A stretch of DNA of 43,471 nucleotides. It comes from an uncultured Clostridia bacterium. Lineage in GTDB: Bacteria > Bacillota > Clostridia > Christensenellales > UBA1242. This document shows, one piece after another, positions 1 to 43,471 of the stretch. Location: contig CANRGF010000003.1 in the NCBI GenBank assembly GCA_947630075.1, forward strand, positions 1-43,471, in the 5' to 3' direction. Below the pieces are notes generated by a model. It searched no databases and was not told the origin of the DNA. It saw only the letters and a program-made list of their open reading frames with translations. The stretch's first letter is position 1. Each line of letters opens with the position of its first letter. A program made the position numbers and the translations under genes.

Positions 1-442
1 CTCCAAAGGTTGAGCCGGCAAACACCAAATATGCCACCGAGCAACCGGCGGTGAACACTGTGGCGCATTTTATTATCAGCAGATTTGAAATGCCAAGCGA
101 GATGACAAATATGAGCGTGCCTACTAATGGAAGCACGGAATACCAATCTTCCCACATGAACACGGCACACACGATTGCCAGCACAAACAGCCCACTTGCC
201 ACCAAAATTTTGCTTTTTTTGTTGCCACCCGCCTTTTCAATAAAATAGAATATCCCCACTCTAATGCAATCAAAAAATGAAACCACTGCTCCAACCCATG
301 CTTTCATAAGGAGCAAATACGAAAAATATAGCAGCGCGCTGACCCATTGGATTATAAACAACAGTTTTTTGCCCTTGGCAAAACAACTCAATCCATAAAG
401 AACTGCTGAAATGGCTATGAAGATTTGAGCCACAATAAACAT
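1..442 (-). CDS. YgjV-like inner membrane protein, truncated by the window edge
   Basis: Reverse complement from ATG at 442 reads MFIVAQIFIAISAVLYGLSCFAKGKKLLFIIQWVSALLYFSYLLLMKAWVGAVVSFFDCIRVGIFYFIEKAGGNKKSK..., open to the edge and hydrophobic. Absent from the ORF track because it has no stop in the window. Family is my recollection. Confidence 0.6.
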   Translation of the reverse strand, partial: MFIVAQIFIAISAVLYGLSCFAKGKKLLFIIQWVSALLYFSYLLLMKAWVGAVVSFFDCIRVGIFYFIEKAGGNKKSKILVASGLFVLAIVCAVFMWEDWYSVLPLVGTLIFVISLGISNLLIIKCATVFTAGCSVAYLVFAGSTFG

Positions 443-643
443 AACAAGATTATAAACTAAATTTTATTTTTAATCAAATTATTTAAACTATTTTTAAATT
501 TTTAACTTTTCCTCTTGCTTTTTGCCATAGTTTGTGCTATCATATAGATGCTAAACATAAGTTTGGCAAGCGCATTTAATAAGTCGAAATAAAAAAGTGC
601 GTTCCTTACCTAGTTTTAGGTCAATAGTCCATAAGGAGGTTTT

Positions 644-925
644 ATGAATAACTACGAATTGATGTACATCATCCCAAGTCAATCAACGGACGAAGAGAAA
701 GAAGCGTTAATCGCCCAAGTCAATGCCATGATTGAAAAGGATGGAGGAAAGATTGAGAGCGTTGAGCGCATTGGCAACAAAAAGCTTGCTTACGAAATCA
801 ATAAGAAGCGCGAAGGTTACTATGTTTTAGTTAACTTCACCGCATCAAGCAAACTGCCTAATCCGCTTGGCAAACTGCTTTCAATCACAAATAATATTAT
901 GCGTTATATAATTGTGGCAAAATAA
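644..925 (+). CDS. rpsF: 30S ribosomal protein S6 (bS6)
   Basis: MNNYELMYIIPSQSTDEEKEALI... typical bS6; AAGGAGG RBS upstream; followed by ssb and rpsR (rpsF-ssb-rpsR order). Confidence 0.96.
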   Translation: MNNYELMYIIPSQSTDEEKEALIAQVNAMIEKDGGKIESVERIGNKKLAYEINKKREGYYVLVNFTASSKLPNPLGKLLSITNNIMRYIIVAK

Positions 926-945
926 TTTTTTAGGAGATTTTAAGA

Positions 946-1379
946 ATGAACAAAGTTTATTTAATTGGTAATTTAACGAGAGACCCTGAATTAACACCAC
1001 AAATAGTGGTGTGGCAGTGTGCAGGCTGTCAATTGCCGTAACCAGAAGATTTTCAAACGCTGAAGGCACAAGAGAAACAGATTTCTTTAATGTAACCGCT
1101 TGGCGTGGCACGGCTGAAAACTGCGCAAAATTTTTGAAGAAAGGCAACAAGATTGCAGTGTCTGGCTCAATCCAAACAAGAAGTTTTGAGCGTCAGGACG
1201 GCACTAAGGGCTTCGGCATTGACATTGTGGCAGACGAAATTGAATTTTTGCAGTCTAGAAACGATTCAAGCGAAGGCTCTTCCGAAGCGCCAGCAGGTGG
1301 CTTTGGTGTGGCTGGCGGCAGCCAACAATCTGCTCCGCAAGCAGATTTGCAGCCAGTTGATGAAGATTTGCCTTTCTAA
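946..1379 (+). CDS. ssb: Single-stranded DNA-binding protein, with an apparent 1-nt frameshift near codon 20
   Basis: ATG at 946 gives MNKVYLIGNLTRDPELTPQ (canonical SSB N-terminus), then frame is lost; SGVAVCRLSIAVTRRFSNAEGTRETDFFNVTAWRG continues in the -1 frame from 1005; acidic tail ends DEDLPF. Confidence 0.9.
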
Positions 1380-1438
1380 GCACTTATAAAAATCTGCTCG
1401 GCAGATGCCGAGCCAATCTAAATTAAAAGGAGAATTAA

Positions 1439-1750
1439 ATGGAAGAAGAAGTTAAAGCCCCTGTTAAAGAAAAGGCTGAAAAAGTGGAAAAAACTGAAAG
1501 GCCTGAAAAGACAGATAAGAAAAAGTTCTTTAAACAGCACAAGCAAAACAAACGCAAAGTTTGCGCTTTCTGCCAAGATAAAAAGCCTATCGACTATAAA
1601 GATGCAAATAGGCTTAGAAAGTTTATTGCAGAAGGCGGCAAGATTTTGCCATCTCGCCAAACAGGCACTTGCGCTCGCCATCAACGTGAATTAACCGTTG
1701 CAATCAAGCGCGCAAGAAACATTGCTTTGTTGCCATTCGTTGGTGAATAA
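1439..1750 (+). CDS. rpsR: 30S ribosomal protein S18 (bS18) with charged N-terminal extension
   Basis: [60 protein letters not shown] core. Confidence 0.96.
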
Positions 1751-1754
1751 TTAA

Positions 1755-1779
1755 CCCCTCGCTTTTAGCGGGGTTTTTT
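1755..1779 (+). terminator. Intrinsic terminator after rpsR
   Basis: CCCCTCGCTTTTAGCGGGG hairpin followed by T-run. Confidence 0.8.
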
Positions 1780-1823
1780 ATTGGGGCTTGACTTATGCGA
1801 GGAATTATGTTAAGCTTCAGTTA

Positions 1824-2321
1824 ATGGATGGTTTGGAATTTATTAAAAAAGACCGATTGACAGCAAGCGAAATTGACGCTGCTTTTAACATTTTAAAAAT
1901 TAATATGCTTGAGCTTAATGTGCCCGCCACAGAAGAGGACAAAGCGCTCTGGTCAAAAAGCCTAAAACAAAATTTGCAGGATAACAATTTTGCTTTTTAT
2001 TTAATTTATTTGCGCGGTGAATTAGTTGGCTTTGTTGAAACGCTTTCTAAGGGAAATTCACTAAACGTGTGCGAAGTGCAACTAGCAAACAGAGTTAAGC
2101 ACACAAAAGTTATTTTGGAAGTGATAAAACACCTTTATTCTCTTAAAGAAGCGTATACTGCAGAAGAAGTTACTTTTTCGATTTTGAAAAACAACGAAAT
2201 GTCCAACAAAACGTTCTCTCATTTGGGAGGAAAAATCGTTTGGCAAAGCGAACGCAAAAACTATTATTCGCTTTCGCCCGAACTTGTGGAAAAATATTTA
2301 AAGACCTTGCATCAAATTTAG
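1824..2321 (+). CDS. Putative GNAT-like acetyltransferase
   Basis: ORF 1788..2321; FYLIYLRGELVGFVETL... resembles a GNAT central strand; internal ATG at 1824 is an alternative start. Confidence 0.45.
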   Translation: MDGLEFIKKDRLTASEIDAAFNILKINMLELNVPATEEDKALWSKSLKQNLQDNNFAFYLIYLRGELVGFVETLSKGNSLNVCEVQLANRVKHTKVILEVIKHLYSLKEAYTAEEVTFSILKNNEMSNKTFSHLGGKIVWQSERKNYYSLSPELVEKYLKTLHQI

Positions 2322-2388
2322 AGCGTCCGCTCTTTTTTTGTTGTGAAAAACACTTGCAAGTTTCTTCAATTTCTTTTAGAATATAACC

Positions 2389-2940
2389 ATGAAAAGATGC
2401 AGTTGGGTCAATCTAAATAATCCGCTATATGTTGCCTATCACGACAATGAGTGGGGCGTGCCCGTGCATGACGATAAAAAACTTTTTGAATTGCTGCTGC
2501 TCGAAAATTTTCAAGCGGGTTTAAGTTGGGAATGCGTGCTAAATAAACGCGAGGCGTTTAGGTGTGCTTTTGACAATTTCAATATTGATAAAATTGCAAG
2601 TTATGATGAAAATAAAATTTCGAGTTTGCTAAAAAACAAGAATATAATTCGCAACAGATTGAAGATTAAAGCAAGCATTCAAAATGCAAAAATATTTAAG
2701 CAAATTCAGCAAGAATTTGGCAGTTTTTCATCTTTTATTTGGAGTTTTAGCAAGGATAAGGTGGTGATTGAAGAATATACCCGCCGCACCACATCCCCGC
2801 TATCTAACAAAATTTCAAAAGACTTAATCTCGCGCGGGATGAAATTTGTGGGTTCAACGATTATTTATTCATATTTGCAAGCAATCGGCATAATCAACGC
2901 ACACGGCCGTGAATGTGATTTGTGTAAAAAACTGAACTAG
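2389..2940 (+). CDS. tag: DNA-3-methyladenine glycosylase I
   Basis: RCSWVNLNNPLYVAYHDNEWGVPVHDDKKLFELLLLENFQAGLSWECVLNKREAFR is diagnostic of Tag; C-terminal H...C..C. Confidence 0.94.
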   Translation: MKRCSWVNLNNPLYVAYHDNEWGVPVHDDKKLFELLLLENFQAGLSWECVLNKREAFRCAFDNFNIDKIASYDENKISSLLKNKNIIRNRLKIKASIQNAKIFKQIQQEFGSFSSFIWSFSKDKVVIEEYTRRTTSPLSNKISKDLISRGMKFVGSTIIYSYLQAIGIINAHGRECDLCKKLN

Positions 2941-2948
2941 CAGTTAAG

Positions 2949-3965
2949 TTAAAACAATTTATCTGTGTCGTCTATTGAGAATTTGCTATTGCGTGAACTT
3001 AAAACTTGTTGAGATTTTTCTTTGCCCTTTTCTAATTCTTTTTCTTGGGTTTGTTTGACATATTTTTTAACTTCGTTTTCTAATTGACTTAAAAAATATT
3101 TAAACTTGTCAATCTCTTGCTGAGATTTAAAGAATGAGCATGGCGGAAGAATTTTTTTATTAAAGTAATTTGCAATAACTCCCCGCAAAAATTCATAAAT
3201 TTCCTCTAAGCAATGCTTATAGGTATCTTCACTTTTTTCCTTAATTAAAAATTTAAAGCATTCTATTTGTCTCTCAATGCTGAATTCTTGGAAATCTTCT
3301 GTGGAATCAATTTCTTGATTCTCTTTTTTTGCGTTTCTATCATTGACATGATTTATTGGCTTGTATTTTGGGTTTAAAATGACCTGCCCAGTTGAAATGT
3401 CGATATATCCCTTTATCCTCTCTATTGGCAAAGTGTAATAATCTTTGTTTTTCACTAAATCTCTGCTATCGGCATCAAGAATCATAATTTGCTTTTGATT
3501 TCTATGTTGCCTATTGAATAATTCATATAAAATTTCGTTATCTGATAAATCAATTAATGCATAAGAAGTGTGGGCGATGTCTTTTGCTGGGCTATAACAT
3601 CTTAAGCCCTTTTCCATTATTGCTTCTGCGCTCGATGTGGCATGAATGCGATAATTTTTATCTTTTAAAACTTCCAAAATTTGTTTTATAAATTGCGGAC
3701 TATAATTTTCTTTTATCTCTTTTGTGGTTTCGGGGACATATTCTTCAACTTCTTGTTCTTTAAAAGTTAAAAAATTTGCAAATTTTGTTAGAATTTCACT
3801 ATTTCGTCTTGCCAAAAAGAGAATATCCCTTTCGTTATAATTTTCTTCATACTCCTTATCTAAATTTTTTATAAATTCATCCATTTGCTTGGCGGAGATG
3901 TTAAATTTTCCGCACTCTTTTTTTAATTTGATAATCTTCATATTTGAATTATAATAAAAACTCAT
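2949..3965 (-). CDS. Hypothetical protein (338 aa)
   Basis: Long ORF; central YRIHATSSAEAIMEKGLRCYSP segment discussed in findings. Confidence 0.6.
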   Translation of the reverse strand: MSFYYNSNMKIIKLKKECGKFNISAKQMDEFIKNLDKEYEENYNERDILFLARRNSEILTKFANFLTFKEQEVEEYVPETTKEIKENYSPQFIKQILEVLKDKNYRIHATSSAEAIMEKGLRCYSPAKDIAHTSYALIDLSDNEILYELFNRQHRNQKQIMILDADSRDLVKNKDYYTLPIERIKGYIDISTGQVILNPKYKPINHVNDRNAKKENQEIDSTEDFQEFSIERQIECFKFLIKEKSEDTYKHCLEEIYEFLRGVIANYFNKKILPPCSFFKSQQEIDKFKYFLSQLENEVKKYVKQTQEKELEKGKEKSQQVLSSRNSKFSIDDTDKLF

Positions 3966-4042
3966 GAAAATGTCAAAGTTTTATTGGTTTTCTAGTTAAA
4001 AATCATTTTGATTTTCATTTGTTTTCTGCTATAATTTGATTT

Positions 4043-5161
4043 ATGAATATTGAAAACATTGGTGATGAATTATCTAAATTGGTGGATAAGTTTGAGCTCA
4101 CAAAATCTTGCTTAAATTTGGATGTGGAGCAGCAAAAATTATCCTCTCTTTTAAAAGAGCGCGAAAGCCTAACCTTCTGGAACAATTTGGATTATGCCAT
4201 GCAGACGAACAAAGAGATTAAAGCCATTCAAGATTTGTTTGAAGAGGTGAATTCGCTGCAAGCGAGTTTGCAATCGCTTATCGACACGGTTAAAGGGTTA
4301 GAAGAAAGCCCAGATATTGAAATGCTAAACCTCGCCCTAACTGAAATGCTAGATTTAAAAGATAAAGTTGACGAGTTAAATGTGCGCACTCTTTTAGACG
4401 AAAAATATGATAACAATGATGCAATTCTCACAATTCACTCGGGAGCGGGTGGCACTGAGGCTCAAGATTGGGTGGTGATGCTTGCTAGAATGTATAAGAT
4501 GTTTGCTTCGAAATATGGCTTTGACTATTCTGTGGTGGACAAAGTTGACGGCAACGATGCCGGGTTAAAAACCATCGTAATTTGGATTAAAGGCGATTAT
4601 GCCTATGGCAAACTTAAAGGAGAGATGGGCGTGCATAGATTGGTGCGCATCAGTCCGTTTGACAGCAACAAACGCCGCCACACGAGTTTTGCTTCGGTTG
4701 AAGTTGTGCCATCTATCAGCCAAGGCTCATCTGTGAAAATTAATAACGAAGATTTGAAGATAGACACATATCGCAGTTCGGGTGCGGGCGGGCAAAATGT
4801 AAATAAAGTGGAAACTGCCGTGCGCATCACTCATATCCCAACTGGCATTGTGGTAACCTGCCAAAATGAGCGTAGCCAACTGCAAAACCGTGAAAACGCA
4901 ATGAAAATTTTAACTAGCAAACTTGTGGCACTTGAAGAAGAAAAACGCCGCCAAAATCTAAACGAAATCAAGGGCGATTTAAAGCGCATTGAGTGGGGAA
5001 GCCAAATAAGGAGTTATGTTTTCCAGCCATACACAATGGTGAAAGACCACCGCACGGATTATGAAACTAGCGATGTGCAGGCGGTGATGGACGGAGAATT
5101 AAATCCGTTTATCAATGAATATCTTAGAAAATCACACTCGCAGGCTTCAAATGAGCAATAG
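4043..5161 (+). CDS. prfB: Peptide chain release factor 2
   Basis: [25 protein letters not shown] (GGQ) and [18 protein letters not shown] (SPF) motifs; single uninterrupted frame. Confidence 0.96.
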
Positions 5162-5252
5162 GCGAGCAAATTAATTGTGTTTTTAATCATTTTGTTGTAG
5201 AATATAATCATAAAAAGTTGGCAGTAGTTTGCCAAACAATAAAGGAGAAATC

Positions 5253-5807
5253 ATGAAAAAGTTTTTTAAAGAATTTAAAGCGTTCATATCGCGTGGCAAT
5301 GTGCTAGATTTGGCCATTGGCGTGATTATCGGTGCAGCGTTTTCTGCAATTATCACCGCGCTCACAAACGGCATTTTGATGCCTCTAATCAACGCCTTGC
5401 TTGCTAAAGGTGGCAACGGCTTAGAGAGTGCCTACACTTTCTTAACTAAGGTTTATGATGCGCAAGGCACATTAGACCTCACTAAGAGCATTTATATTGA
5501 CTGGGGAGCATTTATCACGGCAATAATCAATTTCTTGCTCATCGCTCTTGTGCTCTTCCTTATTATGAAGGCCTTGATGAGCGCAAAAGGCTTTGCTGAA
5601 AAACGTCAAAAAGAAATGCCAAATAAAGAAGAAAAGGCTGCCATTGCCGCTCAGGGTGTGAACATGAAAGATAGGGCTGCTGTGGTTAAGGCCACTGCCG
5701 AACTTCGTGAGAAAAACAAACCCGCTCCTGAGCCTAAAAAGCCTACGCAAGAAGAGCTTTTGCAAAATATTTTAGACGAGCTAAAAAAACAAAACAACAC
5801 AAAATAA
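5253..5807 (+). CDS. mscL: Large-conductance mechanosensitive channel with long charged C-terminal tail
   Basis: MKKFFKEFKAFISRGNVLDLAIGVIIGAAFSAIITALTNGILMPLI; AAAGGAG RBS before ATG at 5253. Confidence 0.95.
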   Translation: MKKFFKEFKAFISRGNVLDLAIGVIIGAAFSAIITALTNGILMPLINALLAKGGNGLESAYTFLTKVYDAQGTLDLTKSIYIDWGAFITAIINFLLIALVLFLIMKALMSAKGFAEKRQKEMPNKEEKAAIAAQGVNMKDRAAVVKATAELREKNKPAPEPKKPTQEELLQNILDELKKQNNTK

Positions 5808-5894
5808 AATAGCCGGCGCAAAGCCGACTTTTTTAAAAATTTTATTGAAAAATTTTCGAATTTGTGCTATAATCAAACTAAACAAGGAGGAATT

Positions 5895-6557
5895 ATGATT
5901 AAAAACATTGTTTTTGATGTGGATGGTGTGCTGCGCATCACAAAAGATGGTGATTTTCCTGTGGAAGATGTGTTGCCAGCAGCATTGAAAAAGAAATATA
6001 AGGATGTGTGTGAGAACATGACTGTTTCGCAATTTGTAAAGTTGTGTGATGATTTGGGTGATGTGCATAAATTTGACGCGGGCAAAATAACCACAGAAGA
6101 ATTTAGAAGCACGATTGTGAACCGCTCAAACTTGGAGCGCGAATTGGTGGACGCAGTGCAAAATTCTAGGATTAAAAAATCTAGTTTTAAATCTTCTCCC
6201 GTTACAGCAAAATTGGTGGAGCAATTAAAAGAGCAAAAGTTTAACTTATATATCCTATCAAACACTAACAAGTTTTTAATTCAATCATGGAAAGATGGTT
6301 TCAACGAAAAGATGTTTAAGGACATGCTCTTTTCGTGCGAAGCGGGCCTTGTGAAGCCAGATGTGGAATTCTATAAACTTGCCATGAAAAGATGGAAAAT
6401 AAAGCCACAAGAAACCCTGTTTGTGGACGACAATCCTCAAAACCTTGTTCCTTTCACTCGCATGGGTGGGCATACCTATCTTTACGATGAAACGCGTGCG
6501 GCACAATGCAGTGAAGAATTGAAAAACTACATTAGCAAAATCAACAAAATAAAATAA
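5895..6557 (+). CDS. HAD-superfamily hydrolase
   Basis: MIKNIVFDVDGVL (DxD motif I), YILSNTNK, K..P, FVDDNPQN; AAGGAGG RBS before ATG at 5895. Confidence 0.9.
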   Translation: MIKNIVFDVDGVLRITKDGDFPVEDVLPAALKKKYKDVCENMTVSQFVKLCDDLGDVHKFDAGKITTEEFRSTIVNRSNLERELVDAVQNSRIKKSSFKSSPVTAKLVEQLKEQKFNLYILSNTNKFLIQSWKDGFNEKMFKDMLFSCEAGLVKPDVEFYKLAMKRWKIKPQETLFVDDNPQNLVPFTRMGGHTYLYDETRAAQCSEELKNYISKINKIK

Positions 6558-6574
6558 CATTTAAAGGAGTTTTT

Positions 6575-7336
6575 ATGAAATTTCAAGAATTAAAAGAGCT
6601 AACTGAAAATTTGGTGAAAATAGACACCACATTATTTGAAGGAGCGAAAAATAAAAATATTTATGGCGAAGCTTGGCTCGCTAAATATTTCACTCGCCTT
6701 AAATCGCGTGGAGACGCGGAAAATCATCTGCCACTATTTAAAAAGCGCGAAACAATTTTGAAAAAATTGAAAACGGTGACAAAGGGAGATGACATCTCTC
6801 GCCTATATAGATGCAAGGTGTCAGTTTTAAAAAAGCACTTGGCTAAGTCTAATTCCAATGAAGAGTTATCTCTCTTCACCATCTATAACAATGACCCTTA
6901 CGATTGGGAAGATGACCCGTCCGTTTCAGTTTATTTTGCCAAAGGGGGAAGACCATTCACCGTGCTTCATCGTGCAGCCATGCAAGGTGAGTCAATCGAG
7001 GAGAATAGGCAAAACATATTGCTGACCCTTACCCCTTTATTTAACGCTTACCCATACACGCATAATTGGCAAGAACTTCTTAAAGAGTGCCCAACACTAA
7101 GAGAAGAATTGTGGGGTGCTTTAAGAGATCAATATAACGAAATTGTGAGTGCAAAATTGGAGGAAAATAGATCTGCTTTGCAAGCCAACGAGCGCAGATT
7201 GATAGAACTAACGAATCCCCTTTTCTTACAGAAAAAGATTGAAGAGCTAAAGCGCAAAGAAGTTTCAATCTCAAAAAAGATTAAAGAAGATAAAGAAAAG
7301 TTTGACGAAATTGATTTAAACATTTTTGAAAACTAA
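6575..7336 (+). CDS. Hypothetical protein (253 aa, coiled-coil C-terminus)
   Basis: ORF with AAAGGAG RBS directly downstream of the HAD gene. Confidence 0.7.
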   Translation: MKFQELKELTENLVKIDTTLFEGAKNKNIYGEAWLAKYFTRLKSRGDAENHLPLFKKRETILKKLKTVTKGDDISRLYRCKVSVLKKHLAKSNSNEELSLFTIYNNDPYDWEDDPSVSVYFAKGGRPFTVLHRAAMQGESIEENRQNILLTLTPLFNAYPYTHNWQELLKECPTLREELWGALRDQYNEIVSAKLEENRSALQANERRLIELTNPLFLQKKIEELKRKEVSISKKIKEDKEKFDEIDLNIFEN

Positions 7337-7398
7337 AAGCCATCTTGGCTTTTTTCTTTATGCTTGACAAAGCCTTGCCTAAATTCTATAATAGCCTT

Positions 7399-8079
7399 AT
7401 GGAAATTAAAGATTTGCAAAGTGCACTCGCCCTTCACGAACGCGAGTTTAATAGTTATTTTAATGAATTGATTGAAGGCAACAAGGTTGCCAATCTCACC
7501 GCAATCACAGAAAAATTAGATGTGGAAGTTAAGCATTTTTTAGATAGTGTTTTGCCAATCGAAGAAATTAAAAAAGGTGCAAGCGTTGTGGATGTGGGCA
7601 CGGGCGCAGGTTTTCCCGGCTTGCCAATAAAAATCGTCCGCCCAGACATAAAACTTTCGCTGGTGGATAGCCTAAATAAGCGCGTTGCTTTTTTGAATAA
7701 TTTAGTGATAAATTTAGGCTTAAAAGATGTTGAAATTTTTCATCTGCGAGCAGAAGAGTTTTGCTCAAAATTTAGAGAAACTTTTGATGTGGCGGTGGCG
7801 CGTGCCGTGGCAAAAACAAACACCCTTTTAGAATACCTTTTGCCCCTAGTGAAAGTGGGTGGAATTGTTTTAGCATATAAGGGCAGCGGATATAGCGAAG
7901 AGTTAATAGAGGCGCAAAAGGCACTGGCAGTTTTGGGCGGGAAAATTGAAAAGGTGCTCAACTTCACCCTGCCACATGATTTTGGTGAAAGAAACATAAT
8001 TGTGATTAAAAAAGTTAAGCCCACGCCTGCAATATATCCGCGCCCGCAAAACAAACCAAAACTAGACCCAATCAACTGA
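7399..8079 (+). CDS. rsmG: 16S rRNA (guanine527-N7)-methyltransferase
   Basis: NLTAITEKLDVEVKHFLDSVLP...VVDVGTGAGFPGLPIKIVRPDIKLSLVDSLNKRVAFL typical GidB/RsmG. Confidence 0.95.
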   Translation: MEIKDLQSALALHEREFNSYFNELIEGNKVANLTAITEKLDVEVKHFLDSVLPIEEIKKGASVVDVGTGAGFPGLPIKIVRPDIKLSLVDSLNKRVAFLNNLVINLGLKDVEIFHLRAEEFCSKFRETFDVAVARAVAKTNTLLEYLLPLVKVGGIVLAYKGSGYSEELIEAQKALAVLGGKIEKVLNFTLPHDFGERNIIVIKKVKPTPAIYPRPQNKPKLDPIN

Positions 8080-8202
8080 GAATTTGCAAAAATTGCATTT
8101 TTTGCGTGAAAAAAAACGAATTTTGACGAAAATTTCTAAAATTGCGCAAAAAAATAAGAGCTTTTTACACTTCTTAGTTTTTTATCCTCAACCCAATATA
8201 AT

Positions 8203-8952
8203 TTATGCGCCCTCGATGAGCATTTTGTCTGCAACGAGAGCGATAAATTCACCATTGGTTGGTTTTTCATTGCTTGAATAAACCTTGATGCCAAATAGGT
8301 TGTTTATGTTTTCAATTTTTCCCCTATTCCAAGCCACTTCAATTGCATGACGAATTGCACGTTCCACTTTTGAAGCACTTGTGTCATATTTTTCGGCAAT
8401 TGTTGGATATAATTTTTTTGTGATTGAATTTATAATTTCAGGATTGTCAATCGCGAGTTTTATTGCCTCTCGCAAGAACTGATAGCCTTTGATGTGAGCC
8501 GGAATGCCAACCGTGATAAATATGTTTGTGATTTTCTCTTCAATTTGGCTTTTCGACTTTGAATTGAAGAACATTTTGTTTGTGTTGTTTTTCGCATTTA
8601 AGATGTCCTCAATGCGCTCTTTTAGTGTGGCTGTGTCAAATGGCTTAATGCAATAATATTTTGCTCCAAGTGAAATGGCTTTGTTTATAAATCCATCAAT
8701 GGATAATGACGATTGCACCACAATGTTTGTTGGCACATTCTTAACGCTTTCAAGCACTTTAAATCCATCGCACTTTTGAAGCACCACATCCATCACCACC
8801 ACATCGGGTTTTAAATTTTTTATCAACTTTATAAGTTCTTCACCATCTTGCGTTTGTGCAAGAATTGTGTAATTTTCCTCATCAAAATGTTTTGTCATTT
8901 GGCTTAAAACATTTTTATCTTCGTCTGCTAGTATAATTGTAGTTTTGCTCAT
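8203..8952 (-). CDS. spo0A: Sporulation response regulator Spo0A
   Basis: Receiver domain VVVMDVVLQKCDGF; C-terminal YDTSASKVERAIRHAIEVAWNRG...FGIKVYSSNEKPTNGEFIALVADKM. Confidence 0.96.
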   Translation of the reverse strand: MSKTTIILADEDKNVLSQMTKHFDEENYTILAQTQDGEELIKLIKNLKPDVVVMDVVLQKCDGFKVLESVKNVPTNIVVQSSLSIDGFINKAISLGAKYYCIKPFDTATLKERIEDILNAKNNTNKMFFNSKSKSQIEEKITNIFITVGIPAHIKGYQFLREAIKLAIDNPEIINSITKKLYPTIAEKYDTSASKVERAIRHAIEVAWNRGKIENINNLFGIKVYSSNEKPTNGEFIALVADKMLIEGA

Positions 8953-9096
8953 AATAATCCCCTTTTAAATGTTTAAAATAACTACAATTTCTTTTAAACA
9001 CAACGATATTTTAGCATTTTAAAACAAAAAAACTTAATGAAAAAAACCAATCTTTTTTAATTAATTTAGCAATATTGCGAGTTTCTTTATTTTTAA

Positions 9097-9103
9097 TGTC
9101 GAA
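9097..9103 (+). promoter_or_regulatory. Candidate Spo0A (0A) box
   Basis: TGTCGAA in the intergenic region between spo0A and the SPOCS/LysM gene. Confidence 0.4.
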
Positions 9104-9274
9104 ATTAAATTGAAAATTAAATTATTTTCAACTATTTTAAAAAATTATCATTCATTAATCCGTTTTTTCGAGGAATAGAAAGGTTTATTTAAAATTTTGT
9201 CAGCAAATAAAATTCCTCTTTATTTTTGTTCTATTTTTTCCTCTCTCTCTATACATTATAAAAGGAGGAACATT

Positions 9275-10774
9275 ATGGACTTTGACACAAAGGTTTGTTT
9301 TTCAAAAAACATTCAAAAACAAAATTTTAATTTAACAATAAGCCTGCCTATTGATAGCAATGTGGGAATTAAAACGATTTTAGATATTAGCGCTTTTGTT
9401 TACGACAAAAAGGTGGATTGCGCAAACGGAAAAGCAATCGTTAGCGGAAAATTGGGAGTGAAAGTGCTTTATGTTGACCAAGACAACATCACAAACACAT
9501 TAACCAGCAATCAGCCTTTCAGCGAGACTGTGCTAGACGAAGCAATCACTGCCGACTGCTTTTTAAACCTGCTAGATTTTGGCGTGGTGAATAACGTGCT
9601 TTCGCAAGACGGGGCGCTAAAAATTAATTGCGATATTAGTTTTTCGCCCGTGCTTTATTTAAACATCGGGCTTAATCAAAATCAAACATTCGAAAACATG
9701 ATTGTGAAAAAGAGCGAAATTAACACCAACACCATTGCTTGTGTGGTGGACACAAACTTCAATTATTCCGCAAACTTTGAAACAAAAGACAATCTAACAA
9801 AAGTGCTCTGCTATAACTCACACTTCACCCCGTCCGCAGTGAGTTGTGATAATGGATTTGCTTTGATTGAAGGCAAACTATTTGCTCATCTCGTGTATGA
9901 AACCAGCAAGGACGATGCTCCTATTATCAAAGAGATGACGGACACATTCAATGTGAAAACAGAAGTCAAAATTGACACGCTCGATAAAGACTGCGTGCTT
10001 GACGCCTGCTTTTCACTCGACAAATCTAAATTTAATCTCACCACAGAAATTGAAGACAATAGCAGTGTGGTGAGTGTGGACCACACAATCTGCCTTGACG
10101 GGGTGGCACTAAAAAACATCAGCCTAGACATTGTGGACGATGTGTATAGCGTGGACAATGAAATTGAAACTCACACAATCACGCGAGATTATTTTGCTTG
10201 TGTGCGCCAAGAGCACGCAACCGAAACCGTTTCTGGTGAATTGTCCATTCTAGATAGTGAACCTGCCATAGATGAAATTGTTTGCAATCTTGACTCTCAG
10301 GCAGAAATCACAAATTCATATATAAAGGACGGCTCTCTGTTTGTGGAAGGTGTGGTTAGCGCACAGACGGTTTATCTTGACGAAAACAAAGCGTATTTAA
10401 ACAAACAAACTGAGTTGCCTTTCGTTGTGAACACTCGCATTCAAGCAGATGATTTAGATGAATTTCACACAAGTGTGTCCGTTTGCGATTGCAAGGCAAA
10501 GTCAAAGCGTGGCACGATAATTGAACTTGAATATAGCCTATGCTTCGCCGTTTGCTTATATAAGAAACAAACAAAGGAAATGATAGACAATCTAACTCTG
10601 GGCAGGCAACTAACATTTGAAGATGTGGACTATCAAATTTTCCTTGCCAAGCCAAATGAAACCACATGGCAACTCTGCAAGCGAATTAAAATTTCGATGG
10701 ACGACTTGCACTTATTCAACAAAGACTTGCCACCTATCTTGGAAGGGGGCGAAAAAATTATTATCAAACGCTAG
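9275..10774 (+). CDS. SPOCS (DUF3794)/LysM-domain spore protein
   Basis: Repeated beta-rich SPOCS-like segments; C-terminal LysM-like PNETTWQLCKRIKISMDDLHLFNKDLPPILEGGEKIIIKR; AAAGGAGG RBS at the internal ATG. Confidence 0.8.
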   Translation: MDFDTKVCFSKNIQKQNFNLTISLPIDSNVGIKTILDISAFVYDKKVDCANGKAIVSGKLGVKVLYVDQDNITNTLTSNQPFSETVLDEAITADCFLNLLDFGVVNNVLSQDGALKINCDISFSPVLYLNIGLNQNQTFENMIVKKSEINTNTIACVVDTNFNYSANFETKDNLTKVLCYNSHFTPSAVSCDNGFALIEGKLFAHLVYETSKDDAPIIKEMTDTFNVKTEVKIDTLDKDCVLDACFSLDKSKFNLTTEIEDNSSVVSVDHTICLDGVALKNISLDIVDDVYSVDNEIETHTITRDYFACVRQEHATETVSGELSILDSEPAIDEIVCNLDSQAEITNSYIKDGSLFVEGVVSAQTVYLDENKAYLNKQTELPFVVNTRIQADDLDEFHTSVSVCDCKAKSKRGTIIELEYSLCFAVCLYKKQTKEMIDNLTLGRQLTFEDVDYQIFLAKPNETTWQLCKRIKISMDDLHLFNKDLPPILEGGEKIIIKR

Positions 10775-10823
10775 AGCGCATAGTGCGCTCTTTTTTAAAA
10801 AAACAAAGGCACAACTGTGCCCT

Positions 10824-11849
10824 TTATTCCAACTCAATGGCTTCCGTGATTTTCTCACTTATATATGTGCCCGCTTTGGATATTTCAATTTCACCTGTGG
10901 TGATATCTTTCACTGCCATGGTTATTGGCATTTTAATTTGTTTTTCTTCATTCACGCGGTTGTTAAATTCGTCCATTTTCTTTATGAGTGCTTGCGCCGT
11001 TTTAATGCCTTCAACCGATTCAATGTTGTAATTTAAGAAATTGCCTGAGAGAGCCTTATTTTCCACAATCGCTTTGCCATAGGTTAGATTTTTGCTGTTG
11101 TGGTCAAAAAACGTGGCTTGGAAATCCCCCAAAAATGCGAGCCCTTGAGCAGTGAGTGGGTCGCCACCAAGTGCATCAATAAACATTCCAATCTCTTTCA
11201 CACTTGCAGGCATAAGTGGACCTTTCTTCTGCTCCATATTAGACCCTTCCAAAATGCCGGCAGCGATGCCTATCACATTTTTTGCGGCAGCACCAATTTC
11301 CACTCCAATGATGTCGCTTGAATAAGCGATGTCCAACAAATTAGGCTTTGAGAAATTTTTAATTAAAAATTTTGCATAAGCTTCGTGATATGCGGAAATT
11401 ATCATGTTGGTTGGCTGGCCCGCATAGATAGATTGCACGTGTCCAGGCCCCACCCACACTGCAATGTTTTCTTTCTTCACACCGTTATCTAGCAAAATTT
11501 CGCTAAGCCTACGCCCTGTGGCGCATTCAACGCCTTTCATATTAAGGCAATATTTCTTGTTTTCATAACCCTTAATTTGCTTGATGGACTGCATAAATTC
11601 ATCTAACTTTTGGCTTAAAATTGAAATGACAATAACCTCGCCAAAATTAACGGCGCGCTCCAAATCGTGCGTCAACTCAATGCCCTTTGGCAACTCCATA
11701 AATGCATTTTTGCGGTTTATAAAAAGTGGGTTATATTCTATATTGTCCTTAGGTGGCAAATCCCACATAAGCACATCGTGTTTGTTGCGGTTTAGGCAGA
11801 ACGCAATGCAGCTCGCCCATCTGCCCGCCCCTAAAACTGTAACTTTCAT
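10824..11849 (-). CDS. gpsA: Glycerol-3-phosphate dehydrogenase [NAD(P)+]
   Basis: MKVTVLGAGRWASCIAFCLNRNKHDVLMW; VGPGHVQSI; EIGAAAKNVIGIAAGILEGSNM. Confidence 0.9.
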   Translation of the reverse strand: MKVTVLGAGRWASCIAFCLNRNKHDVLMWDLPPKDNIEYNPLFINRKNAFMELPKGIELTHDLERAVNFGEVIVISILSQKLDEFMQSIKQIKGYENKKYCLNMKGVECATGRRLSEILLDNGVKKENIAVWVGPGHVQSIYAGQPTNMIISAYHEAYAKFLIKNFSKPNLLDIAYSSDIIGVEIGAAAKNVIGIAAGILEGSNMEQKKGPLMPASVKEIGMFIDALGGDPLTAQGLAFLGDFQATFFDHNSKNLTYGKAIVENKALSGNFLNYNIESVEGIKTAQALIKKMDEFNNRVNEEKQIKMPITMAVKDITTGEIEISKAGTYISEKITEAIELE

Positions 11850-12319
11850 TGTTTTTCCTTTATATTTTTATCAAATTTTTTACCAACTGTTTTTAAATCT
11901 TTTAACACATCTATAAAATATGATTGATCAGAATTTAATTCAAAATTTAGCAAATTGCTATACATAGGATCATCTCGGTAACTGCCAACAATAAAAACTT
12001 TTCCATCTTTAAAATTTAAATTGAATTTAAGTTCATTTTCGGGCCAAGGTACTTCATAATTAGCCGTTCCGTTCAAAATTTCATAACATTTTTTCAAGTC
12101 CGAATAAAAACTTTTTAATGCACCCGTGCAAGAAAAGTAGTTTTCAGTTGCAACGGCGTACACCCCAACACGAATTGTCAGTTTGCATCTAATATCATAT
12201 CCGTCCCTAAAAGATGTCCTTTCAGGAAAGTCGTACACCTCAACAATTTCAAGTTTTATTTCACCATTAGTCCCTTTGATGTCAAATGCAATCATATTCT
12301 CTTCCATAATATGCTCCAA
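11846..12319 (-). CDS. WapI-family-like immunity protein
   Basis: Pattern IKLEIVEVYDFPERTSFRDGYDIRCKLTI..STGALKSFYSDLKKCYEILNGTA..DQSYF resembles WapI-family immunity proteins from memory; 4-nt overlap with gpsA. Confidence 0.55.
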   Translation of the reverse strand: MEHIMEENMIAFDIKGTNGEIKLEIVEVYDFPERTSFRDGYDIRCKLTIRVGVYAVATENYFSCTGALKSFYSDLKKCYEILNGTANYEVPWPENELKFNLNFKDGKVFIVGSYRDDPMYSNLLNFELNSDQSYFIDVLKDLKTVGKKFDKNIKEKQ

Positions 12320-12321
12320 CT

Positions 12322-13845
12322 TTAATCGTTTTTGTCCGTATCCGGCTTCATTATTGGGAACAAAATCGTGTCGCGCAAGGTTGGAAGGTCATAAATCATC
12401 ATAATAAATCTGTCAATTCCAAAGCCTAAACCAGACATAGGCGGCATTCCGTGCTCCATAGCGAGCAAGAAATCTTCGTCCAAATCCATGGTTTCGTCAT
12501 CACCTTGTGCCTTATCTTTAAGCTGAGCCATAAGTGCCTCGCGCTGCTGAATTGGGTTTACAAGTTCGCTATAAGCATTCAAAATTTCTGCACCATTCAC
12601 CACCACTTGGAAAACATCTGTGATGCGGTCGTCCTTATCATTGCGCCTTGCGAGCGTCTTTAAAAATGCCGGATAATTATATAAAATGGTTGGCCCCACA
12701 ATTTTGCTTCTAATCAACTTTTTATAAACATAGTCAATCACTGCGCGGGTGGATTTATATCCATCCAACTCTGCTCTGTTCATAACTTTATTTTTTTCAA
12801 TTTTGTCAACAAGTTCATCCACATCGGTAATATCCAAAAAGTCAAAACCTAAAAGTTCGCGCATACGCTCAACATAATTAATGCGCTCCCACTTTTCGTT
12901 GCCAAAATCAATAGTGTTGCCTGCAACCGTTATCTTTGTTGTGCCGATTGTGTGCAACATAAGCTCTTTTATAAACTTTTTGAAAAAGCGTATGTTATCT
13001 TCAAAATCCCAATATGCTGCGTACCACTCCACCTGCGTAAACTCTTGCAAATGTGTTGGGTCCATGCCCTCGTTTCTAAAATCTTTGCCAAGTTCAAACA
13101 CTTTGTCAAACCCGGCGGCAGATGTCATTTTAAGCCAAGTTTCAAATGCGATGCGCAAATTGCAATCTAGGTCTAGCGCATTGTGATGAGTGAAGAACGG
13201 CTTAGCACTCGCGCCCGAAACATTAACTTGCAAAACGGGAGTTTCCACTTCAATGAAACCATTTTCTTCTAAAAATCTGCGAACAAAACTAACCGCCCTG
13301 CTGCGCGCCATAAACACTTTGCGGCTATCTTCATTTGAAATTATATCCAAATAGCGCTGACGGTAGCGGCTGTCTGTATCTTGCAAACCATGGAATTTCT
13401 CAGGAAGCCCGCGCAAGGCTTTTGAGAGCAATTCAAACTTTTCCACTTGCACGGTCAACTCGCCCGTCTGCGTGCGGATAAGCTCACCTTCCACGCCGAT
13501 ATGGTCGGCAATGTCGCAATAATCTTTAAAAAATTTTAGCCTCTCTTCACCCACAATGTTGAAATTCAAACTGATTTGCACGCTCGTGCGGATTAGCTTA
13601 GATAAGTCATAATCAAAATTATCACCAATCGAATAAAGACGCGCAAAAATAAGTTTGCCAAAAGTGCGCTTAAAAATCATGCGCCCAGCAATAGAAACGC
13701 GCGTGCCCAACTCAAACTTATCCAAATCGTGAATTTCGTGAGTTTTGTTAAATTTTGCTTTATACGCCTTTTCGCCACAGGCTTCTAACTTTTTAACTTT
13801 TTCAACCTTGATGTCAAATTCGCTCTGTAAATCGTTATTGTCCAT
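12322..13845 (-). CDS. lysS: Lysyl-tRNA synthetase (class II)
   Basis: FIEVETPVLQVNVSGASAKPFFTHHNALD; FRNEGMDPTHLQEFTQVEWYAAYWD; GMPPMSGLGFGIDRFIMM. Confidence 0.95.
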   Translation of the reverse strand: MDNNDLQSEFDIKVEKVKKLEACGEKAYKAKFNKTHEIHDLDKFELGTRVSIAGRMIFKRTFGKLIFARLYSIGDNFDYDLSKLIRTSVQISLNFNIVGEERLKFFKDYCDIADHIGVEGELIRTQTGELTVQVEKFELLSKALRGLPEKFHGLQDTDSRYRQRYLDIISNEDSRKVFMARSRAVSFVRRFLEENGFIEVETPVLQVNVSGASAKPFFTHHNALDLDCNLRIAFETWLKMTSAAGFDKVFELGKDFRNEGMDPTHLQEFTQVEWYAAYWDFEDNIRFFKKFIKELMLHTIGTTKITVAGNTIDFGNEKWERINYVERMRELLGFDFLDITDVDELVDKIEKNKVMNRAELDGYKSTRAVIDYVYKKLIRSKIVGPTILYNYPAFLKTLARRNDKDDRITDVFQVVVNGAEILNAYSELVNPIQQREALMAQLKDKAQGDDETMDLDEDFLLAMEHGMPPMSGLGFGIDRFIMMIYDLPTLRDTILFPIMKPDTDKND

Positions 13846-13925
13846 AAAAATACCTCGCATATATTTTAACATAAATCAAAAAAATATTAAACTAATTTTA
13901 AGCACATTTAAAAACTTTAAAAAAA

Positions 13926-13969
13926 TATGTGAAACAAAATTTGGCAAAAATTTCAAAATGTTTCACATA
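13926..13969 (-). terminator. Candidate intrinsic terminator after the XRE gene
   Basis: Perfect 11-bp inverted repeat TATGTGAAACA...TGTTTCACATA followed on the minus strand by a T-run. Confidence 0.65.
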
Positions 13970-14023
13970 ACCCACACTTACTTTTTAAAAGTTTTTATAT
14001 GCCCAACAATTTCGCCCACTTCT

Positions 14024-14287
14024 TCATCTGTCAAAACATAAACAAATTTCATCAATCACATATTTTTGATTTTTGCTAACTGTTTGCAAGTCAACAATAT
14101 GATTGTCATGACCAATTAGAGTGTCAACACTAACACCAAAAAAGTCCGCCATTTTAATTAGCGTATCAATGTTTGGTTCATTTCTGCCATTCTCATAACT
14201 TTGATATGTCGTTCTAGAAACATTTAAATGCTGGGCTAATTCTCTTTGGGAAACTTTTTTGCTTTTTCTAAAAAACTTAGTGTTCAT
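14024..14287 (-). CDS. XRE-family HTH regulator, C-terminus apparently frameshifted
   Basis: MNTKFFRKSKKVSQRELAQHLNVSRTTYQSYENGRNEPNIDTLIKMADFFGVSVDTLIG; C-terminal helix LTDEEVGEIVGHIKTFKK is in the next frame. Confidence 0.85.
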   Translation of the reverse strand: MNTKFFRKSKKVSQRELAQHLNVSRTTYQSYENGRNEPNIDTLIKMADFFGVSVDTLIGHDNHIVDLQTVSKNQKYVIDEICLCFDR

Positions 14288-14540
14288 AAAAGCATTATAA
14301 ATCAACAAATCATAGATTTAATTAAATATCTTCTAAATTTTTTGCACGAGTATTAAATGTATCAAAAATTTAGTTTTTGAGCACCAAAAGTATGCTTTTT
14401 ACTCAAATTTTTACTTTTTGATATGTTTTGTGGCAAATTTTAAGATTTTTGATGTAATTTATATCGTTTGTTTATTTTTTTAAAAAAGGCAACCAACTTT
14501 TTCAATATTCCATTAAATTAAATAATAAAGGTGTTATATT

Positions 14541-14822
14541 ATGACAATGAAAGAATATGATTATTGTTTAAATTGCAAACATTTTCGCCAACACTATGTA
14601 AACATTTAAAATGTTGGATTGAGAAAAACGAGTTGCGGACACTGTTGTGAACACAATATAAAATATGGTTGCGAACATTTTGAAAAAAGAGATGAAACAA
14701 ATCAAAATCTTTATGAAAACGAAGTTGAACTTGCAAACCTATTAATTTCCACTAAAAATCATTTAAAAGACTTTCTTTATCATTTGGAAAAATTAGAATT
14801 GCTTTTCAAAAATGACAAATAA
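14541..14822 (+). pseudogene. Small Cys-rich (zinc-ribbon-like) protein with an in-frame TAA
   Basis: MTMKEYDYCLNCKHFRQHYVNI*NVGLRKTSCGHCCEHNIKYGCEHFEKRDE..., TAA at 14607-14609 in the same frame. Confidence 0.6.
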
Positions 14823-14824
14823 AA

Positions 14825-14850
14825 AAAGTGGCGAATGCCACTTTATTTTT
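14825..14850. terminator. Bidirectional intrinsic terminator
   Basis: AAAGTGGC-GAAT-GCCACTTT between converging genes. Confidence 0.8.
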
Positions 14851-15577
14851 TAAAGATAGGTTTAACCACCACATGACGCTTTTCACCTTCGCCCGTGGAT
14901 TCTGTGGTTACATCTTCACGGTCTTGCAAGGTGGTGTGAATGATGCGCCTTTCATAAGCGTTCATTGGGTCAAGGTGAATGTTTCGCTCAATTTTAATTG
15001 CCTGCTCTGCGGTTTTATTTGCCAAATCCACCAAACTTTGATTGCGGTTCGCTTTATAGCCGTTTATATCCAAATATAAACGCACAGGGCCTTCGCTTCT
15101 AAGTTTTATGCCACTGAGCAAAAGTTGAAGTGCTTGCAAATTTTCGCCGTGATATCCTATAAGTTTGCCCAAATTTTCACCTTTAATTGAAAATGTGATT
15201 TCGTTTTCCCCGGCAGTGCAATCCGCTGTGGCAGATTTATCCACCAACTGTGCCAAACCGAGCAAAAATTCAACGCCGCGCTTTTCAAGCCTAGAAGTGT
15301 CCACCACACGCTTTGGTTTAACCGGCGCACTAGCGAGAGCGGTTTTTTCTTCCACAATCTCCTCTGCTTTTTGCTCTGGCTCTGCGGTTGGCTCTAATTT
15401 TTCCTCTGGCTTTGCTTCTGGGGTTTCTTCTCCCAAAACAAGTTCAACTTTCGCCTTTTTAAATAACCCGCCTTCTTCAATCACTTTAACCTGCACTTCT
15501 TCGCGCGTGAGCCCGCACTCTAAAAGCCCATTTTGAATTGCTAATTCCACATTTTTGCCTGTTGCTTCCAATCTCAT
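14843..15577 (-). CDS. jag: Jag/KhpB RNA-binding protein (Jag_N, KH, R3H)
   Basis: MRLEATGKNVELAIQNGLLECGLTREEVQVKVIEEGGLF; GKLIGYHGENLQALQLLL; R3H-like C-terminus; next to yidC. Confidence 0.93.
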   Translation of the reverse strand: MRLEATGKNVELAIQNGLLECGLTREEVQVKVIEEGGLFKKAKVELVLGEETPEAKPEEKLEPTAEPEQKAEEIVEEKTALASAPVKPKRVVDTSRLEKRGVEFLLGLAQLVDKSATADCTAGENEITFSIKGENLGKLIGYHGENLQALQLLLSGIKLRSEGPVRLYLDINGYKANRNQSLVDLANKTAEQAIKIERNIHLDPMNAYERRIIHTTLQDREDVTTESTGEGEKRHVVVKPIFKK

Positions 15578-15761
15578 AACATGCTCCTTTTAATTGAAAT
15601 TTTAAGAATTGCCCAAGGTGAGAGCAAATTCTCTTTTCAACAATAAACATAAAATTAAATAAAATAAATTTTAAATGCTTAACTAATAGTTAAAAAGGGC
15701 AAAATTTAATAATCAAATTTTAAGATTTTATTGTGCTTTTATTATATCACAAAAAAAGAAA

Positions 15762-15787
15762 AAAGGCAAGTTGTTTTGCCTTTTTTG
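15762..15787. terminator. Intrinsic terminator
   Basis: AAAAAGGCAAGTTGTTTTGCCTTTTTT. Confidence 0.75.
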
Positions 15788-15801
15788 AAAAATTCTTAAA
15801 A

Positions 15802-16140
15802 TTAAACCAATTCGAACTCAATTCCCACCACGCCATACTTGTTTTGCTCACTTAAAGGATAAAAATTTTCCATATCGTGCGGGTTGGCTTTTTGGTTGGG
15901 TAAATAGCCTAATTTTGCGTTATCTAAGTTTTTATAGAGTTCGATAAAATTTTTAAACTTGTGAAGGGCTTTTATTTTAACTTTTAGTTTCAAATTTTCG
16001 TGTTCTGCGTTGGTGAAAATCAAATAATCTCCCACCTTATACGCACTGCGCTTTTCATCTAGCAAACGCATTTCAATTGTTTTGTGCCCAGATTTCACTA
16101 GAGCAAAATATTCATCGTTTAAATGTAAGTTGAAAGTCAT
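15802..16140 (-). CDS. ASCH-domain-like protein
   Basis: FALVKSGHKTIEMRLLDEKRSAYKVGDYLIFTNAE pattern typical of ASCH domains. Confidence 0.75.
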   Translation of the reverse strand: MTFNLHLNDEYFALVKSGHKTIEMRLLDEKRSAYKVGDYLIFTNAEHENLKLKVKIKALHKFKNFIELYKNLDNAKLGYLPNQKANPHDMENFYPLSEQNKYGVVGIEFELV

Positions 16141-16146
16141 TTTTCC

Positions 16147-17199
16147 CTACTTTTTATAGTTTCTTGAATATTCCACCACTTCCACATTCTTTTTCTTTAA
16201 AAGCAACTGCTCATTGCCTTCATATTTCTTATTTATCTTCCTAAATATGAGTGAAATGATTGTGGAAATGATTGCCGACATGATTGAGTTTGCAAGGATA
16301 TAAAGTGTGTAAACGCAGTTTGAATTGATTGCAAGGATAAACATCGTGATTGGAATGATGCCAAACATCACCTTGTTCATCATGCTCATTTTCTGCCCTT
16401 TTGGAGCGAGCAGTTTTGCAGACAATAGTTGGGTTAGGAATGACACAACCACAGCAAGAATTATAAGCACATATATGCCGTTTGGCTGAGCCTTTTCGCC
16501 ATCTATGGCTTTTGTGATAATTCCATATCTATCTTTAACGGCGTCCGCTTCGGCACCTTCAATTTTTTCATTTTTAATATAGTCTTCTATATCCACGAAT
16601 TGGCTGGTTTTAGTGTCGCTCTTCCAAACGTTTTTAATCCAAAGCCAACTATTCTTTTTCTTCATGTCCTCATATTTTTGCACGGCGGATTTTGTGGCCA
16701 ATTCTTTTGCTTCAACAATCTGCCCATCAGTTGGGTCTTCCCCCGCCTTCTTTATTTCGGCATTATAAGTTTGAACATACGCACTATCTAGTTCGCGATA
16801 ACTTTCATAAAGTTTTTCGTTGCCATACGCCCTAACCGAGCCGAACAGCGAAAACACGATGACAATGTTTAGCACCATAGACAATAGCATTATTAAGCAG
16901 CTGCCGCCCATGCCAGTGTTGTATTTCTTATAAACCTTATTTGTTTCCTGATTTAGTTTCTCTTTATTGTTGCCATATTTCTTTTGCAAGGCGTCAAGTT
17001 CGGGTTGCATAGCGGCAGAAACGCGCGCCTGCTTTTGCCCCGCCACCCTTTGCAAAACATCTAATGGACTGAGCACAATCTTCAACACTATAGTAAAAAC
17101 CACGATTGCCCAGCCGTAGCTCACAATCCATTTTGCAAATTGATTGATTAAAATTGTCCATAAATTATTGCCCGCAAGCAATGTTGATAAATTTAACAT
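16147..17199 (-). CDS. yidC: Membrane protein insertase YidC
   Basis: SYGWAIVVFTIVLKIVLSPLDVLQRVAGQKQARVSAAMQPELDALQKKYGNNKEKLNQE. Confidence 0.95.
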   Translation of the reverse strand: MLNLSTLLAGNNLWTILINQFAKWIVSYGWAIVVFTIVLKIVLSPLDVLQRVAGQKQARVSAAMQPELDALQKKYGNNKEKLNQETNKVYKKYNTGMGGSCLIMLLSMVLNIVIVFSLFGSVRAYGNEKLYESYRELDSAYVQTYNAEIKKAGEDPTDGQIVEAKELATKSAVQKYEDMKKKNSWLWIKNVWKSDTKTSQFVDIEDYIKNEKIEGAEADAVKDRYGIITKAIDGEKAQPNGIYVLIILAVVVSFLTQLLSAKLLAPKGQKMSMMNKVMFGIIPITMFILAINSNCVYTLYILANSIMSAIISTIISLIFRKINKKYEGNEQLLLKKKNVEVVEYSRNYKK

Positions 17200-17223
17200 A
17201 ATAATTCCTATTTAAAAGCAAAG

Positions 17224-17499
17224 TTAACATTTATATTTATAATTGCCATGCAAATTGAGTTTTGGAAAGTCCACTCCCGCAGCATGATGCGCTCTGCACC
17301 TTAAAAGCCTTTTAGTGGCATAAATTATGCCCAAAATTGCACCAAACTCCCAAATGCACCAAAGTGCGTAGGTTGAGCAAGTGGGCAAATATTTGCACCC
17401 ATTACCTATGATTTTGCTAAGAGTTAGTTTGTATGCCCAAATGAGCAAAACGCACAGAAGTGTGAGCGGAAAAGTGAGGATATAAAAAACTCTAAACAT
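17224..17499 (-). CDS. yidD: Membrane protein insertion efficiency factor YidD
   Basis: CKYLPTCSTYALWCIWEFGAILGIIYATKRLLRCRAHHAAGVDF. Confidence 0.93.
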   Translation of the reverse strand: MFRVFYILTFPLTLLCVLLIWAYKLTLSKIIGNGCKYLPTCSTYALWCIWEFGAILGIIYATKRLLRCRAHHAAGVDFPKLNLHGNYKYKC

Positions 17500-17923
17500 T
17501 TTTGCTCTTCTTTTGGCTAGCAGATTTTGCCGATTTTTTTGGCTCAGTGGCGAGTTTTTTGGTTTCTGCTCTGTTTTCTTTTGCCTCGCCCTTCATTAGC
17601 CCGTTTTTCTTCAACATGGCAAGCAACTCTTCTTCAACCTCTGTGGACTTTTTCTCCACGATTGGAGGCTTCGCCGTGATAATATAGTTTTTAATGGCAA
17701 ACTTTTCAATGTTTAGCCTGCACGCTTCGCTTATAATTCGCTTAACGCGGCTTCTAATCACGCTATTGCCAACCTGCTTTGAAACGCTAATGCCAATTTG
17801 AGCATAAGGCTTGAAAGCGCGAACGTAATGAATTGAAAAGTCGGCGCAATGTGCAATCTGCCCCTTCTTATAAATATAATTAAATTCCTTCCGCTTTTTT
17901 AAGCGGTTGACTTTGCTTAACAT
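17492..17923 (-). CDS. rnpA: Ribonuclease P protein component with Lys-rich C-terminal tail
   Basis: RLKKRKEFNYIYKKGQIAHCADFSIHYV...IGISVSKQVGNSVIRSRVKRIISEACR. Confidence 0.94.
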   Translation of the reverse strand: MLSKVNRLKKRKEFNYIYKKGQIAHCADFSIHYVRAFKPYAQIGISVSKQVGNSVIRSRVKRIISEACRLNIEKFAIKNYIITAKPPIVEKKSTEVEEELLAMLKKNGLMKGEAKENRAETKKLATEPKKSAKSASQKKSKNV

Positions 17924-17931
17924 TCCCGCTC

Positions 17932-18066
17932 CTAAACGGTTAATTCTTTTCTGCCCTTATTTCTGCGCCTTTTTAACACATTTCTGCCAGACAAAGTTCT
18001 CATTCTGGCCCTAAACCCGTGCACTTTGTTGCGCTGTTTCTTTTTTGGCTGATAAGTCTGTTTCAT
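17932..18066 (-). CDS. rpmH: 50S ribosomal protein L34 (44 aa; absent from the ORF track)
   Basis: Read from the minus strand: [53 protein letters not shown]. Confidence 0.97.
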
Positions 18067-18093
18067 TTAGTTCTCCTTTTAATAGACTAGGTT

Positions 18094-18122
18094 ATAATAA
18101 CAAAAAAAACAGTTAATGTCAA
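18094..18122 (-). promoter_or_regulatory. Predicted sigma-A promoter of the rpmH operon
   Basis: Minus strand TTGACA - 17 nt - TATTAT. Confidence 0.65.
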
Positions 18123-18175
18123 TAAGAAAACGGCAAAAACTCCAATAAAAAGCACCTCATTTAAGCCAATATTAA

Positions 18176-18200
18176 TAAAAAAGCCCGCTCTTGCGGGCTC
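18176..18200 (-). terminator. Intrinsic terminator of a candidate small RNA
   Basis: Minus strand GAGCCCGC-AAGA-GCGGGCTTTTTT. Confidence 0.85.
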
Positions 18201-18283
18201 GATTGGCAGGCCTTGACCAAGTTCAAAATTACTCGTGCGTCCGGGAGTAGTCGCTAGTCCACAACACTTTCCTCTCTTGAACG
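18177..18283 (-). ncRNA. Candidate standalone structured small RNA of unknown family
   Basis: Own promoter, paired GUUCAA/UUGAAC helix, internal hairpins and strong terminator; no convincing ORF; rpmH has a separate downstream promoter. Confidence 0.55.
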
Positions 18284-18288
18284 ATATA

Positions 18289-18318
18289 ATTATAACTGAC
18301 ACTTTGGGGTCATGTCAA
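18289..18318 (-). promoter_or_regulatory. Predicted sigma-A promoter of the candidate small RNA
   Basis: Minus strand TTGACA - 18 nt - TATAAT. Confidence 0.65.
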
Positions 18319-18352
18319 GTATTTTTATTCGATTTTTGAAATAATATTGAAT

Positions 18353-18580
18353 ATGGAAAATAAAGAGCAAGTGTTAAAAATATTTGCCAAAAAACTTAAA
18401 GAACTCTTGAAGGAAAACAATCTAAACAACTCCACCTTCGCTGCAAAATGCGGAATTCCTCGCACCACAATTAATAGTTGGACAGAGTGCAAGAAAATTC
18501 CAAAGGCGGACGCATTGCTAGTGGTGGCAGAGTTTTTTAATGTGTCGGTGGATTTCTTGCTTGGGAGAGAAGATTTTTAA
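18353..18580 (+). CDS. XRE-family HTH regulator
   Basis: LKEFLKENNLNNSTFAAKCGIPRTTINSWTECKKIPKADALLVVAEFFNVSVDFLLGRED-like helix-turn-helix translation. Confidence 0.88.
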   Translation: MENKEQVLKIFAKKLKELLKENNLNNSTFAAKCGIPRTTINSWTECKKIPKADALLVVAEFFNVSVDFLLGREDF

Positions 18581-18602
18581 AAAGGCCGCATTGAGCGGCT
18601 TT

Positions 18603-19319
18603 TTATAATTTATCTTGTGTGTCCTTAAAATTGAAACTTTCGTGCCAACTATGAAAATTTGGGTGAATATAGGTTGTGTTTTTAAACACCAAGTCGTTAT
18701 ATTTTGTGCCCACAAAAATTTTATAAGGAATATATTTATCTAAAGCTTCCCATATTTCGTCAACGAGTGAAGCTTGCAACACACTGAAATATTGCGACCT
18801 TTCATCTTCCACATATTTCAAAATATATTCAGTGCCTCGCCTTAACTTAAATTTTTCGTCTAGCGAAAGGCAGGTGCTATCGCAAATATTGCCCAATCTA
18901 TCTGCCAATTTCAAAACGAGTGCATAGTCGGACATGGCAACCATCTTCTCAGCAAGATAATTGTCTTTGCCTTTTTCATTTTTTTCGTAGTTTACAGTTG
19001 TTACATCTTGCACCAGCCCGGCAACCACTTCACCAAACTTTTTTTCCAAAATTTTTGGGCAAGTATAAGTGTCTTCGAGAGTGTCATGCAAATAGGCAGC
19101 GGCAACAAGCATTGGAAGAACTTCCACATCTTCTTTCCTTCCATATTTCATCACCATTTTTTTCAAGATTTCCGCCACCATCTTAGGATGCTCAATATAA
19201 GGAGTTTTGCCATCCTTTCTAAACTGATGGCGGTGTTTCTTTTTTGCAAACTTTAACGCTTCGTTTTCGTCTAAAACTTTTTCTTTTCTTTTGAATAGAC
19301 GGTCTAAAATTAAACCCAC
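18603..19319 (-). CDS. HD-domain phosphohydrolase (SpoT/RelA hydrolase-like)
   Basis: HRHQFRKDGKTPYIEHPKMVAEIL...AAYLHDTLEDT...VLKLADRLGNI. Confidence 0.8.
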   Translation of the reverse strand: MGLILDRLFKRKEKVLDENEALKFAKKKHRHQFRKDGKTPYIEHPKMVAEILKKMVMKYGRKEDVEVLPMLVAAAYLHDTLEDTYTCPKILEKKFGEVVAGLVQDVTTVNYEKNEKGKDNYLAEKMVAMSDYALVLKLADRLGNICDSTCLSLDEKFKLRRGTEYILKYVEDERSQYFSVLQASLVDEIWEALDKYIPYKIFVGTKYNDLVFKNTTYIHPNFHSWHESFNFKDTQDKL

Positions 19320-19451
19320 CTTTCACCACCTTTTGCAAAAGACTTCAAATTTAATCTTGCCTATTCGTAATATTATATCATAAAAAGCAAGTTTGTCAAC
19401 AAACAAACCTTGAATTTTGTGGGTTTTGTGTGCGTTTTATTTGCGTGAAAA

Positions 19452-19495
19452 ATTGCTAGCCTTTTAAACCTCTGCTTTGCCTATCCATATCTTCC
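19452..19495. repeat. 44-bp direct repeat, copy 1 (duplicated gene 3' end)
   Basis: attgctagccttttaaacctctgctttgcctatccatatcttcc, one mismatch to 19607-19650. Confidence 0.9.
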
Positions 19496-19606
19496 TCGTC
19501 GAAAAATTCGCTTTTGCTCGTTTGCTAAAGCAAACTTCGGCTTTTGCTCTTTTTCTCCTCTTCTCTGCAAAACTTTATTTTGCAGAGATTTTGTGCGTTG
19601 TGGAAG

Positions 19607-19650
19607 ATTGCTAGCCTTTCAAACCTCTGCTTTGCCTATCCATATCTTCC
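19607..19650. repeat. 44-bp direct repeat, copy 2 (3' end of the 88-aa ORF)
   Basis: attgctagcctttcaaacctctgctttgcctatccatatcttcc. Confidence 0.9.
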
Positions 19651-19877
19651 ACAACGATGTCGCAAATTTCGCCAACTGTGGAGCAATATTTAAGCACGTC
19701 CCAAGGTTCATTTGTGTGGAAATGGATTTTTATTGTTTCGCTCGTGGCTCCCAATCCATCACCAACCACAATTAAGCAATCACCTTTAAAGTTTTTCAAA
19801 AAATAATTGCGAATATCATCTTCACTTAAATTTTTGCCTTCAATTAAAAGTTGAGTGTCATATCTAAATTCAATCAT
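19611..19877 (-). CDS. Small DAK/FakA C-terminal-domain-like protein (88 aa)
   Basis: YDTQLLIEGKNLSEDDIRNYFLKNFKGDCLIVVGDG...IKIHFHTNEPWDVLKY resembles the FakA/YloV motif region. Confidence 0.65.
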   Translation of the reverse strand: MIEFRYDTQLLIEGKNLSEDDIRNYFLKNFKGDCLIVVGDGLGATSETIKIHFHTNEPWDVLKYCSTVGEICDIVVEDMDRQSRGLKG

Positions 19878-20022
19878 AGTGTCTCCTATGTTTTTTTATT
19901 ATAAAATAAATTTTTGAAAAAGTAAAACAAATTTTATCTCTCAATTTTGCTCTAATTTAAAATTTATTGAAATAAAACAAATAGGTTTGACAAAATTAAT
20001 TTTAGAAAATATAATTATAAAA

Positions 20023-21096
20023 ATGGAAATAAAAGAGGTTAAACTTAATAATTTTAGAAATTATAGTCAAGCAAAAATAGATTTTAAGAATGGTTTAAAT
20101 TTCATTGTTGGCAAAAACGCACAAGGCAAAACAAATTTATTGGAAAGCATATATATTTCAAGCATTGGCAAAAGCCCAAGAATAAGGAAAGATAAATTAA
20201 TCATTAAATTTGGTGAAGAGCGAGCAAAAATTGACATTGATTTTTCCACTCTTGCAGGCAAAAAAAACATTCAAATTTTTTTGGACAAACAAAATAAAAA
20301 GGCAATTAAAATAAACAATCTTAATGTGCTAAAACTAACTGAATTGGTAGGGTGCTTATCTGTGGTTTATTTCAGCCCGGACGAACTAAAACTCATCAAA
20401 GAAGTGCCTGAAGATAGGCGCACCTTTTTAGATATTTCCATAAGCCAGTTTGATAAAAATTATTTATATAACCTATTAAAGTATGATAAAATTTTGCGCC
20501 AGCGAAACACGATTTTGAAGTCTAACGAAAGCATTAATAGCAAGATTGAGCAATTAAAACTTTTCACTCCACAATTAGTTGACACTGCCGAAAAAATCAT
20601 CTTAAAAAGGCTAGAATTTGTGGAAAATTTGCGCCCTATTGCAAAAGAAATTCACAAGAAAATCACGCTAGACGAAAATTTAGAAATTGAATATAGTTAT
20701 AAGCCAAATAACAAGCCTATTAAAGAGGATTTAAGCGAACAATTTGAAAAGATAATAAATAAAGAAATAGAACTTGGATACACTTGCCTTGGTCCGCACC
20801 GTGATGATTTGGAGTTTAAAATTAATGGGTTAGATTGCAAAAATTTTGCAAGCCAAGGTCAGCAGCGCACGGTGGCACTAGTGGTGAAACTCTCTCTCAT
20901 GGAAGTAATAAAAAATGAAATTAATGAATATCCAATTTTGTTGCTTGATGATGTGTTGAGCGAGCTCGATTTGGCAAGGCAAAATAGGCTTTTGGAGTTT
21001 TCCACAAAATATCAAACTCTAATTACTTGCACTAATTTGCCCGAAACAAATTTGCCTTATAATGAAATAAAAATTGAAAATGGTGCAGTTTTATAA
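20023..21096 (+). CDS. recF: DNA replication and repair protein RecF
   Basis: MEIKEVKLNNFRNYSQAKIDFKNGLNFIVGKNAQGKTNLLESIYISSIGKSPR; LLDDVLSELD. Confidence 0.96.
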   Translation: MEIKEVKLNNFRNYSQAKIDFKNGLNFIVGKNAQGKTNLLESIYISSIGKSPRIRKDKLIIKFGEERAKIDIDFSTLAGKKNIQIFLDKQNKKAIKINNLNVLKLTELVGCLSVVYFSPDELKLIKEVPEDRRTFLDISISQFDKNYLYNLLKYDKILRQRNTILKSNESINSKIEQLKLFTPQLVDTAEKIILKRLEFVENLRPIAKEIHKKITLDENLEIEYSYKPNNKPIKEDLSEQFEKIINKEIELGYTCLGPHRDDLEFKINGLDCKNFASQGQQRTVALVVKLSLMEVIKNEINEYPILLLDDVLSELDLARQNRLLEFSTKYQTLITCTNLPETNLPYNEIKIENGAVL

Positions 21097-21148
21097 TTTA
21101 TCCTTGACAAATTGATTTTTTATGATAGAATTAACTTAGGAGCAAAAA

Positions 21149-21484
21149 ATGAACATAGAAGAAAATTTTAATTCAACTTCAAATGAAACTACTAAAAATA
21201 TAAATAATGAAAAATCCAAGCCAATGCTGGCAGATTTAATTTCAAAAAATGCCAAAAAAGCTTTTGGACGCAAAAGACTGAAAGAGAGTTGCCTAACCTG
21301 CCCAGATTGTGGCAACGCTTTGCCTTTCAACTCAATTTTTAGAATATATATGCACTCAAACAGCGAAGATCTTAATTGTTGGTATCAAGCAAATGAATTT
21401 GGTGAGTGTGTGGATAACAACCAAATGCGAGCAGAACGAATTGCAAAATTTAATGGAGAAAATTTTAACGAAGCAAAATTTTAA
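21149..21484 (+). CDS. Hypothetical protein with CPDCG zinc-ribbon-like motif
   Basis: ORF with AGGAG RBS; CLTCPDCGNALPF. Confidence 0.6.
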   Translation: MNIEENFNSTSNETTKNINNEKSKPMLADLISKNAKKAFGRKRLKESCLTCPDCGNALPFNSIFRIYMHSNSEDLNCWYQANEFGECVDNNQMRAERIAKFNGENFNEAKF

Positions 21485-21485
21485 T

Positions 21486-21512
21486 AAAAAGTGGTAAATT
21501 GCCACTTTTTTT
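21486..21512 (+). terminator. Intrinsic terminator
   Basis: AAAAAGTGG...CCACTTTTT. Confidence 0.75.
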
Positions 21513-21590
21513 TATAAACATTAAAAAATATTTTGAAAATTTAGTTTTATTTGTTATAATCTAATAGAATTCATTAATAGGAGGTTTTTA

Positions 21591-22610
21591 ATGATTTTAT
21601 TAACAGGTGGGCTTGGATATATTGGCTCACACACAGCAGTGGAACTGCTAAACGCAGGCGAAGATGTTGTTTGCTTAGACAACCTTTCAAATAGCGACAT
21701 TTCTGTGAAAGATAAAATTAAGCAAATTGTTAGCAAAACTCGTGAATTGACCGATGAAAATTTTAAAGTTTACATTGGTGATGCTCGCGACTATAAGACA
21801 TTGGACAAAATCTTTTGTGAAAACAAAATCAATTCGGTAATTCATTTTGCAGGGTTAAAGGCGGTTGGGGAATCGGTGGAACTCCCTCTTAAATATTACG
21901 ATAATAACCTTATTTCCACAATTAATCTGCTTGAAGTGATGAAAAATCACGGTGTTAAAAATTTCGTGTTTAGCTCATCAGCAACAGTTTATGGTGTGGC
22001 AAAGTCTATGCCAATCTATGAAAAATTTGAAACAGGTGCAGTTACCAACCCTTATGGGCGCACAAAATATTTCATTGAAGAAATATTAAAAGATGTTTAT
22101 GCTAGCGATAAATCTTTCAACATTATCATTTTAAGATATTTCAACCCAATTGGAGCGCATGATAGTGGTCTAATCGGTGAAAATCCTAATGGAATTCCAA
22201 ACAATCTTATGCCATACATTTCCCGTGTGGCAACAGGCAAACTTGAATATTTAAGTGTGTTTGGTGATGACTACAACACTCATGACGGCACAGGCGTGAG
22301 GGATTATATCCATGTGGTTGATTTGGCGCTTGGTCATGTGAAGGCTGTAAAAAAATTAAAGTCTAAATGTGGGCTAAAAATATACAATCTTGGCACGGGC
22401 GTTGGCTATTCAGTGCTAGATATTGTGAATGCCTACAACAAAGTGTGCGGTGGCAAGGTTAAATATAAGATTGTTGGGCGCAGGCCGGGCGATATAGATA
22501 TCTGCTATGCAAATGCAGATAAAGCAAAAAAAGAGCTTGGTTGGGTGGCAGAAAGAAATCTTGAAAATATGTGCAAAACGAGTTATAACTTTGAAAAGAA
22601 AAATAAATAG
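21591..22610 (+). CDS. galE: UDP-glucose 4-epimerase
   Basis: MILLTGGLGYIGSHTAVELLNAGEDVVCLDNLSNS; YGRTKYFIEEIL; GTGVRDYIHVVDLA. Confidence 0.96.
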   Translation: MILLTGGLGYIGSHTAVELLNAGEDVVCLDNLSNSDISVKDKIKQIVSKTRELTDENFKVYIGDARDYKTLDKIFCENKINSVIHFAGLKAVGESVELPLKYYDNNLISTINLLEVMKNHGVKNFVFSSSATVYGVAKSMPIYEKFETGAVTNPYGRTKYFIEEILKDVYASDKSFNIIILRYFNPIGAHDSGLIGENPNGIPNNLMPYISRVATGKLEYLSVFGDDYNTHDGTGVRDYIHVVDLALGHVKAVKKLKSKCGLKIYNLGTGVGYSVLDIVNAYNKVCGGKVKYKIVGRRPGDIDICYANADKAKKELGWVAERNLENMCKTSYNFEKKNK

Positions 22611-22631
22611 TGGCACTTGCCACTATTTTTT
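22605..22631. terminator. Bidirectional terminator between galE and dnaA
   Basis: AAATAGTGGC-ACTT-GCCACTATTT perfect 10-bp stem. Confidence 0.85.
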
Positions 22632-23973
22632 ATGATTTCATCAATCTTGATTTTATGTCGTTCACCAAAACTTTTGTGTGTGGGTTGGTTTTTATTTGAT
22701 TTGAAATTTTATCACGCGCGTGCATCACTGTGGTGTGGTCTCTTCCAAATATTGACCCTATTGCAGTGAGAGGAATATTAAGCAAATCATTGATTAAATA
22801 TATGCACATCTGCCTTGGCTCAACAATTTCTTTATTTCGCTTATTTCCAACCAAATCTTCTCTCGAAACTTTAAAGAACTCACATATTGTGGAAATAATT
22901 TTATCTGCATCAAGCTCGTTATGTTTCACTTCACCATAATCTTTTAGTGCTTCTTTCGCATCTTCTATTGACGAAGTGTTTTTTCCAAGCAGACTTGCAT
23001 AAAACACAACCTTAGACAAAAGCCCTTCCATTTCTCTTATGTTTGTGCTTGTCTTTTGAGCGATGAAATCTACCACATCGTTGTCTATCAAAAACCCTTC
23101 TTGTGCACATTTTTTCTTTATAATTGCCACTTTTGTTTCATAGTCTGGCTCTTGAATATCTTGGATAAGTCCGCTAGAGAAACGGCTTCTAAGCCTTTCT
23201 TCAAGTGCACTCATTTCTTTTGGCGGACGGTCGGACGCTATGATTATTTGTTTGTTGTTTTGATATAGTTCGTTATATGTGTTGAAAAACTCTTCTTGAA
23301 TTCCCGTTTTGTTTGAAATGAATTGAATATCATCCACCATCAACACGTCAACGTTTCTATACTTTTCTCTAAAATCGTTTGTGCTATTGCTCTTCACATT
23401 TTTTAGGCTTTCAACATAGTCGTTAGTGAACTTTTCACAAGTTACATAAAGCACATTCAAATTTGGTTGATGTTCGTTTAAATAGTTGCCAACTGCATGA
23501 AGTAAGTGCGTTTTGCCAAGACCAACTCCACCATATATAAATAGCGGATTAAATTTTTCGCTTGGTTTTTCTGCCACGCTCTGCATGGCCGCACACACCA
23601 CTTGATTTGACTTGCCCACAACAAAATTTTCAAATGTATATTTTTTATTAAACTTGCTCTTTAAATTTGAATTATCCTTAGTTTTTTCAATCTCTTCGTC
23701 TTGCTTTCTTAGGCTATCTTCATATTCTTGCTTGTCAGTTATTCTCACAAAGGTGTATGGAGTGAATTCTGTGCGTACGGCCTTGGTTAATTTTTCAAAA
23801 ATTGCAGGTTGGTTAACCTGATTTTTTGCAGTAACGCTAGGCGCAATTAAAACCAATTCATCATTCACATATTGCACAGGTTGAAGATTGCTTATCCACA
23901 AATCAAAATTGACGGCAGTAACTTCATTTTCCACCCTATTCAACACTTTTTTCCACTGACTATCTAGCAACAT
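22630..23973 (-). CDS. dnaA: Chromosomal replication initiator DnaA
   Basis: FIYGGVGLGKTHLLHAVGN; LMVDDIQFISNKTGIQEEFFNTYN; FGRDHTTVMHARDKI. Confidence 0.97.
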   Translation of the reverse strand: MLLDSQWKKVLNRVENEVTAVNFDLWISNLQPVQYVNDELVLIAPSVTAKNQVNQPAIFEKLTKAVRTEFTPYTFVRITDKQEYEDSLRKQDEEIEKTKDNSNLKSKFNKKYTFENFVVGKSNQVVCAAMQSVAEKPSEKFNPLFIYGGVGLGKTHLLHAVGNYLNEHQPNLNVLYVTCEKFTNDYVESLKNVKSNSTNDFREKYRNVDVLMVDDIQFISNKTGIQEEFFNTYNELYQNNKQIIIASDRPPKEMSALEERLRSRFSSGLIQDIQEPDYETKVAIIKKKCAQEGFLIDNDVVDFIAQKTSTNIREMEGLLSKVVFYASLLGKNTSSIEDAKEALKDYGEVKHNELDADKIISTICEFFKVSREDLVGNKRNKEIVEPRQMCIYLINDLLNIPLTAIGSIFGRDHTTVMHARDKISNQIKTNPHTKVLVNDIKSRLMKS

Positions 23974-24438
23974 ACTCTCTCCTAACTTTGACTAATTATA
24001 AAAGATTTGCCGGGTTTTGTCAAATAAATAACAAACTTAAAAAAGCTCTTTAAAAATGAGTTTTACACACTGTTTTTGGGGTTTTGCACATATATTTACA
24101 CATATTTATTCACAGTTTATGTGGATAAAATTTTCATATATATTGTAAATAATTAAAAGGTGTTCACAATATATAGTGTTAATTTGGAGTTTTACACATT
24201 TCCACGCCCTATAATATAATAACCACTAACAAAAAAAATAATAAAATAAAAAAATATCTTGGCGTGTGATTTGGCAAGGCATTATTTTCTATGTAAATTT
24301 ATAGATACTGATAAGCAACAAATTTAATTAAATATTAATCAAAAATTTTCTACAAAATTTCACAAATTATTTGACATTTTTATGGCGATTTGATAATATT
24401 GTGTTGTAATATAAATAAGGGGTTAAAGGGAGCGTAAA
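23974..24438. other. Predicted chromosomal origin oriC
   Basis: TTWTNCACA DnaA boxes at 24061-24069, 24082-24090, 24106-24114, 24120-24128 (minus, perfect TTATCCACA) and 24190-24198, AT-rich tract near 24230-24260, between dnaA and dnaN; a further TTATCCACA lies inside dnaA at 23892-23900. Confidence 0.88.
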
Positions 24439-25536
24439 ATGAAATTCAAATGTGATGGCTTAGAGTTAAGCGAGGCGATAGGAGTTGTGTCCAAGGCCAT
24501 TAGCAGCAAAACCACTTCTCAAATTCTTGAAGGAATCAAATTGGTGTGTGAAGAGGATAAATTAATCCTCACTTCAACCGACCTTGAAATGAGCGTTGAA
24601 AAGACGATTCGTGCCGAGGTGATGAACGCTGGGCAAACGGTTGTGCCAGGAAGGCTATTTGGTGAATATATCAAGAAGTTGACCAACGAGCAAATTGAAT
24701 GTGAGCTTAATGAAAAAAATCAATTAAGAATTGCATATACAGATAGTGAAGGCTCTATTCAGTGCATGGACATAAACGAGTTTCCTGAAATTCGCGAGAT
24801 TGAAAAAACCAACTATTTTGAAATTTCTAAGGACAATTTAAAATCATTAGTAAACAATGTGTTTTACGCTGTGGCTCAAGATGATTCTAGGCCGGTGCTT
24901 AAAGGCATTTTGATTGAAACTAATGGCTCAGACATTCGTGCAGTGGCTGTGGACGGATGCAGGCTAAGCATTTCAAACAAAAAGCTTGAAAATAGCACGG
25001 GTGATTTCAAAATTATTGTGCCGGGCAGAAACCTAAATGAAATTTGCAAAATGCTTGATAGTGAAGGCAATATTAAAGTGTATGTTCACACAAATAACAT
25101 TATGGTTGATATTGGCGACACAATTGTGATGAACCGCTTGATTGATGGTCAGTTTATCAACTACAAGCAAATTTTACCAAAAGATTTTGGCACTGTGGTT
25201 ACTATCAATAAAGAGCAGTTTGAAGACGCTATTGATAGGGCAAGTGTTTTATCTAGGGTGGATAAAAACAACTTGGTTAAGTTTGACATTAAAGAAAAGA
25301 ATTTAATGCTTACTTCAAATAGTGAAATTGGCTCAACAAAAGAAAACATTACTGTTGGATTAAAAGGCAGTGATTTGGTGATTTCGTTCAATTCAAAATA
25401 TTTTTCAGATTGCTTGCGTGTGATAGATAATCCTTATATAAAATTAAACTTCAATAGTGCAATTCAGCCATGCGTGATAACTCCTAGCGAAGGAAATGAT
25501 TATTTATTCTTAATATTACCTGTTAAAGCAAAATAG
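24439..25536 (+). CDS. dnaN: DNA polymerase III beta sliding clamp
   Basis: MKFKCDGLELSEAIGVVSKAISSKTTSQILEGIKLVCEEDKLILTSTDLEMSVE; VVPGRLFGEYIKKL; C-terminal LILPVK. Confidence 0.96.
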   Translation: MKFKCDGLELSEAIGVVSKAISSKTTSQILEGIKLVCEEDKLILTSTDLEMSVEKTIRAEVMNAGQTVVPGRLFGEYIKKLTNEQIECELNEKNQLRIAYTDSEGSIQCMDINEFPEIREIEKTNYFEISKDNLKSLVNNVFYAVAQDDSRPVLKGILIETNGSDIRAVAVDGCRLSISNKKLENSTGDFKIIVPGRNLNEICKMLDSEGNIKVYVHTNNIMVDIGDTIVMNRLIDGQFINYKQILPKDFGTVVTINKEQFEDAIDRASVLSRVDKNNLVKFDIKEKNLMLTSNSEIGSTKENITVGLKGSDLVISFNSKYFSDCLRVIDNPYIKLNFNSAIQPCVITPSEGNDYLFLILPVKAK

Positions 25537-25555
25537 TGGCCTCTGCCACTTTTTT
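25535..25555 (+). terminator. Intrinsic terminator after dnaN
   Basis: AGTGGC-CTCT-GCCACTTTTTT overlapping the dnaN stop. Confidence 0.75.
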
Positions 25556-25589
25556 ATACCACTTTCAAACTATGATTTTGGAGAGATTT

Positions 25590-26453
25590 ATGGATAAAGA
25601 AAAACAATTAATTTTAGATGCGGCAAATCAATATACAGAATATATAACAACAAACATTCCACAAACCCAAAATGATGAGGTTAAATATTATTTCAGTGGC
25701 TCACTTGCTATGCTTTTAATTATGGGTGCTAAATCTTTTTTAAGAGGTACTGTGGCTGACAAAAAGTTTAAGCAAAGGGGTGAAAATATAGAAATTGACT
25801 CATCTTCTAAATCTTGCTTAGAGGAAGGAATTAGAACTTCTTCTAGCGGAGATGTGGATGTTGTGGAAATTGAAGATGACTATTTCTTAAGGTTTTCATC
25901 TATATACAACACAAAAAGAGTTAGGGAAAATTGCAGTCTAACAAAAACTTTATTTCCAACTTGGAGAGAAGGCCAAAACGGGAGCATGTATCTTGACCTT
26001 TTAAATGATGACAGAAAGATTAATGCTCATAACATAGCTAGCATAACATTAAAGGACGGCACTAAAGTCTATACGATTGACCCAGTTGATTTAATTTTCC
26101 ACAAATTTGCAGACGCCATTTCAGCGCTCAGAACTAGCGAAAATGCCAAAGCAAAAGGTGAGAGAAATGAATATTATGATAAAAAATATGAGAAAGACAT
26201 AAAAGATTTTTGCTCACTAGCGAATGGAATTTTGCCTTTAATTAAGAATTTTAATGTGAGTGAAACTTTAGATGAAATTCTAACTAATAACGAACAATCC
26301 GCCATTAAATCATTGGTTGAAAGGAAAGACGAAGAGAGTGTTAGAAAATTTTATCAAGATTGCAAGCCTCATATAAAAAGTGGAAATGAACAACTCTTTA
26401 AAAAACTATTTGAAGAAATATTAAATAGATTTGCTTTAGTTAAAAGTTTATAA
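25590..26453 (+). CDS. Putative nucleotidyltransferase-like protein
   Basis: YYFSGSLAMLLIMGAKS...SSSGDVDVVEIEDDYF...YTIDPVDLIFHKFADAI has a GS/DxD-like layout; alternative ATG at 25590. Confidence 0.4.
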   Translation: MDKEKQLILDAANQYTEYITTNIPQTQNDEVKYYFSGSLAMLLIMGAKSFLRGTVADKKFKQRGENIEIDSSSKSCLEEGIRTSSSGDVDVVEIEDDYFLRFSSIYNTKRVRENCSLTKTLFPTWREGQNGSMYLDLLNDDRKINAHNIASITLKDGTKVYTIDPVDLIFHKFADAISALRTSENAKAKGERNEYYDKKYEKDIKDFCSLANGILPLIKNFNVSETLDEILTNNEQSAIKSLVERKDEESVRKFYQDCKPHIKSGNEQLFKKLFEEILNRFALVKSL

Positions 26454-26457
26454 AAAT

Positions 26458-26480
26458 AGTGGATTGCTCCACTTTTTTAT
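26458..26480 (+). terminator. Intrinsic terminator
   Basis: AGTGGA-TTGC-TCCACTTTTTT. Confidence 0.75.
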
Positions 26481-26526
26481 TATTTAACATTATATTTTTA
26501 GTGCAAAATATGATATAATTAAAAAC

Positions 26527-27417
26527 ATGAAAGCAGATGATGTTGAAGAGAGCTTGAGAAAGCGTTTTAAAAAGGAGTTGTTTTCCCCTTTTTGCAAGGC
26601 AATTAATAAATATGATTTAATTCAACCCAACGATAAAATTGCAGTGTGTATTTCTGGTGGGAAGGATAGTTTTTTGCTTGCCAAACTTTTCCAAGAATTA
26701 AAGCGTAGGCGCAATTTTATGGAAAGCAAAGAAGAAAACTTAAAAACCTCAGCAAATGACGAGTTAGACCATAATGGGAAAAATAAAGAAAACAGGAGTT
26801 TTGAACTCGTGTTTTTGGTGATGGACCCCGGATATTCAAAAACTCATCGCAAGCAAATTGAAGATAACGCTAAATTATTAAACATTCCTATCAAAATTTT
26901 TAAATCGACCATTTTTGAAAATGTGGAAAACATTGAAAAATCTCCGTGCTATATTTGTGCGCGTATGAGGCGCGGATATTTGTATAGCGAAGCAAAAAAA
27001 TTAGGCTGCAACAAAATTGCGCTCGGACATCATTATGACGACGTGATTGAAACTATTTTGATGGGAGTTATTTTTAGCGGACAATTCCAAACCATGATGC
27101 CAAAACTTAAAAGCACCAATTTTGAGGGAATGGAATTAATTAGGCCAATGTATTTAATTAGAGAGAAAGATATTTTGGCTTGGAAAAAATATAACAACTT
27201 AAATTTTTTGCAATGTGCTTGCAAATTCACAGAGAAAAATAAAGATGTTGAAAACAATTCAATGAGGCTAAAAATTAAAAATTTGATAGCCGATTTGGCA
27301 AAAGAAAACCCTCTTATTGAGGGCAACATCTTTAAGAGTGTGGAGAATGTGAACCTTTCCACAATCATTTCATATAAAGATAAATTTGGTGAGCATAATT
27401 TTTTGGATAATTATTAA
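26527..27417 (+). CDS. TtcA-like tRNA 2-thiolation ATPase (PP-loop)
   Basis: AVCISGGKDSFLLAKLF; PCYICARMRRGYLYSEAKKLGCNKIALGHHYDDVIETILM. Confidence 0.88.
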   Translation: MKADDVEESLRKRFKKELFSPFCKAINKYDLIQPNDKIAVCISGGKDSFLLAKLFQELKRRRNFMESKEENLKTSANDELDHNGKNKENRSFELVFLVMDPGYSKTHRKQIEDNAKLLNIPIKIFKSTIFENVENIEKSPCYICARMRRGYLYSEAKKLGCNKIALGHHYDDVIETILMGVIFSGQFQTMMPKLKSTNFEGMELIRPMYLIREKDILAWKKYNNLNFLQCACKFTEKNKDVENNSMRLKIKNLIADLAKENPLIEGNIFKSVENVNLSTIISYKDKFGEHNFLDNY

Positions 27418-28970
27418 TCTGTCTTGCGCTCGCCCACTTTTATTATTTTTTCACCTTTTAGTTTGCACACAGGGCAAATCACTTCTTTTTGTTCGTCCAA
27501 TTCAAACACTTCGCCACAGAGCGTGCATTTATATTGAAGCATTTTAACTGCTTTTTGAGTTTTGCCTGCCAAATCTTTAGAGCGATTTACAAAAGAAGTG
27601 TGAAGAAGAGCCTTTGCTCTTTCGCTTGCAAAGCCTTCCAAAAATTCGTCATACAGTGCCATAATTTGCGGATTTTTGTGAGCTGCCCGCACCTTTAATT
27701 GTTTGTCCCTTTCATAGAGCGAAGCAATGCGCTTTTCTTGATAGGTTTTTTCTTCTCCAATATGTTTAGGTTGCCCTCCTCCGCCAATGCATCCGCCTGG
27801 ACACGCCATAACTTCAACAAAATCGAATTTCTCGCCCTGCTTAATGCGTTCTATGAGTTTGCGAGCGTTGGCAAGGCCGGACACAACTGCCAATTTCAAC
27901 TTTTGATTTGCAATTTCAATTTCTGCCGTTTTAATTTCATTAAGCCCGCGCACCTCTTGAAAGTTTAAAAGCAGGCTTGAAGGAGTTTTTTTTGTGAGAT
28001 AAGAATAAGCAGTGCGCACAGAAGCCTCCATCACTCCGCCAGAGTTTCCAAAAATCACTCCCGCACCAGACGATTTGCCCAAAAACTTATCAAATTCACT
28101 GTCTGGCAAACTCTTTAAGTCTATCCCCTTTTCTTTCGCCCATTTTGCAAGTTCCACCGTGGTGATGCAAAAATCGAAATCTCGCATTGGCAAATTATTA
28201 AACTTTGCAGAAGCGTTAAACTCTTCCCTTCTTATTTCAAACTTTTTTGCCACACAAGGAGTGATTGTTACATTAACAATTTTGCTTGGGTCTATGCCAA
28301 GTTTGTTTGCAAAATAAGTTTTTATCACTGCACCAAACATAGATATTGGGCTTTTGCAAGAAGACAAATTGTCTTTCATCTCGGGATAAAATGTTTCTAA
28401 AAATTTCACCCACGATGGGCAACAACTTGTGAACATAGGAAGATGTTTTCCGCTCTTTATTCTTTCCACAAGTTCTGCCGCTTCTTCGCATATCGTTAAG
28501 TCTGCACCAAAGTTTGTGTCCAACACATAATTAAAGCCAAGTGAGCGCAACAAACTAACCATTTTGCCTTCAACGAACGAGCCTGCTGGCAAGCCAAATT
28601 CATCACCTAAACCAACTCTAATTGAAGGAGCGGTGGACACCACAAACACCTTGCTCTTATCCCCCAAAAGAGCCTCCACTTGACGATATTCATCTTTGCC
28701 CACAAGAGCACCCACAGGGCATTCTTTGATGCACTGACCACAATTTACGCACACGCTCTTGCCCGTTTTCATTAAATCATAATGATTGTTTACGCTCACA
28801 AAATTTGAACAGAGGGCAGCGCACTTTCCACACTTCACACACTTATTTTCTATCCTTTCAAGCGAAGGATTATCCTTTTCCACAGCAACGCGAATGCTTT
28901 GACTTAGATGATTCATTATTACCTCTTTTGTGTTTTTTTGATTATAAAAAACTTGGCCGAGTTTTGTCAA
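27414..28970 (-). CDS. [FeFe] hydrogenase with N-terminal 2x[4Fe-4S] and C-terminal rubredoxin-like domain
   Basis: CVKCGKCAALC and CVNCGQCIKECP; H-cluster motifs TSCCPSW, TPCVAKKFE, MACPGGCIGGGGQP; tail YKCTLCGEVFELDEQKEVICPVC; likely start at MNHLSQ. Confidence 0.92.
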   Translation of the reverse strand: MTKLGQVFYNQKNTKEVIMNHLSQSIRVAVEKDNPSLERIENKCVKCGKCAALCSNFVSVNNHYDLMKTGKSVCVNCGQCIKECPVGALVGKDEYRQVEALLGDKSKVFVVSTAPSIRVGLGDEFGLPAGSFVEGKMVSLLRSLGFNYVLDTNFGADLTICEEAAELVERIKSGKHLPMFTSCCPSWVKFLETFYPEMKDNLSSCKSPISMFGAVIKTYFANKLGIDPSKIVNVTITPCVAKKFEIRREEFNASAKFNNLPMRDFDFCITTVELAKWAKEKGIDLKSLPDSEFDKFLGKSSGAGVIFGNSGGVMEASVRTAYSYLTKKTPSSLLLNFQEVRGLNEIKTAEIEIANQKLKLAVVSGLANARKLIERIKQGEKFDFVEVMACPGGCIGGGGQPKHIGEEKTYQEKRIASLYERDKQLKVRAAHKNPQIMALYDEFLEGFASERAKALLHTSFVNRSKDLAGKTQKAVKMLQYKCTLCGEVFELDEQKEVICPVCKLKGEKIIKVGERKTD

Positions 28971-28999
28971 GAATAATGCCTAATTTAATTATTCTAAAC

Positions 29000-29028
29000 T
29001 TGACAAACTCAACTCAATGTTATAAAAT
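29000..29028 (+). promoter_or_regulatory. Predicted promoter of tRNA-Leu
   Basis: TTGACA - 17 nt - TAAAAT. Confidence 0.5.
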
Positions 29029-29039
29029 AAAAAAGTTAA

Positions 29040-29125
29040 GCGGACATGGCGGAATGGCAGACGCGCTAGATTCAGGTTCTAGTGGTGGCAACACCGTGCA
29101 GGTTCAAGTCCTGTTGTCCGCACCA
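29040..29125 (+). tRNA. tRNA-Leu (anticodon CAG), CCA encoded
   Basis: GCGGACA...TGTCCGC acceptor stem, anticodon arm CTAGA-TTCAGGT-TCTAG, long variable arm, GGTTCAAGTCC T-arm. Confidence 0.95.
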
Positions 29126-29152
29126 TAAAAATTTAAAAAGAAGGGAGATAAA

Positions 29153-29638
29153 ATGATTTTAATTGAACAATATAGAGACCCTTGGTTGGCAGAAAAGTTT
29201 AACAGTTTTATTGGTTTTTATACCAGAGAATTTTTTTGCTTGGACAATTTTTCATCATTTGCTGTTGTGTATAAAGGGGTAAAATATCCAACCATAGAAC
29301 ATGCTTATCAATCATTAAAATTTGTTGAAACTGCCCCTGAAATTGCCAAAAAGATTTTAGAAAGTTTTTCGTCCTATGAGGCCCTTACAATTGCTCATGA
29401 AAATGTGGATAAGCAAAACCCAAATTGGGATAAAATAAAGGTGGGTATAATGGAAGAACTTTTGAGGCTAAAATTAGAGCAAAATCCTTATGTAAAGCGT
29501 AAATTGTTAGAAACAAAAGATTATATGCTTTGCGAAGATAGTCCTAAAGATAGTTTTTGGGGGATAGGCAAAAATCGAGATGGTCAAAACCAACTAGGCA
29601 AATTATGGATGAAGTTGCGCAGCGAATTGACACGCTAA
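29153..29638 (+). CDS. NADAR (YbiA-like) family protein
   Basis: FYTREFFCLDNFSSFAVVYKGVKYPTIEHAYQSLKF...KDSFWGIGKNRDGQNQLGKLWMKLR. Confidence 0.93.
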   Translation: MILIEQYRDPWLAEKFNSFIGFYTREFFCLDNFSSFAVVYKGVKYPTIEHAYQSLKFVETAPEIAKKILESFSSYEALTIAHENVDKQNPNWDKIKVGIMEELLRLKLEQNPYVKRKLLETKDYMLCEDSPKDSFWGIGKNRDGQNQLGKLWMKLRSELTR

Positions 29639-29754
29639 GATTGAAATATTGAATTGATATATTTTGATTGTTATGCAGAAAAATCAAAAACAACTTATGC
29701 AAAAAAATTCAAAATCAAAAGATTTATGTTGATAATATAAAAAGAGAGGATAAA

Positions 29755-30162
29755 ATGGAAATTACTTCACGCGGAAGATATGCAATGCTGATTATGGAAG
29801 ACATTGCCTTAAAAGAGGGTTTTGTTTCCATAAGCGAAATTTCCACGAAACACGGCATCTCAACTAAATATTTAGAAAAAATTATGACTATGCTTGTGAA
29901 GGCAAATCTTGTGAAAAGTGCGCGCGGCTCACTTGGCGGATACGCTCTAAGCAAACCTGCAAACCAAATCACAATAAAAGAAATTTTGGACGCCACCGGC
30001 GATGGCGCAAAAATTGTGGATTGCATTAGTACTGGCTGCTCGAACAAAGAAAATTGCCACACCTATGCAATTTGGAATACCTTGAAAGATTTGATTGAAA
30101 ATTATCTATCAGGCATAAGCCTTTTAGATTTAATTAAAAAATCTCAAACAAAAAAGGATTGA
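29755..30162 (+). CDS. Rrf2-family regulator (IscR-like, three Cys)
   Basis: MEITSRGRYAMLIMEDIALKEG..SISEISTKHGISTKYLEKIMTMLVKANLVKSARGSLGGYAL; CISTGCSNKENC. Confidence 0.93.
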   Translation: MEITSRGRYAMLIMEDIALKEGFVSISEISTKHGISTKYLEKIMTMLVKANLVKSARGSLGGYALSKPANQITIKEILDATGDGAKIVDCISTGCSNKENCHTYAIWNTLKDLIENYLSGISLLDLIKKSQTKKD

Positions 30163-30302
30163 CTTTTTAATATAATAGTTTTCAACAAGTGAAAACTTGG
30201 TAAGTAGGTTTTGCCCACTTTTTATTTTGAAGAAATTAAATAAAGATTAATTTTGTGGTTTAATAAAAATATAATTGTCAAAGATTTTCATAGGAGGCAA
30301 AA

Positions 30303-30515
30303 ATGAAAAATGAAATCACCACAAAAGATTTAATGGCTCTAAATGAAATGATGACCTTTGAGAATTGGATGGCAACAAAAATGAAATTTTGCTCACAAGC
30401 CGTAACTGAAAAACCATTAAAAACAATGTTTACAGACATGGCACAAAAGCATTGCGAAAACCATTCTAAACTGCTTGCGTATTTAAAGGCGAACGCGAGC
30501 GAAGGGGGCAAGTGA
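30303..30515 (+). CDS. Small CotF-like spore coat protein
   Basis: Helical 70-aa ORF with AGGAGG RBS, overlapping the next CotF-like ORF. Confidence 0.55.
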   Translation: MKNEITTKDLMALNEMMTFENWMATKMKFCSQAVTEKPLKTMFTDMAQKHCENHSKLLAYLKANASEGGK

Positions 30516-30802
30516 TGGAATTCAACACCCAAAACACTTTGCAAGACGCATTGATTGCTCACAAATATCTAATCAATATGTATTGCCAATATGGAATTGA
30601 AACATCGAATGAAACTCTTCGCACACTTTTTGAAGAGAACCAAAAAGTTGCCAGCGCACATGATTTGAAACTTTTCAAAATCATGAACGACAAGGGGTTT
30701 TACCCTAAATCTCCCGCCGCCGCAAAAGATGTGAAGCAAGCACTCAAAATGCACACCCAAATGCAGCAAGACTTGGAAAAGAATTTAAAGACAACAAAAT
30801 AA
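30512..30802 (+). CDS. CotF-family spore coat protein
   Basis: LQDALIAHKYLINMYCQYGIETSNETLRTLFEENQKVASAHDLKLFKIMNDKGFYP. Confidence 0.75.
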   Translation: MMEFNTQNTLQDALIAHKYLINMYCQYGIETSNETLRTLFEENQKVASAHDLKLFKIMNDKGFYPKSPAAAKDVKQALKMHTQMQQDLEKNLKTTK

Positions 30803-31208
30803 GGCGCAACGCGCCTTATTTTAAATTTCTTTTGTAAATTAGTGTTAATTCACAAAAATAAAAAGTAAAGAAAAATAATAATAAACATTAAAATAATATT
30901 TTATTAATTTTTTAATTAATTTTTTAAAATTTATTTAATAAAAATTAAATTTTTCATGAATTTTTATCACTAAAAATAATTATACAATAATTATAAATTA
31001 ATTAATAATTAATTATTAATCCGTTTTTTATATAGTTTTTATTTTATTTTATAATTATTAAAACATTTTAATTTAATTTTTAAATTTTCTTTTAAATTCT
31101 GATGAATTTTAATATATTTTTGGCAAATTTTTAATAAATTTATGATTTTTTAAATTTTTTATTTATTTTTTTATTTTATTTGGTTATTTATTGGTTTTGT
31201 GATATAAT

Positions 31209-31901
31209 TTGAACATGAAAGTTAGAATTTATATTTATGTGTTTTTTGGGTTGCTTTGTGCTCTTGGAATAGGGTTATATTTAGCAAATCCAAATTTGGC
31301 AATTTTTCAAGTGTTTATGAGTTTTGGTGCAAGCCTTATCGGTGCAATATTTATTGCTGTTGTGCTCGAATCAATCTCTTCAAGTAAGCAGAGAAAAAAT
31401 GTGCTTTCCATTCAAAAACAAATGTTGGCTTCAAGCAAGGAAGCCTTTAAGTCATTTTATCTATGGCTTGGCAATTATTTGGTGAGAAAATTTTCAATCA
31501 CTTCATTTGATTATTCAAACTTTAGTTCTGGTGAAGAGTTTTATAAAAAACTTTTTGAAGAATGTGCCCGCTCTGAAAAAGAAGTGAACTTGGAAAATAT
31601 TGTTGAGTTTGTGTCAAACAAAGCCTCTCAACTCTCCATGCCGATTGACAGCCTTAATCGCACCATCAATGAAGAGATTGCCACGCTTATCACAAATGCG
31701 GTGGTTGACGAAGATGATGTGAAGTTCTTTAACGATTTAAAGAGCTTGGTTTTAGACATTCAGTCGAGCGAAAGTTTTGACGAACTTTCAACCGATGTGG
31801 TTGCTCTTTTAGAAAAAATTAATTCAAAGCAATCGCTAAAACTTGAGCTAAATGAATTGCTGACTGATAGGCTTAAAAGAAAATTTTCAACGGGCGAATA
31901 A
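31209..31901 (+). CDS. Hypothetical membrane protein with two N-terminal TM segments
   Basis: IYIYVFFGLLCALGIGLYLA and VFMSFGASLIGAIFIAVVLE followed by a helical soluble region. Confidence 0.65.
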   Translation: MNMKVRIYIYVFFGLLCALGIGLYLANPNLAIFQVFMSFGASLIGAIFIAVVLESISSSKQRKNVLSIQKQMLASSKEAFKSFYLWLGNYLVRKFSITSFDYSNFSSGEEFYKKLFEECARSEKEVNLENIVEFVSNKASQLSMPIDSLNRTINEEIATLITNAVVDEDDVKFFNDLKSLVLDIQSSESFDELSTDVVALLEKINSKQSLKLELNELLTDRLKRKFSTGE

Positions 31902-31972
31902 AACCGCCCTTTTTTATCTAAATAGATTTGAAAAATTTTCATTATGTGATAGAATATTCAAAAGGATTTGAT

Positions 31973-33286
31973 ATGGAATTTGAAACGATTGTGGCTTTGG
32001 CAACGCCTGCTGGAAATAACGGCGTGGCAGTGATAAGAATTAGCGGGCCAAAAGCCAAGACTATTGCTCAAAAGTTGATTAAAGAAAAATTAAATTTTGA
32101 GCCTAGAAAGATGTATTTAAAAAAGATTGATTTAAAAAGTTTCACAGACAACGCTTTGATTGTGTTTTTTGAAAAGCCTTTTAGTTTTACAGGTGAAGAT
32201 GTGGTGGAAGTGCAAGCTCATGGCGGATATTTTCTTGCCCAAACAATTATTGATTGCATAATTTCTCTTGGTGCGCGCTTGGCAACACCCGGAGAATTTT
32301 CAAAGCGCGCCTTTTTGAATGGAAAAATTTCGTTAGATGAGGCGGAAGGAATTGTGGATATGATTAACGCCGAAACGCAAATGCAGGCAAAGGCGAGCAG
32401 CGAATTATTACAGGGCAAACTTAAAGACAACATCCAAGCAAAACAAACTGTTTTAACGGACATCTTGGCAGAAGTTGAGGCAAGGCTTGACTATCCTGAA
32501 TATGAATTTTCAAACTTAGAAACTGCAAACTTTTTAGAGAAAATAAAGCATCTTGAAGGCGAACTGACCGCCCTTATTTTAGATAGCCAAAAGGGGCTGA
32601 TAATTAAAAACGGCGTGAAAATTGCCATTGTGGGCGCACCAAATGTGGGCAAATCTAGCCTACTTAACGCACTAACAAAAAGCGAAAAAGCGATTGTAAC
32701 CGACATCGCGGGAACAACGCGAGATGTGATTGAAGCGGAATATCTATTTAACGGAATTGTGTTTAGATTATTTGACACGGCGGGTATTCACAGCAGCAAA
32801 GACAAAGTGGAAAAAATTGGCATTTCACGTGCAATTAAAACCATTGATGAATGCGACCTTGTGTTGCGCCTCAGCGAGCCAAATGCTCCATGCAAGGTGA
32901 AAACAACAAAACCACATATTGACGTGTTAAACAAAATTGATTTAACGAAAGGAAAAGAAACAAAAACTAAAGGCTCAGACACAATTTCAATTTCTGCCAA
33001 AACGGGTGAAAAAGTGGAAGATTTAAAGCAGTTAATTTTTGATAAAACAATCAAATCTAATATAGACCAAAATAAATTTTATCTCACAAACACTCGCCAT
33101 ATTGAGTGCATTAAATCTGCATTGGCGCATTTAAAAAAGGCAATCAAAATTTTCAACTCCACCACTATGGACATTATTTCTGCTGAACTAAAAGCGGCGT
33201 GGAGCGATTTGGGAGAAGTTACCGGCACAACGGCAAACGAGGATATTATAGACAAAATTTTTTCAAAGTTTTGCTTGGGCAAATAG
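31973..33286 (+). CDS. mnmE: tRNA modification GTPase MnmE
   Basis: TIVALATPAGNNGVAVIRISGPKA; GAPNVGKSSLLNAL; C-terminal FSKFCLGK. Confidence 0.97.
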   Translation: MEFETIVALATPAGNNGVAVIRISGPKAKTIAQKLIKEKLNFEPRKMYLKKIDLKSFTDNALIVFFEKPFSFTGEDVVEVQAHGGYFLAQTIIDCIISLGARLATPGEFSKRAFLNGKISLDEAEGIVDMINAETQMQAKASSELLQGKLKDNIQAKQTVLTDILAEVEARLDYPEYEFSNLETANFLEKIKHLEGELTALILDSQKGLIIKNGVKIAIVGAPNVGKSSLLNALTKSEKAIVTDIAGTTRDVIEAEYLFNGIVFRLFDTAGIHSSKDKVEKIGISRAIKTIDECDLVLRLSEPNAPCKVKTTKPHIDVLNKIDLTKGKETKTKGSDTISISAKTGEKVEDLKQLIFDKTIKSNIDQNKFYLTNTRHIECIKSALAHLKKAIKIFNSTTMDIISAELKAAWSDLGEVTGTTANEDIIDKIFSKFCLGK

Positions 33287-34183
33287 CTATAATTTATTTA
33301 TCTCTGCCCTAATTTGCTTAGCCAACATTTCCAGCTCTTCTTTCATCACAGAAGCACCTGCGGTTATGCCAATTTTTATGTTTTTATTTAGCACGACACC
33401 GTGCTTTTTTAATTCGCTCCGCCAGGTGGAAACATCTTCAAAAAATATCGTTTTGGTGATGGGTTGCAAAGCTTTATAAAGTTCAACCGAATTGCTCGAA
33501 TGATTGCTGCCAATCACTATCATTAAATCACAATTTGAGGCAAGTGTGCGCGAACTTTTATTTATCTCACGCTGAGCCAAACATATTGATTTGTTTATTT
33601 CTAGCGAGCATGAGTTTTGCTCGGCAATTTTTGAAATTTGTTCAATCAATTTGTCTGCCAAATCAGAGTTGAAAGTGGTTTGAAAAATTAGATATAATTT
33701 TTTGTGTTTTATCGCTTTTAATTTGTCTAAATCTGCTTCGTCTTCAATTAAAACGGGCGGGTGGGCGCACCAACCAATCGTGCCCTCAATCTCTGGGTGC
33801 ATTTTGCCCGAAAATTTGCCATATTTGCCCACCAAAATTATAGTGTGAGTTTTGCTAAAATTTGCCACACACTCATGAATTTTTTGCACGTTCACACATG
33901 AGCAGTCTTTAAACTTGATATTGTGCTCATTTAGATATTTATAAGTGGCGGGCGTCTCGCCATGGGCACGCAAAATTACAAAATCTTCACTCGACAAATC
34001 GCTCAAATTGTTTTTGATTTTCACACCTTTGCTTTCTAGCATTTTGTTCACGGCGGCATTGTGCACCACCTCTTTAAATAAAGTGGCCTTGCCATAAGAT
34101 TTAAGGCTATCTAAGGCGGAATTAATTGCCAACTTGCACCCGCCACACAAACCACAAACTGATGAAATTTTCACATTTTCCAT
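33287..34183 (-). CDS. ispH: 4-hydroxy-3-methylbut-2-enyl diphosphate reductase-like protein
   Basis: VILRAHGETPATY, KYGKFSGKMHPEIEGTIGW, FQTTFNSD, SICLAQREINK, GSNHSSNS; N-terminal motif VCGLCGGCKLAI is atypical. Confidence 0.85.
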   Translation of the reverse strand: MENVKISSVCGLCGGCKLAINSALDSLKSYGKATLFKEVVHNAAVNKMLESKGVKIKNNLSDLSSEDFVILRAHGETPATYKYLNEHNIKFKDCSCVNVQKIHECVANFSKTHTIILVGKYGKFSGKMHPEIEGTIGWCAHPPVLIEDEADLDKLKAIKHKKLYLIFQTTFNSDLADKLIEQISKIAEQNSCSLEINKSICLAQREINKSSRTLASNCDLMIVIGSNHSSNSVELYKALQPITKTIFFEDVSTWRSELKKHGVVLNKNIKIGITAGASVMKEELEMLAKQIRAEINKL

Positions 34184-34218
34184 GTTAATATTATAGCATA
34201 TAAAATGAAATTTTGCGA

Positions 34219-34557
34219 TTAAGAATTATAATCAAAAGGAATTTTATTTTTCTTTTCGCCAAGCAAATTTAAAATATATCCATTTTCCGCCTTGCACCAC
34301 CAATGTGGGTCTTGCTTTGGGATGTCTAATAAAATTTGTTCGTCCGTTATTTTGCTTTCCTCAATTAATTCTAAGTCTTCAATTTTTATCACGGCAAATC
34401 TATCATCTTCAATAAAATTAGGGTCAATGAAAACAACTAAAAATGAACTATCTCTAATTTCTGGCTGAATTATCCTGCCAATTTCATTTGTTTTTACATC
34501 ATATTTTAAATAATTTTTTTCATCTCCAATAAATTTAACTTTGTCAAAATATTTCAT
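34219..34557 (-). CDS. Hypothetical protein (112 aa)
   Basis: ORF only. Confidence 0.5.
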   Translation of the reverse strand: MKYFDKVKFIGDEKNYLKYDVKTNEIGRIIQPEIRDSSFLVVFIDPNFIEDDRFAVIKIEDLELIEESKITDEQILLDIPKQDPHWWCKAENGYILNLLGEKKNKIPFDYNS

Positions 34558-34641
34558 GTTTTAATATTAGCAGATATTTTAAAATTTTTCAAATTTAATT
34601 AAATCTATTGAAAAATGCGGGTTTTGTGATATAATATTTTT

Positions 34642-36504
34642 ATGAAAGGTGAAGTGGAGCATTTTGATGCGGTGGTGATTGGCAGCGGGCATGCGGGAAG
34701 TGAAGCCTGCCTTGCTCTTTCACGCCTGGGCAAAAAAACTCTCTTAACCACTTTGAATTTGGATAGCATTGCATTCCTTGCCTGCAACCCTAGCATTGGA
34801 GGCACGGCAAAGGGTCAACTTGCGGGTGAAGTGGACGCTCTTGGTGGCGAGATGGGCATAAATGCAGATAAATCTATGCTTCAACTAAGAATGCTCAATT
34901 CGGGCAAAGGTCCAGCCGTGCAATCGCTGCGCGCACAGGTGGACAAGGTGGTTTATCACAACGAGATGAAGCGCACACTTGAAAGGCAAAAAAATTTGGA
35001 TATTTTGCAGTGCGAGGTGGCGGAAATTTTGACCGAAAAAGGGCGTGTGGTGGGCGTTAAAACTGACATGGGTGAAATCTTTGGCTGCGAAGCGGTGGTG
35101 GTGGCAACGGGCGTATATCTCAACAGCAAAATCATAATTGGAGACTACACCAAATTCACCGGTCCAAATGGTTATGAGCCTAGCACTAGGCTAACTAAGT
35201 CTTTAATGGATTTAGGGTTTGAAATTCGCCGCTTCAAAACGGGCACTCCTGCGAGAGTGGACGGAAAATCGATTGATTACACTAAATTTGAAGTTCAGCT
35301 GGGAGATGCACTCAATTTAAGTTTTTCCGCACTCAATAAAAAGGTGAAAAACACGCGCAAATGCTATTTGGGATACACAAGCGAAGCAATGCACAATTTG
35401 ATTAGGGAAAACATTAGCCGCGCTCCGCTCTATTCGGGCAAAATTAATGGCATAGGGCCGCGCTATTGCCCTAGCATTGAAGATAAAATTATGCGCTTTG
35501 CGGATAAAGACCGCCACCAACTATTTTTAGAGCCAGAGAGCGCAGGGACGGACGAAGTTTACGTGCAAGGCATTTCGAGCAGTATGCCGAGCGACATACA
35601 GCGAAAGATGTATCGCCTCATTCCAGGCTTTGAGCAGGTGAAGATAATGCGCTTTGCCTACGCTATTGAATATGATTGCATAAACGCACTCGAGTTGAAA
35701 AACAACTTGGAGAGCAAGCGAATTGCTGGGCTTTTCTTTGCCGGGCAGATTAATGGCACAAGCGGATATGAAGAAGCCGCTGCGCAAGGAATTATGGCGG
35801 GCATAAACGCTGAGAGATATATTGACAAAATGCCGCCTTTCATTTTGGGGCGCGACCAAGCATATATTGGCGTGTTGATTGACGATTTAACCACTAAAGA
35901 TATTATTGAGCCTTATCGCATGATGACCTCACGCGCCGAGCATCGCCTAATTTTAAGGCAGGATAATTGCGACATACGCTTGACAGAATTGGGGCACCTG
36001 ATTGGGCTTGTGGACGGCAAGCGATATAAGATTTTTAAAAATAAATTGGCACAAATAAGCGAGGTTAATGCCACTCTTCAAACCATGAAAAACCCTAAGC
36101 AATTGAAACCACTATTTGATGAAAAGGGCGAGCGCATTAGCCAAAACGGGCTAACACTACGCGACGCAATTAAGCGAAACAATATTACGATTTTTGACAT
36201 TAAAAAGCATTTTAATCTGTTTGAAAATGTGCCGGACAATGTGCTTGAATATGTGAACACAGAAATTAAATATGAGGGCTATATTAAGCAAGAAAATGAA
36301 CAGATTGCCCGTGCTCGCCAGAGCGAAAACATCAGTTTGCCAGACATTGATTATTCACAGATTTCAGGGCTAAGGATTGAGGCTCGCCAAAAATTAAACA
36401 AATTTAAACCCGCCACCCTAGGTCAAGCAAAAAGAATCGATGGCGTTAGTCCTAGCGACATAAATGTGCTACTCGTTTATCTAAAAATGAAAGGGATAAT
36501 TTAG
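34642..36504 (+). CDS. mnmG: tRNA uridine 5-carboxymethylaminomethyl modification enzyme MnmG
   Basis: FDAVVIGSGHAGSEACLALSRLGKKTLL; GQINGTSGYEEAAAQGIMAGINA; MTSRAEHRLILRQDN. Confidence 0.97.
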   Translation: MKGEVEHFDAVVIGSGHAGSEACLALSRLGKKTLLTTLNLDSIAFLACNPSIGGTAKGQLAGEVDALGGEMGINADKSMLQLRMLNSGKGPAVQSLRAQVDKVVYHNEMKRTLERQKNLDILQCEVAEILTEKGRVVGVKTDMGEIFGCEAVVVATGVYLNSKIIIGDYTKFTGPNGYEPSTRLTKSLMDLGFEIRRFKTGTPARVDGKSIDYTKFEVQLGDALNLSFSALNKKVKNTRKCYLGYTSEAMHNLIRENISRAPLYSGKINGIGPRYCPSIEDKIMRFADKDRHQLFLEPESAGTDEVYVQGISSSMPSDIQRKMYRLIPGFEQVKIMRFAYAIEYDCINALELKNNLESKRIAGLFFAGQINGTSGYEEAAAQGIMAGINAERYIDKMPPFILGRDQAYIGVLIDDLTTKDIIEPYRMMTSRAEHRLILRQDNCDIRLTELGHLIGLVDGKRYKIFKNKLAQISEVNATLQTMKNPKQLKPLFDEKGERISQNGLTLRDAIKRNNITIFDIKKHFNLFENVPDNVLEYVNTEIKYEGYIKQENEQIARARQSENISLPDIDYSQISGLRIEARQKLNKFKPATLGQAKRIDGVSPSDINVLLVYLKMKGII

Positions 36505-36570
36505 TTTTTAAGCCAAATAAAATTATTGACTTTAACTTTCAAAGTGATATAATAAATATAGAGGGTTAAG

Positions 36571-37830
36571 ATGAAAAAGTTTTGGGTGTGGGCAATATTT
36601 ATTTTAATATTTTCGTTCCCAATGGCTTTTTTCGGCTGTGCGAAGGATAAAAATTCAAACGCAAAAATTCAGCTGGATATGACCAACGCACGATGGAATT
36701 ATAATGGCGGCTTTGAAACGGAAAACGCTGGTGAAACAAATTTTGAAGTTAAGGTTTTGGGGTTGCCTAAGGAAATTGATGTAACCTATGACGGAGTAAC
36801 TTCCAATCGTTACCCTAATGAATATTGGACGATTTATCCAGAAAGTGGCAGAAGTGAATATTACACCGTTACTGCGCATTTGCAATACGATGAGGAAAAA
36901 TATGAGCTTGTGAACGACAATTTGCCCCGCACATTAAATTGGAAAATATACGACACTTTATATCTTGAAAAAGAAGCGGACAAAATTTCAAATTGTTATA
37001 GTGAATGGTATGGGAAATTTTCAAGAGAATCAATAGACTATTTGCATTTTGTGAACTATATTCCAGAGGGAGTGGACGCCACAAGTTATATGTGGGATAT
37101 GCAAGATGGATATGGTGAAAATCATGTTTATTTTGGGTTGGACGCAAACTTATTTAAAAGTTTTAAACTACCAAAAGATAGCTCATATATGTTCGCATAT
37201 CTCTATAATCTAAAAGGCATCACAGGTTTGGAATATGTGGATTTCTCTTGTGCTGAAGATCTGTCTTATATGTTTTTTAACTGTGGTGTTGAGAGTGGCG
37301 AGAAATTAGAAATCGTTTTCCCAGACAACTTGGATTTGAGCTCCGCCACAAATATGAGCCAAATGTTTTCAAATGTGGGAGGCGCGGGTGAATTAGAGCT
37401 TGAATTGGGCAACTCGTTTAACTGCTCAAATGTGAGCAACATGGCAAATATGTTTTATAACTGCGGCAAAAGCTCTAGTAAATTTCATTTAAGGCTAGGA
37501 GAAAAGTTTGACACTTCTAATGTGAAGGATATGAGCCAGATGTTTTATAATTGCGGAGCCGCTTGCCCAGACTTTTATTTAGATATGGGCTTAGGCTTTA
37601 AGGTTGACAATGTGCAAAGCATGATTCAAATGTTTTTGAATTGTGGGAAAAGCTCTAGCAATGTGAATGATTGGAAAATTGACCTTTTAGGAAAGCTTTC
37701 CGCTGAGTGTGATTTGAGTTGGGTTTTCTATAAATTCGATAAAGATTTGCGTGTTTATGTGGACGATGCTCAAACCTACGAGCTCTTATCCGCAAAAGGA
37801 TACACTCATCCACAGATAGTGATGAAATAA
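36571..37830 (+). CDS. Lipoprotein with BspA/DUF285-type repeats
   Basis: Signal peptide with lipobox MAFFGCAKD; repeats of (N/D)MSQMFYNCG type. Confidence 0.8.
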   Translation: MKKFWVWAIFILIFSFPMAFFGCAKDKNSNAKIQLDMTNARWNYNGGFETENAGETNFEVKVLGLPKEIDVTYDGVTSNRYPNEYWTIYPESGRSEYYTVTAHLQYDEEKYELVNDNLPRTLNWKIYDTLYLEKEADKISNCYSEWYGKFSRESIDYLHFVNYIPEGVDATSYMWDMQDGYGENHVYFGLDANLFKSFKLPKDSSYMFAYLYNLKGITGLEYVDFSCAEDLSYMFFNCGVESGEKLEIVFPDNLDLSSATNMSQMFSNVGGAGELELELGNSFNCSNVSNMANMFYNCGKSSSKFHLRLGEKFDTSNVKDMSQMFYNCGAACPDFYLDMGLGFKVDNVQSMIQMFLNCGKSSSNVNDWKIDLLGKLSAECDLSWVFYKFDKDLRVYVDDAQTYELLSAKGYTHPQIVMK

Positions 37831-37877
37831 AGCAGCCGGTTGGCTGCTTTTTTTTTGCTTAAATTTATTGTGAAGGG

Positions 37878-39950
37878 CTAAACCGAATGAGTGTCAGTTT
37901 TTAGCTCTTCTTCTTGCGAGGGGGTGGCGGAACATTCTTGCTCTTGTTCCTTGCTCTCTTGTTGGATGAAAGAGGTCAATTTTTTGCTATAGCACACATA
38001 TAACCCGTGTAATGCGCGCGTGCATGCCACATAAAGATTTTGCCTATCAAGAGGGGTGTGATAGTTTGATTCGTCCGCATTTGGAATGATAACTCTATCA
38101 TACTCTAAACCTTTGCTTAAATATGTGGTGGTGATGATGTTGTTTGAAGTGAGAAGAGCGTCATCATTTTCATTTTTGATAAATGTGAATGAAGGCAAGA
38201 GTTTTGCCAATTTAAACGCTTCATCAAAACTTTTCACAACCACAGCTATCTTCTCGCCCTTGTGCTCTTCTGCAACAGCATTTGCCAATGACACAAAATC
38301 TTCATCTGTTTTGCACTTTGAAATTGATGGTTTACTCCCTTTTCGCACAAAGCGAGTGTTTGCTGTTTCCCCCACAATTTTTTGAGCAAATTCAATAATG
38401 TCGTTTGTTGAGCGATAGCTAACTGTTAAATTGTCCACTTGAACATTAGGATAAAGCCTTTGCAAAATTTCTAGGTTGGATTGCGAAGATAAGATGTTTT
38501 GATTATAATCCCCAGTGAGCGTCATCACCGCGCTTGGATATATCTTTTTGATTAGCGCAATGCTAAATGGATCGTAGTCCTGCATTTCATCAATAAATAT
38601 GTGCTTAATGAAATGATTTGGTGCAACCCCCATGAGATTGGCGTTGATATAAGCATAAATTGGTGCGTCTTCATAACCCATAGGCTTTTCTGCAAAATGC
38701 AAATTATGCTGAGCATAAAGATTGGAGAGTATCTCTTTTGCTGAAATGCTATTTTCCATCAAGGCTAACATTTTTGCCTTGCAGCGTTCAATCGCCTTTC
38801 CAGACTGTTGCTTATACCTTGCAGATAAGGCGGCAGAAATTAGCGCTTCAATGTTTTGCTTGATGTTTGGCATGGTGGGTCTATTCAAAAGATAAAGTAA
38901 AGTTTTTGGCATATCCAAACCCACTTTTTTAAACGTTTCATACACTGGAGAAACAATGTCATAATTTTTCAAAAATTCATTCACTTCATCATAGAATTTT
39001 GTGGAAAATTTTGTGTTGATTTCTGCCATGCGAACTTCGTCATAAAACTTGCTATCCACCATGGACAATTTTGTGCCACAAGTTTTAGGGGCGAGACCTG
39101 CATCTTTCAATACCTGCATTATGGTGCAAGAGCGCACATTTTCTTCGCCTAACTCTGGCAGTAAGTCGCTTATATAGGTGCTAAATAATTTGCTAGGAGA
39201 AATCACTAAAACATTTTTGCTTGTGATGTTTCCTTTGTTTGCATATAAAATGTATGAAATTCTATGCATGGCAACGGACGTTTTGCCTGAACCTGCAATG
39301 CCGTTTATGATGACGGTTTGCATAGGAGGTTTTCTTATGATTTCGTTTTGTTCCTCTTGAATGCTCTCCACTATGTTGGTCATGTGCGAAGATGTGTTTT
39401 GGCTCAAAATCTCTTGCAAGATGTTATCGTCAATCTTCGTGTTTGTGTCGATATAAGAAACGATTTTGTTTGGTTGCAGTCTAAATTGCCTTTTCAAAAG
39501 CAATTCAACGGGAATTTTGCCCACAGGTGCGGTATAATATGTGTTGCCAAGCGAGGAGAAATATAATAGCGATGCGATTGGAGAACGCCAATCTAATAGA
39601 TAGGTGGAATCGTCTTTAAAAAGATTCTTTAAGCCGATATAAAAAGTTTCAGGCTCTGAGCCCCTTTCTTTAATTTGAATTTTGGCAAAGAAAGGTTTTG
39701 GCATGATTCGCTGAAACATGTTTTTATTTTGTTGATATAAGTAATTTGAACTATCGCGATTGTAGATTTCTCCCTTCACTTCCACAAATTCAACAAGGTC
39801 TAATTTCTCAGTGGCGGCATAGTGCATGCTCTCACGAATGTCGGACTCGTTGCTGGCGATTTTCTTATCTAGTTCGTCAATTTCTTCTTTTATTTTGCCT
39901 TGAATAAATTCAAGGTGTTTTTGCTCTTCGTCAAGGATAGATTTTTCCAT
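37878..39950 (-). CDS. HelD-like UvrD/Rep-type helicase
   Basis: Walker A INGIAGSGKTSVAMHRISYILY; FIDEMQDYDPFSIALI; GDYNQNI; STYLSKGLEYDRVIIPNAD-like motif; RBS at the internal ATG. Confidence 0.85.
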   Translation of the reverse strand: MEKSILDEEQKHLEFIQGKIKEEIDELDKKIASNESDIRESMHYAATEKLDLVEFVEVKGEIYNRDSSNYLYQQNKNMFQRIMPKPFFAKIQIKERGSEPETFYIGLKNLFKDDSTYLLDWRSPIASLLYFSSLGNTYYTAPVGKIPVELLLKRQFRLQPNKIVSYIDTNTKIDDNILQEILSQNTSSHMTNIVESIQEEQNEIIRKPPMQTVIINGIAGSGKTSVAMHRISYILYANKGNITSKNVLVISPSKLFSTYISDLLPELGEENVRSCTIMQVLKDAGLAPKTCGTKLSMVDSKFYDEVRMAEINTKFSTKFYDEVNEFLKNYDIVSPVYETFKKVGLDMPKTLLYLLNRPTMPNIKQNIEALISAALSARYKQQSGKAIERCKAKMLALMENSISAKEILSNLYAQHNLHFAEKPMGYEDAPIYAYINANLMGVAPNHFIKHIFIDEMQDYDPFSIALIKKIYPSAVMTLTGDYNQNILSSQSNLEILQRLYPNVQVDNLTVSYRSTNDIIEFAQKIVGETANTRFVRKGSKPSISKCKTDEDFVSLANAVAEEHKGEKIAVVVKSFDEAFKLAKLLPSFTFIKNENDDALLTSNNIITTTYLSKGLEYDRVIIPNADESNYHTPLDRQNLYVACTRALHGLYVCYSKKLTSFIQQESKEQEQECSATPSQEEELKTDTHSV

Positions 39951-40047
39951 TTCTCCTCCAAAAGTTACTATAGTATAGCACATAAAAAGCAATAAAACAA
40001 TAGTAAAATTAAAAATTCAGTTCATTTTTTATGGTTTTTTGTTGAAT

Positions 40048-41769
40048 TTAGCTGTGCCAACACGAAAAATTTCTAAGCGAAAATGAATATAATTTGTGAT
40101 TTTCGCTTAAAATTTGCATAATTTCATCTTTAATTTTTGCTTTTTCATCTGTTGGTGCAGAAGCTGAATAAAAATAATTTAATCCTTCATTTTGCGAGGC
40201 TATTTTGCAGTTTTTTGTGAAAGTGAAATCGTTGATTTCAAACACATCTACCAAATCTAAATTTGCTTTGATGCCATTAAGGGTTTGCGTTAGGTCGTCC
40301 TCCGTTTCTTCTGGGAAATTGAAAAGCAGGCTTACGCTCGTTTTTATGCCATATTTTTTGCTTAAGCGCAAGATGTTTAAGGCGTGGTCAACTGTTATTC
40401 CTTTGTTCATTTTGTTGAGTAAATTTTGGCTAAAACTTTCTAAGCCCAAAAACATCATTTTCAACCCGTGCTCGCTAAAATGTTTTATTGTTTCTTCACT
40501 ATCGAGCGCGGGGTCGAAGCGGAATGTGCCCTTCCAATTAATTTTCACGCCACGCTCATCAAGCCCTTGCAAAATGTTTTTCACTTCGCCAGGAATTAGG
40601 CAATCATCCACAAATTCGATGTTGTGCACTCCTTGTGAAGATAAATTGCAAATTTTTTCCACAATGTTTTTGCAACTAAATGAAAAATTATCCCTATTAT
40701 GTCTATCGCAAAACAGGCATTTTTTATAATAACACTCTCGCCTTATTGACACGGGCGCAATCTTAAACACGGCAACATATTTTTCAAAATCAATTTGAGG
40801 ATATTCCGTTGTGGGTGTGCCCATTCCGTTTAGTTGAGCGATTGGCACAACGCTTGAAAAGAACGAGGTGAAAAAACTTGGATTATAGTTTGCTTCGAAT
40901 AATGTTGAGTTGTCAACTAAAATTGGCTTAATGTGGAGCACTTCATCTAAAATTTTTGCAAAAATGGTTGCGCTCATCAGTTTGTTGAAATTGTTCACAA
41001 CTAAATATATGTTTGCCCTTTTGCCGTTATACTTTTTTATTATGGCTTCAATCTGCGAAAGTTTTGAAAGATAGAATGGATATAAAATTGAAGATTTATG
41101 ATTTGAAATCGTGCTTTCAATGGCAAGAGAATTTTTGGGGTCGCATAAAGTTAACTCGCCAAAAGAGAAACGGAAAACGCCGAATTTCTTTTGCTGAATG
41201 GCTCGGCAAATTTGTGTGTAGCGATAAAAACTATCCACATCTTTTTCACTTTTTGCGTGCTTATATAATTCAATTTTTTCAGGCGAATATATTTGGCGAT
41301 TGAAGTCCAAATTAAAATCAAAATAAAAAGTGTGCTTATTTTTTGCCGCTAGCGCCTGCCAAACTTGAATGGTTGCCTCGTTGAAATATTTGGGTTTATT
41401 GAAAGGAATATCTAAAACCAAGTTTATGCAATCTTCCTCTTTTTTTGTCTTGGCAGGCTTTGCCACAGCGATGATGTCGCTTAAAGCAAACCAAGTTTTT
41501 TCGCAAGCGGGCTGATTATCCCCCTGCAAGCAAACTTTATTATTTTTATTATCAATCTCCACCACTCTATGAATGACAAAGTTTTCCACCTTATTGCCTA
41601 TGGCAACGGCTATGTCCCCCACTCTTAGCGAAAATTCATTTGAGATTTCCACATCTTGCCCGCTGAAAAAAGTGGGCACCATGCTAGAACCAAAAATCTT
41701 CACATTTTTGATTTTGCCTTGCCTAATTTTATCTATAAAAAATTTTCTTGAAAGGGTTTTATTTATCAT
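40048..41769 (-). CDS. S26/S24 peptidase-like domain fused to a radical SAM enzyme (putative RiPP maturase)
   Basis: N-terminus GSSMVPTFFSGQDVEI...RVGDIAVAIG...FVIHRVVEI...CLQGDNQP; C-terminal half ECYYKKCLFCDRHNRDNF and IEFVDDCLIPGE...MMFLGLESFSQNLLNKMNKG. Confidence 0.85.
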   Translation of the reverse strand: MINKTLSRKFFIDKIRQGKIKNVKIFGSSMVPTFFSGQDVEISNEFSLRVGDIAVAIGNKVENFVIHRVVEIDNKNNKVCLQGDNQPACEKTWFALSDIIAVAKPAKTKKEEDCINLVLDIPFNKPKYFNEATIQVWQALAAKNKHTFYFDFNLDFNRQIYSPEKIELYKHAKSEKDVDSFYRYTQICRAIQQKKFGVFRFSFGELTLCDPKNSLAIESTISNHKSSILYPFYLSKLSQIEAIIKKYNGKRANIYLVVNNFNKLMSATIFAKILDEVLHIKPILVDNSTLFEANYNPSFFTSFFSSVVPIAQLNGMGTPTTEYPQIDFEKYVAVFKIAPVSIRRECYYKKCLFCDRHNRDNFSFSCKNIVEKICNLSSQGVHNIEFVDDCLIPGEVKNILQGLDERGVKINWKGTFRFDPALDSEETIKHFSEHGLKMMFLGLESFSQNLLNKMNKGITVDHALNILRLSKKYGIKTSVSLLFNFPEETEDDLTQTLNGIKANLDLVDVFEINDFTFTKNCKIASQNEGLNYFYSASAPTDEKAKIKDEIMQILSENHKLYSFSLRNFSCWHS

Positions 41770-42829
41770 CTTTTGCACTTTTTACACTATTATAAATAAA
41801 TTTTGCCTCTCTGCAATTTTGTTCAACAGGCAAAATAACCTTGCCATTCGTGCGGTGCTCCATGTAGGTGGACACAGCGCAGTTTGAACAAAACTTTTTA
41901 TATTTGCAGTTGTAACACTCGCCAGATTTATCCTTTTCTAAATTTAGATATTGTGAAAAACTATCCCAAATTTCTTTGATTGAAAAGTCTTTAATATTTT
42001 TTTCGCTAAACTCGGCAAAATTGCACAGCCTCACTCCGCCCAAGCAGTTTATGAAAATGCTAATCCTGCCTGCACCGCAAGAATATAAGCAATCGTTATC
42101 ATTATTCATGTTTTCTCTGGTTAAGAAACTTAGCCAATTTTTTAGTTTTAGTTTTTTTATTTTGTTCATTATTGACAAATAGTCTTTGTCAGTTAGGCGG
42201 TTGGTTTGCTGACCGTTTGAAAAATCTTTGCTTGCAAGCAGGTTTAAATCAAATCTAAAAGGCACATTAAAGCCGGTGCAATAGTCATTAATCTGCTCAA
42301 ACTGTTTCCAATTCTGCTCCATGATAACTGTTTTAAGCGAAAGGGTTAGCCCAGCATCAATGAGCAGATGAATGTTTTTATTCACCACAGAAAAGCCGTC
42401 ATTAACTAAGCAAACGGACTTATAAGTAACATCGTCCACCCCATAAATGCTGATTTCAATCCTCTCGGGCGGATTTGCCTTTAAAAAGTTGATATACTTA
42501 TCTAAAAAGTAGCCGTTCGAAAAGAGGGCGATTTTCAAGCCTTTATCAAAGCAGTGCTTATAAATTTCTTTAAAATTTGGGTGAACGGTTGGCTCTCCAC
42601 CCGTGATTGTGATGGTTTCCAACCCCATTTCGCACATCTCGTCTATCATTCGCTTTGCAATATCTAGCGGAATAAACTTTATGGCGAGATTTTGATTATA
42701 ACAATGAATGCACTTAAAATTGCACGCGTTGGATATTTCAAAGGTGGCGGAGCGCAGTTTGCGATGATTGCTCAGCCGTTTATAATATTTTTTGAATAGG
42801 AAATTTTTAAGTTTTTCTTCATTTAACAT
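41759..42829 (-). CDS. Radical SAM/SPASM peptide-modifying enzyme
   Basis: ISNACNFKCIHCYNQN (CX3CX2C), TITGGEPTVHPNF, SPASM-like C...GGVRLC...CYNCKYKKFCSNC...C; start at ATG overlapping the upstream stop. Confidence 0.92.
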   Translation of the reverse strand: MLNEEKLKNFLFKKYYKRLSNHRKLRSATFEISNACNFKCIHCYNQNLAIKFIPLDIAKRMIDEMCEMGLETITITGGEPTVHPNFKEIYKHCFDKGLKIALFSNGYFLDKYINFLKANPPERIEISIYGVDDVTYKSVCLVNDGFSVVNKNIHLLIDAGLTLSLKTVIMEQNWKQFEQINDYCTGFNVPFRFDLNLLASKDFSNGQQTNRLTDKDYLSIMNKIKKLKLKNWLSFLTRENMNNDNDCLYSCGAGRISIFINCLGGVRLCNFAEFSEKNIKDFSIKEIWDSFSQYLNLEKDKSGECYNCKYKKFCSNCAVSTYMEHRTNGKVILPVEQNCREAKFIYNSVKSAKDDK

Positions 42830-43097
42830 AGGCAACATCCGCCTCAATTAACTGATTGATAAAATTCTTTAAATCTGCCTTGGCACGAGATTTCGAAACG
42901 TCAAAAGATTTAACCATTTCTTCTTCAATTTCTTCACTCGTTTTGCCCTGCTTTATCTTTAAAAATATGAATTTTGCCACATCTTCAAGCACTATTGCGT
43001 GCTCATAATCTATTTCATGCTTTTCATTTTCCTTAGTTAAGATAAGGCAATTTTCATATTCATCGTCCACTATGTTTGGCTTAATAAATATTTTCAA
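42819..43097 (-). CDS. PqqD-like peptide-binding (RRE) protein
   Basis: 92 aa, TTG start after GGAGGTGATGT; VLEDVAKFIFLKIKQGKTSEEIEEEMVKSFDVSKSRAKADLKNFINQLIEADVAYV is PqqD-like. Confidence 0.8.
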   Translation of the reverse strand: MKIFIKPNIVDDEYENCLILTKENEKHEIDYEHAIVLEDVAKFIFLKIKQGKTSEEIEEEMVKSFDVSKSRAKADLKNFINQLIEADVAYVK

Positions 43098-43115
43098 AAC
43101 ATCACCTCCATAAAT

Positions 43116-43150
43116 AAAAAAGTTATAATTTATGCAATTATAACTTTTTT
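43116..43150 (-). terminator. Hairpin/attenuator between precursor and PqqD-like gene
   Basis: Minus strand AAAAAAGTTATAATT-GCATA-AATTATAACTTTTTT, perfect 15-bp stem. Confidence 0.8.
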
Positions 43151-43155
43151 AAAAA

Positions 43156-43260
43156 CTAGCAATAGCAAGAGTCGTCATCACTTCCTGAAGAATTGCAGCC
43201 GCTAAAAACTGAAATCTTGCTTAGGTCAATTTTTAGCAAAACGGGAGTTGAATATTTCAT
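43156..43260 (-). CDS. Putative RiPP precursor peptide (34 aa; absent from the ORF track)
   Basis: ATG at 43260 preceded by AAAGGAGGGCGCT; MKYSTPVLLKIDLSKISVFSGCNSSGSDDDSCYC, stop at 43156; first gene of the PqqD/radical SAM operon. Confidence 0.85.
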   Translation of the reverse strand: MKYSTPVLLKIDLSKISVFSGCNSSGSDDDSCYC

Positions 43261-43304
43261 AGCGCCCTCCTTTGTAAAATTTGAAACCTATGTTTCTTAT
43301 TCTT

Positions 43305-43333
43305 ATCATAACATATAAAAATAATTTTGTCAA
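43305..43333 (-). promoter_or_regulatory. Predicted sigma-A promoter of the RiPP operon
   Basis: Minus strand TTGACA - 17 nt - TATGAT. Confidence 0.8.
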
Positions 43334-43471
43334 CAGATTTAAATAGAAAATTTAAAAGCAATAGATGGAGTTTCGTACGCGCGCGGGCGCACTAACCTAT
43401 TAAAAGGCAGTTTGTGGTGGAAAATCTTAACAAAAACTTAGAAATTTTCATAAAAGTGGTTAAAATCATTT

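What the first reader, a model, noticed from the sequence alone, without database searches (positions are those of the whole stretch)
43156..43260. Uncatalogued 34-aa Cys-rich precursor at the head of a radical-SAM RiPP operon
Seen: a short minus-strand ORF MKYSTPVLLKIDLSKISVFSGCNSSGSDDDSCYC, with a strong AAGGAGG RBS and a TTGACA-17-TATGAT promoter, lies directly upstream of PqqD-like, radical SAM/SPASM and radical SAM fusion genes. Established: PqqD-like proteins and SPASM radical SAM enzymes commonly act on small leader-core precursors. Inference: MKYSTPVLLKIDLSKISVFSG is the leader and the C-terminal Cys/Ser/Asp-rich stretch (CNSSGSDDDSCYC, three Cys) is the core, perhaps thioether- or otherwise crosslinked. 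I do not recognise the core from a known class.
Basis: partly seen in the sequence, partly recalled or inferred. Interest (0 to 1): 0.93.

Follow-up and report, generated by a model that had tools for sequence, protein, structure and literature searches.

The report
RiPP operon with peptidase–radical enzyme fusion
A very small gut bacterium carries a conserved gene set that appears to make a tiny cysteine-containing peptide, dock it on a carrier protein, modify it with radical enzymes and cut off its leader; unusually, the likely cutting enzyme is fused to one of the radical enzymes.

Summary
The 34-aa ORF (43156-43260, minus strand) has its RBS, an 11/12 sigma-70-like promoter and the three downstream genes as stated. 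It is a real gene: a congener whose enzymes are only 40-61% identical has the same four-gene operon, and there the peptide is 79% identical, with the same promoter spacing and a different hairpin at the same place.

(1) The leader carries a YxxPxL motif, which in lasso and LPP RiPPs binds a PqqD-type RRE. (2) A terminator-like hairpin separates precursor from enzymes. (3) The third gene is a membrane-anchor-less SipW/SEC11-like (S26B) signal-peptidase domain fused to a cobalamin-class-like radical SAM domain. A 2026 paper showed that such a peptidase, helped by an RRE, is the leader peptidase of another RiPP family (LPP), so I infer that role here.

Best reading: an RRE-guided SPASM enzyme modifies the CNS...DD.SC(Y) core, probably as thioethers; the fusion adds a second change and removes the leader. 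Chemistry, cleavage site and product are untested. The fusion was found in only 4 of 34 congeners and nowhere else searched. New variant of a known kind.

The parts
43305..43333 (-). Promoter TTGACA-17-TATGAT with extended -10 (TG)
   Evidence: 11/12 consensus; TTGAC-17-TANGAT kept in L002 and L051
43265..43273 (-). Ribosome-binding site AAAGGAGGG
   Evidence: sequence; AGGAGG conserved in the relatives
43156..43260 (-). Precursor peptide gene, 34 aa
   Evidence: 79% identical homologue at the same place in G009 (L051:8759-8866) and 100% in L002
43198..43260 (-). Proposed leader, residues 1-21, with YSTPVL (YxxPxL) at residues 3-8
   Evidence: residues 3-19 nearly invariant; motif as in lasso and LPP leaders (PMC10368454, PMC13381572); boundary inferred
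43159..43197 (-). Proposed core, residues 22-34 CNSSGSDDDSCYC; conserved C22 N23 S24 D28 D29 S31 C32 Y33
   Evidence: alignment with G009 precursor; boundary inferred
43115..43151 (-). Intrinsic-terminator-like hairpin between precursor and PqqD
   Evidence: 16-bp stem, -15 kcal/mol, z -5.3; a different-sequence hairpin at the same place in G009, z -5.7
42819..43097 (-). PqqD-type discrete RRE, 92 aa
   Evidence: Pfam PqqD 37.2 bits, cut-off 23.4; family profile hits TbiB1 1e-9, PqqD, TfuB1, 9x8z, 9x90
41759..42829 (-). SPASM radical SAM enzyme, 356 aa; C36/C40/C43 plus C251, C269, C305, C308, C314, C317, C339
   Evidence: Pfam Radical_SAM 74.6 bits, SPASM 21.4 bits (cut-off 21.5); best solved relative SkfB; all these Cys kept in G009
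40048..41778 (-). Fusion protein, 576 aa (GTG start; ATG possible at 41769)
   Evidence: same architecture in L002 and G009; fragment in G011
41443..41778 (-). S26B (SipW/SEC11-like) peptidase domain, no membrane anchor; S32, H70, D87 invariant
   Evidence: TIGR02228 35.3 bits here and 51.2 in the G009 copy (cut-off 51.85); SEC11A; alignment and hydrophobicity; S24/S26 fold, pLDDT 81
40744..41442 (-). Middle region, probable degenerate B12-binding-like domain
   Evidence: no Pfam match; weak profile overlap and alignment to N-terminal regions of B12-class radical SAM proteins; low-confidence model
40261..40743 (-). Radical SAM domain with CYYKKCLFC (Cx4Cx2C) motif
   Evidence: Pfam 50.3 bits; nearest NCBIfam models PhpK, ArsL, MgmA-type, all far below cut-off; Foldseek best MgmA

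Best explanation
This is a four-gene RiPP operon. SHOWN by comparison: the 34-aa peptide is a conserved gene under stronger amino-acid constraint than its enzymes, preceded by a conserved promoter and followed by a conserved hairpin. INFERRED steps: (1) The hairpin ends most transcripts, so precursor mRNA exceeds enzyme mRNA. (2) The PqqD-type RRE binds the leader through YSTPVL. (3) The RRE presents the core to the SPASM enzyme, which makes radical crosslinks from C22 and/or C32, most likely thioethers to nearby core residues such as the conserved Asp pair. (4) The radical SAM half of the fusion makes a second modification, probably without cobalamin. (5) The S26B half of the fusion, a cytosolic Ser-His-Asp peptidase, cuts off the leader with help from the RRE, plausibly at F19-x-G21|C22, leaving CNSSGSDDDSCYC. 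(6) The product is exported by a general transporter or stays in the cell.
For: Conserved precursor in a diverged congener with promoter and hairpin. RRE: Pfam PqqD over its cut-off; the family profile matches lasso RREs TbiB1 and TfuB1 and PqqD. YxxPxL is the lasso leader motif (PMC10368454), and LPP leaders use YxxP (PMC13381572). All SPASM and radical SAM cysteines conserved; SkfB, a sporulation killing factor maturase, is its best solved relative. S26B: TIGR02228, SipW and SEC11A matches, invariant Ser, His and GD-Asp over 12 sequences, no membrane helix while eight family signal peptidases all have one, S24/S26 fold model. PMC13381572 shows that a SipW-like peptidase (S29/H68/D93) needs an RRE to cut a YxxP leader. 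L030 independently has PqqD, SPASM radical SAM, a YEKPVL precursor, an HprK-like kinase and a SipW-like peptidase in one operon. No B12-binding domain over the cut-off in any of the four genomes, while 12 of 14 controls ring.
Against: Only two independent full copies, plus one fragment, all from draft genomes. The leader lacks the LPP motif HQxIxFET; LPP-like spacing from the Tyr would put the cut after V18, not G21. The residue aligned with the second acid of SEC11A (which I recall as catalytic) is Glu here and in G009, although this position also varies in ordinary family members. No dedicated exporter in the operon and no C39 peptidase domain found in the genome. Core chemistry cannot be read from sequence: no NCBIfam maturase cut-off is reached. 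The fusion's radical SAM half has an unusual Cx4Cx2C motif and may be inactive or do something else.
Confidence: 0.6

Rival explanations
1. RiPP operon as above, but the S26B domain is not the leader peptidase: it is a degenerate peptide-binding or regulatory domain, and the leader is removed by a host protease or kept.
For: Second acidic residue is Glu; LPP cleavage motif absent (one search compared with PMC13381572); another S26B protein exists in the genome, G000:C73.
Against: Ser, His and GD-Asp are invariant in both lineages; L030 shows a stand-alone S26B peptidase in a similar operon.
Confidence: 0.2
2. The product is a peptide-derived cofactor or other intracellular metabolite, as for PqqA and mycofactocin, not an exported crosslinked peptide.
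For: No transporter in the operon or upstream in L002; mycofactocin maturase is among the top NCBIfam matches of the SPASM enzyme; conserved Tyr near the C-terminus.
Against: Mycofactocin maturase cut-off not reached (91.8 of 265 bits); no PQQ or mycofactocin partner genes in the operon; patchy distribution, 4 of 34 congeners.
Confidence: 0.1
3. The short ORF is an attenuation leader peptide whose Cys codons sense cysteine or Cys-tRNA at the following terminator, and not a substrate of the enzymes.
For: Cys codons at the ORF end directly before a terminator-like hairpin.
Against: The strongest conservation is in the N-terminal half, including YxxPxL, which attenuation does not need; an RRE gene follows; no competing stem appears in the predicted fold of this short segment.
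Confidence: 0.04

Closest known systems
LPP (linear polyphosphorylated peptide) RiPPs, Popov et al. 2026, PMC13381572
   Same: Discrete RRE, YxxP leader motif, SipW-like Ser/His/Asp peptidase as the (proposed) leader peptidase
   Different: No HprK-like kinase, NTP transferase or MsbA-like transporter here; LPP motif HQxIxFET absent; radical SAM enzymes present (the paper's text has no mention of radical SAM); the peptidase is a domain of a radical SAM protein
Sactipeptide and ranthipeptide clusters (SkfB, AlbA, PapB)
   Same: SPASM/twitch radical SAM enzyme with RRE guidance and a Cys-containing core; PapB joins Cys to Asp (PMC9413430)
   Different: RRE is a separate protein; NCBIfam cut-offs not reached; 13-residue core with two conserved Cys; no crosslink shown
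[quoted passage not shown]
   Same: Discrete PqqD-like RRE next to a radical SAM enzyme
   Different: This precursor family and the peptidase fusion were not found described there
L030 (DYFC01000062.1) operon
   Same: PqqD, SPASM radical SAM, YxxPxL Cys precursor, SipW-like peptidase
   Different: Peptidase stands alone; has an HprK-like kinase; precursor lies after the radical SAM gene and is 58 aa

Membership tests
RRE-dependent radical SAM RiPP cluster | Short conserved precursor beside the enzymes | tested here: met
   homologue at the same position in a diverged congener
RRE-dependent radical SAM RiPP cluster | RRE domain | tested here: met
   PF05402 over cut-off; TbiB1, PqqD, TfuB1 by profile
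RRE-dependent radical SAM RiPP cluster | Radical SAM/SPASM enzyme with complete cluster ligands | tested here: met
   Cx3Cx2C and seven SPASM Cys conserved
RRE-dependent radical SAM RiPP cluster | Modified peptide product | not testable with these tools
   needs co-expression and MS
LPP | SipW-like peptidase with discrete RRE and YxxP leader | tested here: met
LPP | Leader motif YxxPxVLxHQxIxFETxxS | tested here: not met
   only the YxxP part and a few hydrophobic positions match (motif)
LPP | HprK-like kinase, NTP transferase, MsbA-like transporter in the cluster | tested here: not met
   gene content of window and L002
Sactipeptide | Known sactipeptide maturase family (AlbA, SkfB, StsB models) | tested here: not met
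   71.7/850, 45.8/300, 66.8/625 bits
Sactipeptide | Cys S to alpha-carbon thioether | not testable with these tools
   needs MS/MS or NMR
Ranthipeptide | PapB equivalog | tested here: not met
   40.2 of 340 bits
Ranthipeptide | Cys to non-alpha carbon thioether | not testable with these tools
   needs MS/MS
Lasso peptide | Cysteine peptidase B2 and macrolactam synthetase | tested here: not met
   no such gene near the operon in window or L002; rest of genome not searched
Type I signal peptidase (S26B) | Catalytic Ser, His and GD-Asp | tested here: met
   invariant in 12 sequences
Type I signal peptidase (S26B) | Membrane anchor | tested here: not met
   max 19-aa hydropathy 0.91 against 2.3-3.0 in eight family members
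Cobalamin-dependent radical SAM enzyme | B12-binding domain | tested here: inconclusive
   no PF02310 match; weak alignment to such N-terminal regions, GG replaced by DN

The most novel reading that the evidence does not exclude
One polypeptide both makes a radical modification on a RiPP core and removes its leader: a signal-peptidase-type leader peptidase fused to a radical SAM enzyme, which could make cleavage depend on completed modification. The precursor family and this fusion are not described in the papers read, nor found outside one genus in the genomes searched.
Probability: 0.4. Interest if true: 0.72.

Novelty: new variant of a known kind. Interest (0 to 1): 0.58.

Why it matters
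SipW-like signal peptidases were recognised as RiPP leader peptidases only in 2026, in kinase-type LPP clusters. This locus and L030 extend that role, if the inference holds, to radical SAM clusters, and here the peptidase is fused to a radical SAM domain. That suggests a physical coupling of modification and leader removal which can be tested with four small genes. It also shows a compact RiPP system kept in a gut bacterium with a genome of about 1 Mb.

Tried and rejected
Phylum-, order- and family-wide searches for the precursor found only the window, L002/G021 and G009; the weak hits outside the genus (E about 1e-3 to 1e-2) were mostly short partial matches inside longer frames, were not followed up, and were not counted. 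Viral contigs: no relative of the fusion, five weak radical SAM hits. Plasmids: no fusion relative beyond the radical SAM domain, no precursor. Class-wide fusion search: radical SAM domain only. The AlphaFold model of the whole fusion was poor (pLDDT 57), so its fold search is used only for the better-modelled radical SAM part. I first took E93 as a lost catalytic Asp; the 12-sequence alignment shows that the second acid varies while the GD-Asp is invariant. Lasso, LPP, sactipeptide and ranthipeptide membership were each tested and not granted.

Full report
OBSERVATION. The ORF, RBS, promoter and gene order are as stated. The window is the whole of contig C3 of a 985-kb draft genome, 88% complete. 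Upstream there lie tRNA-Arg (read from the sequence) and a divergent 109-aa ORF, not a transporter.

IS IT A GENE? In congener G009 (L051) the same four genes stand in the same order. PqqD is 40%, the SPASM enzyme 61% and the fusion 48% identical, but the peptide MFKKYTTPVLQKIDLSKISVFCGCNSYSNDDNSCY is 79% identical. dN is 0.116 for the peptide against 0.47, 0.33 and 0.48 for the enzymes, with dS saturated. The promoter is kept as TTGAC-17-TANGAT. A hairpin with a T run follows the stop codon in both lineages, with different sequence but the same place (z -5.3 and -5.7). The peptide was found in 3 of 34 genomes of the genus and, at convincing scores, in no other genome of 311 in the family, 396 sampled from the order and 250 from the phylum. 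The fusion was found in 4 of 34 congeners, one as a fragment at a contig end, and only its radical SAM domain had matches class-wide.

THE PROTEINS. Gene 2 is a PqqD-type RRE; a seven-sequence profile matches TbiB1, PqqD, TfuB1 and PDB entries 9x8z and 9x90. I suspect that the last two are the RREs of PMC13381572 from their descriptions; this was not checked. Gene 3 has the radical SAM motif and all seven SPASM cysteines, conserved in G009; SkfB is its best solved relative. Gene 4 begins with an S26B domain: TIGR02228 gives 35.3 bits here and 51.2 in the G009 copy (cut-off 51.85), SipW and SEC11A match too, and Ser32, His70 and Asp87 are invariant over 12 sequences. It lacks the hydrophobic anchor that all eight compared family signal peptidases have. 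A 12-sequence model (pLDDT 81) matches LexA, UmuD', SPC and SpsB folds with TM-scores of about 0.5-0.6, though no match reaches E = 0.001. Its radical SAM part is nearest to PhpK/MgmA/ocin-type cobalamin enzymes, but far below every cut-off and with Cx4Cx2C. The middle region looks like a degenerate B12-binding domain (weak evidence), and none of the four genomes has a PF02310 match over cut-off, so cobalamin use is doubtful.

MECHANISM. The leader motif YSTPVL is the YxxPxL motif of lasso leaders (PMC10368454). In LPP RiPPs a YxxP leader is bound by a discrete RRE, and the SipW-like LppS (S29, H68, D93) then cuts the leader only when the RRE is present (PMC13381572). In ATG-start numbering the fusion's residues are S29, H67 and D84. 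From this I infer that the S26B domain is the leader peptidase. F19-x-G21|C22 resembles the LPP F-x-T| pattern, but the cut would follow 19 residues counted from the Tyr instead of 16, so the site is open. L030 supports the pairing independently: PqqD, SPASM radical SAM, YEKPVL precursor, HprK-like kinase and a stand-alone S26B peptidase over its TIGR02228 cut-off (73.6 bits). The core keeps C22, N23, S24, D28, D29, S31, C32 and Y33. Thioethers from Cys to Asp have precedent in PapB (PMC9413430), but this is inference. The hairpin probably sets precursor above enzyme expression, also inference.

KNOWN OR NEW. [quoted passage not shown] I found no paper on the two together or fused: a 2023 review of RiPP leader proteases has no 'signal peptidase' (PMC10885120), and PMC13381572 has no 'radical SAM'. 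Absence from the held library is not proof. The locus is not an LPP, lasso, sactipeptide or ranthipeptide member by the tests made. It is a new variant of the RRE/radical SAM RiPP kind.

CONTEXT. The operon lies upstream of a HelD-like helicase gene in the window, L002 and G009. In G011 the fusion fragment lies upstream of a glf-like gene instead. Five congeners that have a relative of the helicase gene show no operon in the 4-5 kb upstream of it. This fits gain, loss or transfer, as reported for LPPs.

LIMITS. Two independent full copies, all from draft genomes; no experiment; no complex modelling; metagenome contigs could not be scanned.

Noticed in passing
L030:5682-8615: PqqD, SPASM radical SAM, 58-aa YEKPVL Cys precursor, HprK-like kinase and SipW-like peptidase in one operon: a radical SAM cluster with LPP-type partners.
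   Followed up: partly
L007:4783-9076 (Clostridium hydrogeniformans DSM 21757): YydG-like radical SAM, 32-aa peptide MFYEKPEFEIITINLLGNVCACASDDDNPWAG, SPASM radical SAM, a 578-aa protein that looks like an ABC transporter, PqqD-like protein: a named strain with a Cys/DDD core, useful for experiments.
   Followed up: partly
L005:5638-7198: PqqD, SPASM radical SAM, then a 44-aa peptide MMSYVKPDIKKVDVNVAVAKHSDNQSSCQGGHCVKATYEKDPWG.
   Followed up: partly
L112:4467-6170 (G898:C114): A PqqD-like N-terminal stretch fused to a B12-class radical SAM protein in one frame.
   Followed up: no
L003:6001-8268: SPASM radical SAM protein with an extra C-terminal domain of about 430 aa.
   Followed up: no
window:43350-43471: The flank diverges from L002 a short way above the -35 box, suggesting a recombination boundary directly upstream of the operon.
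   Followed up: partly
window:36571-37830: Putative lipoprotein with Mycoplasma-type DUF285 repeats.
   Followed up: no
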